Shown: positions 1 to 53,768 of the stretch, piece after piece | Position numbering within the stretch: the stretch's first letter is position 1 | How the letters are laid out: every line of letters begins with the position of its first letter | Assembly (NCBI GenBank): GCA_028280565.1 | Contig: JANQLQ010000259.1 | Span: forward strand, 1 to 53,768 | From: Fulvivirga sp. | Lineage (GTDB): Bacteria > Bacteroidota > Bacteroidia > Cytophagales > Cyclobacteriaceae | Length of the DNA: 53,768 bases | Direction: 5' to 3' | Position numbers and translations under genes: made by a program | Notes under the pieces: model-generated | Databases searched by the model: none | Told to the model about the DNA's origin: nothing | Seen by the model: only the letters and a program-made list of their open reading frames with translations

Positions 1-2
1 CT

Positions 3-572
3 GCATCTACCTGTTCTGGAACTGTTACTTTGAATGGCACTGTAGATCTATCAGGCACCCAGCTAGGGGATTATTGCGCTCCCGGAAGACTGACTTTCCG
101 TCCTCCGTCAGCTACTTGCGGCCAGAGAAGACCACGTCTGCGTTTTGAGGGACAGTTTAACTCTTTTATCCGCCCAGCGAATTCTAATTGGTTCGTCGGA
201 ACCATTCCTTTATCGGAAGTGGACAGCAGCTGGTCTGCTATGACAATCACAACCAAAGCCAGCGATGTTGGCACTGAACCTAACGAGGTTTGCAGTGGGT
301 TCACTGCTGTTCCCCAGAATGTACTGGGAGTGGATGGTGAGTTTCCTGCCGGTAGCGGTGATGATTTTGGATTAGGATACTACAGCTATGTGCTTGGGAC
401 TCCAACCGTGGACAGGGCAGTTGTCGTATGGCGAGGTGGAAGCGCTACCAATCCAGCCGGAGCTACCGACGGGTTCGTATTCGAGGTGACGGCCTTAAAT
501 GCTGTTCCTCAAAATTTCCCTCCTACTGTATTTAGATCACAAGTGATCTTCAATTACAGGAGAGCTCTTTAG
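3..572 (+). CDS. C-terminal part of a secreted protein, truncated by the window edge
   Basis: The reading frame is open from the first complete codon of the window to a TAA at 570-572, so this is the last ~189 residues of a longer protein. The codon at 30-32 is TTG inside the open frame and need not be the real start. The visible part is rich in Gly, Ser, Thr, Val and aromatic residues, with several cysteines and no membrane segment, as in extracellular beta-sheet proteins of Bacteroidota. It lies 154 bp upstream of a lipoprotein gene on the same strand and may share its operon. I do not recognise the family. Confidence 0.6.
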   Translation, partial: ASTCSGTVTLNGTVDLSGTQLGDYCAPGRLTFRPPSATCGQRRPRLRFEGQFNSFIRPANSNWFVGTIPLSEVDSSWSAMTITTKASDVGTEPNEVCSGFTAVPQNVLGVDGEFPAGSGDDFGLGYYSYVLGTPTVDRAVVVWRGGSATNPAGATDGFVFEVTALNAVPQNFPPTVFRSQVIFNYRRAL

Positions 573-726
573 AATATCCTTTACAAAACTATGATTTTGC
601 CTGTCCAATAAGGGAGGCATCCGGGTTATTGTTCCCCTACACTACGGCAGCAAAACATAACACTTTAATCTTAGCCTAATAATAGCTTTAAAAAGCACTC
701 ACTTAACTCAACGAACACAACGTAAC

Positions 727-1722
727 ATGATAAAAAATATCTCACAAAAATTTATATCGCCTCTTTTCTATTGCCTGTTTCTTGCGGCCGCTGGCATTAC
801 TACCTCTTGTGAAGATGAAGTGGTTGACCGTATTGTAGAGATCCCTGGAGATACGGTCACGGTTTTAGGGTTCAACCACATTGTTTCCTTCCAAGTGCAA
901 GAATTCAGTGCCGATACGGTATTGGAAGCGGTAAGTAAAGATGACAGTCTTATTATATACTGGCCCTCATTTCGACCACTGCCAGCTACCATAGCTCCTA
1001 ACATTGTTGTGGCCAATGGTGCCACGATCACACCTGTATCCGGGGCAAGTGTGCCGTTTGCCACCGGTACAGCGTATACTGTAACCGCGGAGGACCAAAG
1101 CGAGCGGCAATACATATTGAAAGTAGTGATCAACCAACCAAGACCCGTATATGGAAGAGACGGTGTAACAACGTTCATTACTATTCCCAATGAAGAAGAC
1201 AACATACTATTCCCATTTTTTGGTGACTATTTTGTGCCAGGCACTTCACAAACTAGCCTTTATTTTATCAGTTGGGAGAATCACGAGGAAACGAAGTTAA
1301 AAACGGTATCTGCTACCGCTACCCGGATAGAGGTTGAAATACCTGGCAATTTACCAAAAGGCTACTATCGGACCAAACTGGTAAGTGGAGCGCGTACGGT
1401 CAGTAAGCAGGACAGCATATGGGTCAAGTTCCCTCAACCCTTCATAGATTGGGAGTTCGACGACTTGGTTATGTCACAAGGGGGAACTTACGAGATCCCT
1501 GGAGAACATTTGCACGATATTGAAAAAATAGAAATACCCGTGGGTGACGGCTCCTTTGTCCCGTTAGATATCATCTCGTTCACACCTACTTCCATCACGA
1601 TAAGGATACCCGGTGATCTCCCAACAGGGTTCTATGAAGATGAGTATTTTATACACTCCCCATGGGCCAACAATGGAGAGATTACCATAGACTTCCTATT
1701 TTTTGAAATAATAGCCCCCTAA
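727..1722 (+). CDS. Surface lipoprotein with DUF5018/IPT-like beta-sandwich domains
   Basis: 331 residues. The N-terminus is a lipoprotein signal: a basic start, a hydrophobic stretch, and a lipobox ending TTSC with the lipidated Cys at residue 28, followed by acidic residues as in exported Bacteroidota lipoproteins. Residues ~55-135 (VSFQVQEF through TAEDQSERQYILKV) resemble the small domain often placed at the N-terminus of DUF5018-type surface proteins. Two Ig/TIG-like repeats seem to follow: the phrase IEVEIPGNLPKGYY near residue 205 recurs as ITIRIPGDLPTGFY near residue 300, which suggests an internal duplication. A ligand-binding role at the cell surface is inference; no catalytic motif is visible. 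Confidence 0.7.
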   Translation: MIKNISQKFISPLFYCLFLAAAGITTSCEDEVVDRIVEIPGDTVTVLGFNHIVSFQVQEFSADTVLEAVSKDDSLIIYWPSFRPLPATIAPNIVVANGATITPVSGASVPFATGTAYTVTAEDQSERQYILKVVINQPRPVYGRDGVTTFITIPNEEDNILFPFFGDYFVPGTSQTSLYFISWENHEETKLKTVSATATRIEVEIPGNLPKGYYRTKLVSGARTVSKQDSIWVKFPQPFIDWEFDDLVMSQGGTYEIPGEHLHDIEKIEIPVGDGSFVPLDIISFTPTSITIRIPGDLPTGFYEDEYFIHSPWANNGEITIDFLFFEIIAP

Positions 1723-1831
1723 TAAATAAAGTAGGATTATTTTATGGCTTCTAAGGAAGGTTTAAACAAGCCCCGGGCGGCATTGTAATCCAAATATCTT
1801 GGCCTGGTAAGTTATTATGACTCACATGGCC

Positions 1832-1854
1832 GGCACGCTTTTGTAAAGCGTGCC
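1832..1854 (+). terminator. Perfect 10-bp hairpin, probable terminator
   Basis: GGCACGCTTT and AAAGCGTGCC form a perfect 10-bp stem with a 3-nt loop, followed by CATTTT. It lies ~110 bp after the stop of the lipoprotein gene at 727-1722. The T-run is short, so it could instead be a repeat hairpin. Confidence 0.5.
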
Positions 1855-2186
1855 CATTTTCTACACATACAGTCATAAAACTGACAGTTCCACATCTTCG
1901 CATTTGTAATGCACATCGAAAAGTTTTCTTTAACAGCGAACACTGCAATGTCCTTATTCCTGGAAAATACAAAATCGACAAATCGCAGTGCACTCATTTC
2001 ATTACCACCATAGATTGAGCAGACTTTTCACAAAGCCAGTGTACAAAAAGTAGTTTGTATACAGAAAAACGAGTGGCATTGAAAATTACAAGACCCCAGT
2101 TAGATTTAAAATCATGGTAGCCTAGGCTTAACATGAGGTTTAGTATAATTTCACAGTCTTTAAACTGCGGAGTAGCTTCCGTTCTA

Positions 2187-2247
2187 CGACACAGCAGATT
2201 CCGGCTCTCGCAATGAGCCCTCCCATAGCCACCGGCGCGGAATGACG
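2187..2247 (+). repeat. Dispersed repeat family B, partial copy
   Basis: Begins CGACACAGCAG, continues with TTCC-GCTCTCGC and ends GGAATGACG. The same pieces in the same order occur at 23927-23986, so this is a diverged copy of an intergenic repeat. Confidence 0.6.
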
Positions 2248-2314
2248 TTCATTTTTTAATCGAGTCCAGGTTCAAAGTAAGAGGGGTAAGCTTTTATACC
2301 TGCAGAGAAATGGC

Positions 2315-3382
2315 TTATCCCTCACTATCTTCTTCTTTCTCTATCCAAAAATCCTCTTGATCTTTGTAAAAAACCCCGGATAAAGTAGTTACATATACCT
2401 TTCCTTTGAATGGAGTAATGGAAGTGATCCTATGACCGAAAAGACCTTCATTGGAAAGCTCTTTTATATCGAAACCATCAGCTGTTCGTCCTATTTCAAA
2501 AACCTGGCTGTAATAAAAAGCAATGGTCTTGTCATTGACTATGCAATGGTTCAATTGGCGAAAACTATTGTCTAGTATACCGAGGTAATTCCAGCTAACC
2601 CCATCGATGGATTCATACAACCTAGATTCTGATCCCCGAAAAGTCAACCCGAAAAGCCTATCCCCCACCTCGAACATCCTTGTAAAGCTCTCTTCTAAAA
2701 CTTTTTCCATAGCATAAGTTTCGTCAATACGAAAGGTACCCCCTAAAGTGGACATGTAAAAAACATCATCAAACGTGTAAAGCCGATCAGAGCCTACGAT
2801 ATTCCCTAATGCATCGGGCGGGTAGGAATAGCACCGCGTTTCTAGTGTATCCATAAAGACACTATTATCCCCCCAATCATTCAGCCGTACCAGTAAGAGA
2901 TTCCTGCTATCTTTAGTGGCATAAGGCACGAGGCACTCATTGCGCGAATTAATAGCCATAGCTTCGGTCCACCAAAACCCGGGGAAGTCAAAATGCTCAA
3001 AACCCGGGTCTAACTGCTCCATATGCAACCAAACCCCTATGCCTCCTACAGGGTCTTTACTAGCGACAAAATGAACGGTTCTCGCGTTAGCAGTGACCAA
3101 TAGATCCGAAGAAATGGGCATTTTATAATTCTGATCATATTTCATCCATACCATTGGGTGCTCTACTATTTCTGTAGTGTCTTCAAATTGGATATAGGAA
3201 AAGTTTCGTGTTCCTAAGAGGTAGAGTTTGTCCTCATCCACATGGCTGTTGTACTTTATCTTTTGATCAAACAAAAATCTATCATGTTTTTGCCAAATAG
3301 GCACGTCTTCTACAGGTATGGGGTCATCGTCGTTACAGGAAAGAAGGATAAAACAGGTTATGAACTGGGCAATACGTTTCAT
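2315..3382 (-). CDS. Lipoprotein with a propeller-like repeat fold, function unknown
   Basis: 355 residues from the ATG at 3382. An upstream in-frame start at 3454 would add 24 charged residues before the signal peptide, so the start giving MKRIAQF is preferred: it yields a classic lipoprotein signal with Cys16 (FILLSC) followed by NDDDP. The body has repeated blocks of the type 'xLYESIDGVSW', 'VFEIGRTADGF' and 'KGKVYVTTLSGVFY', which suggest beta-propeller blades as in BNR/sortilin-like proteins. No catalytic residues can be assigned. It is alone on its strand, with the ABC permease gene 214 bp away. Confidence 0.65.
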   Translation of the reverse strand: MKRIAQFITCFILLSCNDDDPIPVEDVPIWQKHDRFLFDQKIKYNSHVDEDKLYLLGTRNFSYIQFEDTTEIVEHPMVWMKYDQNYKMPISSDLLVTANARTVHFVASKDPVGGIGVWLHMEQLDPGFEHFDFPGFWWTEAMAINSRNECLVPYATKDSRNLLLVRLNDWGDNSVFMDTLETRCYSYPPDALGNIVGSDRLYTFDDVFYMSTLGGTFRIDETYAMEKVLEESFTRMFEVGDRLFGLTFRGSESRLYESIDGVSWNYLGILDNSFRQLNHCIVNDKTIAFYYSQVFEIGRTADGFDIKELSNEGLFGHRITSITPFKGKVYVTTLSGVFYKDQEDFWIEKEEDSEG

Positions 3383-3596
3383 ATTCTTTTTCGTTTTTTG
3401 GAGGTTAATCTCCCTATCAAACCTTTGCACAAAACAAATATACTCATCAACCACGGACCCGGGATCGTTTTACTTCGTTATTAAGGAACTATCGATTTAA
3501 AAAGCCTCATTTTCCAGGGTGTTATTAGGTTTATGATCCACCAAAAGTTCATCCTAAGGTCGACCAAGCTGTGAAGCCGAATAGGGTTTCAATGAG

Positions 3597-6500
3597 CTAT
3601 GGCAATACCTCCTCAAAATCCACCCTTATTTCCTTGCTTTGGCTCGCCGTCAAATGTCGTGACCATTCTTCATACAAGTCTTTGAATACCGCATTATGAT
3701 CGTTCTTTTGCTTGACCCACTGGCTAAGCCTAGAAGTAAAACTCACCGGCCCCATGACCTCGCTAAGCTTGTAAAGGGCTATTGTCCCCTTGTTTTCTTC
3801 CAAGTAGTCCACGCCATCTGCATAAATTAAAGGAGGCTCATGGTTAGGTTCATTCCCACGTTCCTTTTCGTATACATTTTTTTTCTTTTCAAGCAGAACA
3901 TCCACAGCCTCTTCTCCATGACCTGATCTTACCACTTGCAGGGCCAGGGCCTCGGGAAGTGCGGTTTTCAGCATGTCTGCTCCTTGTACATTGGCCAAGT
4001 GTAAATTTTGGTTAAGCCAGTGGCGGATCAGCTGGGTAGCTACAGAAAATGTGATATAAGCCCGCTCTGCCACCCCGGTGGTATCTGCATACCAGCCTTC
4101 CTTTTCCGAGATCGCCACCACGTTAGGGAAAGCATAAAGCTCCTCTTGGTAAAAGGGGATCTCTATCAATCTTAACTCGCTGTACGGATAAGTTCCTAAC
4201 CGGGCATTAATAAAATTGATCGTTGCCTTTACAGACTTTTCGTACAAGGCTATATTGTAATGATGCTCTTTCTTAAAATGGATCTTCACCGGAAGGTCAT
4301 TAACCTTAAAAGATGAGCTTTCAAACATTGCCGAGGCAAAATACCATTGATAAGGGGATGGAGCCTCTAGCTCATACTCGTAAAGATTTCTCCCGTTTTC
4401 CTGCCAAGACCGGTTCAGCTTACCAGGAGCAATGACAAATTGACCTGGGGTAGTACTGACCGTAAACTTCCCCTTTAGCCATGTAGCGTCCGGCGCAAAA
4501 GCATCTTCAGCTAAGGCGACACCGTCTTCCAAAGAGGCCATCCTAGCGGTTAGTTTAGCCAAGTCATGTTCCTCTCGCTCCCTGTTTTTTTCCAGCTCAC
4601 GGGAAGTATTATAGCCTATCCTAGGGATGATGTCCCGGGCATCCATGAACAGCCCATTGAAGGCTAGGTCCGGCTGGGCATCGCCTTGGGTAAAGCCTAG
4701 GTATTGTTTGTTAGCTTTTATGAATAACGTGCCCGTTTCCATCGTATCCATGGCGATGGGAAGTACCAATTGATGAAGCTCATCATCTTTCCAAGACACC
4801 TCGATAAGCTCATTATTCCACCTTATCTCCTGGAAATCCATAAAATCCGGAAAGCCCAGGTAAAGGCTATCTATTTGTCCAGGGTTAAAATTCGCCAGGT
4901 GCATGTGGGCTTCGGCGGTAGCTTTTCTCTCGCTTGGTAAAAGATCTAGCGTTACGTCCAGCCTCGTTAGTTTAGGTTGCGGTTTGCTCTCGATCCATTT
5001 ATAGTTTTTTTCGTAGGCTGCATCTTTCAGCACCTCCGCCGATTCCAGTTCGAAGTTACCTTTGTCATTTACCTCGCGTACAATGAAGGATTGCAGAAGA
5101 AAAAAGGCAACCAGGCATATTACGGCCAGCCCTTTTCCTGGAAGGTTCAGTTGATCGGTTCTAAAAGCTAGTTTTTTAGTCAAATTCAGGGCAGTGCCAC
5201 GCTTCCAGAAATGGATCCCAAGCAGGACAAATACAGCCGCTAAGGCCAGCCACATAATGAAATACCAAAAAGAAGCAATGGACCAAATACCATAACCGTT
5301 CATTTCCGAAAAGTCTTCGATGCCGGGGGTGAGAGCATACCCGAAGCGCAGTTCCTCCATGATCCCCATGTCAAAGCTTACAACATTGAAAAAGTAGTAG
5401 CCTACGCTCAATATGTGGGTTAAAAAACGATTACCTGTTAAGCCTGCTATAAAGAAGACCATGGCAATATTAAGTATGTAGGTGAGCCATCCCCATTTAT
5501 ATCCCAGCACGTCGTCAGCGTATTGGACAAGGTTGATCTCCTGCCATCCCCCGGATAAAATTTGTGCTAAAACACCACAGCCGATGATCAATAGCGCTAG
5601 CAGCAGCGCCACACCACACATGGCCACGAATTTTGATAGCTGCGTTACCCAAATGGGAACAGGCAAAGCATCCGTGATCTGCCAAATGTTGGAGGTCCTA
5701 TCCTTAAAGAATAATTCACCGGCCCAGATCATCAGGAGCATCATAATAAAGAAGCCCATGGTAAGACGTACCAAGGTCATAGAGGAGGTCAAAGGCTGTT
5801 GTGGGCCTAGGTAGTAAGTAGCATTCCACATGACGTTTTGGAGGAAGAACATGAGCCCCAGGATACTAAGGATGATCTTGAAATTAACCGGCCGGACCAC
5901 GTTTTTGAACTCAAGGGTGGCCAATCTCCAGAATTTTTTGATGAATTCGCCCGTGGAAAACAAAAGACGGACGCCTGGGACATTTACCTTTTCCATGGCA
6001 TACGCTTGTTGCTGCTCCGCCTGTATTATTTGGTTTTTCTTTTTGCCAAGAGTGGTAGAAATAAACTCTTTAAAAGAAAATCTCCTGTAAGCCAGCAGGA
6101 ATACGAGTAAACTGCCGCCTATCCACACCAGGCGATTTATATAAAAAACAGGCCCTAAGGACAGGTAAGAATCATTCTTGGCGTCGGCAGGTAATGCATC
6201 CAATGTTTGGGCCGTATACACATAGGCAAATGGGTCAACAAGTTCATAGAAGGTCGCATCGGATGCGGTGCCACTGGTCGTTTCTGCCACTAAGAATATC
6301 ATGACAAATGCGAAAATGCTTAAATACCCGGCAGCCATACGCTTGAAAAACACTAATGAGGCAAAACAAACCATAGTCAGCATTAAGAGGTTCCCGGCTG
6401 TTAGCAAGAAGAAGCCATGGACCATCTGTCCCCAGGGAGTAGGGCCGAATTTGTCCGGTGCACCTATGCCTGAATAGGGTACGAGGGCCATACCTACAAA

Positions 6501-6854
6501 TATACCGGCGCCTATGATCACATTGACCAGGAACGCTGAAAGGAATCTCCCGAGAAAGAATTTCTTCTCATTGATCGGCAGCGTGTAAAATATCCCAGCG
6601 GATTTGAATTGAATATCTTTATAGAGCACGGTACCTGTTATGATCGCGATCACGATGATCAACAGCATCCCTCCACCGGCAAAATTTTTGTAAAAAAGTG
6701 CCGCCCCGTTCATCAGTGTAGCATCATTCACATAGTATTCGTAGCTCCCTTGGGTATACCAGATCCCCTGGAAAACCAACATGAGAAAGAATAACAAGGT
6801 CATGGGTTGCTTGAAGCGGGATCTAAGCTCGAATTTTAGGATGTTAGAGATCAT
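3597..6854 (-). CDS. ABC-2 permease fused to a degenerate M1-peptidase-like domain
   Basis: 1085 residues. The first ~590 hold two ABC-2-type permease blocks: a cytoplasmic start (MISNILKFELRSRFKQP), then sets of six or so hydrophobic helices, with a second block starting near residue 310. After the last helix (~585-600) comes a periplasmic domain related to the M1 aminopeptidase fold found fused to permeases in Bacteroidota. The zinc site looks lost: where HExxH-type residues are expected (~residue 936) the sequence is SVATQLIRHWLNQNL, and the downstream helix reads EALALQ rather than the usual E-containing ESLAEY type. The partner ATPase is the next gene upstream in transcription (7468-8367), but a foreign-looking cassette lies between them. 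Substrate unknown. Confidence 0.85.
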   Translation of the reverse strand: MISNILKFELRSRFKQPMTLLFFLMLVFQGIWYTQGSYEYYVNDATLMNGAALFYKNFAGGGMLLIIVIAIITGTVLYKDIQFKSAGIFYTLPINEKKFFLGRFLSAFLVNVIIGAGIFVGMALVPYSGIGAPDKFGPTPWGQMVHGFFLLTAGNLLMLTMVCFASLVFFKRMAAGYLSIFAFVMIFLVAETTSGTASDATFYELVDPFAYVYTAQTLDALPADAKNDSYLSLGPVFYINRLVWIGGSLLVFLLAYRRFSFKEFISTTLGKKKNQIIQAEQQQAYAMEKVNVPGVRLLFSTGEFIKKFWRLATLEFKNVVRPVNFKIILSILGLMFFLQNVMWNATYYLGPQQPLTSSMTLVRLTMGFFIMMLLMIWAGELFFKDRTSNIWQITDALPVPIWVTQLSKFVAMCGVALLLALLIIGCGVLAQILSGGWQEINLVQYADDVLGYKWGWLTYILNIAMVFFIAGLTGNRFLTHILSVGYYFFNVVSFDMGIMEELRFGYALTPGIEDFSEMNGYGIWSIASFWYFIMWLALAAVFVLLGIHFWKRGTALNLTKKLAFRTDQLNLPGKGLAVICLVAFFLLQSFIVREVNDKGNFELESAEVLKDAAYEKNYKWIESKPQPKLTRLDVTLDLLPSERKATAEAHMHLANFNPGQIDSLYLGFPDFMDFQEIRWNNELIEVSWKDDELHQLVLPIAMDTMETGTLFIKANKQYLGFTQGDAQPDLAFNGLFMDARDIIPRIGYNTSRELEKNREREEHDLAKLTARMASLEDGVALAEDAFAPDATWLKGKFTVSTTPGQFVIAPGKLNRSWQENGRNLYEYELEAPSPYQWYFASAMFESSSFKVNDLPVKIHFKKEHHYNIALYEKSVKATINFINARLGTYPYSELRLIEIPFYQEELYAFPNVVAISEKEGWYADTTGVAERAYITFSVATQLIRHWLNQNLHLANVQGADMLKTALPEALALQVVRSGHGEEAVDVLLEKKKNVYEKERGNEPNHEPPLIYADGVDYLEENKGTIALYKLSEVMGPVSFTSRLSQWVKQKNDHNAVFKDLYEEWSRHLTASQSKEIRVDFEEVLP

Positions 6855-6880
6855 ATCTTTTTATTTCTTTATAATTTCCT

Positions 6881-6942
6881 ACTGTGTCCTATGTGCCTAT
6901 GTGGTAAAAAGGCTCACCACATAGGTACATAGGGCACATAGT
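6881..6942. repeat. Long hairpin flanking the GxxExxY gene, left copy
   Basis: Left arm 6881-6905 and right arm 6916-6940 are inverted repeats of ~25 bp with few mismatches, built on CTATGTG/CACATAG units around a 10-nt loop AAAAAGGCTC. The core TATGTGGTAAAAAGGCT recurs in the same orientation at 7391-7462 on the other side of the gene. Confidence 0.85.
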
Positions 6943-6970
6943 GTTTTTTGTGTTGTGCCGTGTATATTTG

Positions 6971-7381
6971 ATGATGACCCAAGCAGATATCAACAAGCAT
7001 ACGTATGACATTATTAATGTAGCCATCGAAGTACATAAGAGTCTTGGCCCGGGGTTACTTGAAAGTGTGTACCATAGGTGCATGGAGCAGGAAATGAAGC
7101 TTCGAAAGCTCTCTTTTAAAAGTGAATTGATCGTGCCGATTGAGTACAAAGGACTTGAACTGGATGCTAATCTTAGGTGCGATTTTCTATACGCGAATTG
7201 CATCGTCGTGGAACTTAAGTCAGTTGATGCTATAGCCCCTGTCTTCCAAGCCCAATTGATTACGTATATGAAATTGCTCCGTGTACCAAAAGGCATACTT
7301 ATCAATTTTAATGTCACTAATATTTTCAGGGAAGGACAGCAAACATTTGTAAATGAACTGTTCCGTGACCTCCCTGCTTAG
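6971..7381 (+). CDS. GxxExxY protein, PD-(D/E)XK nuclease-like
   Basis: 136 residues from the ATG at 6971 (a second ATG follows at 6974; the longer frame from 6941 would start inside the hairpin arm, so it is disfavoured). The motif naming the family is visible as GLLESVY near residue 28. Further on, LRCDFLY followed by VVELKS gives the D...ExK arrangement of the PD-(D/E)XK nuclease fold, then QAQLITYMKLL and a GILINFN strand. The family is widespread and of unknown function. The gene is alone, opposite in strand to the ABC transporter genes on both sides, and exactly bracketed by two copies of one hairpin repeat, which suggests a mobile cassette. TATATTTG at 6963-6970 matches a -7 box but abuts the start codon, so its role is unclear. 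Confidence 0.85.
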   Translation: MMTQADINKHTYDIINVAIEVHKSLGPGLLESVYHRCMEQEMKLRKLSFKSELIVPIEYKGLELDANLRCDFLYANCIVVELKSVDAIAPVFQAQLITYMKLLRVPKGILINFNVTNIFREGQQTFVNELFRDLPA

Positions 7382-7390
7382 TTTCCTCAC

Positions 7391-7462
7391 ACTATCCTAT
7401 GTGTCCTATGTGCTTATGTGGTAAAAAGGCTAACCACATAGGCACATAGAGCCACATAGAGT
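7391..7462. repeat. Long hairpin flanking the GxxExxY gene, right copy
   Basis: Left arm up to 7422 and right arm from 7433 pair over ~27 bp (TATGTGGT/ACCACATA core), loop AAAAAGGCTA. It is nearly identical to the left copy in the core and in the same orientation, and it starts about 10 bp after the gene's stop codon. Confidence 0.85.
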
Positions 7463-7467
7463 CCCTA

Positions 7468-8367
7468 TTATGCCATTACAGTGGCGGCCAGGTTTGATCT
7501 TTCATTGTACAATACATTGAAATAAGCATCTTCCAGCGAGGGTGCCTTTGACCAAAAATTACCATCCGGAAGGTCGTCCGCTACTACGGTGATCATGAGC
7601 TTACCCAAATGGAAACGGCTGGAAATAACGTTCATGGTATCCTCATAATCCTGCAGCTCGTGTTTTTCTATTTGCTTTTCCCATACCCTCTCGTTGAGCC
7701 CAGCTTCTATTTCACCGGGTTTACCGGTCAAAAGCACTTCGCCTTTCCCGATAATGGCCATCTGGTTACAAAGAGTGCTCACATCCTCCACGATATGCGT
7801 TGAGAGGATGACCACCGTATTTTCACCGATCTCGGAAAGCAGGTTATAAAACCGGTTGCGTTCCATGGGGTCTAATCCCGCCGTAGGCTCATCTACAATA
7901 ATTAATCTCGGGTTGCCTAACAGGGCCTGGGCTATGCCAAAACGCTGCTTCATCCCCCCGGAATACCCTCCTAGTTTTTTGCTGCGCGCCTCCCAAAGGT
8001 TTACCTTTTTGATGATGGCTTCCACCTGGTCCTTACGTTCGCCGGCATGGGTAATTCCTTTCATGTCAGCAATATGAGTAAGAAGCTCCATAGCTGTCGC
8101 CGTTGGGTAAACACCAAACTCCTGGGGTAGATATCCTAATACCTCCCTGAGCTTCCCGGGCTCCTTGGCCACATCAATGCCATCAAAGCGGATCGTGCCA
8201 CTGTCTGCGTCTTGGAGTGTGGCCACGGTACGCATCAAGGTAGACTTTCCCGCGCCATTTTGCCCCAGTAGCCCAAACATCCCTGTCTTGATGGTCAAGC
8301 TTACATCCTTTAGGGCCTGTACCCCGTTGGAATACGTTTTATTTAAGTTCTCGATTTCCAGTATCAT
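7468..8367 (-). CDS. ABC transporter ATP-binding protein
   Basis: 299 residues. Walker A is GQNGAGKST near residue 36-44, the Q-loop region is LGYLPQEFGVY, the ABC signature is YSGGMKQR near 135, and Walker B is LIIVDEPTAGLDP followed by a switch His in VILSTHIVED. The C-terminal ~80 residues match the extension usual in ABC-2 exporter ATPases. It should power the permease-peptidase fusion encoded at 3597-6854; the two genes would normally be adjacent, but 613 bp with two hairpins and a reversed gene separate them here. Confidence 0.92.
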   Translation of the reverse strand: MILEIENLNKTYSNGVQALKDVSLTIKTGMFGLLGQNGAGKSTLMRTVATLQDADSGTIRFDGIDVAKEPGKLREVLGYLPQEFGVYPTATAMELLTHIADMKGITHAGERKDQVEAIIKKVNLWEARSKKLGGYSGGMKQRFGIAQALLGNPRLIIVDEPTAGLDPMERNRFYNLLSEIGENTVVILSTHIVEDVSTLCNQMAIIGKGEVLLTGKPGEIEAGLNERVWEKQIEKHELQDYEDTMNVISSRFHLGKLMITVVADDLPDGNFWSKAPSLEDAYFNVLYNERSNLAATVMA

Positions 8368-8411
8368 TCTTTTCTAATTACTATGTATTTCATTATTTTA
8401 TTGATAAATAC

Positions 8412-8645
8412 TCATGCGAAGAGTTTTCGACAGCTTTCGGGATACGGTAGACACATTGCTACCCACCGGGCCAAATTCACGTCTTCGGCACACCAATGTT
8501 TTCTTTTTGTATTATGAAATTCACGCTTCCATTGTATCATGAGTTGGTCTCCCTTTACCGCCCAGGTCAATGGATCAAAGTCCGGCAACCCGCTAATGAA
8601 GAAGGTTAGAATACCCGGTAACACGATTTGCTTTGAGAGAGTCAT
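8412..8645 (-). CDS. Possible small protein overlapping the MATE gene stop
   Basis: 77 codons. The ATG overlaps the MATE stop as ATGA, an arrangement often seen in translational coupling, and this is the only reason to list it. The sequence has no recognised domain, one weak hydrophobic stretch near the start, and an odd composition (many Trp, Lys and Cys). It could be a chance frame. Confidence 0.3.
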   Translation of the reverse strand: MTLSKQIVLPGILTFFISGLPDFDPLTWAVKGDQLMIQWKREFHNTKRKHWCAEDVNLARWVAMCLPYPESCRKLFA

Positions 8646-10015
8646 GCCGGTTTAGGTTGGGGTGCTTTTTCAAAACTTAGCTTATTGAATAGTTTTACGA
8701 CAATCATCAAGATCCAAGCGGTGATCGCAACATCGATAATCGTAGCGCCATAGTAGACCCATGCCACGCCAAAATACCTGGGCAGTATGAGCATGACCGG
8801 CACATAAAAGACCAACTGGCGGGCCAGCCCGATGATACTCCCATACTTCTCCTCATTAATGGCTGGGAAGAAAGTAAGTGCCATAAATACAAGGGGCAGG
8901 ACAGGCAAGACCAGCATGTAAACCCGCAAGTTAAAAAGGTCGGCCGGGGTGAATAGCATGCCCGGAAGCATCAGGTTCATACTGGCTGTTGGGAACAGGG
9001 TAAGCAACAGCCAAAACGGGGCCACCATAAAAAAACCTGTTTTGGTAAACAATAAGAAGCTTTGCTTTACCCGGTCGTACTGGCCCGCGCCAAAATTGAT
9101 CCCGACCACCGGTTGCAGTGCCCGCATTAAACCCAAAAGAGGGGTCATTAGAAACAGTTGTATCCTATTGGCAGCAGCAAAAAAGGCCAGGTCATTGTCT
9201 GTACCCGCGCTTACGATGGCATTAAGCACCACGATGGCTTGCACGAGCCCCATGACTGTAAGGATGAAACCCGGGAATCCCATTTTCAGGATCGACTGGA
9301 ACACATTTTTGTCATATTCCAACGACTGCACATCAGCTTCAAAAGAAGCCCGGCGCCGCTGGAAGTAGGTGTAACCCGTAATAGAATAGATGACCATACC
9401 TATGTTGGTGGCCCATGCGGCACCCGCTACCCCCATATCAAAGTAGCTAATGAAAAGGGGCGTGAGTACGAGATTGGGTATCAAACCGTAACTCATCATG
9501 ATGGCGGCGGTTTTCATCTTGCCTTCCCCACGGATAATAAAATTGAGCGTAAGGCCATAGACCCACACTGGGGCAGCTAGTAACGTGATCCTAAAGTATT
9601 CGACTCCCGCTGCTTGTATATCGCCGGAGCCGCCCATCATCTTGATCAACGGACCTGCAAAAAAGTAGGAAGGAATAGCAAAAATGACCGTAGTGATCAA
9701 CATGAAGAGGGTGGCATTGGACACTATTTTCTTTTGGGTATTAATGTCCTCATCGCCAATAGCAATGCTTAGCAAATTTGCCGCCCCGGTACCGGCCCAT
9801 GCGCCCAGGCCCATCATAATAGAAGTGAGCGGATAGGCCAGTGCTACCCCAGCCAGTGCAGTCTCATTCATCAGTTGGCCAATGTATACAGTATCCATAA
9901 AAGCGTTTAATCCAAAAAGCACCATAGCGGCAATAGCCGGTAATGAGAGCTTCCACATGACCTTCGGCAAAGGTTGATCAAGTATAAATAGTTTTTGTTG
10001 GTCTCTTAGATCCAT
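8642..10015 (-). CDS. MATE family efflux transporter
   Basis: 457 residues with about twelve hydrophobic helices in two homologous halves, typical MATE length. Recognisable features are the N-terminal KVMWKLSLPAIAAMV helix, GLNAFMDTVYIGQL, the MMGLGAWAGTGAANLLS stretch, and in the second half AANRIQLFLMTPLLG and LQPVVGINFGAGQ. Members of this family export cationic compounds, drugs or siderophores in exchange for Na+ or H+. It overlaps the upstream DoxX-like gene by 10 bp and follows a TonB-dependent receptor, so export of a siderophore or xenobiotic linked to iron uptake is a reasonable inference. Confidence 0.9.
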   Translation of the reverse strand: MDLRDQQKLFILDQPLPKVMWKLSLPAIAAMVLFGLNAFMDTVYIGQLMNETALAGVALAYPLTSIMMGLGAWAGTGAANLLSIAIGDEDINTQKKIVSNATLFMLITTVIFAIPSYFFAGPLIKMMGGSGDIQAAGVEYFRITLLAAPVWVYGLTLNFIIRGEGKMKTAAIMMSYGLIPNLVLTPLFISYFDMGVAGAAWATNIGMVIYSITGYTYFQRRRASFEADVQSLEYDKNVFQSILKMGFPGFILTVMGLVQAIVVLNAIVSAGTDNDLAFFAAANRIQLFLMTPLLGLMRALQPVVGINFGAGQYDRVKQSFLLFTKTGFFMVAPFWLLLTLFPTASMNLMLPGMLFTPADLFNLRVYMLVLPVLPLVFMALTFFPAINEEKYGSIIGLARQLVFYVPVMLILPRYFGVAWVYYGATIIDVAITAWILMIVVKLFNKLSFEKAPQPKPA

Positions 10016-10422
10016 TGACTTTGTGGTTTTAAAAATACCTGCTCTAACTCCTTAAAATGCCTGGCGATCAGCAGTCCATTGAGTAAAAACATAGCGCCAT
10101 CAAAGAGAATAAAGCCTACATATCTTGATATGAAGATATGAGTCATAAGCAGGCAAAGCATTAACGGTACCATCATAATGGCGCCTAGCAAATAGGTTCT
10201 CTTAAACACCAATAGCAGCCCATTCAAAAGCTGGAAAAACCCGACAAAGTAGAGATACCCTGTGCCCATCAAGAAGTCATAAAACTGGAAAAACTTCGGG
10301 TCAGTCATCTCTACGTCCGATTTGAATACGGAGGGATTGTAGGGCAAAAAGATCTTCTCAATGCCTGCGTATATGAAGATCAAGGCTAATAGGAACCGGG
10401 CTATGTAAATGACGATCTTCAT
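10006..10422 (-). CDS. DoxX/MauE-like small membrane protein
   Basis: 138 residues with four hydrophobic segments: IYIARFLLALIFIYAGIEK, YLYFVGFFQLLNGLLLVF, AIMMVPLMLCLLMTHIF and GFILFDGAMFLLNGLLIA. The start (R-x-LLALIFIYAGIEKIF) is typical of the DoxX superfamily. Its role is unknown. It sits 8 bp after the TonB receptor stop and overlaps the MATE gene by 10 bp, so the three genes very likely form one transcript. Confidence 0.75.
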   Translation of the reverse strand: MKIVIYIARFLLALIFIYAGIEKIFLPYNPSVFKSDVEMTDPKFFQFYDFLMGTGYLYFVGFFQLLNGLLLVFKRTYLLGAIMMVPLMLCLLMTHIFISRYVGFILFDGAMFLLNGLLIARHFKELEQVFLKPQSQWI

Positions 10423-10430
10423 ACCCCTTT

Positions 10431-12779
10431 TTAAAATTTAGCGGTCAACGTAGCGCCATACGTCTGTGGCAGGCCAAAAGAAGTCGCATTAAATCCCCCC
10501 ACACCATATCCATAACCGAAATAGGCTTCGTCGGTAATGTTCTTACCCCAAACAAAAACATCAAGGTTTTTAGAGGTGACACCTACACGCCCGTTAAGCA
10601 GCCCGTAGGCCTCTTGCAGCATGTTATTAGCTACATCGAAATACATGTCCGATTGGTAGATATAATCTACGCTAGCCTCAAGGTTGAACTTAGGCGTCAA
10701 GGGTAAGATATAATTGACATTTACATTACCATTAAAACTGGGGGATACTGGCAGATCATTACCCGATTCATCAAGCACGATCTCTTCGAAAGTATCCTCA
10801 TCGATAGTAGAAGGTGAATAGTCCAGGATCTCCGTATCCAAGTAGCCTAGGTTTGCATTTAAAACAAGACCTTTAAACACGATCCACTGGCTTTCTACTT
10901 CTACTCCGTAACTTCTCGATTCCCCGATGTTATCCGTGCCAAAATTGAAAGTAGGGCCGTCTAAGATGGTGAATACCTGCTGGTCCGTGTAATTGATCCA
11001 GAAGCCCACTACGTTGAATTTGAAGCGATTTTTCAGCAAGTTTGATTTTAATCCCAGCTCGTAATTGATGGTATTTTCAGGGTCAAAAGGAGCATCTTGC
11101 AGATTGGTAGCAAAAATGTTGATGCCACCGGGGCGATAACCTCTCGCCACGTTAGCGAACAAAAATACGTTGTTGTGGGCTTGGTAACTTAAGGCCACTT
11201 TAGGGGAAATCGCGGTAAAATCAGCACCTTCTGAAAAGCTCCCTTCGGGTATCGCTGTCGTTGAGAAGGTCCTGTTCACATCAGCCGTAACGTCTTCATA
11301 ATCGAATCGTAATCCGGCGGTGGCGCTTAACTGGCTTGTCAGATCATAGGAGGACTGGCCATATACCGCCACGCCTTTTTGTATAACTTCGATTTCATCG
11401 AGGCGCTGGTAAGGGGCATTCTCGGCGGTATTATCTTCGCCTACAAAAAGAATATCTTCATTCTCGTTTTGGTTCCTGTAAAGAAATATACCCCCAGTCC
11501 ATTGCCATGGCGCGTCTGCTGTGGACATGAGGCGAAACTCCTGTGTTATATTGCGATAGTCAAGCTCGCTTTCTGCTGACTGGAAGTCCAGTGGGGAGTA
11601 GTCGAACTCATCCAGCCTATCTTGGGTATTACGCTGGAAAGCTGTCACAGAATTTAAAGAGATTTTACCTAGATCATAGGCTATGTTGAGCGCTACATTT
11701 TCAGTATACACTTCCCGAAACACGTCCTCGTTAAAATTGATTTGGTACAGGCTATTCTCTAAAGCGTCCTGCAGGGTGAATCCCGGTGGGTCGCTCAATA
11801 TAAAGGCATAAGCATCAGACTCTCGCTGCTGGAAGTTGTAAAGTAAAGAAAAAGACAGCTTATCACTGGGATAATACTTGAGGCGAAAATTGGCATCGAG
11901 TGCTTGTCTATTTTGAAGGTCTTTGCCATTGAATAAATTTCTTACAAATCCATCTCGCTCGCTCGAATTCACATTTCCCCTAAGGTAAAGCTGGTCTTCT
12001 ACTAACGGGATATTCATACCAAATCCAAATTCCCGCGATGATAGGTTGCCCAAACCCATGGTTGCATACCCGGAAAGATTATTCGATGGTCTTTTTGATG
12101 TTATTTTTATTACCCCCGCCAGTGCATTGCGCCCATAAAGCGTACCTTGCGGCCCCCTTAGTATTTCTATTTGCTCCACATCAGACAGTGAAAGCGGGAA
12201 AGCGTAAGTCGTAAAGTAAGGCACTTCGTCGACGTAAAGCCCAATGATAGGATTGAAGTCGATCGTTGAAATCCCCCTACTCGCTATGAGCGTGAAGGAC
12301 CCCGTTCCCCCATCATCATAAGAACGAAAATTAGGAGAAATGCTATTCAGTTCATGAAGTTGCTTTACCTGCAGTTGCTCCACTTGTTTTGATTTGATCG
12401 CTGACACAGAGGCAGCCGTTTTTTGAATGTCCTGCAGCCGGCGGTTGGCAGTCACTATGATCTCGCTCAACTGTTCGGCAGCCTGCACAAGCTTAAAATC
12501 CGCCCGTGTTTCCTGGTCGATAAGCTGAACCTCCTTTTGCATGTTATCAAACCCTACAAAAGACACCTCCACGAAATATTTACCCACTTTCAAATTAGAT
12601 ATACTATATTTCCCGTCGATATCGGAAATGCTTCCTTTTGGCGTATTGATCAGTCGAACGGAAGCACCGGGAAGCGGCTGGCCAGATTCATCGGTAATAT
12701 AGCCAGTAAGTTGGGTTTGGGCTTGTAAGGAGAAAAAGAGGGTCAGGGTTAATGTAAGTAGTAAAAGTTTTTTGCTCAT
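10431..12779 (-). CDS. TonB-dependent outer-membrane receptor, probable iron-siderophore type
   Basis: 782 residues. A signal peptide (to about residue 20, ending LQAQ) is followed by a carboxypeptidase-regulatory-like domain (TGYITDESGQPLPGASV, residues ~24-105). The plug starts near residue 110 with VTANRRLQDIQKTAASVSA and includes VEQIEILRGPQGTLYGRNA, the signature region of siderophore receptors. A 22-strand-type barrel follows, ending ATLTAKF with a terminal Phe. The presence of a divergent AraC regulator and a TTTAGA..TCTAAA palindrome over the start region fits uptake of a ferric siderophore, although the ligand cannot be read from the sequence. Confidence 0.9.
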   Translation of the reverse strand: MSKKLLLLTLTLTLFFSLQAQTQLTGYITDESGQPLPGASVRLINTPKGSISDIDGKYSISNLKVGKYFVEVSFVGFDNMQKEVQLIDQETRADFKLVQAAEQLSEIIVTANRRLQDIQKTAASVSAIKSKQVEQLQVKQLHELNSISPNFRSYDDGGTGSFTLIASRGISTIDFNPIIGLYVDEVPYFTTYAFPLSLSDVEQIEILRGPQGTLYGRNALAGVIKITSKRPSNNLSGYATMGLGNLSSREFGFGMNIPLVEDQLYLRGNVNSSERDGFVRNLFNGKDLQNRQALDANFRLKYYPSDKLSFSLLYNFQQRESDAYAFILSDPPGFTLQDALENSLYQINFNEDVFREVYTENVALNIAYDLGKISLNSVTAFQRNTQDRLDEFDYSPLDFQSAESELDYRNITQEFRLMSTADAPWQWTGGIFLYRNQNENEDILFVGEDNTAENAPYQRLDEIEVIQKGVAVYGQSSYDLTSQLSATAGLRFDYEDVTADVNRTFSTTAIPEGSFSEGADFTAISPKVALSYQAHNNVFLFANVARGYRPGGINIFATNLQDAPFDPENTINYELGLKSNLLKNRFKFNVVGFWINYTDQQVFTILDGPTFNFGTDNIGESRSYGVEVESQWIVFKGLVLNANLGYLDTEILDYSPSTIDEDTFEEIVLDESGNDLPVSPSFNGNVNVNYILPLTPKFNLEASVDYIYQSDMYFDVANNMLQEAYGLLNGRVGVTSKNLDVFVWGKNITDEAYFGYGYGVGGFNATSFGLPQTYGATLTAKF

Positions 12780-12826
12780 TTCTTCATGGGATTATTTTGG
12801 GATTAATGGTATTTTGCTATCTTTCT

Positions 12827-12845
12827 ATTTAGATTTATTCTAAAT
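12827..12845. promoter_or_regulatory. Metalloregulator-like palindrome upstream of the TonB receptor
   Basis: ATTTAGA, a 5-nt spacer, then TCTAAAT: perfect 7-bp arms over 19 bp. It lies 48 bp before the receptor's start codon and just downstream of the predicted -7 box, so a bound repressor would block transcription initiation. The shape resembles sites of Fur or DtxR-family metal sensors; which one is not known. A close relative precedes the dismutase operon at 15710-15725. Confidence 0.6.
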
Positions 12846-12847
12846 AA

Positions 12848-12855
12848 CAAACATA
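12848..12855 (-). promoter_or_regulatory. -7 box (TATGTTTG) of the TonB receptor promoter
   Basis: Read on the minus strand, TATGTTTG is an exact match to the Bacteroidota -7 consensus TAnnTTTG. No good -33 TTTG is seen at the usual spacing, as expected for an activator-dependent promoter. Confidence 0.5.
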
Positions 12856-12876
12856 AGTTGAACAAGATCACGTTGA

Positions 12877-12908
12877 CCTACGCAAAACGGAATAAAACCT
12901 ACGCAAAA
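12877..12908. promoter_or_regulatory. Two direct repeats, probable AraC-regulator operator
   Basis: CCTACGCAAAA occurs at 12877-12887 and again at 12898-12908, identical and exactly 21 bp apart start to start, two turns of the helix. AraC-type proteins commonly bind such direct repeats on one DNA face. The proximal copy lies just upstream of the receptor promoter and the distal copy lies 8 bp before the AraC gene start, so activation of the receptor and repression of the regulator's own gene are both plausible. Confidence 0.7.
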
Positions 12909-12916
12909 AGAAGTTT

Positions 12917-13900
12917 ATGAAAACCAGGATATACGACCATGAGTTGCGCGAATTGGCTATTGAAAGCTCCTACCCTTCAAACTTTAAAGGGGAACAAGAA
13001 ATAGTCACAGAACGTACCTACTCCGCCAGCCCGTTTATGGGGAAAGGATCGTATAAGGAGTTATTCTTCGAAGGGTTTCATATCGGCTTCGGGGAGATTG
13101 ACTTATCCAGGACCTCCTTGGTGCACTTTGATTCTGATTTTGAAACCGTAGAGATGCACTTTGGACTGGATGGCGCAGCACTTACACAATCCAATTGTCT
13201 CGAAAGGGAGATCTTTTTCGGAAGGAACCAGCACAACCTTATTTACGTCAATGGCTTTGAAGGAAAGTCTGAATGGTATGACAACGTACCGATGAAAGTG
13301 TTCGAGGTGAACATAGTTCCATCGCTCTTTCAAAAATACCTGCCCGGGCACGAGGTGTTTGATACCTTCCGCGCCGCCATTGCCAGGAAGAAGAGCTGTG
13401 TCCTTTCCCCTCATAATTTTCCCATTACCCCTCAAATGATGCTAACCATAAAAAAGATCATTTCTTGCAACCGGTCCGGGCATTTTAAGAAAATGTTCTT
13501 AGAAGCACAGGTAATTGAGCTACTTATGCTGCAATTAGAACAGATCGCCAGTTACCAAAACGGGACTACGTATAACATAAAAAAGCATGAGATTGAAAAA
13601 CTCTATGATGCTAAGGAGATCATCACCAATCATATGAGTGAACCTTTCTCCCTGTTAGAGCTGGCCCAACAAGTAGGTACGAATGAATTTACCCTAAAAA
13701 AGGGCTTCAAAGAGCTCTTCGGTACCACCGTGTTTGGGTACTGGAATGAGCTCAAAATGGAATGCGCCAAACAAATGCTAACGGAAGAGGGGCTGACCGT
13801 TACCGAGGTATCTGAAAAGATCGGGTACAAAAATCCACAGCATTTTAGTACCGCCTTCAAGCGGAAATATGGTTTATCCCCCAGGGAATTGAAAATGTAA
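12917..13900 (+). CDS. AraC family transcriptional regulator, PchR-like
   Basis: 327 residues. The N-terminal ~220 residues form a sensing domain of the kind seen in PchR-like regulators (phrases VEMHFGLDGAA, LIYVNGFEGKSEW and FEVNIVPSLFQKYL). The C-terminal ~100 residues are the AraC double helix-turn-helix: PFSLLELAQQVGTNEFTLKK, FKELFGTTVFGYWNELKMEC, LTVTEVSEKIGYKNPQHFST, and the ending FKRKYGLSPRELKM. PchR-type proteins activate siderophore receptor genes when they sense the ferric siderophore. Divergence from the TonB receptor gene and the paired direct repeats between them support that job here. The ligand is unknown. Confidence 0.88.
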   Translation: MKTRIYDHELRELAIESSYPSNFKGEQEIVTERTYSASPFMGKGSYKELFFEGFHIGFGEIDLSRTSLVHFDSDFETVEMHFGLDGAALTQSNCLEREIFFGRNQHNLIYVNGFEGKSEWYDNVPMKVFEVNIVPSLFQKYLPGHEVFDTFRAAIARKKSCVLSPHNFPITPQMMLTIKKIISCNRSGHFKKMFLEAQVIELLMLQLEQIASYQNGTTYNIKKHEIEKLYDAKEIITNHMSEPFSLLELAQQVGTNEFTLKKGFKELFGTTVFGYWNELKMECAKQMLTEEGLTVTEVSEKIGYKNPQHFSTAFKRKYGLSPRELKM

Positions 13901-13922
13901 TGGGTCTCATCTCTTAGTGGTG

Positions 13923-13952
13923 TGATTCAGTACATAGTATTGAGTTGTGAGT
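13923..13952 (+). repeat. 30-bp dispersed sequence shared with 52564-52593
   Basis: TGATTCAGTACATAGTATTG onward matches the copy at 52564-52593 with 4 mismatches in 30 bp. Both sit in gene-free DNA. Confidence 0.5.
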
Positions 13953-14282
13953 CCATAAAGGTTGTGTAAACATCGGGCCGAATTTTGACTCACTACAATA
14001 GACTGAATAACAATGACGTAAATCTAGCGAAGTAGGCTATTATTAAAACCACTCATTTCGGAGGTTTTGGGCTTCCCGGGACATTGTGCGAGTACCCCTT
14101 TTCAAAGAACGTTTGTATTACCGGGAATTTGCCCAGCTTGGGGTGAACAATACCGCGTAACGGATTTCACCCATGAATTCTGAATAATTTCATTCGTATA
14201 TGTCATCAGTTATAATGTGCGGCATAGAGTTCAGTAAAGTGTAATTAGACGGTTAGCTATTTTTACCAATCCCGTTCCTAAA

Positions 14283-14354
14283 GTCAGCAGTAGGCAAAAA
14301 GGCAGTCAGCAACCCTCCATTTTTTTGCCTACTGCACTTTGCCGATTGCCGACT
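14283..14354. repeat. Imperfect inverted repeat of CAGTAGGCAA/TTGCCTACTG units
   Basis: AGTAGGCAAAAAGGCAGTCA on the left pairs imperfectly with TTGCCTACTG...TTGCCGACTG on the right across a short T-rich centre. It looks like a fold-back repeat rather than a terminator, since no T-run follows the second arm. Confidence 0.5.
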
Positions 14355-14435
14355 GATTCGAGCCTCAAACCTACTCATCCTGTACCCGGCACGTCATTTG
14401 AGGCTTAACTTAACAATAGACGTCATTTTTCCTAA

Positions 14436-14891
14436 CTAAACCGGTAACTCCACCTGGAGGCAAGCTTGCACACGGGCTAACATATTTTTTTGGTTACTCA
14501 GCGAGATATCATTCCGATCCGCAAATTCTTTATACGTTAGAACAGCCCTTTTCAGCTCATTCTGAATTTTATTCCTATAGGCTGATTCCCCCTTGGCTAG
14601 GGACAAAAAGTAATACACTACCCTTTCCAGCATTTTTTTACCTTTCTCTGCATGCCCCATCTCTTCATAGGTAAAAGCTATATTGTTACAGGATATAGCA
14701 AATACTTGCATGAAAGGGATACCGAGCGCAACGGCATTAGACGGGTGATTATTCAACACTTCTGCCCGGTACAAAGCTTCTTCATAAATTAAGAGCGCTT
14801 CTTCATATTTACTTTCCCTAAAAAGCCGGTTGGCGGCATTGGTACGTAATTTCCAATAAGTTTCTATATGTTGTATGCAGGACTCACTCAT
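14436..14891 (-). CDS. TPR-like hypothetical protein downstream of the superoxide dismutase gene
   Basis: 151 residues, all helical in appearance. Residues ~12-45 (RTNAANRLFRESKYEEALLI) and ~70-100 (AISCNNIAFTYEEMGHAEKG) have the spacing of tetratricopeptide helices (A8, G/A20-type positions). There is no signal peptide, so it should be cytoplasmic and act through protein contacts. Its ATG lies 2 bp after the dismutase stop, so the two are cotranscribed and probably translationally coupled. No precise function is known. Confidence 0.65.
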   Translation of the reverse strand: MSESCIQHIETYWKLRTNAANRLFRESKYEEALLIYEEALYRAEVLNNHPSNAVALGIPFMQVFAISCNNIAFTYEEMGHAEKGKKMLERVVYYFLSLAKGESAYRNKIQNELKRAVLTYKEFADRNDISLSNQKNMLARVQACLQVELPV

Positions 14892-14893
14892 CG

Positions 14894-15490
14894 TTATCGT
14901 AGATTATGGTTCGCAAAATCCCAATTGACAATCTCCCAAAAGCTTTCTATAAACTTAGGTCTAGCATTGCGATAGTCGATATAATAGGCATGCTCCCAAA
15001 CATCCAAAGTTAATATTGGGGTCTTTGAAGCTGTGAGCGGTGTATGCGCATCTTTCATAGGTAAGATTTCCAATTTACCTCGATCATCTTGCGCTAACCA
15101 CGCCCATCCTGAACCAAATAACTTTGTGGCTGTGGATGAAAACTCTTCTTTGAACGTATCAAAACTTTGAAAGTCCCTTTCTATCAATTCCTTTATTTTC
15201 CCCGTTGGAGTACCCCCTCCACCCGGAGACAGGCAATGCCAGAAAAAACTATGATTCCAATGCTGGGCAGCGTTATTAAAAAGCCCTGCATTTTGTTGTT
15301 CGTATCCTTCTTGTATCAATTCTTCCACACTTTTTTCAGAAAAATGAGAATCGATAATTAAATTATTTAGATTTTTAACGTAAGCAGCATGATGTTTTCC
15401 ATAATGATAATCAAAGGTCTCCTCCGTGATGACAGGAGTAAGTGCTGATCTGTCATAGGGTAACGCCGGTAACTCTTTACGTATGTTCAT
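14894..15490 (-). CDS. sodB: Superoxide dismutase, Fe type
   Basis: 198 residues, the usual length. It converts superoxide to oxygen and hydrogen peroxide in the cytoplasm. Metal ligands can be placed in YHYGKHHAAYVKNLN (first His), NNAAQHWNHSFFW (second His), and TLDVWEHAYYIDY (Asp and third His). The Gln in AAQ at the second-ligand helix is the arrangement typical of iron-type rather than manganese-type enzymes, so I use the iron-type name; the metal is still an inference. The 5' end overlaps a small coiled-coil gene by 14 bp and a TPR-like gene follows 2 bp after. A TTTAGA..TCTAAA palindrome upstream suggests metal control. Confidence 0.9.
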   Translation of the reverse strand: MNIRKELPALPYDRSALTPVITEETFDYHYGKHHAAYVKNLNNLIIDSHFSEKSVEELIQEGYEQQNAGLFNNAAQHWNHSFFWHCLSPGGGGTPTGKIKELIERDFQSFDTFKEEFSSTATKLFGSGWAWLAQDDRGKLEILPMKDAHTPLTASKTPILTLDVWEHAYYIDYRNARPKFIESFWEIVNWDFANHNLR

Positions 15491-15656
15491 ACTTCTTTTT
15501 TTTAGATTTTAGAATTTTAATCGCTCTTTTAATTTCCCTGACCTTAGAAAGTTCTTGAGAGGCAACTCTCCTATCTTTTTGCATCAGGTCATTACTTTTT
15601 ACCTTTTTCTCGATGCACCTTTTCTGGTTTTCCAGTAAGGTGATGACAAAGTCCAT
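15477..15656 (-). CDS. Small basic coiled-coil protein ahead of the dismutase gene
   Basis: 59 residues from the ATG at 15656 (MDFVITLLENQK). A longer start at 15674 would overlap the predicted -7 box at 15672-15679, so the shorter form is chosen. The sequence is a single charged helix rich in Lys and Arg (LSKVREIKRAIKILKSKKKK), with no cysteine and no signal peptide. It overlaps the dismutase start by 14 bp, and the promoter lies just before it, so it is the first gene of the dismutase transcript. Family not recognised. Confidence 0.5.
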   Translation of the reverse strand: MDFVITLLENQKRCIEKKVKSNDLMQKDRRVASQELSKVREIKRAIKILKSKKKKYEHT

Positions 15657-15671
15657 AGCTTTATTTTTGAT

Positions 15672-15679
15672 CAAATTTA
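15672..15679 (-). promoter_or_regulatory. -7 box (TAAATTTG) of the dismutase operon
   Basis: Minus-strand TAAATTTG is an exact TAnnTTTG match, with a T-rich stretch ~19 bp upstream where the -33 element is expected. The predicted leader to the ATG at 15656 would be about 9 nt. Confidence 0.45.
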
Positions 15680-15709
15680 AAAAATTATTTAGAATAGTAA
15701 AATAATAAT

Positions 15710-15725
15710 TTTAGACTAATCTAAA
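15710..15725. promoter_or_regulatory. TTTAGACTAATCTAAA palindrome upstream of the dismutase operon
   Basis: Six-base arms TTTAGA/TCTAAA with a 4-base centre. It resembles the palindrome at 12827-12845 (same arms, spacer one base longer) and lies ~30 bp upstream of the -7 box. Probable site for a metal-sensing repressor or activator; identity unknown. Confidence 0.55.
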
Positions 15726-15885
15726 TATTAAAAACCTCTTCTTATTAATCTTGTCATTGAAAGGGTATTTTGGTATTCATTAACTCCTAGATTAAGTCCC
15801 GAAAAGAATAAGTTTACACCCTGCCTATTTAAGTGAACTTGGAATAAAATCTCTAAAAAGACCATTATAGCCACTGTGAGTAATG

Positions 15886-15990
15886 CCATTTTTTTGAAAA
15901 TGCTTGGAGTGGAGATGACAGGCAAAAAAACGGATCTTCATGGCGAGTGGTACCATTTTCGCGAAAATGCTTGGAGTTGGGATGACAAAA
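15886..15990 (+). repeat. Two copies of short repeat E (GAAAATGCTTGGAGTTGGGA type)
   Basis: Copies at 15886-15920 (diverged) and 15954-15990. The second includes ATTTTCGCGAAAATGCTTGG, whose TTTTCGCGAAAA part is a perfect 12-bp palindrome. Further copies lie at 31011-31049 and, inverted, at the right edge (53750-53768). Confidence 0.6.
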
Positions 15991-16005
15991 ACGACAAAAA
16001 TAATC

Positions 16006-16460
16006 GTCACAGCGAGGCTGGCGTAGTTTGTGGGTGGGTTACGAAGCTGCCCCCTTCTCGTGTGTGATCGAATGGACCCTGTTCTCGTTCCGCGAGTGGG
16101 GGATCGCTTCACGCCTTGCCAAAGCCAACACACTGGGTTCGCGATGACGAAAAAACAAAAGTATGTCATAGGTAGGCTGGCGATGCCAGTGCAGGGGCCA
16201 AGAAGCCATCCCCTTGTCGTGTGTGATCGAATGTAATCTATTTTGCGTTTCATGACTGGGGGATCGCTTCACGCCCCACTGAAGTCAACCCACGAAGTTC
16301 GCGATGACGATAAAAATGTATTTATGTCATAGGTACGCTGGGGCAGGATTATAGGGTTAGCTGTGAAGCCATCCCCTACCTGTAGTAATGAGATGTACTT
16401 TATTCGCGTTCCTCGGCCGGGGGATGGTTTCTTCCTCCTATCGTCGTCATCGCAAGAACG
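16006..16460 (+). repeat. Tandem array of about three ~160-bp units, repeat family A
   Basis: Units start at 16006, 16165 and 16326 (period 159-161 bp), each opening GTCAnAG..AGGCTGGCG or a variant, passing through GAAGC.(G/A)(T/C)CCCC, GTGATCGAATG and GGGGGATCGCTTCACGCC, and closing near GTTCGCGATGACGA. Each unit can fold on itself (GAAGC..CCCC with GGGGGATCGCTTC). The third is shorter and more diverged. Unit 1 matches the reverse complement of 53432-53575 almost throughout. Confidence 0.8.
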
Positions 16461-16560
16461 GATAAAACATATTATTTGAGTATTCTTACCCTAAGCCCAG
16501 GTCATAAAATGTCTTTTTTTTACACGAATGTTGTACTTATGAGGCACTAGTTTTGGGAAT

Positions 16561-16953
16561 ATGAAAGAGATCGAATTTGAAAGCCTAACCCCAAACTTGA
16601 TGGTCGCGGAGGTAGGCCAATCCCTTAAATTTTACGAACACTTAGGATTTACACTGGCGATGTCTGTGCCCGATGAAAGCCCTTACCATTGGGCGATGAT
16701 CCAAAAAGAAGGAGCCCGCCTAATGTTGCAATCCATGGATAACTTACATGAAGATATCCCCGCATTGAAAAGTGAAACCCCTGGAGGCGGGTTCACACTT
16801 TTTCTTAAAATGAAGGGGATTGATGCGTTGTATGAGAAGATCAAAAGCTCGGTAAAGATAGTAGACGATATGCGGTCTACTTTTTACCAAACTAAGGAGT
16901 TCACTATCCAGGATCCCGATGGGTACTTCATTACGTTTGCGGAACCGCAGTGA
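16561..16953 (+). CDS. VOC (glyoxalase/bleomycin-resistance) family protein
   Basis: 130 residues with the two beta-alpha-beta modules of the vicinal-oxygen-chelate fold: LTPNLMVAEVGQSLKFYEHL in the first, GFTLFLKMKGIDALYEKI and FTIQDPDGYFITFAEP in the second. The closing DPDGYFITF is the usual family signature and its strand carries a metal-ligand position in enzymatic members (here E in FAE). Members include glyoxalases, dioxygenases and antibiotic-binding proteins, so the exact activity cannot be told. Standalone gene with a repeat array upstream; TAGTTTTG at 16548-16555 resembles a -7 box but lies very close to the start. Confidence 0.85.
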   Translation: MKEIEFESLTPNLMVAEVGQSLKFYEHLGFTLAMSVPDESPYHWAMIQKEGARLMLQSMDNLHEDIPALKSETPGGGFTLFLKMKGIDALYEKIKSSVKIVDDMRSTFYQTKEFTIQDPDGYFITFAEPQ

Positions 16954-17053
16954 ATATCCTTTGACCGTCATCTGCCCACGAAAGGTGCATAAGCTAAGTA
17001 GAAACAAATACCAGCTCTTGACCAGCAGTTTGGATTGATCGAATAATCAATGA

Positions 17054-17233
17054 TCAATGACTAGGTTGGTCCTTGGACGAAACCAGTCGAGGCTGTTTCA
17101 AGTATTGTATGGCAGCATAGCTGATCAAGCAACCCGATACACTCCCTTCCATAAAGACCTGGAAAGAGGCGCCATACTTATTAATGTAGATCCCTAAAAG
17201 TTCGTTTTTATAAATAGAGTCTATGAAGTCGGG
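17054..17233 (-). pseudogene. Protein-like gene fragment without a start codon
   Basis: Sixty codons are open on the minus strand between a TAA (17234-17236) and a TGA (17054-17056), reading DSIYKNELLGIYINKYGASF then QVFMEGSVSGCLISYAAIQY and ending SKDQPSH. The composition looks like real protein. There is no ATG before the internal Met, so this may be the tail of a decayed gene. The rest of 16954-17367 shows no other gene. Confidence 0.3.
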
Positions 17234-17367
17234 TTAAGCCAGTTACCCACAGGTCCAAGGGCGATTTGGCAGCATTGTAGCGGGCTAATTAGGGAAGAGG
17301 TGACGAAAACATTTCATCTTTGGAAGTATGCTCTTCAAGCAAACAGCAAAATCCGGGCTCAAATTGG

Positions 17368-18276
17368 CTATGAGTCTTTGCTGTTATCCAAGGACAATTT
17401 CATATCGGAAATTGGTTTACCTCCTTTAATTCCAAAATCCAATGTACGTATAGGAAAGGGAATAGTGATATCGTTCGCATCAAACGCCTTTTTCACGCGC
17501 ATGATGGCCTCGCTCCTTGCCTCGAGATAACCCGGCTCATCCGGGTAATGTATCCAAAGCATGAGCACAAAATTGATGGAACTCTCACCAAACCCGGTAT
17601 AGAACAGCTTTACTTCTTTGTTAGGAAGCAGACCTGGCATACCATCCATTGCGTTTAGTGTAATTTCTTTGACCCGCTGTAAGTCTTCCCCATAGGATAC
17701 CCCTACCTCCAGGTCGATCCGGCGATCATAGGTTTTCGTGTAGTTCGTTACCGGGTTTTGAAAGATCTCCCGGTTAGGGATGATCACATGGAGCCCCTGG
17801 AAAGTACGGATCACGGTGACGCGGAGGTCAATTTTTTCCACCATGCCCATAAAATCACGCGATTGTATGATATCCCCTACTTGTATCGGTTTTCGAAAGG
17901 CGATCAGGATACCGGAAATAAAGTTGGCGGTGATATCCTGGAAAGCAAATCCCAACGCCAGGCCTATGATACCGGCACCTGCTAATAGTGAGGTCACGGT
18001 CTGTTCCAACCGGAGCACATTCAAGGCTATGATCAGGCCTACTCCTAACGTGAGCAAATAGAATAAGGTAGAAAAAAGATTATTGATCGCACCCTTATCA
18101 GAAAGCCGGTCCAATAGACGGTTTGCGACCAAACGCATGAGCCTGGCCAAAAAATAAAAGATGACCAATATCAATACAGCCACTACCAAGTTAGGCAGCA
18201 TGGCTATTAACGTCTCCATCCAACTCTCCAGCTTGTCCAGGACTATTCGTAATGCCTTCTGTAAATTAAACTCCAT
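17368..18276 (-). CDS. MscS-type mechanosensitive ion channel
   Basis: 302 residues, close to E. coli MscS. Three hydrophobic helices (AMLPNLVVAVLILVIFYFLA, LFSTLFYLLTLGVGLIIALN, LLAGAGIIGLALGFAFQDIT) precede the pore-lining Gly/Ala-rich helix. The MscS signature then follows: FAFQDITANFISGILIAFRK, PIQVGDIIQ, and VIRTFQGLHVIIPNREIFQN. The C-terminal cytoplasmic vestibule continues to the end. The channel opens when membrane tension rises and releases solutes on osmotic downshift. It begins a leftward-reading group with the CsbD-like, YtxH and Dps genes, which suggests a stress-related role. A second MscS-family gene lies at 22549-23595. Confidence 0.92.
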   Translation of the reverse strand: MEFNLQKALRIVLDKLESWMETLIAMLPNLVVAVLILVIFYFLARLMRLVANRLLDRLSDKGAINNLFSTLFYLLTLGVGLIIALNVLRLEQTVTSLLAGAGIIGLALGFAFQDITANFISGILIAFRKPIQVGDIIQSRDFMGMVEKIDLRVTVIRTFQGLHVIIPNREIFQNPVTNYTKTYDRRIDLEVGVSYGEDLQRVKEITLNAMDGMPGLLPNKEVKLFYTGFGESSINFVLMLWIHYPDEPGYLEARSEAIMRVKKAFDANDITIPFPIRTLDFGIKGGKPISDMKLSLDNSKDS

Positions 18277-18347
18277 GCATGTAAGTTAAGTTAAAAATCG
18301 ATGATACACGATAGGGACAAAGTATTGCGGGGTAGATTATATACCCG

Positions 18348-18593
18348 CTAAAAGCTATTCCTTAAGCCTAAAATAAAAAATGGATAGCTCTGTTCATGTT
18401 CATACGGATCCACCAGTTGCTGCAGTTCCTGGCGGATCTCTCTTTTAGTTTTCCCTAATTTTTCGCAGAGCCGATGGATGAACTTCTCTTCCGACACTTC
18501 AGCGGTCAAGAGATCATCATCGGTCAGCGATGGGTATTTGTATTTTAATTTTTTCTTTACCCTTTTCCAATTTTGCTTGATTGATGTACTCAT
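18348..18593 (-). CDS. CsbD-like general stress protein
   Basis: 81 residues, with WKRVKKKLKYKYPSLTDDDL matching the short CsbD-type helix pair, followed by a charged C-terminal half (KLGKTKREIRQELQQLVDPY). The same order (LTDDDL then K.G K..EIRQE) is found in the next gene upstream (18731-18931), so the two are paralogues. Cytoplasmic, basic and soluble; CsbD-type proteins accumulate under stress but their molecular job is not known. The tail (FFILGLRNSF) is extra. Confidence 0.7.
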   Translation of the reverse strand: MSTSIKQNWKRVKKKLKYKYPSLTDDDLLTAEVSEEKFIHRLCEKLGKTKREIRQELQQLVDPYEHEQSYPFFILGLRNSF

Positions 18594-18630
18594 TTTTAGT
18601 TAGTTCAAGATGCCGGGTTTTGATCTAAAA

Positions 18631-18658
18631 ACGGCCACAACTAAATAGCAATGGCCGT
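18631..18658 (-). terminator. Rho-independent terminator after the 18731-18931 gene
   Basis: On the minus strand ACGGCCA pairs with TGGCCGT across a 14-nt loop and is followed by TTTTT. It stands between the two CsbD-like genes, so they may be separate transcripts. Confidence 0.6.
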
Positions 18659-18730
18659 GGATAGTTCCTGTTGGTTTGGCTTTGTACGGGCAGGTACAAA
18701 AGCTGGGAGAGTCCGACAGGCTTTGAAAAT

Positions 18731-18931
18731 TTAGAAATTAAGCAAGTTGGAAATTTCCTGTCGTATCTCCGTACGAGACTTCCCGATCTTACGCTCCAGC
18801 CTACCAAAAAACTCTTCTTCCATACCTTTTTGGTAGACTAAGTCATCATCGGTCAGCATACCATATTTCTGTTTCAATTTTCCCTTTACTTCCCCTATTT
18901 TTCCTTCTAGTTGTAATTCCAAATCGTTCAT
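18731..18931 (-). CDS. CsbD family stress protein
   Basis: 66 residues: LEGKIGEVKGKLKQKYGMLT is the CsbD core, then DDDLVY and a charged second helix (ERKIGKSRTEIRQEISNLLN). Length is normal for the family. It is the clearer of two paralogues here and likely arose by tandem duplication with 18348-18593. It is followed by a terminator and preceded by the YtxH gene on the same strand. Confidence 0.85.
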   Translation of the reverse strand: MNDLELQLEGKIGEVKGKLKQKYGMLTDDDLVYQKGMEEEFFGRLERKIGKSRTEIRQEISNLLNF

Positions 18932-18989
18932 TTTATTAATTTGTTGGTTTAAAGTTTAACATAGTCCTGCATTTGCCTTCGGGCATTCA

Positions 18990-19253
18990 TTAGTTCACAG
19001 AGACAAGATCTTTTGCGCGATCGATGGCAGTTTTACCGGTATCACCGATCTTGTTTACTTGGTCATTGTATGTATTTTTCACTTCCGACACCTTGTTGTT
19101 CATGTTTTCCTCTAGTGCCTTGAGTTGAGAATTAACTTCGGCTGTGATCTTTTTACGCGTTTTCTTCCCGCTGTTCGGTGCTGTCAAATACCCAAGGGCA
19201 AGTCCTGCGGTCAAACCGATAGATGCTGATACTATTAATTTTAAAGAGTCCAT
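18990..19253 (-). CDS. YtxH domain-containing protein
   Basis: 87 residues. The N-terminus LIVSASIGLTAGLALGYLTA is the Gly/Ala-rich membrane or membrane-associated helix of the YtxH family, followed by PNSGKKTRKKI, and then a long amphipathic coiled-coil tail (VNSQLKALEENMNNKVSEVK). Such proteins are induced by general stress in Bacillus; mechanism unknown. It lies between Dps and the CsbD-like genes in a stress-associated group. Confidence 0.85.
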   Translation of the reverse strand: MDSLKLIVSASIGLTAGLALGYLTAPNSGKKTRKKITAEVNSQLKALEENMNNKVSEVKNTYNDQVNKIGDTGKTAIDRAKDLVSVN

Positions 19254-19322
19254 TGTATTTAATGATTTAAGTTATAAGTATAAAGCCCGGACCTTCCAGG
19301 CCATTATAGTGATTGTATGGGA

Positions 19323-19841
19323 TTATCCTTTGGATGAAAAAGCTGTCATCATCCAATGATTTTTTTCTGTTTGCTTGATGAATCCTTTCACCATATCTTC
19401 GGTACCGCTATCGCCATGCTCGATTGCCATCTCCACTACTTTGAACATGCTTTCGAGTAGGATACGATAATCTTTCAGGATTTCGGCTACCATTTCCATA
19501 GCCGCCAGGTCAGTTCCTGATTCCTTGATCTCGGCATTGGTCAAGTATTCTTTCATGGTACTAAAAGGAGTTTGACCGAAAACCCGTATCCTTTCTGCAA
19601 GGTCATCAATAGCTACTTTTGCATCGTTGTACTGCTGCTCAAACTGTTCGTGGATGTCGAAGAAGTCAGGTCCTTTCACATTCCAGTGAAAATTCCGTAG
19701 CTTTTGATAATGCACGCTTAGATTAGCCAATAATAGGTTCATCGTATTGACCAATTCCGCAGTTTCAAGCTTAGTGTAACCTAACCTTGCAAATGGCCTG
19801 GTATCTTTAACTTTTGTTTTTTCCATTATTCCGTTTTCCAT
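19323..19841 (-). CDS. dps: Dps-family DNA-binding ferritin-like protein
   Basis: 172 residues, a ferritin-like helical bundle. The Dps ferroxidase region is visible as RNFHWNVKGPDFFDIHEQFE, with the His, Asp and Glu at the subunit interface, then YNDAKVAIDDLAERIRVFG. A second Met at residue 6 (MEKTKVKD) could be the real start; the longer one is given. Dps oxidises iron(II) with hydrogen peroxide, stores it and coats DNA in stressed cells, which fits its place beside CsbD, YtxH and the dismutase operon. The 139-bp upstream stretch shows no clear operator. Confidence 0.92.
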   Translation of the reverse strand: MENGIMEKTKVKDTRPFARLGYTKLETAELVNTMNLLLANLSVHYQKLRNFHWNVKGPDFFDIHEQFEQQYNDAKVAIDDLAERIRVFGQTPFSTMKEYLTNAEIKESGTDLAAMEMVAEILKDYRILLESMFKVVEMAIEHGDSGTEDMVKGFIKQTEKNHWMMTAFSSKG

Positions 19842-19980
19842 ATCTTTTAAATTTTTTTGTTCAACTTCACCTCTACTTATGCCAATAGTGTTCCGGGTTG
19901 AAAAAAATACGCTAGGGCGTATCCAGCGACATTTTGGTCATTTGAGATGGGGAAAACGAAAGACTAGTGTGTAAAAAAAT

Positions 19981-21432
19981 CTACACTTGGGCAGTAAAAA
20001 TGATTTGGAAGGTGGTGCCTTGCCCCAGCATACTTTCTACCTGGATGTCCGCTTTATGGCTGTGTATGATATTCTGGACAGCAGTAAGTCCAAGGCCCAT
20101 ACCTTCTTTTTTCGCCGTGTAGAAAGGTTCAAATAACTTGTCTAGGTCTTCGGGTGGGATCCCTTTGCCATTGTCTGATATACCCAGGGTTACCTGGTGA
20201 TCTCCTGTACGTGAGGTCTTTATGGTAAGCTTGCCCGTGTCCGCTTTCATTGCCTCTACGGCATTCACTAGTAAGTTGAGCAGGGCCACTTTGAGCTGGT
20301 CGGCATCGAGTTGCACATCCGGCAGGTCGTGGGAAAGCCGTTGGACCAGCTTCATGTTTTGAAGCTTTAGGCGGTCGGCCACCAGGGCCACCGACTGTTT
20401 TACCACGTCGTTTAACGACTGTGGAATAAGTTGCAGGTCTTTGGGCTTGGAAGAATCCAGTAATTCACTGATCAGGTTGTTGATACGGTCGGCATTTCTT
20501 TCAATGATGGAGAAGTACAGGTCGGCATCTTCTACTTCCCCGGGGATCTCGTCTTTCAACTGTTCCAACGCCAGCGTCAGGTTGGTCAGCGGATTCCTGA
20601 TCTCATGGGCTATGGTGCGGGCTATTTTGCCGGACATCGACAGTTTTTCCGCCATGACCAGTTCCTTTTCGGCTTTTTTCCTCTTGGCCAGGTCGCGTAT
20701 CACTAACTGAAAGCCGACCAACTCTTCGCCCGATTCATCATAGAGCTGGATACCATTCAGTACACAGGGTTTGATAGTACCTTTAAAACTTTTTAACTCA
20801 AGCTCGAGCTCATTTACTTTATTCCCGTTTTTGAGTTCTACGAAAAGATCCTCGTAAGTAGCCGGATCATGGATCAGCCGGGTGAGTGGCTGTCCAGCCA
20901 GCGTCTTTTTAGCGGTTTCAAACGCCTGTTCGGCAGCCTCATTCGCTTGGACCACCGTGCCTGCCGTGTCCGCCAGTAAAATGGGGTCGAGCGATTCTTC
21001 AAAGAGCTTCCTGTATCGTTTTTCGCTTTGCTCAATTTTCAGGTAGGCCTCTTTTGAACCAGTGATGTCTTGGAACGTAACAGTGAAGCCATCTCCTACC
21101 TTTACCGCCGAGATCCCAAACCACCTTTCCAAGCCGTCCGCTTCGTAAAACTGCTCGAACGAAGCCGATCTGCCCGTTTCTACTACCTCCTTGTAGGTGT
21201 CGAATAGCCCGGCTTCCTTGTTGCCCGGCAGTACATCCAGCAATCGATGCCCGATAAGTTCTTCTTTCTTTTTGTTGACGATTTGTTCCGCCGTATCATT
21301 GGTAAACTGCCATTCAAAATCAATAATGTCACCTTTGGAATTTCGCACAGCTTTGAAGGTCATAATACCATAAGGAGCGCTTTGAAGAACGCTGGATAAT
21401 AGCTGTTCCAGGGAGGTGGGTTCCGTCATCAT
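19981..21432 (-). CDS. PAS-domain sensor histidine kinase, NtrB/AtoS-like
   Basis: 483 residues, no membrane helices, so probably cytoplasmic. Two PAS domains are visible: one from ~residue 10 (SAPYGIMTFKAVRNSKGDII) and one from ~143 (YRKLFEESLDPILLADTAGT). The HisKA box is IARTIAHEIRNPLTNLTLAL, with the phosphorylatable His in AHEIRN. Then come the N box LLVNAVEAM, the G1 box DNGKGIPPEDL, the F box FEPFYTAKKEGMGLGL and the G2 box. It is oriented opposite to the nearby EEP gene and not next to a cognate regulator; the sigma-54 response regulator at 24083-25447 is the natural partner candidate. The signal sensed is unknown. Confidence 0.9.
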   Translation of the reverse strand: MMTEPTSLEQLLSSVLQSAPYGIMTFKAVRNSKGDIIDFEWQFTNDTAEQIVNKKKEELIGHRLLDVLPGNKEAGLFDTYKEVVETGRSASFEQFYEADGLERWFGISAVKVGDGFTVTFQDITGSKEAYLKIEQSEKRYRKLFEESLDPILLADTAGTVVQANEAAEQAFETAKKTLAGQPLTRLIHDPATYEDLFVELKNGNKVNELELELKSFKGTIKPCVLNGIQLYDESGEELVGFQLVIRDLAKRKKAEKELVMAEKLSMSGKIARTIAHEIRNPLTNLTLALEQLKDEIPGEVEDADLYFSIIERNADRINNLISELLDSSKPKDLQLIPQSLNDVVKQSVALVADRLKLQNMKLVQRLSHDLPDVQLDADQLKVALLNLLVNAVEAMKADTGKLTIKTSRTGDHQVTLGISDNGKGIPPEDLDKLFEPFYTAKKEGMGLGLTAVQNIIHSHKADIQVESMLGQGTTFQIIFTAQV

Positions 21433-21526
21433 TAGGATCTCGATTTGGCTTTGAATAATAGAATAATGAATTTACACAAAATTTGTTCGGAATAAGGTCA
21501 TCACGCTATTTGTCACTATATCGTCT

Positions 21527-22546
21527 GTGTTGTTCATCCTTACGGTGCTCATGCCTTTGGTCAAATTTAAATACTGGTGGATCCGGTTTTTTGATTTTCC
21601 GCACGCCCAGTTTACAGCTTTCGGTGTATTGATTTTTATTCTCCTGGTCGTCAAAGACAAGAGTAAGGCCGAGTGGATCCTGTTAGGGATAATGATCCCT
21701 GCCTTGATCTACTGTTCCTGGCTCATTATGCCTTACACCATTTTTAGCAAAAAGAAATCACTGGCCTACAAAGGATCGAGCGCTGAACGCGACCGGGTGA
21801 GTATTTTATGCGCTAACGTGTACATGTATAATGAAGATCATGAAGCACTGGCCCGGATCATTGATCGCAAGGATGCCGACCTGGTACTGTTAATGGAATG
21901 CGATGAAAAATGGGCGGCGGCCATGCAGGGAGTGATGGAAGAGCGCTATCCTTACCAGCTTTTACACCCCTTGCCCAATACCTATGGGCTGTTGTTCTAT
22001 TCCAAAAACAAATTTCGCGAAGCAGAGATACAGTTCCTCGTGGAGGAAGATGTGCCTTCCGTACACGCGGTCATGGAATTAGAAAGTGGGAGGCCGATTG
22101 GTTTTTACGGCATCCATCCCCGGCCACCGGCGCCGGGGGAGAACGAGAGATCGTTGGAGCGCGATGCCGAGCTGGTCCTGCTGGCCCGGTTAGTAAGGAA
22201 AAATCACCTGCCCTGTATTGTAGCCGGCGACCTGAACGATGTGGCCTGGTCCCATACCACCCGCCTGTTCATCCGTATGAGTGGCCTGTTGGACCCACGG
22301 ATAGGCCGTGGTTTCTTCAATACCTTCCACACCCGGCTGCCTTTGCTGCGTTGGCCGTTGGACCACATTTTCCTAGACCATCATTTTAAAGTGCAAAAGA
22401 TAGAGCGGCTAGAAAGCTTCGGCTCCGACCACTTCCCGATTTTTATCGACGTGGTCTACGAGCCTGGTCCCGAAGCAGTTCGAAATAAAGAACGTGCTGG
22501 CCTGGCCGATAGAATAGAAGCAAAGGAAATAATTCGTAACGTTTAG
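21527..22546 (+). CDS. Endonuclease/exonuclease/phosphatase family protein
   Basis: 339 residues as listed from a GTG at 21527. The frame stays open upstream to 21470 but without ATG, GTG or TTG before 21527, so the true start is uncertain. The N-terminus has two hydrophobic segments (LFILTVLMPLVK and FGVLIFILLVV) and the motif KYWWIRFFDFPHAQ, which is typical of the membrane-anchored EEP proteins in Bacteroidota. Catalytic motifs include LLMECDEKW, GFYGIHPRPP, AGDLNDVAWS and the closing GSDHFPIF. Members hydrolyse phosphodiester or phosphomonoester bonds of unknown lipids or nucleic acids. It is divergent from the PAS kinase and 2 bp upstream of an MscS gene. Confidence 0.85.
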   Translation: MLFILTVLMPLVKFKYWWIRFFDFPHAQFTAFGVLIFILLVVKDKSKAEWILLGIMIPALIYCSWLIMPYTIFSKKKSLAYKGSSAERDRVSILCANVYMYNEDHEALARIIDRKDADLVLLMECDEKWAAAMQGVMEERYPYQLLHPLPNTYGLLFYSKNKFREAEIQFLVEEDVPSVHAVMELESGRPIGFYGIHPRPPAPGENERSLERDAELVLLARLVRKNHLPCIVAGDLNDVAWSHTTRLFIRMSGLLDPRIGRGFFNTFHTRLPLLRWPLDHIFLDHHFKVQKIERLESFGSDHFPIFIDVVYEPGPEAVRNKERAGLADRIEAKEIIRNV

Positions 22547-22548
22547 GT

Positions 22549-23595
22549 ATGAAAAATTGGTTAGAGTCCCTACAAAGTCCGTATTATGAAGCTTTGATTG
22601 TCCTGTTAAGCTTGGTGGCAGGAACATTGGTAGCCATAGTCGCCTTTTACCTTGTCAAACGGGCCAAAAAAATTTACAAGATAGATGAAAACGCAATAAA
22701 GGGTTTACGAAAGCCTCTTTTTACCGTGATCCTCCTACTCTCGTTAGGACCGGCGTTAGACTACTTACAGCTCCATCTTTCATGGCTCGATCGCAGCCGA
22801 CAGGTCTTATTGATCTTTGCGGGGGCATGGCTGCTGGTCCAGTTCGTGGCTTTGGGAAGATCGGCATTGATCAACCAATTCGATATCACTGCCGGGGATA
22901 ATCTTAAGGCACGCAAGGTGTTCACCCAAGTACGTGTCTTTGAGCGTGTAGCCATTGTGCTCATCGTGGTCATTGCCCTAGGGCTGGCGCTTATGACCTT
23001 TGAAAGCATCCGGCAGATCGGTATCAGTTTGCTTACCTCCGCCGGTATTGCCGGTATTATCGTGGGCTTGGCAGCTCAAAAGCTGATCGGCAACATCCTG
23101 GCAGGTCTTCAAATAGCGATCACTCAACCCATCCGGATCGACGATGTGGTGATAGTGGAAGGCGAATGGGGCAGGATAGAAGAGATCACGCTTACCTACG
23201 TGGTGGTGAACATATGGGACAAAAGAAGGCTGGTAGTGCCTTCCACCTACTTCATTGAAAAACCTTTCCAAAACTGGACCCGGACCACATCTGAGATATT
23301 AGGCACTGTTTTCATCCATACAGACTATCGCATGCCGGTGGACGAGCTAAGAGCTGAGCTCACAAGTATTTTGTTAAATACTGCTCTTTGGGACGGTAAG
23401 GTAAACGTAGTACAGGTCACAGGCTGTACCCAAACGACTATGGAGGTCAGGGCATTGGTCAGCGCCGTTAACTCTGGCACAGCGTGGGACCTGCGTGTAC
23501 TTGTAAGGGAAAAGCTAGTCGAATTTTTGCAAAAGAATTACCCTGAGATGCTGCCAAGAACACGAGTGGAGATCGCCGATCCTAAACCCCGCTAG
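22549..23595 (+). CDS. MscS-family mechanosensitive ion channel, second copy
   Basis: 348 residues. Helices near the start (YEALIVLLSLVAGTLVAIVA), then further hydrophobic stretches, precede the pore helix TSAGIAGIIVGLAAQKLIGN and the MscS signature ILAGLQIAITQPIRIDD and VVIVEGEWGRIEEITLTYVV. The soluble part (VPSTYFIEKPFQNWTR) continues to the end. Compared with the 302-residue copy it has a longer N-terminal membrane part and a different pore sequence, so the two channels probably open at different tensions. It follows the EEP gene by 2 bp and likely shares its transcript. Confidence 0.9.
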   Translation: MKNWLESLQSPYYEALIVLLSLVAGTLVAIVAFYLVKRAKKIYKIDENAIKGLRKPLFTVILLLSLGPALDYLQLHLSWLDRSRQVLLIFAGAWLLVQFVALGRSALINQFDITAGDNLKARKVFTQVRVFERVAIVLIVVIALGLALMTFESIRQIGISLLTSAGIAGIIVGLAAQKLIGNILAGLQIAITQPIRIDDVVIVEGEWGRIEEITLTYVVVNIWDKRRLVVPSTYFIEKPFQNWTRTTSEILGTVFIHTDYRMPVDELRAELTSILLNTALWDGKVNVVQVTGCTQTTMEVRALVSAVNSGTAWDLRVLVREKLVEFLQKNYPEMLPRTRVEIADPKPR

Positions 23596-24082
23596 TCCGG
23601 ATTCTGTTTTGATGGGTGAATGTTAATTGCCTGGTGCAGGGGTTTCTAAACGTCATTAGGATTACTTTTTCAGATTTAAATATTTGATAATTAGGCTTTT
23701 ATCTTTAAACCTAGTGCCAACTAGCTACAAAGGATGGGGGATCCACATCCTGTTCTAAATCCATCCAACACCCATACCTAAGAACGTCATCCCTTACTTT
23801 CTACCCTCGTCATTACTTTCCAACCTCGTCATTCCTTGCAGCCCGTGCGTTGGGCTAGGCGTGACAAGGAATCTGCGAAGTCGTGAAACGAAAACCCAGT
23901 ACATTCAAAAAAAGGTTCACGTTCAACGACACAGCAGGTTCCTGCTCTCGCGCATCGCTCACCCTGCAAGGCCGGCAGGAATGACGATAAAGAAGGGTCT
24001 TTTCGTTTTTATTAGGAGACCCAACAGTCTACTTTATCGTTAAATCCCTGCCTATCCAATAATTGAATGTGACAAGGTAGAA
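23596..24082. other. Repeat-bearing intergenic region, no gene
   Basis: About 490 bp between two converging genes, dominated by repeat family B (23785-23986). Nothing else could be supported. Confidence 0.6.
23785..23986 (+). repeat. Composite dispersed repeat family B
   Basis: Starts with three CGTCAT-headed short segments (at 23785, 23808 and 23827, spacing 23 and 19 bp). The main element from 23827 opens CGTCATTCCTTGC and closes GGCAGGAATGACG at 23986, inverted termini ~160 bp apart. The right half matches 2187-2247. Confidence 0.65.
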
Positions 24083-25447
24083 CTAGGGATTAATATCAAA
24101 AGCATTAAGCTTATTGTAAAGGGTTTTACGATCAATCCCTAACATCTCCGCCGTTTTTGACTTATTACCGTTTGTTCTCTTTAAAACTTCCTGGATGGCG
24201 GCACGTTCAGCAGCCTCGGCCACCTTTTTCAGGCTGGAAGGGATCTTTCCATTGAACGAAATGTCAAACTCATTTTCTTCAGAAATGGCTGGCACCTGTA
24301 TCTCTTCCGGTAGCGCTCCTGTTTCTACCCCCGGCCCCGGGCTTAATAATACCGCTCGCTTGACCACGTTTTTAAGTTCACGTAAATTGCCATGCCAGTG
24401 ATAAGATTTGAGTCGGGCGAGCGCATCTGCCTCAAAACCACTAATGTTTTTATCCAGCTGGTCATTGGCCAGTGCCAAGAAATGTTTTGCAAAGGTCTCC
24501 ACATCCTCGGGCCTGTCGCGGAGTGGCGTAAGTTCAATTCTAAATTCATTCAGCCGGTGGTAAATATCTTCACGAAAATCACCCCGGCTCACGGATTCTC
24601 GCAGGTTTTCATTGGTGGCCACCAGTACACGCACGTCCACAGCTATTTCTTTTGTACCTCCTACAGGTTTTACCTTTCTTTCCTGCAGTACGCGTAAGAG
24701 TTTTACCTGGTTTTCATAGCTTAAGTTACCGATCTCATCCAAAAACAAAGTACCTCCGTTCGCCAGCTCAAAGCATCCTTTTTTATCCTGGATGGCCCCT
24801 GTAAATGCTCCTTTTACGTGCCCGAACAGCTCGCTGCCGGCCAGCTCCTTAGGCAAAGCGCCACAGTCCACGGCCACGAATGGGCAGTTAGCCCTTTTTC
24901 CCTGGTCGTGGATCGCTTTGGCCACGTACTCCTTGCCCGTCCCGGTTTCACCAAGTATGATCACCGACATGTCCGTCGGGGCGATCAGTTCGATGTGCTT
25001 TTGTACCGTCTGTGATTGCCGGCTGTCGCCGGTTACGAATCCCTGTGGGCGGGCAATTTTCTTTTTCTTCCGGTTCTCCTTTGAAATTCCTTTTTCTAAC
25101 GCTGCTTCTATCGTGATCAGGATCTCATCGGGATAGAGGGGCTTGGTGACATATTCATAGGCCCCCTTTTTTAGTGCTTCAACCGCAACACGTACATCGG
25201 AATAGCCGGTAATGATGATGACTTGTGTACTAGGTTGGATAATTTTGATCTTCTGCAATAACTCCAAGCCGGAATAATCAGGCAATTTGAAATCACACAA
25301 AACTACCTGGGCCTCGTTTTGTTTGAGCCAGGCCACCCCTTCTTTTCCTGTAACTGCCGTGTGGGCGGAATACCCTTTCTTAGATAGAAATTTACGGAGC
25401 AGGAGGCATATGTCCTTGTCGTCGTCTATGATCAGGATGTTGTGCAT
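24083..25447 (-). CDS. Sigma-54-dependent response regulator, NtrC/AtoC type
   Basis: 454 residues. A receiver domain (MHNILIIDDDKDICLLLRKF; phospho-acceptor Asp in VVLCDFKLPDYSG; Lys in YEYVTKPLYP) comes first. The AAA+ activator domain follows with Walker A GETGTGKEYVAK, the sigma-54 contact loop GAFTGA, Walker B LFLDEIGNL and the arginine-finger region. The C-terminus is a Fis-type helix-turn-helix (NKSKTAEMLGIDRKTLYNKL). It should activate sigma-54 promoters on phosphorylation, perhaps by the PAS kinase at 19981-21432. A single-domain response regulator sits 4 bp away in the same transcript. No matching -24/-12 promoter was found by eye in the neighbouring intergenic DNA. Confidence 0.93.
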   Translation of the reverse strand: MHNILIIDDDKDICLLLRKFLSKKGYSAHTAVTGKEGVAWLKQNEAQVVLCDFKLPDYSGLELLQKIKIIQPSTQVIIITGYSDVRVAVEALKKGAYEYVTKPLYPDEILITIEAALEKGISKENRKKKKIARPQGFVTGDSRQSQTVQKHIELIAPTDMSVIILGETGTGKEYVAKAIHDQGKRANCPFVAVDCGALPKELAGSELFGHVKGAFTGAIQDKKGCFELANGGTLFLDEIGNLSYENQVKLLRVLQERKVKPVGGTKEIAVDVRVLVATNENLRESVSRGDFREDIYHRLNEFRIELTPLRDRPEDVETFAKHFLALANDQLDKNISGFEADALARLKSYHWHGNLRELKNVVKRAVLLSPGPGVETGALPEEIQVPAISEENEFDISFNGKIPSSLKKVAEAAERAAIQEVLKRTNGNKSKTAEMLGIDRKTLYNKLNAFDINP

Positions 25448-25451
25448 GTTG

Positions 25452-25823
25452 TTATTTTACGGCTTCCAGCGCCTTTAAGATATCGGCTTTTGAAAAAGGT
25501 TTTTTGATAAAACCGGTCACTTCTAGTTCCTCTGCCTTGTTTTTTTCGTAGGCGCCATCGTAGGCACTAATAAAATAAATGCTGGCTCCTGCTTGCCGCT
25601 GCTTTACCAAGGGCACGAGGTCGAAGCCGGTACCGTCAGGTAAATTCAGGTCCAGGAAGTATATATCGTACTCCTGCTCCTGTGCCATAAGTTCTTTGGC
25701 TTTTTCTATACGGTCTACATATTCGGATTGCAGGCCTGCTTTGGTCAATATACGGCTTAGCATTAGACCAATATCCGACTCGTCATCAACAACCAGGGCT
25801 TTCATCTTGTTTGTATTGAACAT
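25452..25823 (-). CDS. Single-domain response regulator (receiver only)
   Basis: 123 residues, a lone receiver: acidic pocket VVDDESDIG, phospho-acceptor Asp in IYFLDLNLPDGTG, the Ser/Thr position in IYFISAYDG, and the Lys in GFIKKPFSKADIL. A start at the inner Met (MKALVVDD, 25805) is equally likely. There is no output domain, so it probably works by protein contact or as a phosphate shuttle. It is 4 bp upstream of the sigma-54 regulator and divergent from KtrB. Confidence 0.88.
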   Translation of the reverse strand: MFNTNKMKALVVDDESDIGLMLSRILTKAGLQSEYVDRIEKAKELMAQEQEYDIYFLDLNLPDGTGFDLVPLVKQRQAGASIYFISAYDGAYEKNKAEELEVTGFIKKPFSKADILKALEAVK

Positions 25824-25865
25824 TGAAGTTCGGAAAATATCGATATTTGGAAAGCGTTGGCCCAG

Positions 25866-25873
25866 TAATTTTG
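25866..25873 (+). promoter_or_regulatory. -7 box (TAATTTTG) of the potassium transporter gene
   Basis: Exact TAnnTTTG match 23 bp before the ATG, with TTTG at 25846-25849, 16 bp upstream (usual spacing is a little longer). Confidence 0.4.
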
Positions 25874-25896
25874 GTAATGATTTTTAAGATGATCTT

Positions 25897-27222
25897 ATGG
25901 TGATAAAAATTTACCGGTTCCTATCCGGTTTCCAACCCTCTACTGTCCTTATTTTCGGTTATCTTCTTCTTGTATTCACCGGGATGATACTTCTATCCCT
26001 CCCTTTTGCCCAAAAAGGTAATATAAATGTATTGGACAATCTTTTCATTGTAACTTCGGCGGCCTCCACCACGGGGCTAGCTACGATCAGTGTTTCGGAT
26101 AACTATACCTTTTTTGGACAATTGATCGTTATTTCTCTCATCCAGGTCGGGGGGATAGGGTATATGTCCATAGCTTCGTTCATCATTGTTGGCGGAAAGA
26201 AAAAATTATCCCAATTGAGCGCGCGGCTACTCAAGACTGAATTTGATCTTTCCGAGCAATATGACGTACGAAACTTCGTGAAGATCGTCATGTGGTTCTC
26301 ACTGATCATAGAATTAGTGGGTGCAGCGATTTTGTATTTTATTTTTGCTTCAAATGCGGTTGAAAATCCAGTATGGAATGCTATTTTTCATAGTATTTCG
26401 GCTTATTGCACCGCGGGATTCAGTCTTTTTAACACAGGCTTTGAGCAGTATGCCGGCCACGCCGGTCTTAACTTCACCATTGGTTTTCTCTCGTTAGCGG
26501 GTTGTATCGGTTTTATTGTATTTGCTGATCTATATCAAAAGATCGCGAGGGGCAGTGAGCATATTACATTCACTAGCAAGATCATTCTTCGTTTTACGTT
26601 TTGGATCCTGTTTGTTGCTACTTTTATATTATTCATATCAGAATCGACCTGGTCGGCTGAACCTACCGAGACCCAATGGCTCCTGTCGTTTTTCCAGGTG
26701 ATGACCTCGGTGACCACTGTTGGGTTTAACACCATTCCTATTGGTGACTTGTCCAACGCCTCTTTGTTTTTCCTGGTCATCATGATGCTTTCCGGGGCTT
26801 CGCCTGCGGGCACAGGAGGTGGTATAAAATCCACTACCATAACGGCCATGTTTGCCATTACCCGGTGTACGCTAAGGGGTCAACACGATGTGGTTTTCAT
26901 GGGTGTTCGTATCCCCACCCTTCGCCTCAGGATGGCCGTGGCCAATTTCTTCTTTTACTTTGGTATTGTGGGCATAGGTATCTTTCTTCTTTTGCTGACC
27001 GAGCACGGGAACCCTTATGCCTTAATCTTCGAGGCGATATCCGCCCTAGGCACAGTGGGGCTGAGTATGGGAGCCACGAGCAGCCTATCCGTAATGGGGA
27101 AGATTATCGTGGTCTTGCTTATGTTCCTGGGCAGGATAGGCGCTCTTACCTTCGGGCTTGCCCTATTGAATGAAGACGAGCCCGGTGATGACGAAACAAA
27201 GGAGGAGGATATTGCTCTTTGA
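25897..27222 (+). CDS. TrkH/KtrB-type potassium uptake channel subunit
   Basis: 441 residues with about eight or more membrane helices in four pore-loop repeats. The selectivity-filter segments are visible in order: TSAASTTGLATIS, SAYCTAGFSLFN, TSVTTVGFNTIP, and SALGTVGLSMG, each with the Gly that lines the potassium pore. The length fits KtrB more than the longer TrkH of proteobacteria. KtrB channels normally need a cytoplasmic RCK partner (KtrA/TrkA), and none is present in this window. The acidic tail (LLNEDEPGDDETKEEDIAL) is unusual. It shares a stress block with two osmotic channels. Confidence 0.93.
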   Translation: MVIKIYRFLSGFQPSTVLIFGYLLLVFTGMILLSLPFAQKGNINVLDNLFIVTSAASTTGLATISVSDNYTFFGQLIVISLIQVGGIGYMSIASFIIVGGKKKLSQLSARLLKTEFDLSEQYDVRNFVKIVMWFSLIIELVGAAILYFIFASNAVENPVWNAIFHSISAYCTAGFSLFNTGFEQYAGHAGLNFTIGFLSLAGCIGFIVFADLYQKIARGSEHITFTSKIILRFTFWILFVATFILFISESTWSAEPTETQWLLSFFQVMTSVTTVGFNTIPIGDLSNASLFFLVIMMLSGASPAGTGGGIKSTTITAMFAITRCTLRGQHDVVFMGVRIPTLRLRMAVANFFFYFGIVGIGIFLLLLTEHGNPYALIFEAISALGTVGLSMGATSSLSVMGKIIVVLLMFLGRIGALTFGLALLNEDEPGDDETKEEDIAL

Positions 27223-27224
27223 CC

Positions 27225-28052
27225 CTATTTGAACCGGACATGGCTGTATTTAAGAATGGCGACAAAAACCGCCCCACCGATAGCATTCCCCACCGTTGCC
27301 CATACCTGGAACCTTAAGTAATCAGTAAAAGAAATATGCTCACTGGTAATGAGCCCAAGAAATACCTCTATAGAACCTACAATGCAATGATGCAGGCCTG
27401 CCACTCCAATGATGAAAGTGACCAGCACAATGACAAATATACGGCTGATCGTCTCCTGTGACGAAGTTACCAACCAGCCCAACAATCCCATCATCCATCC
27501 GGCCAGCAATGCGCTGGAAAGTATCGTGCTCCAGTCGTAATCTACCATATGATGGGCCAGGTGTTCAAACGCGGGTGGTTCAATGAAACCTACTTTCATC
27601 CCGATTTGTGAGATCAATAGGCTAAAGACGTATCCCCCTACCAGGTTCCCGGCGTACACAATCCCCCAAAGCACCAACAGGTCTTTAAGGCTGACTGATC
27701 GGCTGAGGACGGGCAGGATAGCTAGTGCGGTATGTTCCGTAAAAAGCTCTGACCGGCCAATGATCACAAAAATAAACCCGATGGGATAGCATAAGGATAA
27801 ATAGAGATGCAAAGCCTCGGCGCTTAGTGAACCCCCAAATAAGGTATATATCGTACACATAAAAAGAACGCTAAAACCTACTTCAAGCCCAGCGGCAAAG
27901 GCCGATATAAAAAGACCCGCCCCGGAACGATTGAACTCATGAAGCCCAGCTTCAATCTGTTCATCTAGGATCTGCCGCACTTCTTTGGGCTTATCTGAAC
28001 TAGGGAGTTCAGTTGAAGTAGTCTTTTTACGGGTTAAAATATTTCTAAGCAT
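27225..28052 (-). CDS. Formate/nitrite transporter family channel
   Basis: 275 residues with six hydrophobic segments. An N-terminal hydrophilic stretch (~50 residues) precedes GAGLFISAFAAGLEVGFSVL. Further family features are CYPIGFIFVIIGRSELFTEHT, LLVLWGIVYAGNLVGGYVFS and IVLVTFIIGVAGLHHCIVGS, which carries the His of the channel. FocA/NirC proteins move formate, nitrite or similar monovalent anions. A role in nitrite traffic for the NapA-NrfA operon at 42-52 kb is possible but the genes are not linked. It converges with the potassium channel gene, with 2 bp between the stop codons. Confidence 0.88.
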   Translation of the reverse strand: MLRNILTRKKTTSTELPSSDKPKEVRQILDEQIEAGLHEFNRSGAGLFISAFAAGLEVGFSVLFMCTIYTLFGGSLSAEALHLYLSLCYPIGFIFVIIGRSELFTEHTALAILPVLSRSVSLKDLLVLWGIVYAGNLVGGYVFSLLISQIGMKVGFIEPPAFEHLAHHMVDYDWSTILSSALLAGWMMGLLGWLVTSSQETISRIFVIVLVTFIIGVAGLHHCIVGSIEVFLGLITSEHISFTDYLRFQVWATVGNAIGGAVFVAILKYSHVRFK

Positions 28053-28206
28053 GTTGTAAACGTTTAAGGTGCAAAACTCTTCGGCCGGGAGGATATCGGT
28101 TACTTAATGTCCTCGCTAAGAAGGGCTTCCAATGGATAAAATGATCTTAAAAATGACCATAAGTGGGCAGGAACAGGATCATGCCCGTTACTCCCCAAAT
28201 AAAGGG

Positions 28207-28914
28207 TTAATAGGATGCTGTGGTTGGTACCAGTACTATTTCCGTTCGGCGGTTCATTTTCCTACCCTCTATCGTGCGGTTGGTAGCCACCGGGTCAAAT
28301 TTACTTCGCCCTGCGGCAACCAGGTCTCGCGGTTCAACATCATGCTCAATGAGCAGATCCACTACGGAAAGCGCCCGGTTGGTGCTCAATTGCCAATTGC
28401 TTTGGTTTTCGGAATAATACGGTCGGCTATCCGTATGCCCTATGACCCATACCTCGAACGCCTCATCTACTTCTTGCAGGGCCCCCGATATTTCTTTGAT
28501 CACGACCTTTCCCGGGTCAGTGACGGCATCGCTATTGGACTGGAAGAGGATATTGTCATTGATGTTCAGCCTAACCCTACCTTCTACAGCCGTGACCTCC
28601 AGGCCCGGCCTGCTTATCTTGTCCATGATCTTGTAGGTTTTGTTGACCCGTGCCTGTTGACGGTCAAGGATCAGTTCCAGGGAATCCAGTCTCCTTGCCT
28701 TAGCTAAAAGGGTATCTTTTAATTCGTAGATGACCGCATCTTTTTCATATTCAACTTTTGAAAGATCATAAGCGCCGTAGGTACTGTCCACTTTCAGGCG
28801 TGCGAACTCTTGTACGACTTCGTCATATTTTCTCTTACTCACACATCCCTGCAGCACACTGCCTATGACGAACGCTAGTATTGCCAAGGTGATTAATATT
28901 GATCGTTTTTTCAT
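28207..28914 (-). CDS. OmpA-family peptidoglycan-binding lipoprotein
   Basis: 235 residues. The signal peptide ends in a lipobox with Cys24 (VLQGC), so it should be anchored in a membrane. Residues ~28-110 form a coiled coil (VSKRKYDEVVQEFARLKV, then LLAKARRLDSLELILDRQQA). The C-terminal OmpA domain (from ~residue 120) shows VWVIGHTDSRPY, LSTNRALSVVDLLIEHD and the closing NRRTEIVLVP, with the Asp and Arg that hold diaminopimelate. It should link membrane and cell wall. Envelope stiffening is a fitting role beside channels for osmotic shock, but this is inference. Confidence 0.9.
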   Translation of the reverse strand: MKKRSILITLAILAFVIGSVLQGCVSKRKYDEVVQEFARLKVDSTYGAYDLSKVEYEKDAVIYELKDTLLAKARRLDSLELILDRQQARVNKTYKIMDKISRPGLEVTAVEGRVRLNINDNILFQSNSDAVTDPGKVVIKEISGALQEVDEAFEVWVIGHTDSRPYYSENQSNWQLSTNRALSVVDLLIEHDVEPRDLVAAGRSKFDPVATNRTIEGRKMNRRTEIVLVPTTASY

Positions 28915-29021
28915 AATTCTTATTTTTTTGGTTTACCCTCCTAAGTGAAAGAATCGATCCAAGAGGAGAAATGATGAAAACATTCAAAATCAGCACTATG
29001 GTGTTGCTTCCTTGGGGAATA

Positions 29022-30041
29022 CTAACCTCGCAACTGTAGAATAAAATCTACACATAAGCCCACGGGTATATGTTCAATGACGAATAGCGGCTGGCGTCGA
29101 TTCAAAGATCCTTCAACGGGGCCATCGCCAATGTCCGTACTCTTTTTAGCGAAGAGGACAACTTCCCGGTATTCCACAGCTCGACTCATGTACAAGGAGT
29201 GTGCGGAAGTAAAATCGATATAGGGCGACTGGTGGGTCTTAATGAAATCGTTTCCTGCGTCAGCACCGAAACCGTACTTTGTACCCTGTCCTTCTAGTCC
29301 TGTACCTAATAGATGGTGAGGATCAATTTCTTTTATGAATTGCCCCATTTCGTCTACCCATGCTCTCAGCACACTCGAGCTCACATCATCAGCAAAGCCC
29401 TGGTACCTTGGCTCATTCATGAGTTCCCATGCTAGTATGGTGTGATCATTCCTGTACTCCACGCTGTCGTAGTGGTTGACCCGGGTGATGAAATATTGGA
29501 CATAGTCTTTATAGCCTTCGATAGCCGGCCTGTTGGTAAAAAACTGCCCCTGGTCGTGGGTGCCAGCACCAGCGACTTCGATCCCTTCCCATTTTAAGCG
29601 ATCTTTGATGCCGCCATAGTCGTTCCAATAATTTTCTAAGGTTACGATGAGCTTCAGCCCGTTCGCTTCAGCTGATTTTACCACGTAGTCGAACAGCATG
29701 AACTGGGGCTCATTGTACACCCCTTTTTCAATCTCGAACCCATGCCATTCTTCATGACTGAAGCCCCATAAACGGACTACCCTTACCCCATTTCTATAGA
29801 GCCTCCTCATATGTGCATCGATACGCTCTTTGTCCATAAATTCTGTTTCGGGGTCTCCTATACCTGATCCGTAGGTGAAAAAATAGAATTCTCTCCCGTC
29901 AAGCATAAACGTGGCACCTTCCGTGTAAACGAAACCAGGAGGTACACCATTTTGGATATTAGCATTGGCTTTGAGCGTAGGCAATGCCAATGTTAGCCAG
30001 GCAATAGACACACATTGTAAGTACGTTCTTAAATGTTTCAT
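29022..30041 (-). CDS. GH5-type glycoside hydrolase, C-terminus looks truncated
   Basis: 339 residues with a signal peptide. The barrel begins near residue 35; MRRLYRNGVRVVRLWGFS and LIVTLENYWNDYGG are typical of GH5 mannanases, and WELMNEP gives the acid/base Glu210. Past residue ~280 (TSAHSLYMS) the sequence departs from the family. The second catalytic Glu may be E323 in PLFVIEHIPVG, but the protein ends 16 residues later, whereas relatives continue for many more. I see no continuation in another frame down to the next gene. Either the product is a shortened, perhaps inactive, hydrolase or the gene has decayed. Substrate (mannan-type) is inferred from the fold only. Confidence 0.65.
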   Translation of the reverse strand: MKHLRTYLQCVSIAWLTLALPTLKANANIQNGVPPGFVYTEGATFMLDGREFYFFTYGSGIGDPETEFMDKERIDAHMRRLYRNGVRVVRLWGFSHEEWHGFEIEKGVYNEPQFMLFDYVVKSAEANGLKLIVTLENYWNDYGGIKDRLKWEGIEVAGAGTHDQGQFFTNRPAIEGYKDYVQYFITRVNHYDSVEYRNDHTILAWELMNEPRYQGFADDVSSSVLRAWVDEMGQFIKEIDPHHLLGTGLEGQGTKYGFGADAGNDFIKTHQSPYIDFTSAHSLYMSRAVEYREVVLFAKKSTDIGDGPVEGSLNRRQPLFVIEHIPVGLCVDFILQLRG

Positions 30042-30419
30042 GAGTATATAGGTTTAAGTTGGTTTGCTAAGGTTTAGCCGGTCCCATGTCTTCCACACCA
30101 CTGGCTTTAACAGCACAAACCCCACTACGCGACATGGATCTTTTACTAGCAGGCTGCCGTGTGGCTAGGGCACGTTACAAATGAAGTAAAACCCGGCAGA
30201 ATCGAATTGTACCATTTTCTCAATTACCATGACTATTGTCCCTGGAGGTCACACGGCTGTATTTTTAGACATTTTGAACTAATGATTGACCCGGTAACTC
30301 AGAATCCGCCCGGTGAACGTTTAGAGAGTCTTATGAATGAAGGAAAATATTATAGGATTTGACCTTCCCGCGCCAGGTCTGTATTAAATTCCAGCGATGG
30401 AACATAAACGTAAGGAAAG
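30042..30419. other. Intergenic region, no supported gene
   Basis: 380 bp between divergent genes. One open frame (30159-30362, GTG start) has protein-like stretches such as FELMIDPVTQ, but no start context, and no known family was recognised. Promoters could not be assigned. Confidence 0.5.
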
Positions 30420-30935
30420 ATGAAGCAGTTATTATTCGCAGCGATGCTTTTAGGCAGCCATTTTGTAGGTGCTCAAGAATTGCCCTCAAACGTGGAAGAG
30501 TACTTCGATTTTTGGCTAGGGAAATGGGAAGTAACTTGGGATGAAGGCGACGGGAAGACTGGAAGAGGCACCAATTACATTACCCGGATACTCGATGGCA
30601 AGGTGATCCAGGAAAATTTCGAGATCCTTGAAGGCCAATCCAAAGGTTTTAAAGGAACAAGCCTCACCACGTACCAATCCCGTTTTAATCAATGGCGGCA
30701 GGCCTGGGCCGATAATCAAGGGGGCTATTATGATTTCACCGGCAAGTTTGAAGGAGAGAAACGCATCTTCCAAACCGCCGTTTTCGACACAAAAGATGGC
30801 AAAAAATTTACCCAGAGAATGGTGTTTTACAACATTACCGATAATGTCCTCACCTGGGATTGGGAGTTTTCAAATGACGGCGGGGAGACCTGGAGCTTGA
30901 ATTGGAGGATCAATTATAAAAGGATACAGAAATAG
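30420..30935 (+). CDS. Secreted DUF1579-like protein
   Basis: 171 residues with a signal peptide ending HFVGAQ. The mature part opens EYFDFWLGKWEVTWDE, the arrangement 'FxxWLGxWxxxW' of DUF1579-type beta-barrel proteins, followed by GRGTNYITRILDGKVIQENF and a series of alternating strands ending INYKRIQK. The fold class suggests binding of a small hydrophobic ligand, but no function is known. AAGGAAAG lies just before the ATG. It ends before a bidirectional terminator shared with the ELWxxDGT gene. Confidence 0.75.
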   Translation: MKQLLFAAMLLGSHFVGAQELPSNVEEYFDFWLGKWEVTWDEGDGKTGRGTNYITRILDGKVIQENFEILEGQSKGFKGTSLTTYQSRFNQWRQAWADNQGGYYDFTGKFEGEKRIFQTAVFDTKDGKKFTQRMVFYNITDNVLTWDWEFSNDGGETWSLNWRINYKRIQK

Positions 30936-31010
30936 AAGTAGCTGTGATCCTTCTAATCTCAACTTAGAATAACAAGAATAAAAACCATCGTTTTCGTCCT
31001 TGCGAATATC

Positions 31011-31049
31011 ACATTTTCGCAAAAACGCTCGGAGTTGGGATAACAAATA
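31011..31049 (+). repeat. Short repeat E, third copy
   Basis: ACATTTTCGCAAAAACGCTC followed by GGAGTTGGGATAACAAA, a diverged copy of 15954-15990. Confidence 0.5.
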
Positions 31050-31051
31050 AA

Positions 31052-31089
31052 TCCCCCTAAAGCAGCGCTGGGCAGATGCCCTAGGGGGA
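31052..31089. terminator. Bidirectional terminator between converging genes
   Basis: TCCCCCTA (31052-31059) pairs with TAGGGGGA (31082-31089), with a nested GGGC/GCCC stem between. A/T-rich sequence flanks both sides, so it can end both the rightward and the leftward transcript. Confidence 0.65.
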
Positions 31090-31103
31090 AATTAAAGACT
31101 GGT

Positions 31104-34100
31104 CTATTGCAGCACGATTCTAAAAACGGAATGGACCCCTTCCATCTCTACTCTCAAGAAATAAACCCCTCTTTGATATGGGGATAAATCCACGGAATTA
31201 TTGCTGTTGAGTATCCCGCTTGTCAACGTTTTCCCATGAATATTGGTAATGGAAAAAGGCACATCCTGTATAGATTCATGTAAACTTATATTCACCTGGT
31301 CTGTGGCAGGATTAGGCCAAACATTAAGATTTTCTATGATTGCGCTATTGATACTGAGGATCACTGGTGTGACCGCAATCGTTGTACTCCCTGTCACACC
31401 TGATCCGTCGTTGGCCGTGGCGGTTATTTCTACACTGCCGGCACCTACAGCGGTTACCAATCCTGCCTGGTCTACGGTTGCCAGGTCGGTGTTACTTGAA
31501 GCCCAGGTAACAGAGTTATCCGTAGCATTTCCTGGGTTAATGGTCACCGTTAACGTTTGAGTAGCGCCAACTTCCATTTCAGCTTCACCGCTAATCGTAA
31601 TGCTTTCAACTAAAACAGGGTTTACGGTAATGGTAAACGCATTACTTATTCCCGATCCGTCGTTGGCGATGGCGGTTATTTCTACATTGCCGACACTTAC
31701 AGCCGTTACGGATCCCGTTTCATCCACTGTTGCAATGCCTGTATCACTGGAAGACCATGTTACGGTTTGATCGGTAGCCTCTGCCGGTGAAATGCTGACA
31801 GATAATACCTGTGCAGTCCCAATAATCATGGTGGCCGTCCCGGTGATTTCCAGGTCTACGACCAGTGTCCTCGGTATTGTGAAACTATATAGCTCATTGC
31901 CCGTGGTACCATTGTCCCCCTCGAAAAGAAGGATATTACCAAGCAAAGTAATTTCATCTACATCTTTTATGGTATTATCTAGCTGTTCTATGGTGGTGCC
32001 ATCAGTCCGCCAAAGGTGTGTGTCCGTATCATTAGCATCTTTAGCGCTGTAGTACAGGTAATTGCTAGCCGGGGCGTAATCTCCAGGGTCATGGTTATTG
32101 TTCGTACCGGCAATCGTACTCAGGTTGGTCACCATATCACTACCCGGGTCATATTTCCATAGTTGGTCGCCTGTGCCATCATCTCCTTCGAAAAATAATT
32201 GCCCATTCCACGCATACAAGTTGTTCACGCCGGCTATGGAGGCAGTGGCTGCTGCGCCTATGGCTATCGTGCCTGTTTCTGTACCGTCAGTTTTCCACAA
32301 CGCATTGAGCGCCTCGAAGTATACTTCTGCGCCCAGCACCGTGAAATTACTAATGCTGGCGTCTTCGTTATCCCCGGTGATGTCTTTGACCAGGGTGAAT
32401 GTGTCTTCTGCTGGGTTATATTCATACAGCTCCAGGCCGATGGTCGCTTCGTCCGTAGAGTAGCTCATGTAGCATAGTAATTTATCCCCAAATGCGGTGA
32501 AAATGCCCCCGGCAAGGGCTTCTACACCGGCACCCACGTCGGCTACGTTTTCCTCGTTGGTGCCATCAAATTGATATAATGCGTTGCCGTCCGATGTATT
32601 CACGTAATAGATCAACCCGTTGAGTTCGGTTGGGTTGAATATGAAAGAATTTCCCGTAGTGACTGTGCCTGCTGCCGTGCCATCGCTGCTGAAAAGGACG
32701 TTGCCCGTGGTGATACCGTCTTGTGCGGAGAAGTACAGGGTGCCATTGTATTCGAAAAAGAAAGAAGGGGATGAACCATCCGATCCCGGTCTTAAGTCTT
32801 TTACCAACACGGTCCCGGCCTCGGTCCCGTCAGTTACCCAAAGTTCACGGCCTAGATCTTCTCCCCCCGTATTAGAGCCATTGGAGTCATCGGCGCCAAA
32901 ATAGACTTTACCATTGTACGCAAACAGGTTGCGAGGCGAAGAGCTTGAAGTTCCCGAATCGTTGATTTCTTTGACAGGAACCGGTGGAATATAAAAGTAC
33001 AACTCATTACCCGTATTCCCATTGTCACCCTCAAAAAGTAGGACATCACCCAAGGCGGTAATTTCATCTACGTCTTTGATGGTATTATCCAGCTGTTCTA
33101 CGGTGGTGCCATCGGTTCGCCAAAGGTGTGTGTCCGTATCATTGGCATCTTTAGCACTGTAGTACAAATAATCTCCTGAAGGCGAGTAATCTCCCGGGTC
33201 ATGGTTATTGTTCGTACCGCCAATAGCACTCAGGTTAGTCACCATGTCACTACCCGGGTCATATTTCCACAGCTGGTCGCCTGTGCCATCATCTCCTTCA
33301 AAAAACAATTGTCCATTCCACGCATACAAGTTGTTCACCCCGGCTATGGAGGCAGTGGCTGCCGCGTCTACCACTATGGTGCCCGCTTCCGTTCCGTCGG
33401 TTTTCCACAGCGCATTAAGTGCCTCAAAGTACACTTCTACACCCAGCACGGTAAAATTACTGATGCTCGCGTCTGCGTTATCCCCGGTGATGTCTTTGAC
33501 CAGGGTAAATGTATCTGCGGTCGGGTCGTATTCGTACAGCTCCCGGCCGATGGTTGCTTCGTCCGTGGAATAATCCATGTAGCACAGTAATATATCCTCA
33601 AATACGGTGAATGTTCCACCTATAAGGGCCTCTGCACCCGCTCCCACGTCTGCTACGTTTTCCTCGTTGGTGCCATCAAATTGATATAACGCGTTGCCGT
33701 CCGATGTATTCACGTAATAGATCAGCCCGTTGAGTTCAGCAGGGTTGAATATGAAGGAATTCCCCGTAGTCGACGTCCCGGCTGAGGTACCGTCGCTGCT
33801 GAAAAGGATGTTGCCCGTGGTGATGCCATCTTGTGCCGAAAAGTACAGGGTGCCGTTGAATTCAAAAAAGGCGTTAGGAGATGAACTGTCTGATCCCAGC
33901 CTTAAGTCTTTTACCAGCATGGTCCCGGCCTCGGTACCGTCAGTTACCCAAAGTTCACGGCCTAGATCTTCTCCCCCTGTATTAGAGCCACTGGAGTCAT
34001 CGGCGCCAAAATAGACTTTGCCATTATACACAAACAGGTTGTTGGGCGAAGAATTTGAAGTCCCCGAATCATTAATTTCTTTGACCCGGTTCACCTGCGC

Positions 34101-34157
34101 ATTTATTAGCGAGTAAGCCAGTAAGGACAGCGATAGTAGTAGTATGTGCTTTTTCAT
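31104..34157 (-). CDS. Large secreted ELWxxDGT-repeat protein with Big2 domains and a type IX sorting tail
   Basis: 1017 residues. The signal peptide ends LINAQ. Residues ~24-395 and ~395-770 are near-copies of one another, each with several DGT repeats (GRELWVTDGTEAGT, LWKTDGTEAGT, LFSSDGTSAGT, LWRTDGTT), which form ELWxxDGT-type propeller blades. Two Big2 (bacterial Ig-like) domains follow (~775-860 and ~860-945; VTWSSSDTGIATVDETG and VTWASSNTDLATVDQAG). The last ~70 residues are a type A type-IX-secretion domain (NLNVWPNPATDQVNISL, ending GVYFLRVEM and a short tail). It is the last gene of the SusCD-led operon. Role: surface or secreted binding or structural protein; no enzyme motif seen. 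Confidence 0.9.
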   Translation of the reverse strand: MKKHILLLSLSLLAYSLINAQVNRVKEINDSGTSNSSPNNLFVYNGKVYFGADDSSGSNTGGEDLGRELWVTDGTEAGTMLVKDLRLGSDSSSPNAFFEFNGTLYFSAQDGITTGNILFSSDGTSAGTSTTGNSFIFNPAELNGLIYYVNTSDGNALYQFDGTNEENVADVGAGAEALIGGTFTVFEDILLCYMDYSTDEATIGRELYEYDPTADTFTLVKDITGDNADASISNFTVLGVEVYFEALNALWKTDGTEAGTIVVDAAATASIAGVNNLYAWNGQLFFEGDDGTGDQLWKYDPGSDMVTNLSAIGGTNNNHDPGDYSPSGDYLYYSAKDANDTDTHLWRTDGTTVEQLDNTIKDVDEITALGDVLLFEGDNGNTGNELYFYIPPVPVKEINDSGTSSSSPRNLFAYNGKVYFGADDSNGSNTGGEDLGRELWVTDGTEAGTVLVKDLRPGSDGSSPSFFFEYNGTLYFSAQDGITTGNVLFSSDGTAAGTVTTGNSFIFNPTELNGLIYYVNTSDGNALYQFDGTNEENVADVGAGVEALAGGIFTAFGDKLLCYMSYSTDEATIGLELYEYNPAEDTFTLVKDITGDNEDASISNFTVLGAEVYFEALNALWKTDGTETGTIAIGAAATASIAGVNNLYAWNGQLFFEGDDGTGDQLWKYDPGSDMVTNLSTIAGTNNNHDPGDYAPASNYLYYSAKDANDTDTHLWRTDGTTIEQLDNTIKDVDEITLLGNILLFEGDNGTTGNELYSFTIPRTLVVDLEITGTATMIIGTAQVLSVSISPAEATDQTVTWSSSDTGIATVDETGSVTAVSVGNVEITAIANDGSGISNAFTITVNPVLVESITISGEAEMEVGATQTLTVTINPGNATDNSVTWASSNTDLATVDQAGLVTAVGAGSVEITATANDGSGVTGSTTIAVTPVILSINSAIIENLNVWPNPATDQVNISLHESIQDVPFSITNIHGKTLTSGILNSNNSVDLSPYQRGVYFLRVEMEGVHSVFRIVLQ

Positions 34158-34177
34158 ATTCTTAGTGGTATAAAGTT

Positions 34178-35362
34178 TTAATTCAATAATGCAGGGATGG
34201 TTACTCTCCTGTTAGGGGTACTCAACGTTTTCATAAAAGCGATCAACGCTTCTTTTTCCTGTTGGTCCAGGTACAGTTTTTGCAGTAGTGGTGATGTTTT
34301 GGGGAGTAGAGAATCTCTTGGAGTCCCCAGGTACTTTCGCTGGATCGGCGCGGGATTTCCCAAGTCATAAAATTCAACCACATCCAAAAGTGAAGGGAAG
34401 TGACCGTTATGCATCCAGGGGCCCGTGCGTGCTACTTCTCTCAGCGTAGGGGTTCTGAACTTTCCTATATCGTCTTTTTCCTTCGTAATGTAGTATCTTC
34501 CCAGGTCTTCATGCTTTGACCCGAAAAGAGTTTGCCCGTCGTTGTGAAATTGGTTATCGCTGAAATAGGGGGTATTGTGGCAGTTGATACACCGTGCTTT
34601 TGTCCTGAACAAATGTAGGCCCCGTACCTCTTGGTCCGTATAAATTTCGGAATTCCCGTTAATGAACTTGTCAAACTTAGTGGCAGGGCTATTGATCGTT
34701 CTTTCATAGGTGGCAATAGCGTATTGAATACGTTTTGTAGTAACAGAATCGTCGCCAAAGGCTTTTGTGAAGAGGGGTTTATAGCCTTGTATGCTGGCAA
34801 TTTTATCGACTGCTAGGGGTAAGATCTCGTTCATTTCCAACGCATCCATAATCGGGAACTTAACCTGCTCCTCGAGACTTGCCGCACGTCCATCCCAGAA
34901 TAATGACGTGGCATGGGCTACATTTAAGATGGTCATGGCGTTGCGTTTGCCAGTTTGCCTGTCATGCCCGAAACTTCGAGTAAGATTGTCTGTCCAGCCT
35001 AGCTCGGGGTTGTGGCAAGAAGCACAAGCGATTTGACCGCTCGACGATAACCTGGGGTCAAAAAACAAGGTTTTGCCTAACGTTGCTTTCTCTTTTGAAT
35101 AGGGGTTATAGCGAGGGTGCTCAGCCTTTGGCAATACACCAATATCTTGGAATATTTCCTTATCCACCAAACTATCCAAATGTGGGGGAGGCCATTTAGC
35201 ATAGTCTCCACTGCTATACCGGGCCCTAAGATCTGCCAAAGTCCCCGCTCCATTGGGCTTTACAGCAAGACTCGATAGTACGGCCACTCCTAACAGCACA
35301 CTAGCGCTGATGATCAAAAGCTTGTATTTCCTACCCCTTTTCATGCCTATGTTCATGTGCAT
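34178..35362 (-). CDS. Di-haem cytochrome c peroxidase, MauG/CcpA family
   Basis: 394 residues as listed; a start at Met7 (35344) is also plausible. A membrane or signal helix (LLIISASVLLGVAVLSSLA) leads into the periplasm. The two haem sites are CASCH (Cys113-His117; ACASCHNPELGWT) and CINCH (around residue 258; CINCHNTPYFSD). The distal axial Met in GPWMHNGHFPSL is the usual ligand of the high-potential haem. The family reduces hydrogen peroxide with electrons from small cytochromes, or oxidises proteins as MauG does. It lies in a SusC/SusD operon between two secreted proteins, an unusual company. Confidence 0.9.
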   Translation of the reverse strand: MHMNIGMKRGRKYKLLIISASVLLGVAVLSSLAVKPNGAGTLADLRARYSSGDYAKWPPPHLDSLVDKEIFQDIGVLPKAEHPRYNPYSKEKATLGKTLFFDPRLSSSGQIACASCHNPELGWTDNLTRSFGHDRQTGKRNAMTILNVAHATSLFWDGRAASLEEQVKFPIMDALEMNEILPLAVDKIASIQGYKPLFTKAFGDDSVTTKRIQYAIATYERTINSPATKFDKFINGNSEIYTDQEVRGLHLFRTKARCINCHNTPYFSDNQFHNDGQTLFGSKHEDLGRYYITKEKDDIGKFRTPTLREVARTGPWMHNGHFPSLLDVVEFYDLGNPAPIQRKYLGTPRDSLLPKTSPLLQKLYLDQQEKEALIAFMKTLSTPNRRVTIPALLN

Positions 35363-35368
35363 GGCGGG

Positions 35369-36001
35369 TCAGTGTGTACGAGGTTTAATCCCTCTTTCCT
35401 CTTGTACTTTTCTTATCCTTTCCTTCGCACCTTTGTGAAAGGCAATGTACATAGCTTCTTTAGCCGATTGGGCAGCATAGATAGATGAGTCCTGCCATTG
35501 ATCATAATAGCGCCCTCTCAAAAGTGATATGTACTTCTCTTTGATTGCCGATTGCTGGGTAGAATCTTTAAAGTAGTAGAACACATCATACCATGTTTTC
35601 AAGTTGAGTTGCTCTTTGAGGGATCTTGTCTCCTCTGTTGATGTGTGTAAATAAAAGCCGACAGTTTCCAGCCTGAACAATACTTTATACATTTCATACC
35701 GGTGCGCCCTATTGAAGCCATTATGTTTTATAGCAAGTACCACCGACAATGAATCCTCGTAATTAAAACTCCCTGGGTTTTTTGTCCTAAAAGGATAGAG
35801 CTGATAAGTGGAGTCGAAGGTGTGGGACGGAATGGAAATGCGGTAATCTTCGTCCAAGTATTCAAAGTCTTCATTACTATCCAAGTAGGTGAGCGGCTTT
35901 TCTTCCGCGGGCGATTGAAGCCTTTCATTGGAAGTTTGCCCCTGGCAATGAAACATTGGGGCAGCAAATAAAGCGGTATACATTAACGACTTGATACTCA
36001 T
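35369..36001 (-). CDS. Secreted hypothetical protein in the SusCD operon
   Basis: 210 residues with a signal peptide ending FHCQGQ (a Cys nearby could also make it a lipoprotein). The mature part is helical in its second half (HRYEMYKVLFRLETVGFYLH, YISLLRGRYYDQWQDSSIY, EERGIKPRTH) and acidic at the start. I recognise no domain. It is 1 bp from the lipoprotein gene before it and 6 bp from the di-haem peroxidase gene after it, so it belongs to the same transcript and may assist the peroxidase. Confidence 0.7.
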   Translation of the reverse strand: MSIKSLMYTALFAAPMFHCQGQTSNERLQSPAEEKPLTYLDSNEDFEYLDEDYRISIPSHTFDSTYQLYPFRTKNPGSFNYEDSLSVVLAIKHNGFNRAHRYEMYKVLFRLETVGFYLHTSTEETRSLKEQLNLKTWYDVFYYFKDSTQQSAIKEKYISLLRGRYYDQWQDSSIYAAQSAKEAMYIAFHKGAKERIRKVQEERGIKPRTH

Positions 36002-36002
36002 A

Positions 36003-37475
36003 TTATAGGTTTATGGGTGTTATACAATTGTTATGGGTTAAAGGCTGGGGTGCTGGATATACAGCATTGTTATACAGCCTGTATTCCGAGGTTATGGTGC
36101 CGCCAAAAAGCTCGTCATTGGTAGCATTGAACGTTAAACTCACCTCAAAAAGCCCGGGACTTATTTCCCTGTAGGTACCCTGACCCGAGATATCTATCGT
36201 GTAGGAGTTTCCCGATACCGAGGAGATGGTGATGGGCTGTGATTCTACCAGTACATTCCCAGAGGTGGTGCTATTCCCGTTATCACCAGGGAAAAACTCC
36301 AACGCAGGGTCAACATTGAACCCCGGAGAGTTATTTTCCCGGGTTGATTCATTGTTGAACCAACGCTTCAAGTTAAAAGAGTTAGTCGTTGAACCTTCGA
36401 TTACCCTGCTGTCAAACCCTATTTTAAACGCATGGTGGTAAATGTCATCAGAGGGGTCACTGGTTCCCTTGTCATCATAGAGCACGGCATTTCGATCATC
36501 GGCTTCAACAACTACAGGAAAGCTAAAGGCAAAAAAGGAGCCCCATTTACACTCCCCTGTATTGCTAAAATCTCCCCAGTTTTCGCCATAAGTTCTAAAG
36601 AACGTGTCCGACAGGTTATAAAAATTTGCCGCTGGGTTTGTACTCAAATCGCGCTCAATTTTTACCGGTTTTTCAATTAGCAAAACAGTATTACCTCTGG
36701 GCACATATCCGTTGTTCTCTAATAGGTTAATGGTACTTATGAAGCTTAAAGAATCATTTTGAATATCTTCCTCCAGCGTAAGCTTGTAGTCAATACGGTT
36801 AGTGTTCTCACTTTCCCGGGCCAGGGTGTATTCGAAACCATTGGTAAAACTGAAAATGTCGTTATCATCGATATCCCCGGGGAAATAGCCTTTGGGAAGG
36901 TCTAGATTGAAGTATATCTCTTCGCCAATTTCACCCTCTATTGTGATTTTGTTCGTGTTAAACGAATACTGGAAGGAAAGCGCTTGAAAATCCACCGTCA
37001 ATGTATTGTTGGGAGAAGCGCTATTGGGAGCCCCAATATTGACATTGGGATTATCCGTAGCTACCAGTGCCAGGTCCAGCTGTTGAGTGGATGTAAAATC
37101 CCACCGATCATTAACCGTCACATATATTGTGTCTACCAACTGTGTGGGTGTAAATGTCAACGTACCTTCCGGCTCGATGGTAAGGTCTAAATCGCCATGG
37201 ATCTCGCTGCTAAAGGTGGCTATTATCGTTTGGTCAATAGCCGGGTAGGTCAAAGCTACCGGTATTTTCAATACCTTGATGTTATCCTTTTCATAGTAAC
37301 TTATGGGTTCTCCACTTGTATCTACTATGGGATATTCTAACACTTCGTTCCCTGCATTGGTCAAAAGAAAAAACCTGACATACGCCGTATTACCGAGCTG
37401 CATGTCCGTGTCATCGGTGGTACACGACAGCAAAAAAGCGAGTGAAAGGAGGATGACTACTTTAATAACCGTCAT
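36003..37475 (-). CDS. Surface lipoprotein partner of the SusCD pair
   Basis: 490 residues. The signal ends in LLSC (Cys18) followed by TTDDTD, a surface-lipoprotein export-type acidic tail. The first ~170 residues form beta-sandwich repeats (VALTYPAIDQTIIATFSSEI, LDLTIEPEGTLTFTPTQLVD), perhaps Calx-beta-like. A Cys-containing C-terminal domain follows from ~290 (FRTYGENWGDFSNTGECKWG, FEVSLTFNATNDELFGG). It overlaps SusD by 14 bp. Lipoproteins in this position of Sus-type operons usually bind the substrate at the cell surface. The ligand here is unknown and no carbohydrate enzyme is in the operon. Confidence 0.75.
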   Translation of the reverse strand: MTVIKVVILLSLAFLLSCTTDDTDMQLGNTAYVRFFLLTNAGNEVLEYPIVDTSGEPISYYEKDNIKVLKIPVALTYPAIDQTIIATFSSEIHGDLDLTIEPEGTLTFTPTQLVDTIYVTVNDRWDFTSTQQLDLALVATDNPNVNIGAPNSASPNNTLTVDFQALSFQYSFNTNKITIEGEIGEEIYFNLDLPKGYFPGDIDDNDIFSFTNGFEYTLARESENTNRIDYKLTLEEDIQNDSLSFISTINLLENNGYVPRGNTVLLIEKPVKIERDLSTNPAANFYNLSDTFFRTYGENWGDFSNTGECKWGSFFAFSFPVVVEADDRNAVLYDDKGTSDPSDDIYHHAFKIGFDSRVIEGSTTNSFNLKRWFNNESTRENNSPGFNVDPALEFFPGDNGNSTTSGNVLVESQPITISSVSGNSYTIDISGQGTYREISPGLFEVSLTFNATNDELFGGTITSEYRLYNNAVYPAPQPLTHNNCITPINL

Positions 37476-38913
37476 TTTGTATGATGTTTTCGTTTAGGCC
37501 TGTACTGGAAAAAGGGATGGGCAAAATGAAATAGTTGGAGGGGTAGGTCAAGTTGCAAAGTCGGCTAAGACAGCCCTTTTCTCGGGTAACATCTTTCTTA
37601 TATCGCAGGATATCGAATAGAAGATGCCCCTCGAAAGCCAGTTCCCGCCTTCTTTCCAAGAATATTTCGTTTAAAATGTTTTCCGTGCTTGTGAGAGGCG
37701 CCAAATTCGCTCGTTCGCGGATGGTATTCAGGTCTGTCAACGCCTCCCCTACATTGTTCAGCCGCGCATTTGCCTCAGCCCTGGTCAAAAACATTTCGGA
37801 AAGCCGGATGCACGTAGTGCCAGCATTGCCCTGATACTTTTTGGTAAAGTAGTAAGGCATCGCTGTTGTCTCTTGGTTAGAAAAGGTAGCCAGGTTAATC
37901 TCGAGGAACATATTTGACCTAATATCGACAGTGTCGTATAGATCCAATAAGTCCCCGGAAGCCACATAATCTTTATAATTATTAGTTGAATTATAGATAA
38001 AATATTCGGATATACTGCTGCTAATACTACCATCGTCAACATCCCTAGGGGCACTAAACTCTAAGATCACTTCGCTCACCGGGTCTTCATTTAATTCCCA
38101 TTCGCTTACATAGTTTCCAGTTGTGGCCAAAGCAATCCCGGAAGTGGTGATGACTTCGTTGGAAAAAGCCCGGGCTTTTTCCCAATCGTTCATCTGCAAG
38201 GCGATGCGTGCGTATAGCGCCAGTGTTGAGATCCTATTGAAATAGGCATATGCCGGTTCGGTAGATAATAAGGTGTTATCCGTGAAGGAGGCCAAAGCGG
38301 CGTCTAGATCGGCTTTAATGAAGTCATAGGTCTCCAATAGTGTAAGCCTGGCGGGGAAGTCCACCCCTAGCGCCAGTGTTCTTGTATTATAAACGATCCC
38401 TAAATGCGATGCACCTGGCGTATAATTGTAATTTTGAGCATAATGGATGGCCACCAAGTAATGAGCAAAGGCCCGCATGGTAAGCAGCTCGGCCAGTAAT
38501 TGACTTCTCTCTTGGTCCGTAAAAAAACTGTATCCGTCAAAATATTCTAAAATGACATTTACCTGGTTGATGATTACATACAGTTCTTCATAGTAGCCCA
38601 CATAATCAGAATCTTCTTCCGTATCGGAGAAATCGTAACTGTTTTCAATATCCCCGGGTACAGTGACTATTTGGTTGATGATGCGAGGAGTGAACGTGAT
38701 ATTGCCTCCCTGGACATCGGCATAAAGCATGTATCTTGAGGATAACAGGGCTTCAATGTCATAATATACACGGCTAAAAGCTTGCTCAACACCTATTCTT
38801 GACGAGAGCTGCCCTGTAATGGACGCCTGCGTGCCGGGTTCTTGGTCAAGAAAATCTTCACAACCCATAAAACAGGAGCAAATACCGGTCAAACAAATTA
38901 GAAGGTTCTTCAT
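37462..38913 (-). CDS. susD: SusD/RagB family nutrient-binding lipoprotein
   Basis: 483 residues. The lipobox ends in Cys18 (FMGC) followed by EDFLDQEP, the classic SusD start. Helical repeats include YEELYVIINQVNVILEYFDG and RSQLLAELLTMRAFAHYLVA; the C-terminal SusD/RagB region carries RLSEMFLTRAEANARLNNVG and ERRRELAFEGHLLFDILRYK, ending in YPSNYFILPIPFSSTGLNEN. It caps the SusC barrel and delivers substrate to it. The name is a family name; the substrate need not be starch. The gene is 3 bp from SusC and overlaps the next gene by 14 bp. Confidence 0.93.
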   Translation of the reverse strand: MKNLLICLTGICSCFMGCEDFLDQEPGTQASITGQLSSRIGVEQAFSRVYYDIEALLSSRYMLYADVQGGNITFTPRIINQIVTVPGDIENSYDFSDTEEDSDYVGYYEELYVIINQVNVILEYFDGYSFFTDQERSQLLAELLTMRAFAHYLVAIHYAQNYNYTPGASHLGIVYNTRTLALGVDFPARLTLLETYDFIKADLDAALASFTDNTLLSTEPAYAYFNRISTLALYARIALQMNDWEKARAFSNEVITTSGIALATTGNYVSEWELNEDPVSEVILEFSAPRDVDDGSISSSISEYFIYNSTNNYKDYVASGDLLDLYDTVDIRSNMFLEINLATFSNQETTAMPYYFTKKYQGNAGTTCIRLSEMFLTRAEANARLNNVGEALTDLNTIRERANLAPLTSTENILNEIFLERRRELAFEGHLLFDILRYKKDVTREKGCLSRLCNLTYPSNYFILPIPFSSTGLNENIIQNDGY

Positions 38914-38916
38914 TGT

Positions 38917-41900
38917 TTAAAACGTTGTGTTAATGGTCAGGGTGTAGGTCCTCATTTCCGGGTATACATTCCTCAACTCGGCTATGCCGTTTACATTGTC
39001 GGGGCTTTTTTCCCTGAACCAGTAGAATAAATTGGAACCGTTTAACGAAATATCTAATGACTTTAATGGCAGCTTGTATTTTTCCACGGGAAGGCTATAG
39101 CCGAGGCTGATAGACTTTAGTTTAATGTGACTGTTGTCGTACACATATTTGGAGGAGTTATTGACGATGGGATTACCCTTTGTCACCACGGGTAAAGAAG
39201 CCCTATCTCCCTGTTCGTACCAAGCGTCGTAGAAGACATTTACTGACGGGTTTCTGAATTCTATATCATTATACCCGTCAATGAGCGGCCTGCTGACCAG
39301 CACATCGCCCCCATATGTATAGGAGCAGATAATATTCAATCTTATTTTTTTGTAGGTAAACGTATTGTTAAACCCCCCGTAAAACTCCGGTTGTGTATCT
39401 CCTAATGGAATCCAATCCGTTGCGTCAAACAAGTCCCTTAACATAGCTGCTTCATAGATCTCACCGTCTACATGAAAGAGCTCCCGTCCTGTTGAAGGGT
39501 CTATCCCGGCAAACTGGAAGCCCCAAAGCGTGGAAGTGGGAAAGCCTACTCTTTGAGCCCGCGCCCTTGATGCTTGAGAAAAGTCAGATTCCAGGCCCGA
39601 TAGGGAAGTTACCTCGTTTTCGATACGGGTGAAATTGAAAGAAGAGTTCCAGGAAAAATTCTCATTTGCAAACCACTGCGCCCGCACGCTAAATTCAATT
39701 CCCTGGTTGTACATACTCGCACCGTTTATTTTGGCGGTGTTATAGCCTGATTCGGCAATTACATCACGGGTAACGATTTGGTCCTCCATGTTGTCCCTGA
39801 AAAACTCGGTGGTGACCTCGAACTTATCGAGGAAATGAAAGTCTACTCCCACATTGAATTTTTTATTAACCTCCCATCCAAGATTTGGATTGGGGGGAGA
39901 ATCGGTGTCTAACCCGGCATTCTGGGAACCAGACTGGTAACCTAAGTATGTGTTTCCTATGTCATACAACCCCACCGCTGCGTAGGTGCCGATCCTGGAG
40001 TTACCTGTCCTGCCATAACTTACCCTGAGGCTGAGAAAATCGACGAAATTGCTCGATTTCAAAAAACGTTCATTGCTGATATTCCAACTGGCCCCCAGGC
40101 CCCCGTTAATGGCTGTGTTATTATCACCTCCGAAAACGGAACTTTGGTCTACCCTGAAGTTGGCCAATAAGAAATACCGCTTACCATAATCATAGTTAGC
40201 TTGCGCAAAGAAAGAACGTGCCGTCGCCGTGGAATGGTCACTTTGCTTATCCTGCTCTTCCGCTAGGCTTACGGGCTGGGGGGTTGTAAAGTCATCAAAC
40301 CCATCGCCTCTTTCAAAAGAAAAATCTACCCGTTCACCCCGCAGCTCCAGCCCGGCCAGGGCGTCAAAAGAGTGATGGCCGCTGAAAGTGGGTGTGTAAG
40401 TTAATGAACCATTCCAATTCCATTTCCTAGTATCCCTGTCCCGTATTACGCGCCTGCCTTGGGTGCCATCCGAAAAATTTCCCGTTCCATTCAAGCCAGA
40501 GAAGAAACGGTCTTCGTCTTTGTAGGATGCATCGAGGCCAAAGAGCGTTGAAATGGCCAAGCTATTTGAAATGGCGTAATCTAACTTTAGGCTGCTGAGG
40601 ACAGCCATGGTTTTCGCCTCTGCTTTGTTTTGCTTGGATACCGCCACGGGATTCCCGTAGGTTGGCACGAAAGTGTAGTTTCCATCGTTATCGTAAAGAG
40701 GTATGGTGGGGGGCAGGGCATAAGCATATAAGGTATTGGGACTGTTTTTCACCACAAGCGATGGAGCAACGAACAGTGTTAAATCAAAATTACCCTTCCC
40801 GTAGCCAAGCTTGAGGGAGCTATTCAGTTTTTCAAAGGTATTTTCCCGCTGTGCTTCGTTGGTTTTTTGGTAGCCCATGCCTGCTCTCACCCGCCAGTTT
40901 TTTACCGACCCACTGGCAGAGAGATTATAGCGGCTAAAGGAGCCATTCCGGTTGAGTAAGTTGAACCAGTCCGTATCTACGCCATTCCAGTCACGTACGT
41001 TATTTAATTCACCATTATTGGTATAGTACTCATTTAATACCTGTTGGTATTGCTCCCCATTAAGAGATTCGTACCGGTTGAAGGCGGTGTTAATACCTGC
41101 CTGTACCGATGCATTAAATCGTACAGGACCCCCCTTGCCTTGTTTAGTGGTGATGATAATCACGCCATTAGCGGCATCGGCGCCATATAAACCTACAGCT
41201 GCGGCATCTTTTAATATACTGAAGCTCTCGATGTCCTGCACACCTACTTTGGCTAAAGGGTTCAGGATATCCTCGGATAGATTACCGGTGCCCAAATCGA
41301 AAAACGGGTTCCCCTCTAAGCCAGTCTCTTCAGATAAGATAATGCCGTCAATAATGATCAAGGGTTGAGTAGAGGTCCCTAATGAATTAGCACTTAAGGG
41401 CGTTAACGAGCCCTGTCCCCGAATATCAATTGAAGCAGCGCCACCCAGCACAGGATTAACTTCTACCAATACCCCTGCGGCCTGGCCTTCCAATAACTCG
41501 TCGAAGGTAACGGCCGGCTGTTCTATCGCAATATCCTGGGTGGATACTTTAGCAATACTGCCTACTACCTCCTCTTTTAACCTTGATGTACCATAGGAAG
41601 AGGTCACCACAATTTCGTCTAATTCCGTTGTGGAGGGCTCCAAATAGATGGCGAACTCGGTGAGCTTACCGATACGCTGTGTGTAGGGCTCCATGCCTAT
41701 AAAAGATATTTGCAGCTCTTTTTTGTGAATGTCCTCACCGGGTACGGTAAGAACAAACTTTCCATCGTTATCCGTAACTGTCCCGGTGGACCCACCTTTT
41801 ATGGAAATCGAAGCCCCCGGCAAGGGAAGTGCCAAATTGTTCTCTAACCCGTAGACCACTCCCTTTACTTTTCTGCTGGCCGGTTGATTTTGTGCCTCTA

Positions 41901-41997
41901 CTTTCGAATGAAAAAGTGGGACAATGGATAGGATCAGCCCTAGCGCAAAACTGTTTACACATCCATGTAAGCCCCCGTGAAAAAGCTTGATCCCCAT
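38917..41997 (-). CDS. susC: SusC/RagA family TonB-linked outer-membrane transporter
   Basis: 1026 residues. After the signal peptide (cleavage near VEAQ) comes the carboxypeptidase-like domain (KGVVYGLENNLALPLPGASI, ending in IYLEPSTTELDEIVVTSSYG, the TonB box region). The plug follows with VGVQDIESFSILKDAAAVGL and YGADAANGVIIITTKQGKGG, the signature of SusC. The barrel then runs to a C-terminal Phe (TINTTF). It imports a large ligand with SusD. First gene of the leftward operon 41997-31104. No clear sigma or ECF regulator is adjacent. Confidence 0.94.
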   Translation of the reverse strand: MGIKLFHGGLHGCVNSFALGLILSIVPLFHSKVEAQNQPASRKVKGVVYGLENNLALPLPGASISIKGGSTGTVTDNDGKFVLTVPGEDIHKKELQISFIGMEPYTQRIGKLTEFAIYLEPSTTELDEIVVTSSYGTSRLKEEVVGSIAKVSTQDIAIEQPAVTFDELLEGQAAGVLVEVNPVLGGAASIDIRGQGSLTPLSANSLGTSTQPLIIIDGIILSEETGLEGNPFFDLGTGNLSEDILNPLAKVGVQDIESFSILKDAAAVGLYGADAANGVIIITTKQGKGGPVRFNASVQAGINTAFNRYESLNGEQYQQVLNEYYTNNGELNNVRDWNGVDTDWFNLLNRNGSFSRYNLSASGSVKNWRVRAGMGYQKTNEAQRENTFEKLNSSLKLGYGKGNFDLTLFVAPSLVVKNSPNTLYAYALPPTIPLYDNDGNYTFVPTYGNPVAVSKQNKAEAKTMAVLSSLKLDYAISNSLAISTLFGLDASYKDEDRFFSGLNGTGNFSDGTQGRRVIRDRDTRKWNWNGSLTYTPTFSGHHSFDALAGLELRGERVDFSFERGDGFDDFTTPQPVSLAEEQDKQSDHSTATARSFFAQANYDYGKRYFLLANFRVDQSSVFGGDNNTAINGGLGASWNISNERFLKSSNFVDFLSLRVSYGRTGNSRIGTYAAVGLYDIGNTYLGYQSGSQNAGLDTDSPPNPNLGWEVNKKFNVGVDFHFLDKFEVTTEFFRDNMEDQIVTRDVIAESGYNTAKINGASMYNQGIEFSVRAQWFANENFSWNSSFNFTRIENEVTSLSGLESDFSQASRARAQRVGFPTSTLWGFQFAGIDPSTGRELFHVDGEIYEAAMLRDLFDATDWIPLGDTQPEFYGGFNNTFTYKKIRLNIICSYTYGGDVLVSRPLIDGYNDIEFRNPSVNVFYDAWYEQGDRASLPVVTKGNPIVNNSSKYVYDNSHIKLKSISLGYSLPVEKYKLPLKSLDISLNGSNLFYWFREKSPDNVNGIAELRNVYPEMRTYTLTINTTF

Positions 41998-42536
41998 CTT
42001 TTATTTAGAACCATTATAAATAATTGTAAACTTAAGGATTAAGTCAAATTATTCATGCCTAACTGTGAAATAATAGTTCAATATCCACGAGAACGAAATG
42101 AAGTGAATACCCTGCTAAGGCGATAAAAAATACATGCACCGTTTAATTGTAGCTTGACGATTGTTTTTGCTTGCTTAGGAAACAGGTGATAGAGACCTAA
42201 TGGATGGATAAATTCCTTACCATGATCAGAAAAGCCGCCGTCATCAAAGAATGGCTTTTGAGTATTGGAATACCGATGTAAAAGCAATTGGATTCCACAG
42301 TTTAAGCAATAAACAAGTGTTAATAAAATGGTTTAAAGCACTCCATATTTAATACTTTAACTCCTCCCAATGTAATTTTCCTGTGTGTACGCATTTTAAA
42401 ATCGATCGGCAGTTGGAATTACCAACGCCATGTCTATTCGTACTTTTTTGGTAATCGTCTCATTCTTAGCCTGTTGCCCTTAAAATCAAAAAAATTCACC
42501 AATTATTTGTATCTTTGTTAAAGAATTTTAATCCAA
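41998..42536. other. Divergent intergenic region between susC and napA
   Basis: About 540 bp, A/T rich. It should contain promoters for both large operons. A -7 box was found only for napA. No FNR/CRP-type TTGAT..ATCAA site, riboswitch or small RNA was recognised. Confidence 0.6.
42510..42517 (+). promoter_or_regulatory. -7 box (TATCTTTG) before napA
   Basis: Exact TAnnTTTG match 19 bp before the ATG. The -33 region is weak, so an activator may be needed. Confidence 0.45.
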
Positions 42537-44846
42537 ATGGCCCGTAAAATTCAACAACCCACCGATAATGAACCCCCGATCAATCGAAGACATTTTATAA
42601 AACTTTCAGGGGGAGCTACAGCGGTCATCAGCCTCGGCCTTGGGGGCTGGGGAGTAACCGAGATCATTGCCGGGAAAGACCCGGCCAGTACGTGGCGGAA
42701 GTCAGTTTGCAGGTATTGCGGTGCAGGTTGCGGCGTAATGTTGGGCATGAATAATGATGAGGTAGTACGTATCCGCGGTGACCAGGAGGCCCACAACAAA
42801 GGGGTGATCTGCATAAAAGGCGCTACCCTAGCCCAATTGAATAAGATCCCCAACCGGCTTACCCAACCCAAGATCAAAAAAAACGGCAAGTTCGTTGATG
42901 CCACCTGGGAGGAGGCCATGAGCTTGGTAGCGGAAAAATTCAGCTCCTCCATTGAACAAAATGGCCCCGATAGCGTGGCCTATTATGGTTCCGGGCAGCT
43001 GTATATTGAAGAATCCTACACTGCCAATAAGCTTTTCAAGGCAGGGATAGGAACAAACAATGTGGATGGTAATCCCAGGCTCTGCATGGCCAGTGCTGCC
43101 GTAGGCTACACACAAACCTTCGGTAAGGATGAGCCGCCCGGCTGTTATGCCGATATAGATCATGCGAATCTCTTTTTCCTCATGGGGGCCAATATGTATG
43201 AATGCCATCCCCCCTTGTGGGAAAGGATCATGATCCGCAAAAAGACAGACCCTAGGGTAAAGATCATCGTGGTGGACCCCAGGAAAACCCTTACCGCACA
43301 GCGGGCAGATAAGTTCCTCCCGGTGGTGCCAGGGTCAGACCTGCTGCTGCTCAATGCTATGGCTTATGAGATCGTGACCCATAACCTTGTGGACCGCCGT
43401 ATGATCTCCGACCATATCAGTTTTTCTAATGGGAAAGAAAAAGTCACCTTCGAGGAATACCAGCGCTTCCTGCAGGATTATACCCCGGAAAAAGTGGCAG
43501 ACCGGCTAGGGATCACCGCTCGTGATATTCGGGAGGTGGCCTATGACTTTGCCACTTCAGGCGCCACGATGTCCATGTGGACCATGGGCGTAAATCAACG
43601 TACCCAAGGGGTATTTCTTAACAATTGCCTCAACAGCCTTCACTTACTTACTGGCAATATCTGTCGCCCGGGAGCGACACCATTCTCACTTACCGGGCAG
43701 AGCAATGCCTGCGGGGGGGTGCGAGATACCGGTTCGCTGGCCCACTTGCTTCCCAATGGCAGGCTAGTAGCCAAAGCGGAACATCGTCGTGAAATGGAGG
43801 ACATCTGGAACCTGCCCGAAGGAAAGATCAACCCCAAACCTGGCTACGATGCGGTAAACCTTTTCCGCGCTATGGGCGAAGAAAAAGTGAAGGCAGCACT
43901 TGTGATGTGTACTAACCCGGCACAATCCCTGCCCAACCTGGGGGCAGCCATAGAAGCCATGAAGAAATGTTTCCTGGTGGTGGCAGAGATATTTGAAGAT
44001 ACAGAAACCGCAAAATTAGCCGATGTGCTGCTGCCAGCAGCCCTATGGATAGAAAAAGAGGGCGTTTATGGACAAAGCGAGCGCCGCTACCAGCTTATAG
44101 AACAGGTGCTGGACCCACCGGGGGAGGCCCGCAGTGACTTGGATATACTCGTAGATCTAGCGGAGAGATTAGGACACGGAAAGCTGATCTCTGCAAAAAC
44201 AGCGCCCGAAGTTTGGGACGAATACCGCAAAATATCCGCCCACAGCGTTTACAATTTCGAAGGGATGACCCGGCAAAGGCTGGGAAAAGAGCGGGGTATT
44301 TTATGGCCATGCCCTACGGAAGACCATCCCGGCACTCCACGCCGGTACACAAAGGGAGATCCGTTTGTGGAGCCCGGCCGTGATATCCAGTTTTATGGTA
44401 AACCCGATAATCGTGCCGTAGTCTTTTTGAGACCTTACATTCCCTCCGATGAGCAAAAGGACGGGCAATTCCCCATTTACCTTACTACCGGGCGAGTCAT
44501 TGAACAATGGCATACCGGCACCATGACGGATAAAATACCTGAACTTACGGAAGGGTCAGGACCGGGTAGGCTGATAATGAATCCATACGATGGATGGAGG
44601 TTAGGGCTAAAGGATGGAGACCCCATAGAAGTTTCCAGCAAGTTCGGGGCCTTGAAAGGGCGAGTGGTCTTTTCAGAAGATGAGACCATAGGGGTCATCT
44701 TTGCGGCGTTTTATGATACTAAATTCCTCGTGAATAAGGTGGTGGCAGATCATTATGACCCCGTGTCAAAAGAGCCGGAATACAAAGTGACGGCCGTAAA
44801 AGTGAGGAAATTAAACCCTGAAGAAATAAAACTGGAACCCTTATGA
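42537..44846 (+). CDS. napA: Periplasmic nitrate reductase catalytic subunit
   Basis: 769 residues, shorter than the ~830 of proteobacterial NapA. A Tat signal (NRRHFIKLSGG) directs it to the periplasm. The [4Fe-4S] cysteines are C58, C61, C65 and C92 (VCRYCGAGCGV...GVICIKG). The Mo ligand is C183 in RLCMASAAVGYTQTFGKDEP, then PGCYADID, the NapA hallmark. Further NapA-like stretches are LHLLTGNICRPGATPFSLTG, ALVMCTNPAQSLPN and TTGRVIEQWHTGTMTDKIPE. It reduces nitrate to nitrite. The gene overlaps the next by 4 bp (ATGA). No NapD, NapB, NapG or NapH gene is present in the operon. Membership of another closely related oxidoreductase group cannot be fully excluded. Confidence 0.9.
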   Translation: MARKIQQPTDNEPPINRRHFIKLSGGATAVISLGLGGWGVTEIIAGKDPASTWRKSVCRYCGAGCGVMLGMNNDEVVRIRGDQEAHNKGVICIKGATLAQLNKIPNRLTQPKIKKNGKFVDATWEEAMSLVAEKFSSSIEQNGPDSVAYYGSGQLYIEESYTANKLFKAGIGTNNVDGNPRLCMASAAVGYTQTFGKDEPPGCYADIDHANLFFLMGANMYECHPPLWERIMIRKKTDPRVKIIVVDPRKTLTAQRADKFLPVVPGSDLLLLNAMAYEIVTHNLVDRRMISDHISFSNGKEKVTFEEYQRFLQDYTPEKVADRLGITARDIREVAYDFATSGATMSMWTMGVNQRTQGVFLNNCLNSLHLLTGNICRPGATPFSLTGQSNACGGVRDTGSLAHLLPNGRLVAKAEHRREMEDIWNLPEGKINPKPGYDAVNLFRAMGEEKVKAALVMCTNPAQSLPNLGAAIEAMKKCFLVVAEIFEDTETAKLADVLLPAALWIEKEGVYGQSERRYQLIEQVLDPPGEARSDLDILVDLAERLGHGKLISAKTAPEVWDEYRKISAHSVYNFEGMTRQRLGKERGILWPCPTEDHPGTPRRYTKGDPFVEPGRDIQFYGKPDNRAVVFLRPYIPSDEQKDGQFPIYLTTGRVIEQWHTGTMTDKIPELTEGSGPGRLIMNPYDGWRLGLKDGDPIEVSSKFGALKGRVVFSEDETIGVIFAAFYDTKFLVNKVVADHYDPVSKEPEYKVTAVKVRKLNPEEIKLEPL

Positions 44847-45544
44847 TCACAAAAGTCGAGCTAGTTCAATTCCTGGGGATCATCCTGTTTCTAACGCAAT
44901 TCGGCCTTTTGTTTTGGATCTTTAAAAAGGGAAAAGACCTACTTCCCAATGTGAAGCGTATGGCCTTTGCTGCCTTGATCGTTTGCCCTGTATTGTTAGG
45001 CCTGCTAGGTAACTTCTATGTTTTCGATCACAGTAAAACCACCCAATCTTGCTCCAGTTGCCATGTGATGAAACCCATGGTCAATGATATGCAAGACCCC
45101 GAAAGTATGACCCTCGCCGCCCGGCATTTTAAAAACAACTGGATCTCCGAAAACGAATGCTATAGCTGCCATACAGACTATGGTCTTAACGGTACTTTCA
45201 AAGCCAAGTTAGATGGGTATCGTCACCTGATGCGCTATATCACGTCTACTTACGAAGAGCCTATCATCTCCGGTCACGCTTTTAGCAATGCCAATTGCAA
45301 TTCGTGCCATTCCGGTACGGAAAGCTTTGAATCCGTGGACGTACATCAACCACTGCTGGCGAGCTTTTCCAGTAACGAGGTGAGCTGCTTGAATTGCCAT
45401 GGCCGCGCACATCCTACACGGCTACAACGTACCCCCGGTAGTGAAGATTACGAAAAGCTAATGACCGATAAAGTCGCTGATGAGAAGCTCAAGGCCTATT
45501 TACAAAGTATTACGCCAACGTCAGAAACCAAACCATCGCCATGA
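44843..45544 (+). CDS. NapC-like membrane tetrahaem cytochrome c
   Basis: 233 residues. Two hydrophobic helices (~8-27 and ~41-60) are followed by four CxxCH haem sites: CSSCH (C70), CYSCH (C106), CNSCH (C152), CLNCH (C182). The spacing and the Met after the first site (CHVMKPM) fit the NapC/NirT/NrfH family, which takes electrons from menaquinol and hands them to a periplasmic reductase. Having two membrane helices is unusual, since NapC proteins normally have one. It overlaps napA by 4 bp and the next gene by 4 bp, so it is very likely the electron donor of this NapA. Confidence 0.85.
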   Translation: MITKVELVQFLGIILFLTQFGLLFWIFKKGKDLLPNVKRMAFAALIVCPVLLGLLGNFYVFDHSKTTQSCSSCHVMKPMVNDMQDPESMTLAARHFKNNWISENECYSCHTDYGLNGTFKAKLDGYRHLMRYITSTYEEPIISGHAFSNANCNSCHSGTESFESVDVHQPLLASFSSNEVSCLNCHGRAHPTRLQRTPGSEDYEKLMTDKVADEKLKAYLQSITPTSETKPSP

Positions 45545-45729
45545 AAGTATTTTTGACCGAATTGCTCTTTGTCTTCATTGGAAGTATTATTTGTATCCTT
45601 TACATCATGTTCCCCACCCCCTATCTAATGGCTGCTTTCATCTTCATCGCCCAGCCTCTTTTCCTATTTGCGATTGCCAGCACCATTTACATGATCGTAA
45701 CCGATTTGAAACGTAAAAAAGTACTTTAG
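45541..45729 (+). CDS. Small two-helix membrane protein in the nitrate operon
   Basis: 62 residues, two hydrophobic segments (ELLFVFIGSIICILYIMF and MAAFIFIAQPLFLFAIASTI) and a basic tail (TDLKRKKVL). It starts on the ATGA that ends the preceding cytochrome gene, and the next gene follows 3 bp later, so translation is coupled. It has no haem motif or metal-binding residues. It may be an accessory subunit of the quinol-oxidising complex, but this is inference from position only. Confidence 0.75.
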   Translation: MKVFLTELLFVFIGSIICILYIMFPTPYLMAAFIFIAQPLFLFAIASTIYMIVTDLKRKKVL

Positions 45730-45732
45730 CCT

Positions 45733-47055
45733 ATGATAACATTTTACCAAAGATCTGCTTTTTTCACACTGGTTTGGGTCTTCATGGTAGTAGCACAGGG
45801 CCTAGCACAGGAGTTTACGATAGGGGCACAGATAAGACCACGCGGTGAATTTCGTAACGGCTTCAAAACCTTGACCGACGAAGATCGCGATGCAGCATTT
45901 TTCATCGAGCAACGCTCCAGGATATTTGCTGGCTTCCGTACCGATAAATTCCGTGTAAAAATGAATGTACAGGATATCAGGGTCTGGGGGGCGGTAGACC
46001 AGGTCTTTAAATCTGACCCAAGCTTATTCAACGTGTACGAGGCCTGGGGAGAATACTTCTTTACTTCAAAATTTTCCTTGCGCCTTGGCCGAATGCCGCT
46101 GGATTATGACAATGCCCGCTTTCTTGGGGATCTCGACTGGGCGGCCCAGGGGCGAAGCCACGACCTCGCTCTTTTCATCTATGAAGATGATACGGCACAA
46201 TGGAAATTACATGCAGGTACTGCCTTCAACCAGGCGGCTGGCCCGCCTGAGCCCATACGATTAGCCAATACGGTTTACACGGGCGTAAACAACTATAAAG
46301 CCATGCAATTTGCGTGGTTTCAAAAAAGATTTTCGCGTACCGATCTATCCTTACTATTTCAGAATGATGGGCGGCAGGTGACGGCCGAGCAAGATACCAC
46401 GGTAGCATTTCGCCAGACCTACGCGGCTATTGCCAATCACAAAGTAGGGAAGATGACGCTTGGCGGTGAGTTTTATTACCAAGGTGGGCGAAATGCCGTT
46501 GACAACGAGATTTCCGCATTTTTAGCCTCTGCCTACATCACCTTTAAGACCAACCTTACACCCCTCACCCTAGGAATGGACCATGTATCCGGGACCTCTC
46601 TTACCGATACTAAGGATAACTCGTTTGCCCCTTTGTATGGAACAAATCACAAGTTTTACGGCCTCATGGACTATTTTTATGTAGGCAACTTTCACGGCCA
46701 GGCCGCGACGGCTTCCGGGCTGAATGACATATTCGTAAAGACCAATTGGAAGTTAAATGACAAAGCCAACCTGGTCGGTCACCTGCATTATTTCTCTAGC
46801 CCTGTTGACCTTTATGATCCGTCAGACAACGGGCAAGAGATTGAAAAATATTTGGGGACCGAGGTCGACTTGGTATTAGTATGGCGGCCCGCGGATGGTT
46901 TTACCGTTAACTTGGGATATTCCCAAATGTTTGCAGGCTCTTCCATGGAAGCCATTAAAGCTACCCCGGGAGATCATACGGCCCTGAACAACTGGGCTTG
47001 GTTCATGGTGAATTTTGCCCCAGCGGTATTTAGACAGGATTTTTCGAAAAATTGA
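45733..47055 (+). CDS. Outer-membrane barrel, alginate-export-like porin
   Basis: 440 residues. The signal peptide ends GLAQ. From residue ~30 the sequence alternates in short amphipathic strands (IGAQIRPRGEFRNGFKTL, FRVKMNVQDIRVWGAVDQVF, FSLRLGRMPLDYDNARFLGD, TLGGEFYYQGGRNAV) typical of the alginate_exp barrel family. The Arg/Asp pattern (RLGRMPLDYDNARF) is a hallmark. No alginate gene is nearby. In the middle of a nitrate/nitrite operon, a role in letting these anions cross the outer membrane is likely but unproven. Confidence 0.85.
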   Translation: MITFYQRSAFFTLVWVFMVVAQGLAQEFTIGAQIRPRGEFRNGFKTLTDEDRDAAFFIEQRSRIFAGFRTDKFRVKMNVQDIRVWGAVDQVFKSDPSLFNVYEAWGEYFFTSKFSLRLGRMPLDYDNARFLGDLDWAAQGRSHDLALFIYEDDTAQWKLHAGTAFNQAAGPPEPIRLANTVYTGVNNYKAMQFAWFQKRFSRTDLSLLFQNDGRQVTAEQDTTVAFRQTYAAIANHKVGKMTLGGEFYYQGGRNAVDNEISAFLASAYITFKTNLTPLTLGMDHVSGTSLTDTKDNSFAPLYGTNHKFYGLMDYFYVGNFHGQAATASGLNDIFVKTNWKLNDKANLVGHLHYFSSPVDLYDPSDNGQEIEKYLGTEVDLVLVWRPADGFTVNLGYSQMFAGSSMEAIKATPGDHTALNNWAWFMVNFAPAVFRQDFSKN

Positions 47056-47077
47056 GGTCACTTTAACAGCTCAAGAC

Positions 47078-47683
47078 ATGTCATGGCTTAAAAAACTGGT
47101 TCCCCCCAAGAAATGGCAGATCCCTGTCGTGATTCTTTGCGGCGCCATCGTGGGGTTGGGGTTTTTTATTTTGCGTCTTTCTAACGCAGCTTCGTACCTA
47201 GGGGAAGATCCCCGCACTTGTATCAATTGCCATGTAATGACCCCCCAGTATATCACCTGGGATCATAGTTCGCATCGCGAAGTAGCCACCTGCAATGATT
47301 GTCATGTGCCGCAGGATAACGTAGTTAATAAATACTATTTCAAAGCCAAAGATGGCTTATATCATGCGGCCATGTTCACCTTGCGATTGGAGCCGCAGGT
47401 CATCAAAATGAAGCCTGCAAGTGTCCAAGCCGTCCAAGATAACTGCATACGTTGCCATTTTTCGCAAGTCACGGATGCAAAGATGGCGGGATGGGTCGAT
47501 AGTCACCTGGGCAGCCGTATAGATCGTACCTGTTGGGAGTGTCACAAGGAAACTCCCCATGGCCGGGTACGCAGCCTTTCTGCTACCGGTTTTCAAATTG
47601 AGCCATTGCCGGTAAGGCAACAGCAACAGGTTTTTGTACCCCGTTGGCTCGAAAAAGCAATGAACGATAATTCACAACCCTAA
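47078..47683 (+). CDS. nrfH: NrfH, membrane tetrahaem quinol dehydrogenase
   Basis: 201 residues from the ATG at 47078; a start further upstream (47015) would lie inside the preceding barrel gene and give an unlikely N-terminus. One membrane helix (~14-32, IPVVILCGAIVGLGFF) is followed by four CxxCH sites: CINCH (C48), CNDCH (C72), CIRCH (C123), CWECH (C152), with a Met following the first (CHVMTPQY) as in NrfH. It oxidises menaquinol and passes electrons to NrfA. The gene lies 12 bp before nrfA, as usual. Confidence 0.93.
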   Translation: MSWLKKLVPPKKWQIPVVILCGAIVGLGFFILRLSNAASYLGEDPRTCINCHVMTPQYITWDHSSHREVATCNDCHVPQDNVVNKYYFKAKDGLYHAAMFTLRLEPQVIKMKPASVQAVQDNCIRCHFSQVTDAKMAGWVDSHLGSRIDRTCWECHKETPHGRVRSLSATGFQIEPLPVRQQQQVFVPRWLEKAMNDNSQP

Positions 47684-47695
47684 ATACCTATTTAT

Positions 47696-49207
47696 ATGGC
47701 ACTTAGCAATAAAACCCGGAATTGGCTCCTGTTTTTTTCCACCGTTGTGGTGGTTTTCCTGCTGGGCATGTTAGCCTCCAGCATCATGGACCGTAAGGCG
47801 GAGTCACGCTTTGCTTACCAGCCACAGGTGAACATCCCCGCAGGCGAGCCAAGAAATGCCGTTTGGGGCAAAAACTTTCCCCGCCAGTACCAGTCTTACA
47901 TGCGTACGGCAGATACCTCGTTTGTGAGTTACCAAGGGGGAGGCAATTTACGGGACATATTAGAAGAGAACCCGCGTTTGGTGGTCTTGTTTGCCGGGTA
48001 TGGCTTTTCAAAAGACTATAACCAGGGCAGGGGGCATTACTATGCGATAGAAGACACGCGCAATAGCCTACGTACCGGCGGACCTACCGGCCCGGGCACC
48101 GGCCCTATGCCCAGCACCTGCTGGACATGTAAAAGCCCTGACGTGCCACGGTTGATGAATGAGATCGGGATTACTGAATTTTACGAAGGCAAATGGGCGG
48201 ATAAAGGACCCGAAGTTGTGAATGCCATAGGCTGTGCGGATTGCCATGACGCCAACACCATGAGCTTACGGATCTCGAGACCGGCGCTGGTAGAAGGATT
48301 AAAGGCCATGGGAAAAGATGTGAACCAGGCCACACACCAAGAAATGCGCTCGTTAGTATGCGCCCAATGCCATGTGGAGTATTACTTCAATAAAAACTTA
48401 CCCGGTAAAGAAGGAGCGGCATACCTTGTTTTCCCGTGGAAAAATGGTCATTCGGCGGAAGATATGGAAAGGTATTATGACGATATGTCGTTTGTAGATT
48501 GGACCCATCCTATCAGTAAAACTCCTATGCTAAAGGCACAACACCCGGATTACGAAGTATATATGACCGGGGTCCATGCTAAACGGGGAGTTTCCTGCGC
48601 CGATTGCCACATGCCTTACCGGACTGAGGGTGGACAGAAATTCACTGATCACCACATCCAGTCCCCTTTGAACAACGTGGTCAACTCCTGCCAGGTGTGC
48701 CACCGGGAAGAAACGGAAGACTTGGTAAATGACGTATATGATCGCCAGCAGAAGTTTAAAAGTAACCTGGTCACGTTGGAAGACCTGCTGGTGCGTGCAC
48801 ATATTGAAGCAGGCAAAGCTTGGGAGCTTGGTGCCGGGGAAGACCAAATGGAGCCCATTTTAAAAGGCATTCGCCATGCCCAGTGGCGCTGGGATTACGT
48901 GGCGGCCACCCATGGCGGCTCCTTCCATTCACCGGTAGAGGCCAACCGCGTAGTAGCCACAGGGATCAACTTAGCACAAGAAGCACGGTTGAAATTGTCC
49001 CGCTTGCTAGCAGGCTTGGGATGGAACAAGCCCGTGCCCTATCCCGACATCAATACCAAGGAAAAGGCCCAGGCTTTTGTGGGTTTGGATATGGCCAAAC
49101 TTGAAAAAGAAAAAGAGGAATTTAAAAAGAATATTATCCCTCAATGGCTGGAAGAGGCTAAGAATAGAGAAGCTTCTCAACCGATAGAGGAGGTTTCACT
49201 CAACTGA
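47696..49207 (+). CDS. nrfA: Cytochrome c nitrite reductase, ammonia-forming
   Basis: 503 residues with an N-terminal anchor helix (~10-28). The five haem sites are the active-site CWTCK (C142-K146, Lys ligand, the hallmark of NrfA), then CADCH (C180), CAQCH (C222), CADCH (C301) and CQVCH (C332). Catalytic residues can be placed: Tyr in HVEYYF after site 3 and His in KAQHPDYE (H283). It reduces nitrite by six electrons to ammonium in the periplasm. The neighbours are its electron donor NrfH and a cytochrome maturation gene, so the operon makes its own working enzyme. Confidence 0.96.
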   Translation: MALSNKTRNWLLFFSTVVVVFLLGMLASSIMDRKAESRFAYQPQVNIPAGEPRNAVWGKNFPRQYQSYMRTADTSFVSYQGGGNLRDILEENPRLVVLFAGYGFSKDYNQGRGHYYAIEDTRNSLRTGGPTGPGTGPMPSTCWTCKSPDVPRLMNEIGITEFYEGKWADKGPEVVNAIGCADCHDANTMSLRISRPALVEGLKAMGKDVNQATHQEMRSLVCAQCHVEYYFNKNLPGKEGAAYLVFPWKNGHSAEDMERYYDDMSFVDWTHPISKTPMLKAQHPDYEVYMTGVHAKRGVSCADCHMPYRTEGGQKFTDHHIQSPLNNVVNSCQVCHREETEDLVNDVYDRQQKFKSNLVTLEDLLVRAHIEAGKAWELGAGEDQMEPILKGIRHAQWRWDYVAATHGGSFHSPVEANRVVATGINLAQEARLKLSRLLAGLGWNKPVPYPDINTKEKAQAFVGLDMAKLEKEKEEFKKNIIPQWLEEAKNREASQPIEEVSLN

Positions 49208-49211
49208 TCGT

Positions 49212-52200
49212 ATGCCGGTGACAACGCATGAGCAGCCCATTCAACAAGGAGGACGGGTGCTGGACCACCCGGCATTAAAGCTCTTATTCTCCAATAAGCT
49301 CACCTTAGTGTTGCTACTGGCCTTTGCCGTATCCATGGCCTATGCCACGTTTGTAGAGAATGATTTTGGTACGCCTGCTGCCCGCGCCCTAATTTACGAT
49401 GCCTGGTGGTTTGAAGTGTTAATGATCGGGCTGGGGTTGAACTTCATCGGGAATATTTTTCGCTACCGGCTGTTTCGTCGTGAAAAATGGCCTATACTTA
49501 TCTTCCATATTGCTTTCGTCACGATTTTGTTAGGAGCGCTGGTTACGCGGTATACAAGCTTGGAAGGACTCGTGCGGATCAGGGAGGGGCAAAGGTCCAA
49601 CACGCTAATATCACAGCAACATTATCTGCAAGCTACCTTGCAATACGAAGGCCCGGTCAAGTATTTTGAGAAACCCCTTAACGTTTCAGTGCTTACACCC
49701 CCTCAATTCGAGGAAAACATAGGTACCCGTGAGCGACCTTTATGGCTCCGTAGTGTGTCCTATATTCCCACCGCGGAGGAGGTGATCGTTCCGGGTAAGG
49801 AAGGCAGTGGTGTACTGGAAGTAGCTACAGCCAATGAAAACGGCCGGGAAGATCAGCTCCTGCGCCGGGGGAAATCTTTGCCCCGGGACTCGCTGGTCCT
49901 CAGTTTTGACCATTGGAAAGACGGCGCGATCAACATTGTTCCAGGAAATGGAAAGTACTTTTTGCACTCTCCACGGCCATTGCAATACATGACCATGGCT
50001 ACCCAACAAGTGGGTAGCGTAATGGCTGATACTTTAGTGGAATTGAAAACCCGCACTCTTTACCAGGCCGGTACGGTTTCGTTCGTGATCAGCGCCATAC
50101 ACGAAGGGAAAGTGGTCGATTATCGTACTACAAAGGACAAGGAAGCGGCCAAAGTGTTACCCAATGTATTGAAAGTGGCCTTGCAAAGCCAGGATCAACT
50201 GGATACCGTAGTGCTTAAGGCTTTTGAGGGTCTCCTGGGCTCTCCGCAGATGGTGGACCACAATGGCACCCTAGTAAGGTTAAGCTATGGACCTAAGCCT
50301 ATTCCTTTGCCCTTCAGCCTTCATTTAAATGATTTTCAGTTAGAACGTTACCCCGGTTCCACCAGCCCTTCTTCTTATGCCAGTGAACTTACCGTGATAG
50401 ATGGGGAGCAGATGCTGCCTTACCGCATTTTTATGAATAATGTGCTGGATTACGGGGGCTATCGCTTCTTCCAAGCCTCCTATGACCTGGACGAAAAAGG
50501 CACCGTGTTGTCTGTGAACCGTGACTGGTGGGGAACGCGCATTACTTACCTGGGGTACTTTATGATGGGAGCGGGGATGCTGCTGGCGCTTTTCGGCAAA
50601 GGGTCGCGGTTCCACCAACTTAATCGTCAACTGGAGCAGTTGAGGGCACGGCAGGTAAGCACAAGTTTGATCTTGGTTTTCGCGTTGGTCACACCGGCAA
50701 AATCGAACGTCACGCCTAATGCTGTGGAACATGGAAAAGAGCTGGCTGCCAGTCCTGCCACGGAACTGGCTCACTTGATCGCGGGGCAGTACGTGGACCC
50801 TGCCCATGCAGCGGCTTTTGGCCAGCTGCTGGTGCAAGACCTTGATGGCAGGATCAAGCCTATCAATACTTTGGCTTCGGAGTTTCTTCGGAAAGTGATG
50901 CGAACGGTCACCTTTAAATTCAGCGAAGGCGGCTCAGCCATCAAGATGGACTGTAACCAAGTCTTTCTTTCCATACATACTGATCCGGCGGCTTGGCAAT
51001 ATATCCCGCTCGTGAAAGTAGATGTAGAAAAGGGTGGCGCCATTTTTACCCGGTTGGAAAAGACGCCCAGCCCTTACCTGGCGTTCCAAGATTTTTTAGA
51101 CGAGGCCGGTAACTACAAGCTGGGCGCTTGGGTGGACGAGGCCAATAGGAAAAAACCAGCCGAACGAACAAGTTTTGACCAAGAGATACTAAAAGTTGAT
51201 GAGCGTTTCAATATTGTATACCAAGCCCTTACAGGAAGTTATTTGAAGATCTTTCCCCAACCCCGAGACCCCGACAACACCTGGTTCAGTTACCAGTTTC
51301 ACCAAGCGGGTTTCACGCAAGAGGATTCGCTTTTTGTAAGAAGTATCATACCCAAGTATTTTCATAGCATACAACAAGCCCGGCTTAAGAACGACTGGCA
51401 CCAGGCAGACGAGAACCTGGCCTACATACAAACTTTCCAAGCTGTTTTAGGCAAAGCAGTAAGCCCCAGCTCGCGGCAGGTACGTACGGAATTACTTTAC
51501 AACCGCCTGAATCTCTTCACATGGCTTTTCCCCTTTTTCTGGGGGGTGGGTCTGCTGCTATTGATCATGGCACTTCTACAGGTATTTACCGGCCCTAAAA
51601 AGTGGTTGAAGATCGTACAAAAGACGGGGGTGGTCTTGGCGGCTATAGGTTTTGCATTGCTTACGGCGAACCTCCTGTTAAGATGGTATGCAGGGGGGCA
51701 CCCGCCCTGGAGCAACGGCTACGAAATGACCATCTTCGTGGCCTGGTCCCTGTTGTTCTTTAGTTACCTATTTTTGGGTAAGTCCAACTTTATACTTCCG
51801 CTGGCCTCCTTATTTTGTGGTACGTTATTATTCGTAGCGTTTCTGGATTGGCTAAACCCCGAGATCACTAACTTGGTACCGGTGCTAAAGTCATATTGGT
51901 TAAAGATCCATGTAGCCGTCATTGTCAGCAGTTACGCCCCGCTGGCACTGTCCGCTTTGTTAGGCTTTACGGCATTGTGGTTGATGATCTCTAAAGCCTT
52001 TAATAACAGCGACCGGGTCAATGTCTCCATCCAAGAGCTGACGTATCTTAACGAGATGTCTATGACCGTGGGGGTGTTCTTACTGGCCATAGGCACTTTT
52101 CTAGGCGGCGTTTGGGCTAACGAATCCTGGGGCCGTTATTGGGGTTGGGACCCCAAGGAAACATGGGCCCTCATATCCATCATCCTTTATGCCGCGGTAC

Positions 52201-52451
52201 TTCACTTCCGGTTAGTCCCTCGCCTGCGTAGTATATATACCTTTAATTTAGCCAGTGTGTGGGCCTTCTCGTCCATTATCATGACTTCTTTTGGTGTGAA
52301 TTACTACTTGGCCGGTTTGCATTCCTATGCTAAGGGTGACCCCGTTCCTATCCCGGCTTTCGTCTATTGGGTGGTAGCTATAATTACGCTTACGGCTATT
52401 GCGGCCTACTTTGTGGAAAAAAAGATGAAGCAAAAGATCGTATCAGCGTAG
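49212..52451 (+). CDS. ccsBA: Cytochrome c biogenesis protein, fused ResB-CcsA (CcsBA)
   Basis: 1079 residues. The first part is ResB-like: membrane helices (LVLLLAFAVSMAYATFVEND, VLMIGLGLNFIGNIF, ILIFHIAFVTILLGALV), a large periplasmic domain, and another helix (ITYLGYFMMGAGMLLALF). A second periplasmic stretch (~490-760) precedes the CcsA part (~765-1079) with the heme-handling GGHPPWSNGYEMTIFVAW and WGRYWGWDPKETWALIS. It ligates haem to the apocytochromes of NapC, NrfH and NrfA. Its length is in the range for Bacteroidota fusions. It is the last gene, 4 bp after nrfA. Confidence 0.94.
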   Translation: MPVTTHEQPIQQGGRVLDHPALKLLFSNKLTLVLLLAFAVSMAYATFVENDFGTPAARALIYDAWWFEVLMIGLGLNFIGNIFRYRLFRREKWPILIFHIAFVTILLGALVTRYTSLEGLVRIREGQRSNTLISQQHYLQATLQYEGPVKYFEKPLNVSVLTPPQFEENIGTRERPLWLRSVSYIPTAEEVIVPGKEGSGVLEVATANENGREDQLLRRGKSLPRDSLVLSFDHWKDGAINIVPGNGKYFLHSPRPLQYMTMATQQVGSVMADTLVELKTRTLYQAGTVSFVISAIHEGKVVDYRTTKDKEAAKVLPNVLKVALQSQDQLDTVVLKAFEGLLGSPQMVDHNGTLVRLSYGPKPIPLPFSLHLNDFQLERYPGSTSPSSYASELTVIDGEQMLPYRIFMNNVLDYGGYRFFQASYDLDEKGTVLSVNRDWWGTRITYLGYFMMGAGMLLALFGKGSRFHQLNRQLEQLRARQVSTSLILVFALVTPAKSNVTPNAVEHGKELAASPATELAHLIAGQYVDPAHAAAFGQLLVQDLDGRIKPINTLASEFLRKVMRTVTFKFSEGGSAIKMDCNQVFLSIHTDPAAWQYIPLVKVDVEKGGAIFTRLEKTPSPYLAFQDFLDEAGNYKLGAWVDEANRKKPAERTSFDQEILKVDERFNIVYQALTGSYLKIFPQPRDPDNTWFSYQFHQAGFTQEDSLFVRSIIPKYFHSIQQARLKNDWHQADENLAYIQTFQAVLGKAVSPSSRQVRTELLYNRLNLFTWLFPFFWGVGLLLLIMALLQVFTGPKKWLKIVQKTGVVLAAIGFALLTANLLLRWYAGGHPPWSNGYEMTIFVAWSLLFFSYLFLGKSNFILPLASLFCGTLLFVAFLDWLNPEITNLVPVLKSYWLKIHVAVIVSSYAPLALSALLGFTALWLMISKAFNNSDRVNVSIQELTYLNEMSMTVGVFLLAIGTFLGGVWANESWGRYWGWDPKETWALISIILYAAVLHFRLVPRLRSIYTFNLASVWAFSSIIMTSFGVNYYLAGLHSYAKGDPVPIPAFVYWVVAIITLTAIAAYFVEKKMKQKIVSA

Positions 52452-52563
52452 CAAGGTAGGTCCATTTTAGTTTCGCTGTTCATTCCATAGGTATAAAACT
52501 ACACCTAGTTCTACTTTGCCAGGTTTAGCTTTTGAGTAACCCATCACTTAACTCGCCGAGGTA

Positions 52564-52593
52564 TGATCCAGTCCATAGTATTGAGCCGTGAGT
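52564..52593 (+). repeat. 30-bp dispersed sequence, second copy
   Basis: TGATCCAGTCCATAGTATTG onward, 4 mismatches in 30 bp to the copy at 13923-13952. Confidence 0.5.
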
Positions 52594-52782
52594 ATTGAGT
52601 AGTAAAGTGGATCCATATAGTGTAGAACATAGGAGCTAAATTTTGCCAAGAAATAAAATCTTGTTCGGTACTTGCCTCCCTTGTGATTATGCTCGATGTT
52701 ATACGTTTTATAACCAATACCTCCGTGCTAGTTTTACAAGGAGAGGTTTTTCCGTTTTGAACACAGTATGCGTTGGATACCC

Positions 52783-52865
52783 GCATTACAAATGCTGGCG
52801 TCAGTGCCCTGTAGTACTCAATGGGTCCGCGTTGCAAGCGCGGACCTGGCAAGGAGGGCCAGGTC
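52783..52865. repeat. Cluster of three hairpins, two overlapping
   Basis: GCATT/AATGC (52783-52795) is followed by GGTCCGCG/CGCGGACC (52824-52846) and then by GACCTGGC/GCCAGGTC (52843-52865), the latter with loop AAGGAGG. The last two share GACC and cannot form together. Probably a mobile repeat or a regulatory relic. Confidence 0.5.
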
Positions 52866-52940
52866 AAGAAATTTTGCTAGGACCAGTTTAAGGGGTGACT
52901 TCTTTCTCATTTCGTCTTCATACCTATGACACTGTTTGTC

Positions 52941-53085
52941 GTCATCGCGAACCCAGCGGGCTGGCCTTAGCGATGCGTGAAGCGATCCCCCACTTGTAAA
53001 ACGTAAAATGGTGTGCACCCAGGAGACTACGAGAGGGGAGCAGCTTCGTAACCGCCCCACTAGCCACGCCAGCCTGCTAATGACG
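52941..53085 (-). repeat. Repeat family A, copy opposite to the 16-kb array
   Basis: Opens GTCATCGCGAACCCAGCG and closes AATGACG, with GTGAAGCGATCCCC and GCAGCTTCGTAACC inside, the reverse-complement order of the 16006-16460 array. Confidence 0.7.
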
Positions 53086-53431
53086 TATTTTGTGGTATTT
53101 TGCTGTTTTTGAACATAAGATTACCACCTAGGCATGGGTAGACACCTTGCACCAGGACCTTGCGAGAAATCACCTAATCCCGTGCTGGGGCGGGAGGTTA
53201 GCAGGAAAGACTACTAAACGGACATTTCGACAACAGGCGAAAGCACCAAACATGATGCTCGATCCTCCCCGACCACACTACCTAGCAGGTAAGATGCACT
53301 ATACTCCGCGCCGGCCATGATGCACAGGCTTTGGTACTTGAGTATACGTCATTGCGGCATGGCCCCGTAGGGATGCCTATGGCATGTGTTTGGAAAACAT
53401 GGGCCCTACCTATGACATACTTATGTTTTTT

Positions 53432-53575
53432 CGTCATCGCGAACCCAGCGTGTTGGCTTCGGCAAGGCGTGAAGCGATCCCCTGCTCGTGGAACGAGAAC
53501 AGGGTCCATTCGATCACACACAAGAGGGGGGCAGCTTCGTAACCCGCCCACAAACCACGCCAGCCTACCTATGAC
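53432..53575 (-). repeat. Repeat family A, near-identical inverted copy of unit 1 of the 16-kb array
   Basis: CGTCATCGCGAACCCAGCG through GCCTACCTATGAC. Aligned by eye to the reverse complement of 16006-16164, only scattered mismatches are seen over ~145 bp. Confidence 0.8.
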
Positions 53576-53589
53576 AACCTTGTTCTTAT

Positions 53590-53736
53590 CGTCATTGCGA
53601 ACCCAGGGCTGGTTTGGAGGGCTAGCGGTGAAGCAATCCCCTGCTCGAGAAGCGGTAGCAAAGTCTATGCGGTATATCTCGTGGAGGGGATGGCTTCGTA
53701 GCCCCCAGCACCCTCACCGCCAGCCTCGCCAAGACG
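53590..53736 (-). repeat. Repeat family A, diverged copy
   Basis: CGTCATTGCGAACCCAGG through GCCAGCCTCGCCAAGACG. Same architecture (GTGAAGCAATCCCC, GGCTTCGTAGCC) as the neighbouring copy. Confidence 0.6.
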
Positions 53737-53749
53737 ATCCGTTTTTTAT

Positions 53750-53768
53750 TTTGTCATCCCAACTCCAA
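53750..53768 (-). repeat. Short repeat E, cut by the window edge
   Basis: TTTGTCATCCCAACTCCAA is the reverse complement of the TTGGAGTTGGGATGACAAA core at 15971-15989. Confidence 0.5.

Follow-up and report, generated by a model that had tools for sequence, protein, structure and literature searches.

Palindromic unit arrays often bracket GxxExxY nuclease-family genes and vary with the clade of the protein

In a 53,768-nucleotide stretch of DNA from Fulvivirga sp. (the window), two co-oriented, neighbouring ABC transporter genes are separated by a cassette consisting of one small gene between two long hairpins, and the question raised by this locus is what kind of element such a block represents and whether gene and hairpins belong together. 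The features concerned are the following.

3597..6854, minus strand: long gene of 1085 aa, taken as a permease, the downstream neighbour
6855..7467, no strand: whole intergenic stretch between the ABC genes, 613 bp
6883..6941, no strand: left palindromic array, stem 6883-6905 / 6916-6938, with plus-strand units CACATAG at 6918-6924, TACATAG at 6926-6932 and CACATAG at 6935-6941
6974..7381, plus strand: GxxExxY (PDDEXK_3) gene, intact, 135 aa, with the ATG at 6974 taken as start
7397..7459, no strand: right palindromic array, a direct repeat of the left array, with plus-strand units CACATAG at 7435-7441, 7443-7449 and 7453-7459
7468..8367, minus strand: ABC transporter ATP-binding gene, the upstream neighbour

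The hairpin-gene-hairpin arrangement is real and exceeds chance. Co-oriented direct repeats of 53 nt, 92% identical, lie at 6883-6935 and 7400-7452, and both contain the core TATGTGGTAAAAAGGCT and are palindromic, with single-stranded DNA folding energies of -21.3 (left) and -19.6 (right) kcal/mol (z = -7.0 and -5.9; 0 of 200 shuffles folded equally well for either copy). The arms are arrays of about three copies each of a 7-nt unit, CACATAG, the opposite array of the left palindrome being read on the minus strand. Between the hairpins there is one gene-like ORF only, listed with a longer start (GTG at 6941), and the preliminary description of matching-core hairpins in the same orientation around a single gene is thus accurate. 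The hairpin pattern occurs twice in the 9.05-Mb genome, both times at this cassette. Neither GTAG nor CGTC tags were found inside either palindrome on either strand; a single GTAG (minus strand, 6879-6882) adjoins the left palindrome, and the right palindrome has no adjoining GTAG. A tRNA search of the window returned none.

Profile searches confirmed the earlier identification of the gene product as PD-(D/E)XK-like and GxxExxY: the window protein scored 130.1 bits against TIGR04256 GxxExxY (cut-off 35) and 126.5 bits against PF13366 PDDEXK_3, making it a clear member of the family, and these searches matched only GxxExxY/PDDEXK_3 and no transposase domain. Invariant residues in a 30-row alignment include G25, G27, E30, Y33, D70, E80, K82 and Y98, with Q94 nearly so; the D and E-x-K of the PD-(D/E)XK superfamily are thereby present (D70, E80, K82), accompanied at Q94-Y98 by what we take to be a QxxxY motif. 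Cysteine is absent from the invariant columns of this alignment, C36 alone being nearly invariant. An AlphaFold model (pLDDT 95.6, pTM 0.89) best matched PDB entry 4ic1 (SSO0001, named a Cas4; E 5e-4, TM 0.51) and, second, lambda exonuclease (E 0.03), while the PADLOC Cas4 profile matched weakly (E 6e-4) and a search by sequence for a solved relative gave a single match at E = 1. Because of the invariant residues, the matches of the model to 4ic1 and lambda exonuclease and the weak Cas4 profile match, we propose that the GxxExxY protein is a minimal Cas4/RecB-like PD-(D/E)XK nuclease. It resembles the Cas4 and lambda-exonuclease nucleases in its closest solved folds, in the weak profile match and in E-x-K with the presumed QxxxY. 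It differs from Cas4, in which conserved cysteines hold an iron-sulfur cluster and for which a four-cysteine cluster has been described (PMC4176176), in having no set of four conserved cysteines in its 135 aa.

GxxExxY matches were present in 77 of 118 sampled genomes of the window's family, with a maximum of 15 in one genome (G128), and the window's own genome has five PF13366 places, one of them short and with an internal stop. Cargo of phages or plasmids was rejected as an account of the gene, the window protein having matched 0 of 50,697 phage records, 7 of 72,556 plasmid records and no PHROG. A literature search, incomplete in coverage, yielded no tested function for GxxExxY proteins; published mentions of GxxExxY were incidental, and TIGR04256 had no match.

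Relatives of the window provide junctions at which the ABC genes adjoin without a cassette, as the preliminary description had anticipated for a mobile block. The 1085-aa gene had no Pfam or NCBIfam match at E 0.001 and is presumably a permease, because it has hydrophobic segments and adjoins the ATPase gene. The gap between ATPase and permease genes is 613 bp in the window vs 11 bp at the corresponding junction of G023, which belongs to another genus of the family and whose ATPase and permease N-terminus are 83% and 78% identical to those of the window. In same-type operons the matching junction measures 1 bp in G010 and 2 bp in G003; these operons may be paralogous to the window's, since the adjoining permease is just 56-57% identical, and in G003 a nearer permease (72%) lies further along. 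In G013 the matching junction holds an unrelated 281-aa ORF. G010 carries a related element at another place (C33), with a protein in the window's clade (support 99); outside the element, neither the flanks of this copy nor those of another locus, L064, matched anything in the window's first 20 kb, and a search of the 14 remaining genomes of its genus did not recover the flanks of the G010 copy. No target-site duplication was made out at the compared junctions, where relatives are too diverged or flanks are A/T-rich.

The association of hairpins with GxxExxY genes extends well beyond the window. Neither outcome that the preliminary description had named as refuting its proposal, hairpins absent from GxxExxY genes elsewhere or a gene constantly present at this spot in syntenic genomes, was observed. 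GxxExxY loci were drawn from the window's genome and family, from a named collection of genomes and from plasmid records, and the flank test, which superseded an earlier one of 67 rows, comprised 132 rows with 250 bp on each side, corresponding to 127 loci (three broken genes counted twice, two loci with two genes each; some rows are close orthologues). In 91 of the 132 rows (90 of 127 with each locus taken once) the best repeat shared from flank to flank scored above 15; among controls this held for 8 of 258 displaced pairs with equal geometry and for 31 of 787 cross-locus flank pairs. Above 25, the counts were 48 rows, 3 displaced pairs and 6 cross-locus pairs. The remaining 41 rows scored 15 or less, and two of the 258 control pairs scored above 100. 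In most of the alignments ACC or CC is followed by about three similar units of 7-8 nt, iterated at 8-11 bp (roughly one helical turn) and often mirrored into a hairpin. Units included CACATAG (window), CATATAAG, CATTAAG, CGCAGAG, CACAGAG, CACAGATT and CACGAATT. The preliminary description had guessed that the window repeat varies a sequence widespread near such genes; repeats are indeed common there, but they form a set of units matched to protein clade, not one sequence. A consensus triplet detector, limited to spacings of 8-12, found unit triplets on both flanks in 39 of 132 rows and on either flank in 65 of 132; control windows had them in 26 of 522 cases, and shuffled upstream flanks in 0 of 132. 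It replaced a generic three-unit detector that was too loose (110 of 264 flanks vs 70 of 522 controls at score 18).

Arrays on both sides of the gene were seen in five phyla, namely Bacteroidota, Chlorobiota (L065), Delongbacteria (L074), Gemmatimonadota (L155, gene frame broken) and, by eye, Verrucomicrobiota (L161), those of L065, L074 and L155 scoring above 15. Two further phyla show a weaker form: in Spirochaetota, L158 has one inverted unit (score 11), and in Pseudomonadota, Sphingomonas parapaucimobilis L157 has a left array only (score 15.0), its GxxExxY gene lying between fabD and fabG of the fatty-acid operon. Four orthologues in Aquiflexum/Cognataquiflexum have no repeat common to both flanks and retain a left-side array. 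L003, a copy in the window's own genome, is without CRYNNAK triplets, and its flanks share a different repeat. Both L003 and L058, from a protein clade without the usual units, have inverted GGATT-rich flanks, which may represent an additional class of unit.

A second small multi-copy family with flank-shared repeats was observed in the window's family. Genes of the TIGR02436 four-helix-bundle family (L302-L331) had flank repeats scoring above 15 at 7 of 30 loci vs 0 of 56 control pairs, with units that differ (e.g. L304, L305, L329); a doubtful ORF was picked in about five of the 30 loci.

The class of the unit follows the clade of the protein. In a tree of 162 proteins (116 rows with a unit class, 46 without), unit class changes 17 times over the 116 labelled rows, and with all groups including the unlabelled rows there are 46 changes, where shuffling gives 101 on average. 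In 88 of 103 cases a protein has the same unit as the protein closest to it, at a distance above 0.3, among other genomes (13 labelled Flavobacterium-site orthologues left out, L079 kept, duplicate genome entries merged), and permuting units among copies of the same genome gave a mean of 56.5 and a maximum of 77, with 0 of 5000 permutations reaching 88. Host relatedness does not explain the match between unit and protein, because 18 of 24 genomes with at least two labelled copies carry differing units and this agreement holds across genomes. The unit classes were defined after the alignments had been viewed; a class-free 7-mer test (64 loci, 25 multi-copy genomes) gives weaker agreement, with the observed value reached in 25 of 2000 permutations. 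The co-variation suggests that each unit is recognised by its cognate protein, and it is the one observation that points to a nuclease acting on the hairpins, as had been proposed for the window.

An ordinary autonomous transposon, with the arrays as its terminal repeats and the nuclease moving the entire block by cut-and-paste inside one genome, would fit the frequent arrays at both ends with ACC outward, as in terminal inverted repeats, and the up to 15 matches in G128. Same-genome copies are, however, mostly far apart: among the matches listed, a distance below 1.2 changes per column was found for 1 of 50 labelled pairs from one genome, and for 3 of 86 when every same-genome pair is counted, and 12 of the 50 labelled pairs have a common unit. 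Together with the missing transposase domain, and with no target duplication made out where relatives had diverged or flanks were A/T-rich, this makes a transposon improbable. Within-genome self-copying of the GxxExxY gene looks rare among the copies compared. The proposal that the block moves or is copied as a unit is accordingly borne out in part: cassette-free junctions exist, but the gene does not look like a frequent copier within genomes (the single close pair in 50 among the matches listed), and what has multiplied in several genomes is mostly gene-less arrays.

Empty, solo and full states are found at one orthologous site in Flavobacterium, between genes that we take to encode SufE and a DUF59/SufT protein. 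A 2.4-kb query comprising the F. hiemivividum element and its flanks matched 120 of 121 genomes of the genus, and 70 junctions were read (30 loci of that search and 40 fetched from the match list, not a random draw), with the gene in 20, empty in 13 (15 bp or less), with a gene-less array in 22 and in other states in 15. The gene-less arrays fall into three unit families (10 CACGAATT, 7 CATTAAG and 5 CATATAAG-type). On a tree of the flanks (606 columns, few firm branches) the gene label changes 19 times for 20 rows (shuffled mean 17.7), and firm branches force at least 8 of these changes; the presence of the gene is therefore scattered, and patchy between related species, as read from this poorly resolved tree. 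Four solo-array genomes (G165, G252, G214 and G244) were checked. In G165 and G252 the unit of the solo array recurs at a GxxExxY gene in another place (L282 and L293, respectively); G214, whose solo array is of the CATTAAG type, has no GxxExxY gene with a matching unit.

Ten orthologous solo hairpins show drift in the left arm with no compensation visible by eye in the right arm, so that the folded form is not visibly under selection. This bears on the reading of the hairpins as elements that terminate transcription or affect mRNA stability, placed about a gene gained by horizontal transfer, a reading that strong hairpins in intergenic DNA would otherwise suit. It is very improbable given the apparently uncompensated changes, the variation of units by protein clade, the finding of 0 terminator-like sites at 6700-7700 (0.6 in shuffles) and the lack of any Rfam match above the gathering score (12 of 13 matches with E up to 1 were to microRNA families).

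At three junctions (L203, L223 and L231) a CATTAAG hairpin lies beside the apparent right end of an array of different type, as might result from the replacement of most of an older element by another. Right-edge similarity in the closest pairs was 0.63 for different and 0.72 for the same type, with 0.46-0.47 in distant pairs and a weaker signal at the left edge; this is only suggestive of in-place swapping of element types with common outer edges, because the edges are A-rich and may belong to the start of the next gene. Junctions might instead be mere insertion hot spots that collect unrelated repeats and small genes, the association with GxxExxY being positional. Other genes do occupy such junctions (L029, and at the Flavobacterium site an apparent other small gene in L204, L242, L243 and L247), and TIGR02436 genes have flanking repeats of their own. 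We nevertheless give this account little credence, as repeats are common to both flanks of one gene and the match of unit and protein holds between genomes with the Flavobacterium-site orthologues except L079 left out, largely at non-orthologous sites.

Arrays are also dispersed without the gene. Each of 30 Flavobacterium genomes has 2-95 CATATAAG arrays, vs 0-3 for the reversed pattern, and 2-9 GxxExxY matches; in some of them arrays do not outnumber genes. Of the 84 arrays of Flavobacterium G176, 62 form 31 inward-facing pairs, 42-329 bp apart, with 0 outward pairs, and 3 lie within 700 bp of a GxxExxY gene (4 of its 5 genes tested). Dispersal of the window's CACATAG type was seen in relatives and not in its own genome: arrays of this type occur in 18 of 118 genomes of the family (control matches, 5 in all), and GxxExxY is present in 16 of these 18 vs 61 of the 100 others, a comparison that takes the array draw and the gene draw of 118 genomes as the same. 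G079 and G140 have arrays and no GxxExxY match. Closely spaced CACATAG arrays form clusters of 17 at G088:C4:155917-157890 and of 14 at G142:C11:263493-264316, with no GxxExxY gene inside among the matches listed.

The window's own genome has 36 matches to an ACCRCNRAG-type pattern vs 2 for the control, two of the 36 adjoining a GxxExxY copy (L005), and 17 of 20 places fetched share a gene-less repeat with seven or more others. This repeat (L332-L347 and L350, on many contigs) is about 100-210 bp long and about 72-96% identical between copies, with the ACCRCNRAG array inside; it may break the assembly, since for some copies a contig end is no more than about 130 bp away.

Such dispersal also agrees with spread of the hairpins by host recombination, slippage or another enzyme, with the nuclease as a passenger, or as a caretaker that keeps its own palindromes trimmed or in check, e.g. 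through cleavage of hairpins that have been extruded. Gene-less arrays exceed genes in several genomes, some genomes with arrays have no gene match, and a Cas4-like fold suits end processing as well as site-specific cutting. The within-genome match of unit class to protein clade ties each protein to its own repeat, however, and we consider a passenger or caretaker role rather unlikely.

RAYTs are HUH tyrosine transposases associated with GTAG-tagged REPs. Two reports describe, in REP/REPIN-RAYT systems, a low-copy gene flanked by palindromes that are also dispersed gene-less, often as inverted pairs, with each gene distinctive in genomes that have more than one (PMC3116915, PMC3733652), and RAYTs as single, distinctive copies (PMC3116915). 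Like these REPtrons, the GxxExxY gene is bracketed by palindromes that also lie dispersed without the gene. Unlike them, the enzyme is a PD-(D/E)XK nuclease with a Cas4-like fold and no HUH/Y1 tyrosine transposase match, the palindromes are arrays built from about three units of 7-8 nt in which a GTAG tag is not consistently present, and the presence of the gene is patchy between related species. The GxxExxY system is not a member of the REPIN/RAYT group, because it lacks the defining enzyme and tag. No report of cognate flanking arrays at GxxExxY genes was found in a literature search of incomplete coverage. In its proposed logic, which combines a small nuclease gene with repeats that look like targets and with patchy occurrence at an orthologous site, the system would also resemble what we take to be the habit of free-standing homing endonucleases, with the difference that the GxxExxY gene is bracketed by its repeats and does not interrupt one site.

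We favour, as probable, a REPIN/RAYT-like selfish-repeat system built on an unrelated Cas4-like PD-(D/E)XK nuclease as the best reading of the bracketing, the unit-protein co-variation, the gene-less dispersal and the states of the Flavobacterium site; recognition, cutting and repair-mediated spread are the inferred parts of this reading. The hairpin-gene-hairpin block would be the master copy of a chromosomal system, whose nuclease would recognise a short unit of its own in arrays of about three, which are often mirrored to form a palindrome, and would nick or cut such an array or a hairpin extruded from it. Repair from another copy could then spread or replace palindromes at intergenic junctions and might sometimes carry the gene along in a homing-like manner.

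More tentatively, and at somewhat less than even likelihood, GxxExxY nucleases and their cognate arrays may constitute a second, independently evolved REP-type system, in which a Cas4-like nuclease spreads and replaces palindromes by cutting and array families therefore compete for the same intergenic sites. A cognate DNA repeat for each protein clade provides a concrete candidate substrate for GxxExxY proteins. If the nuclease drives the repeats, this would be a selfish palindrome system on an enzyme unrelated to RAYTs, and it would account for a class of intergenic hairpins in these bacteria.
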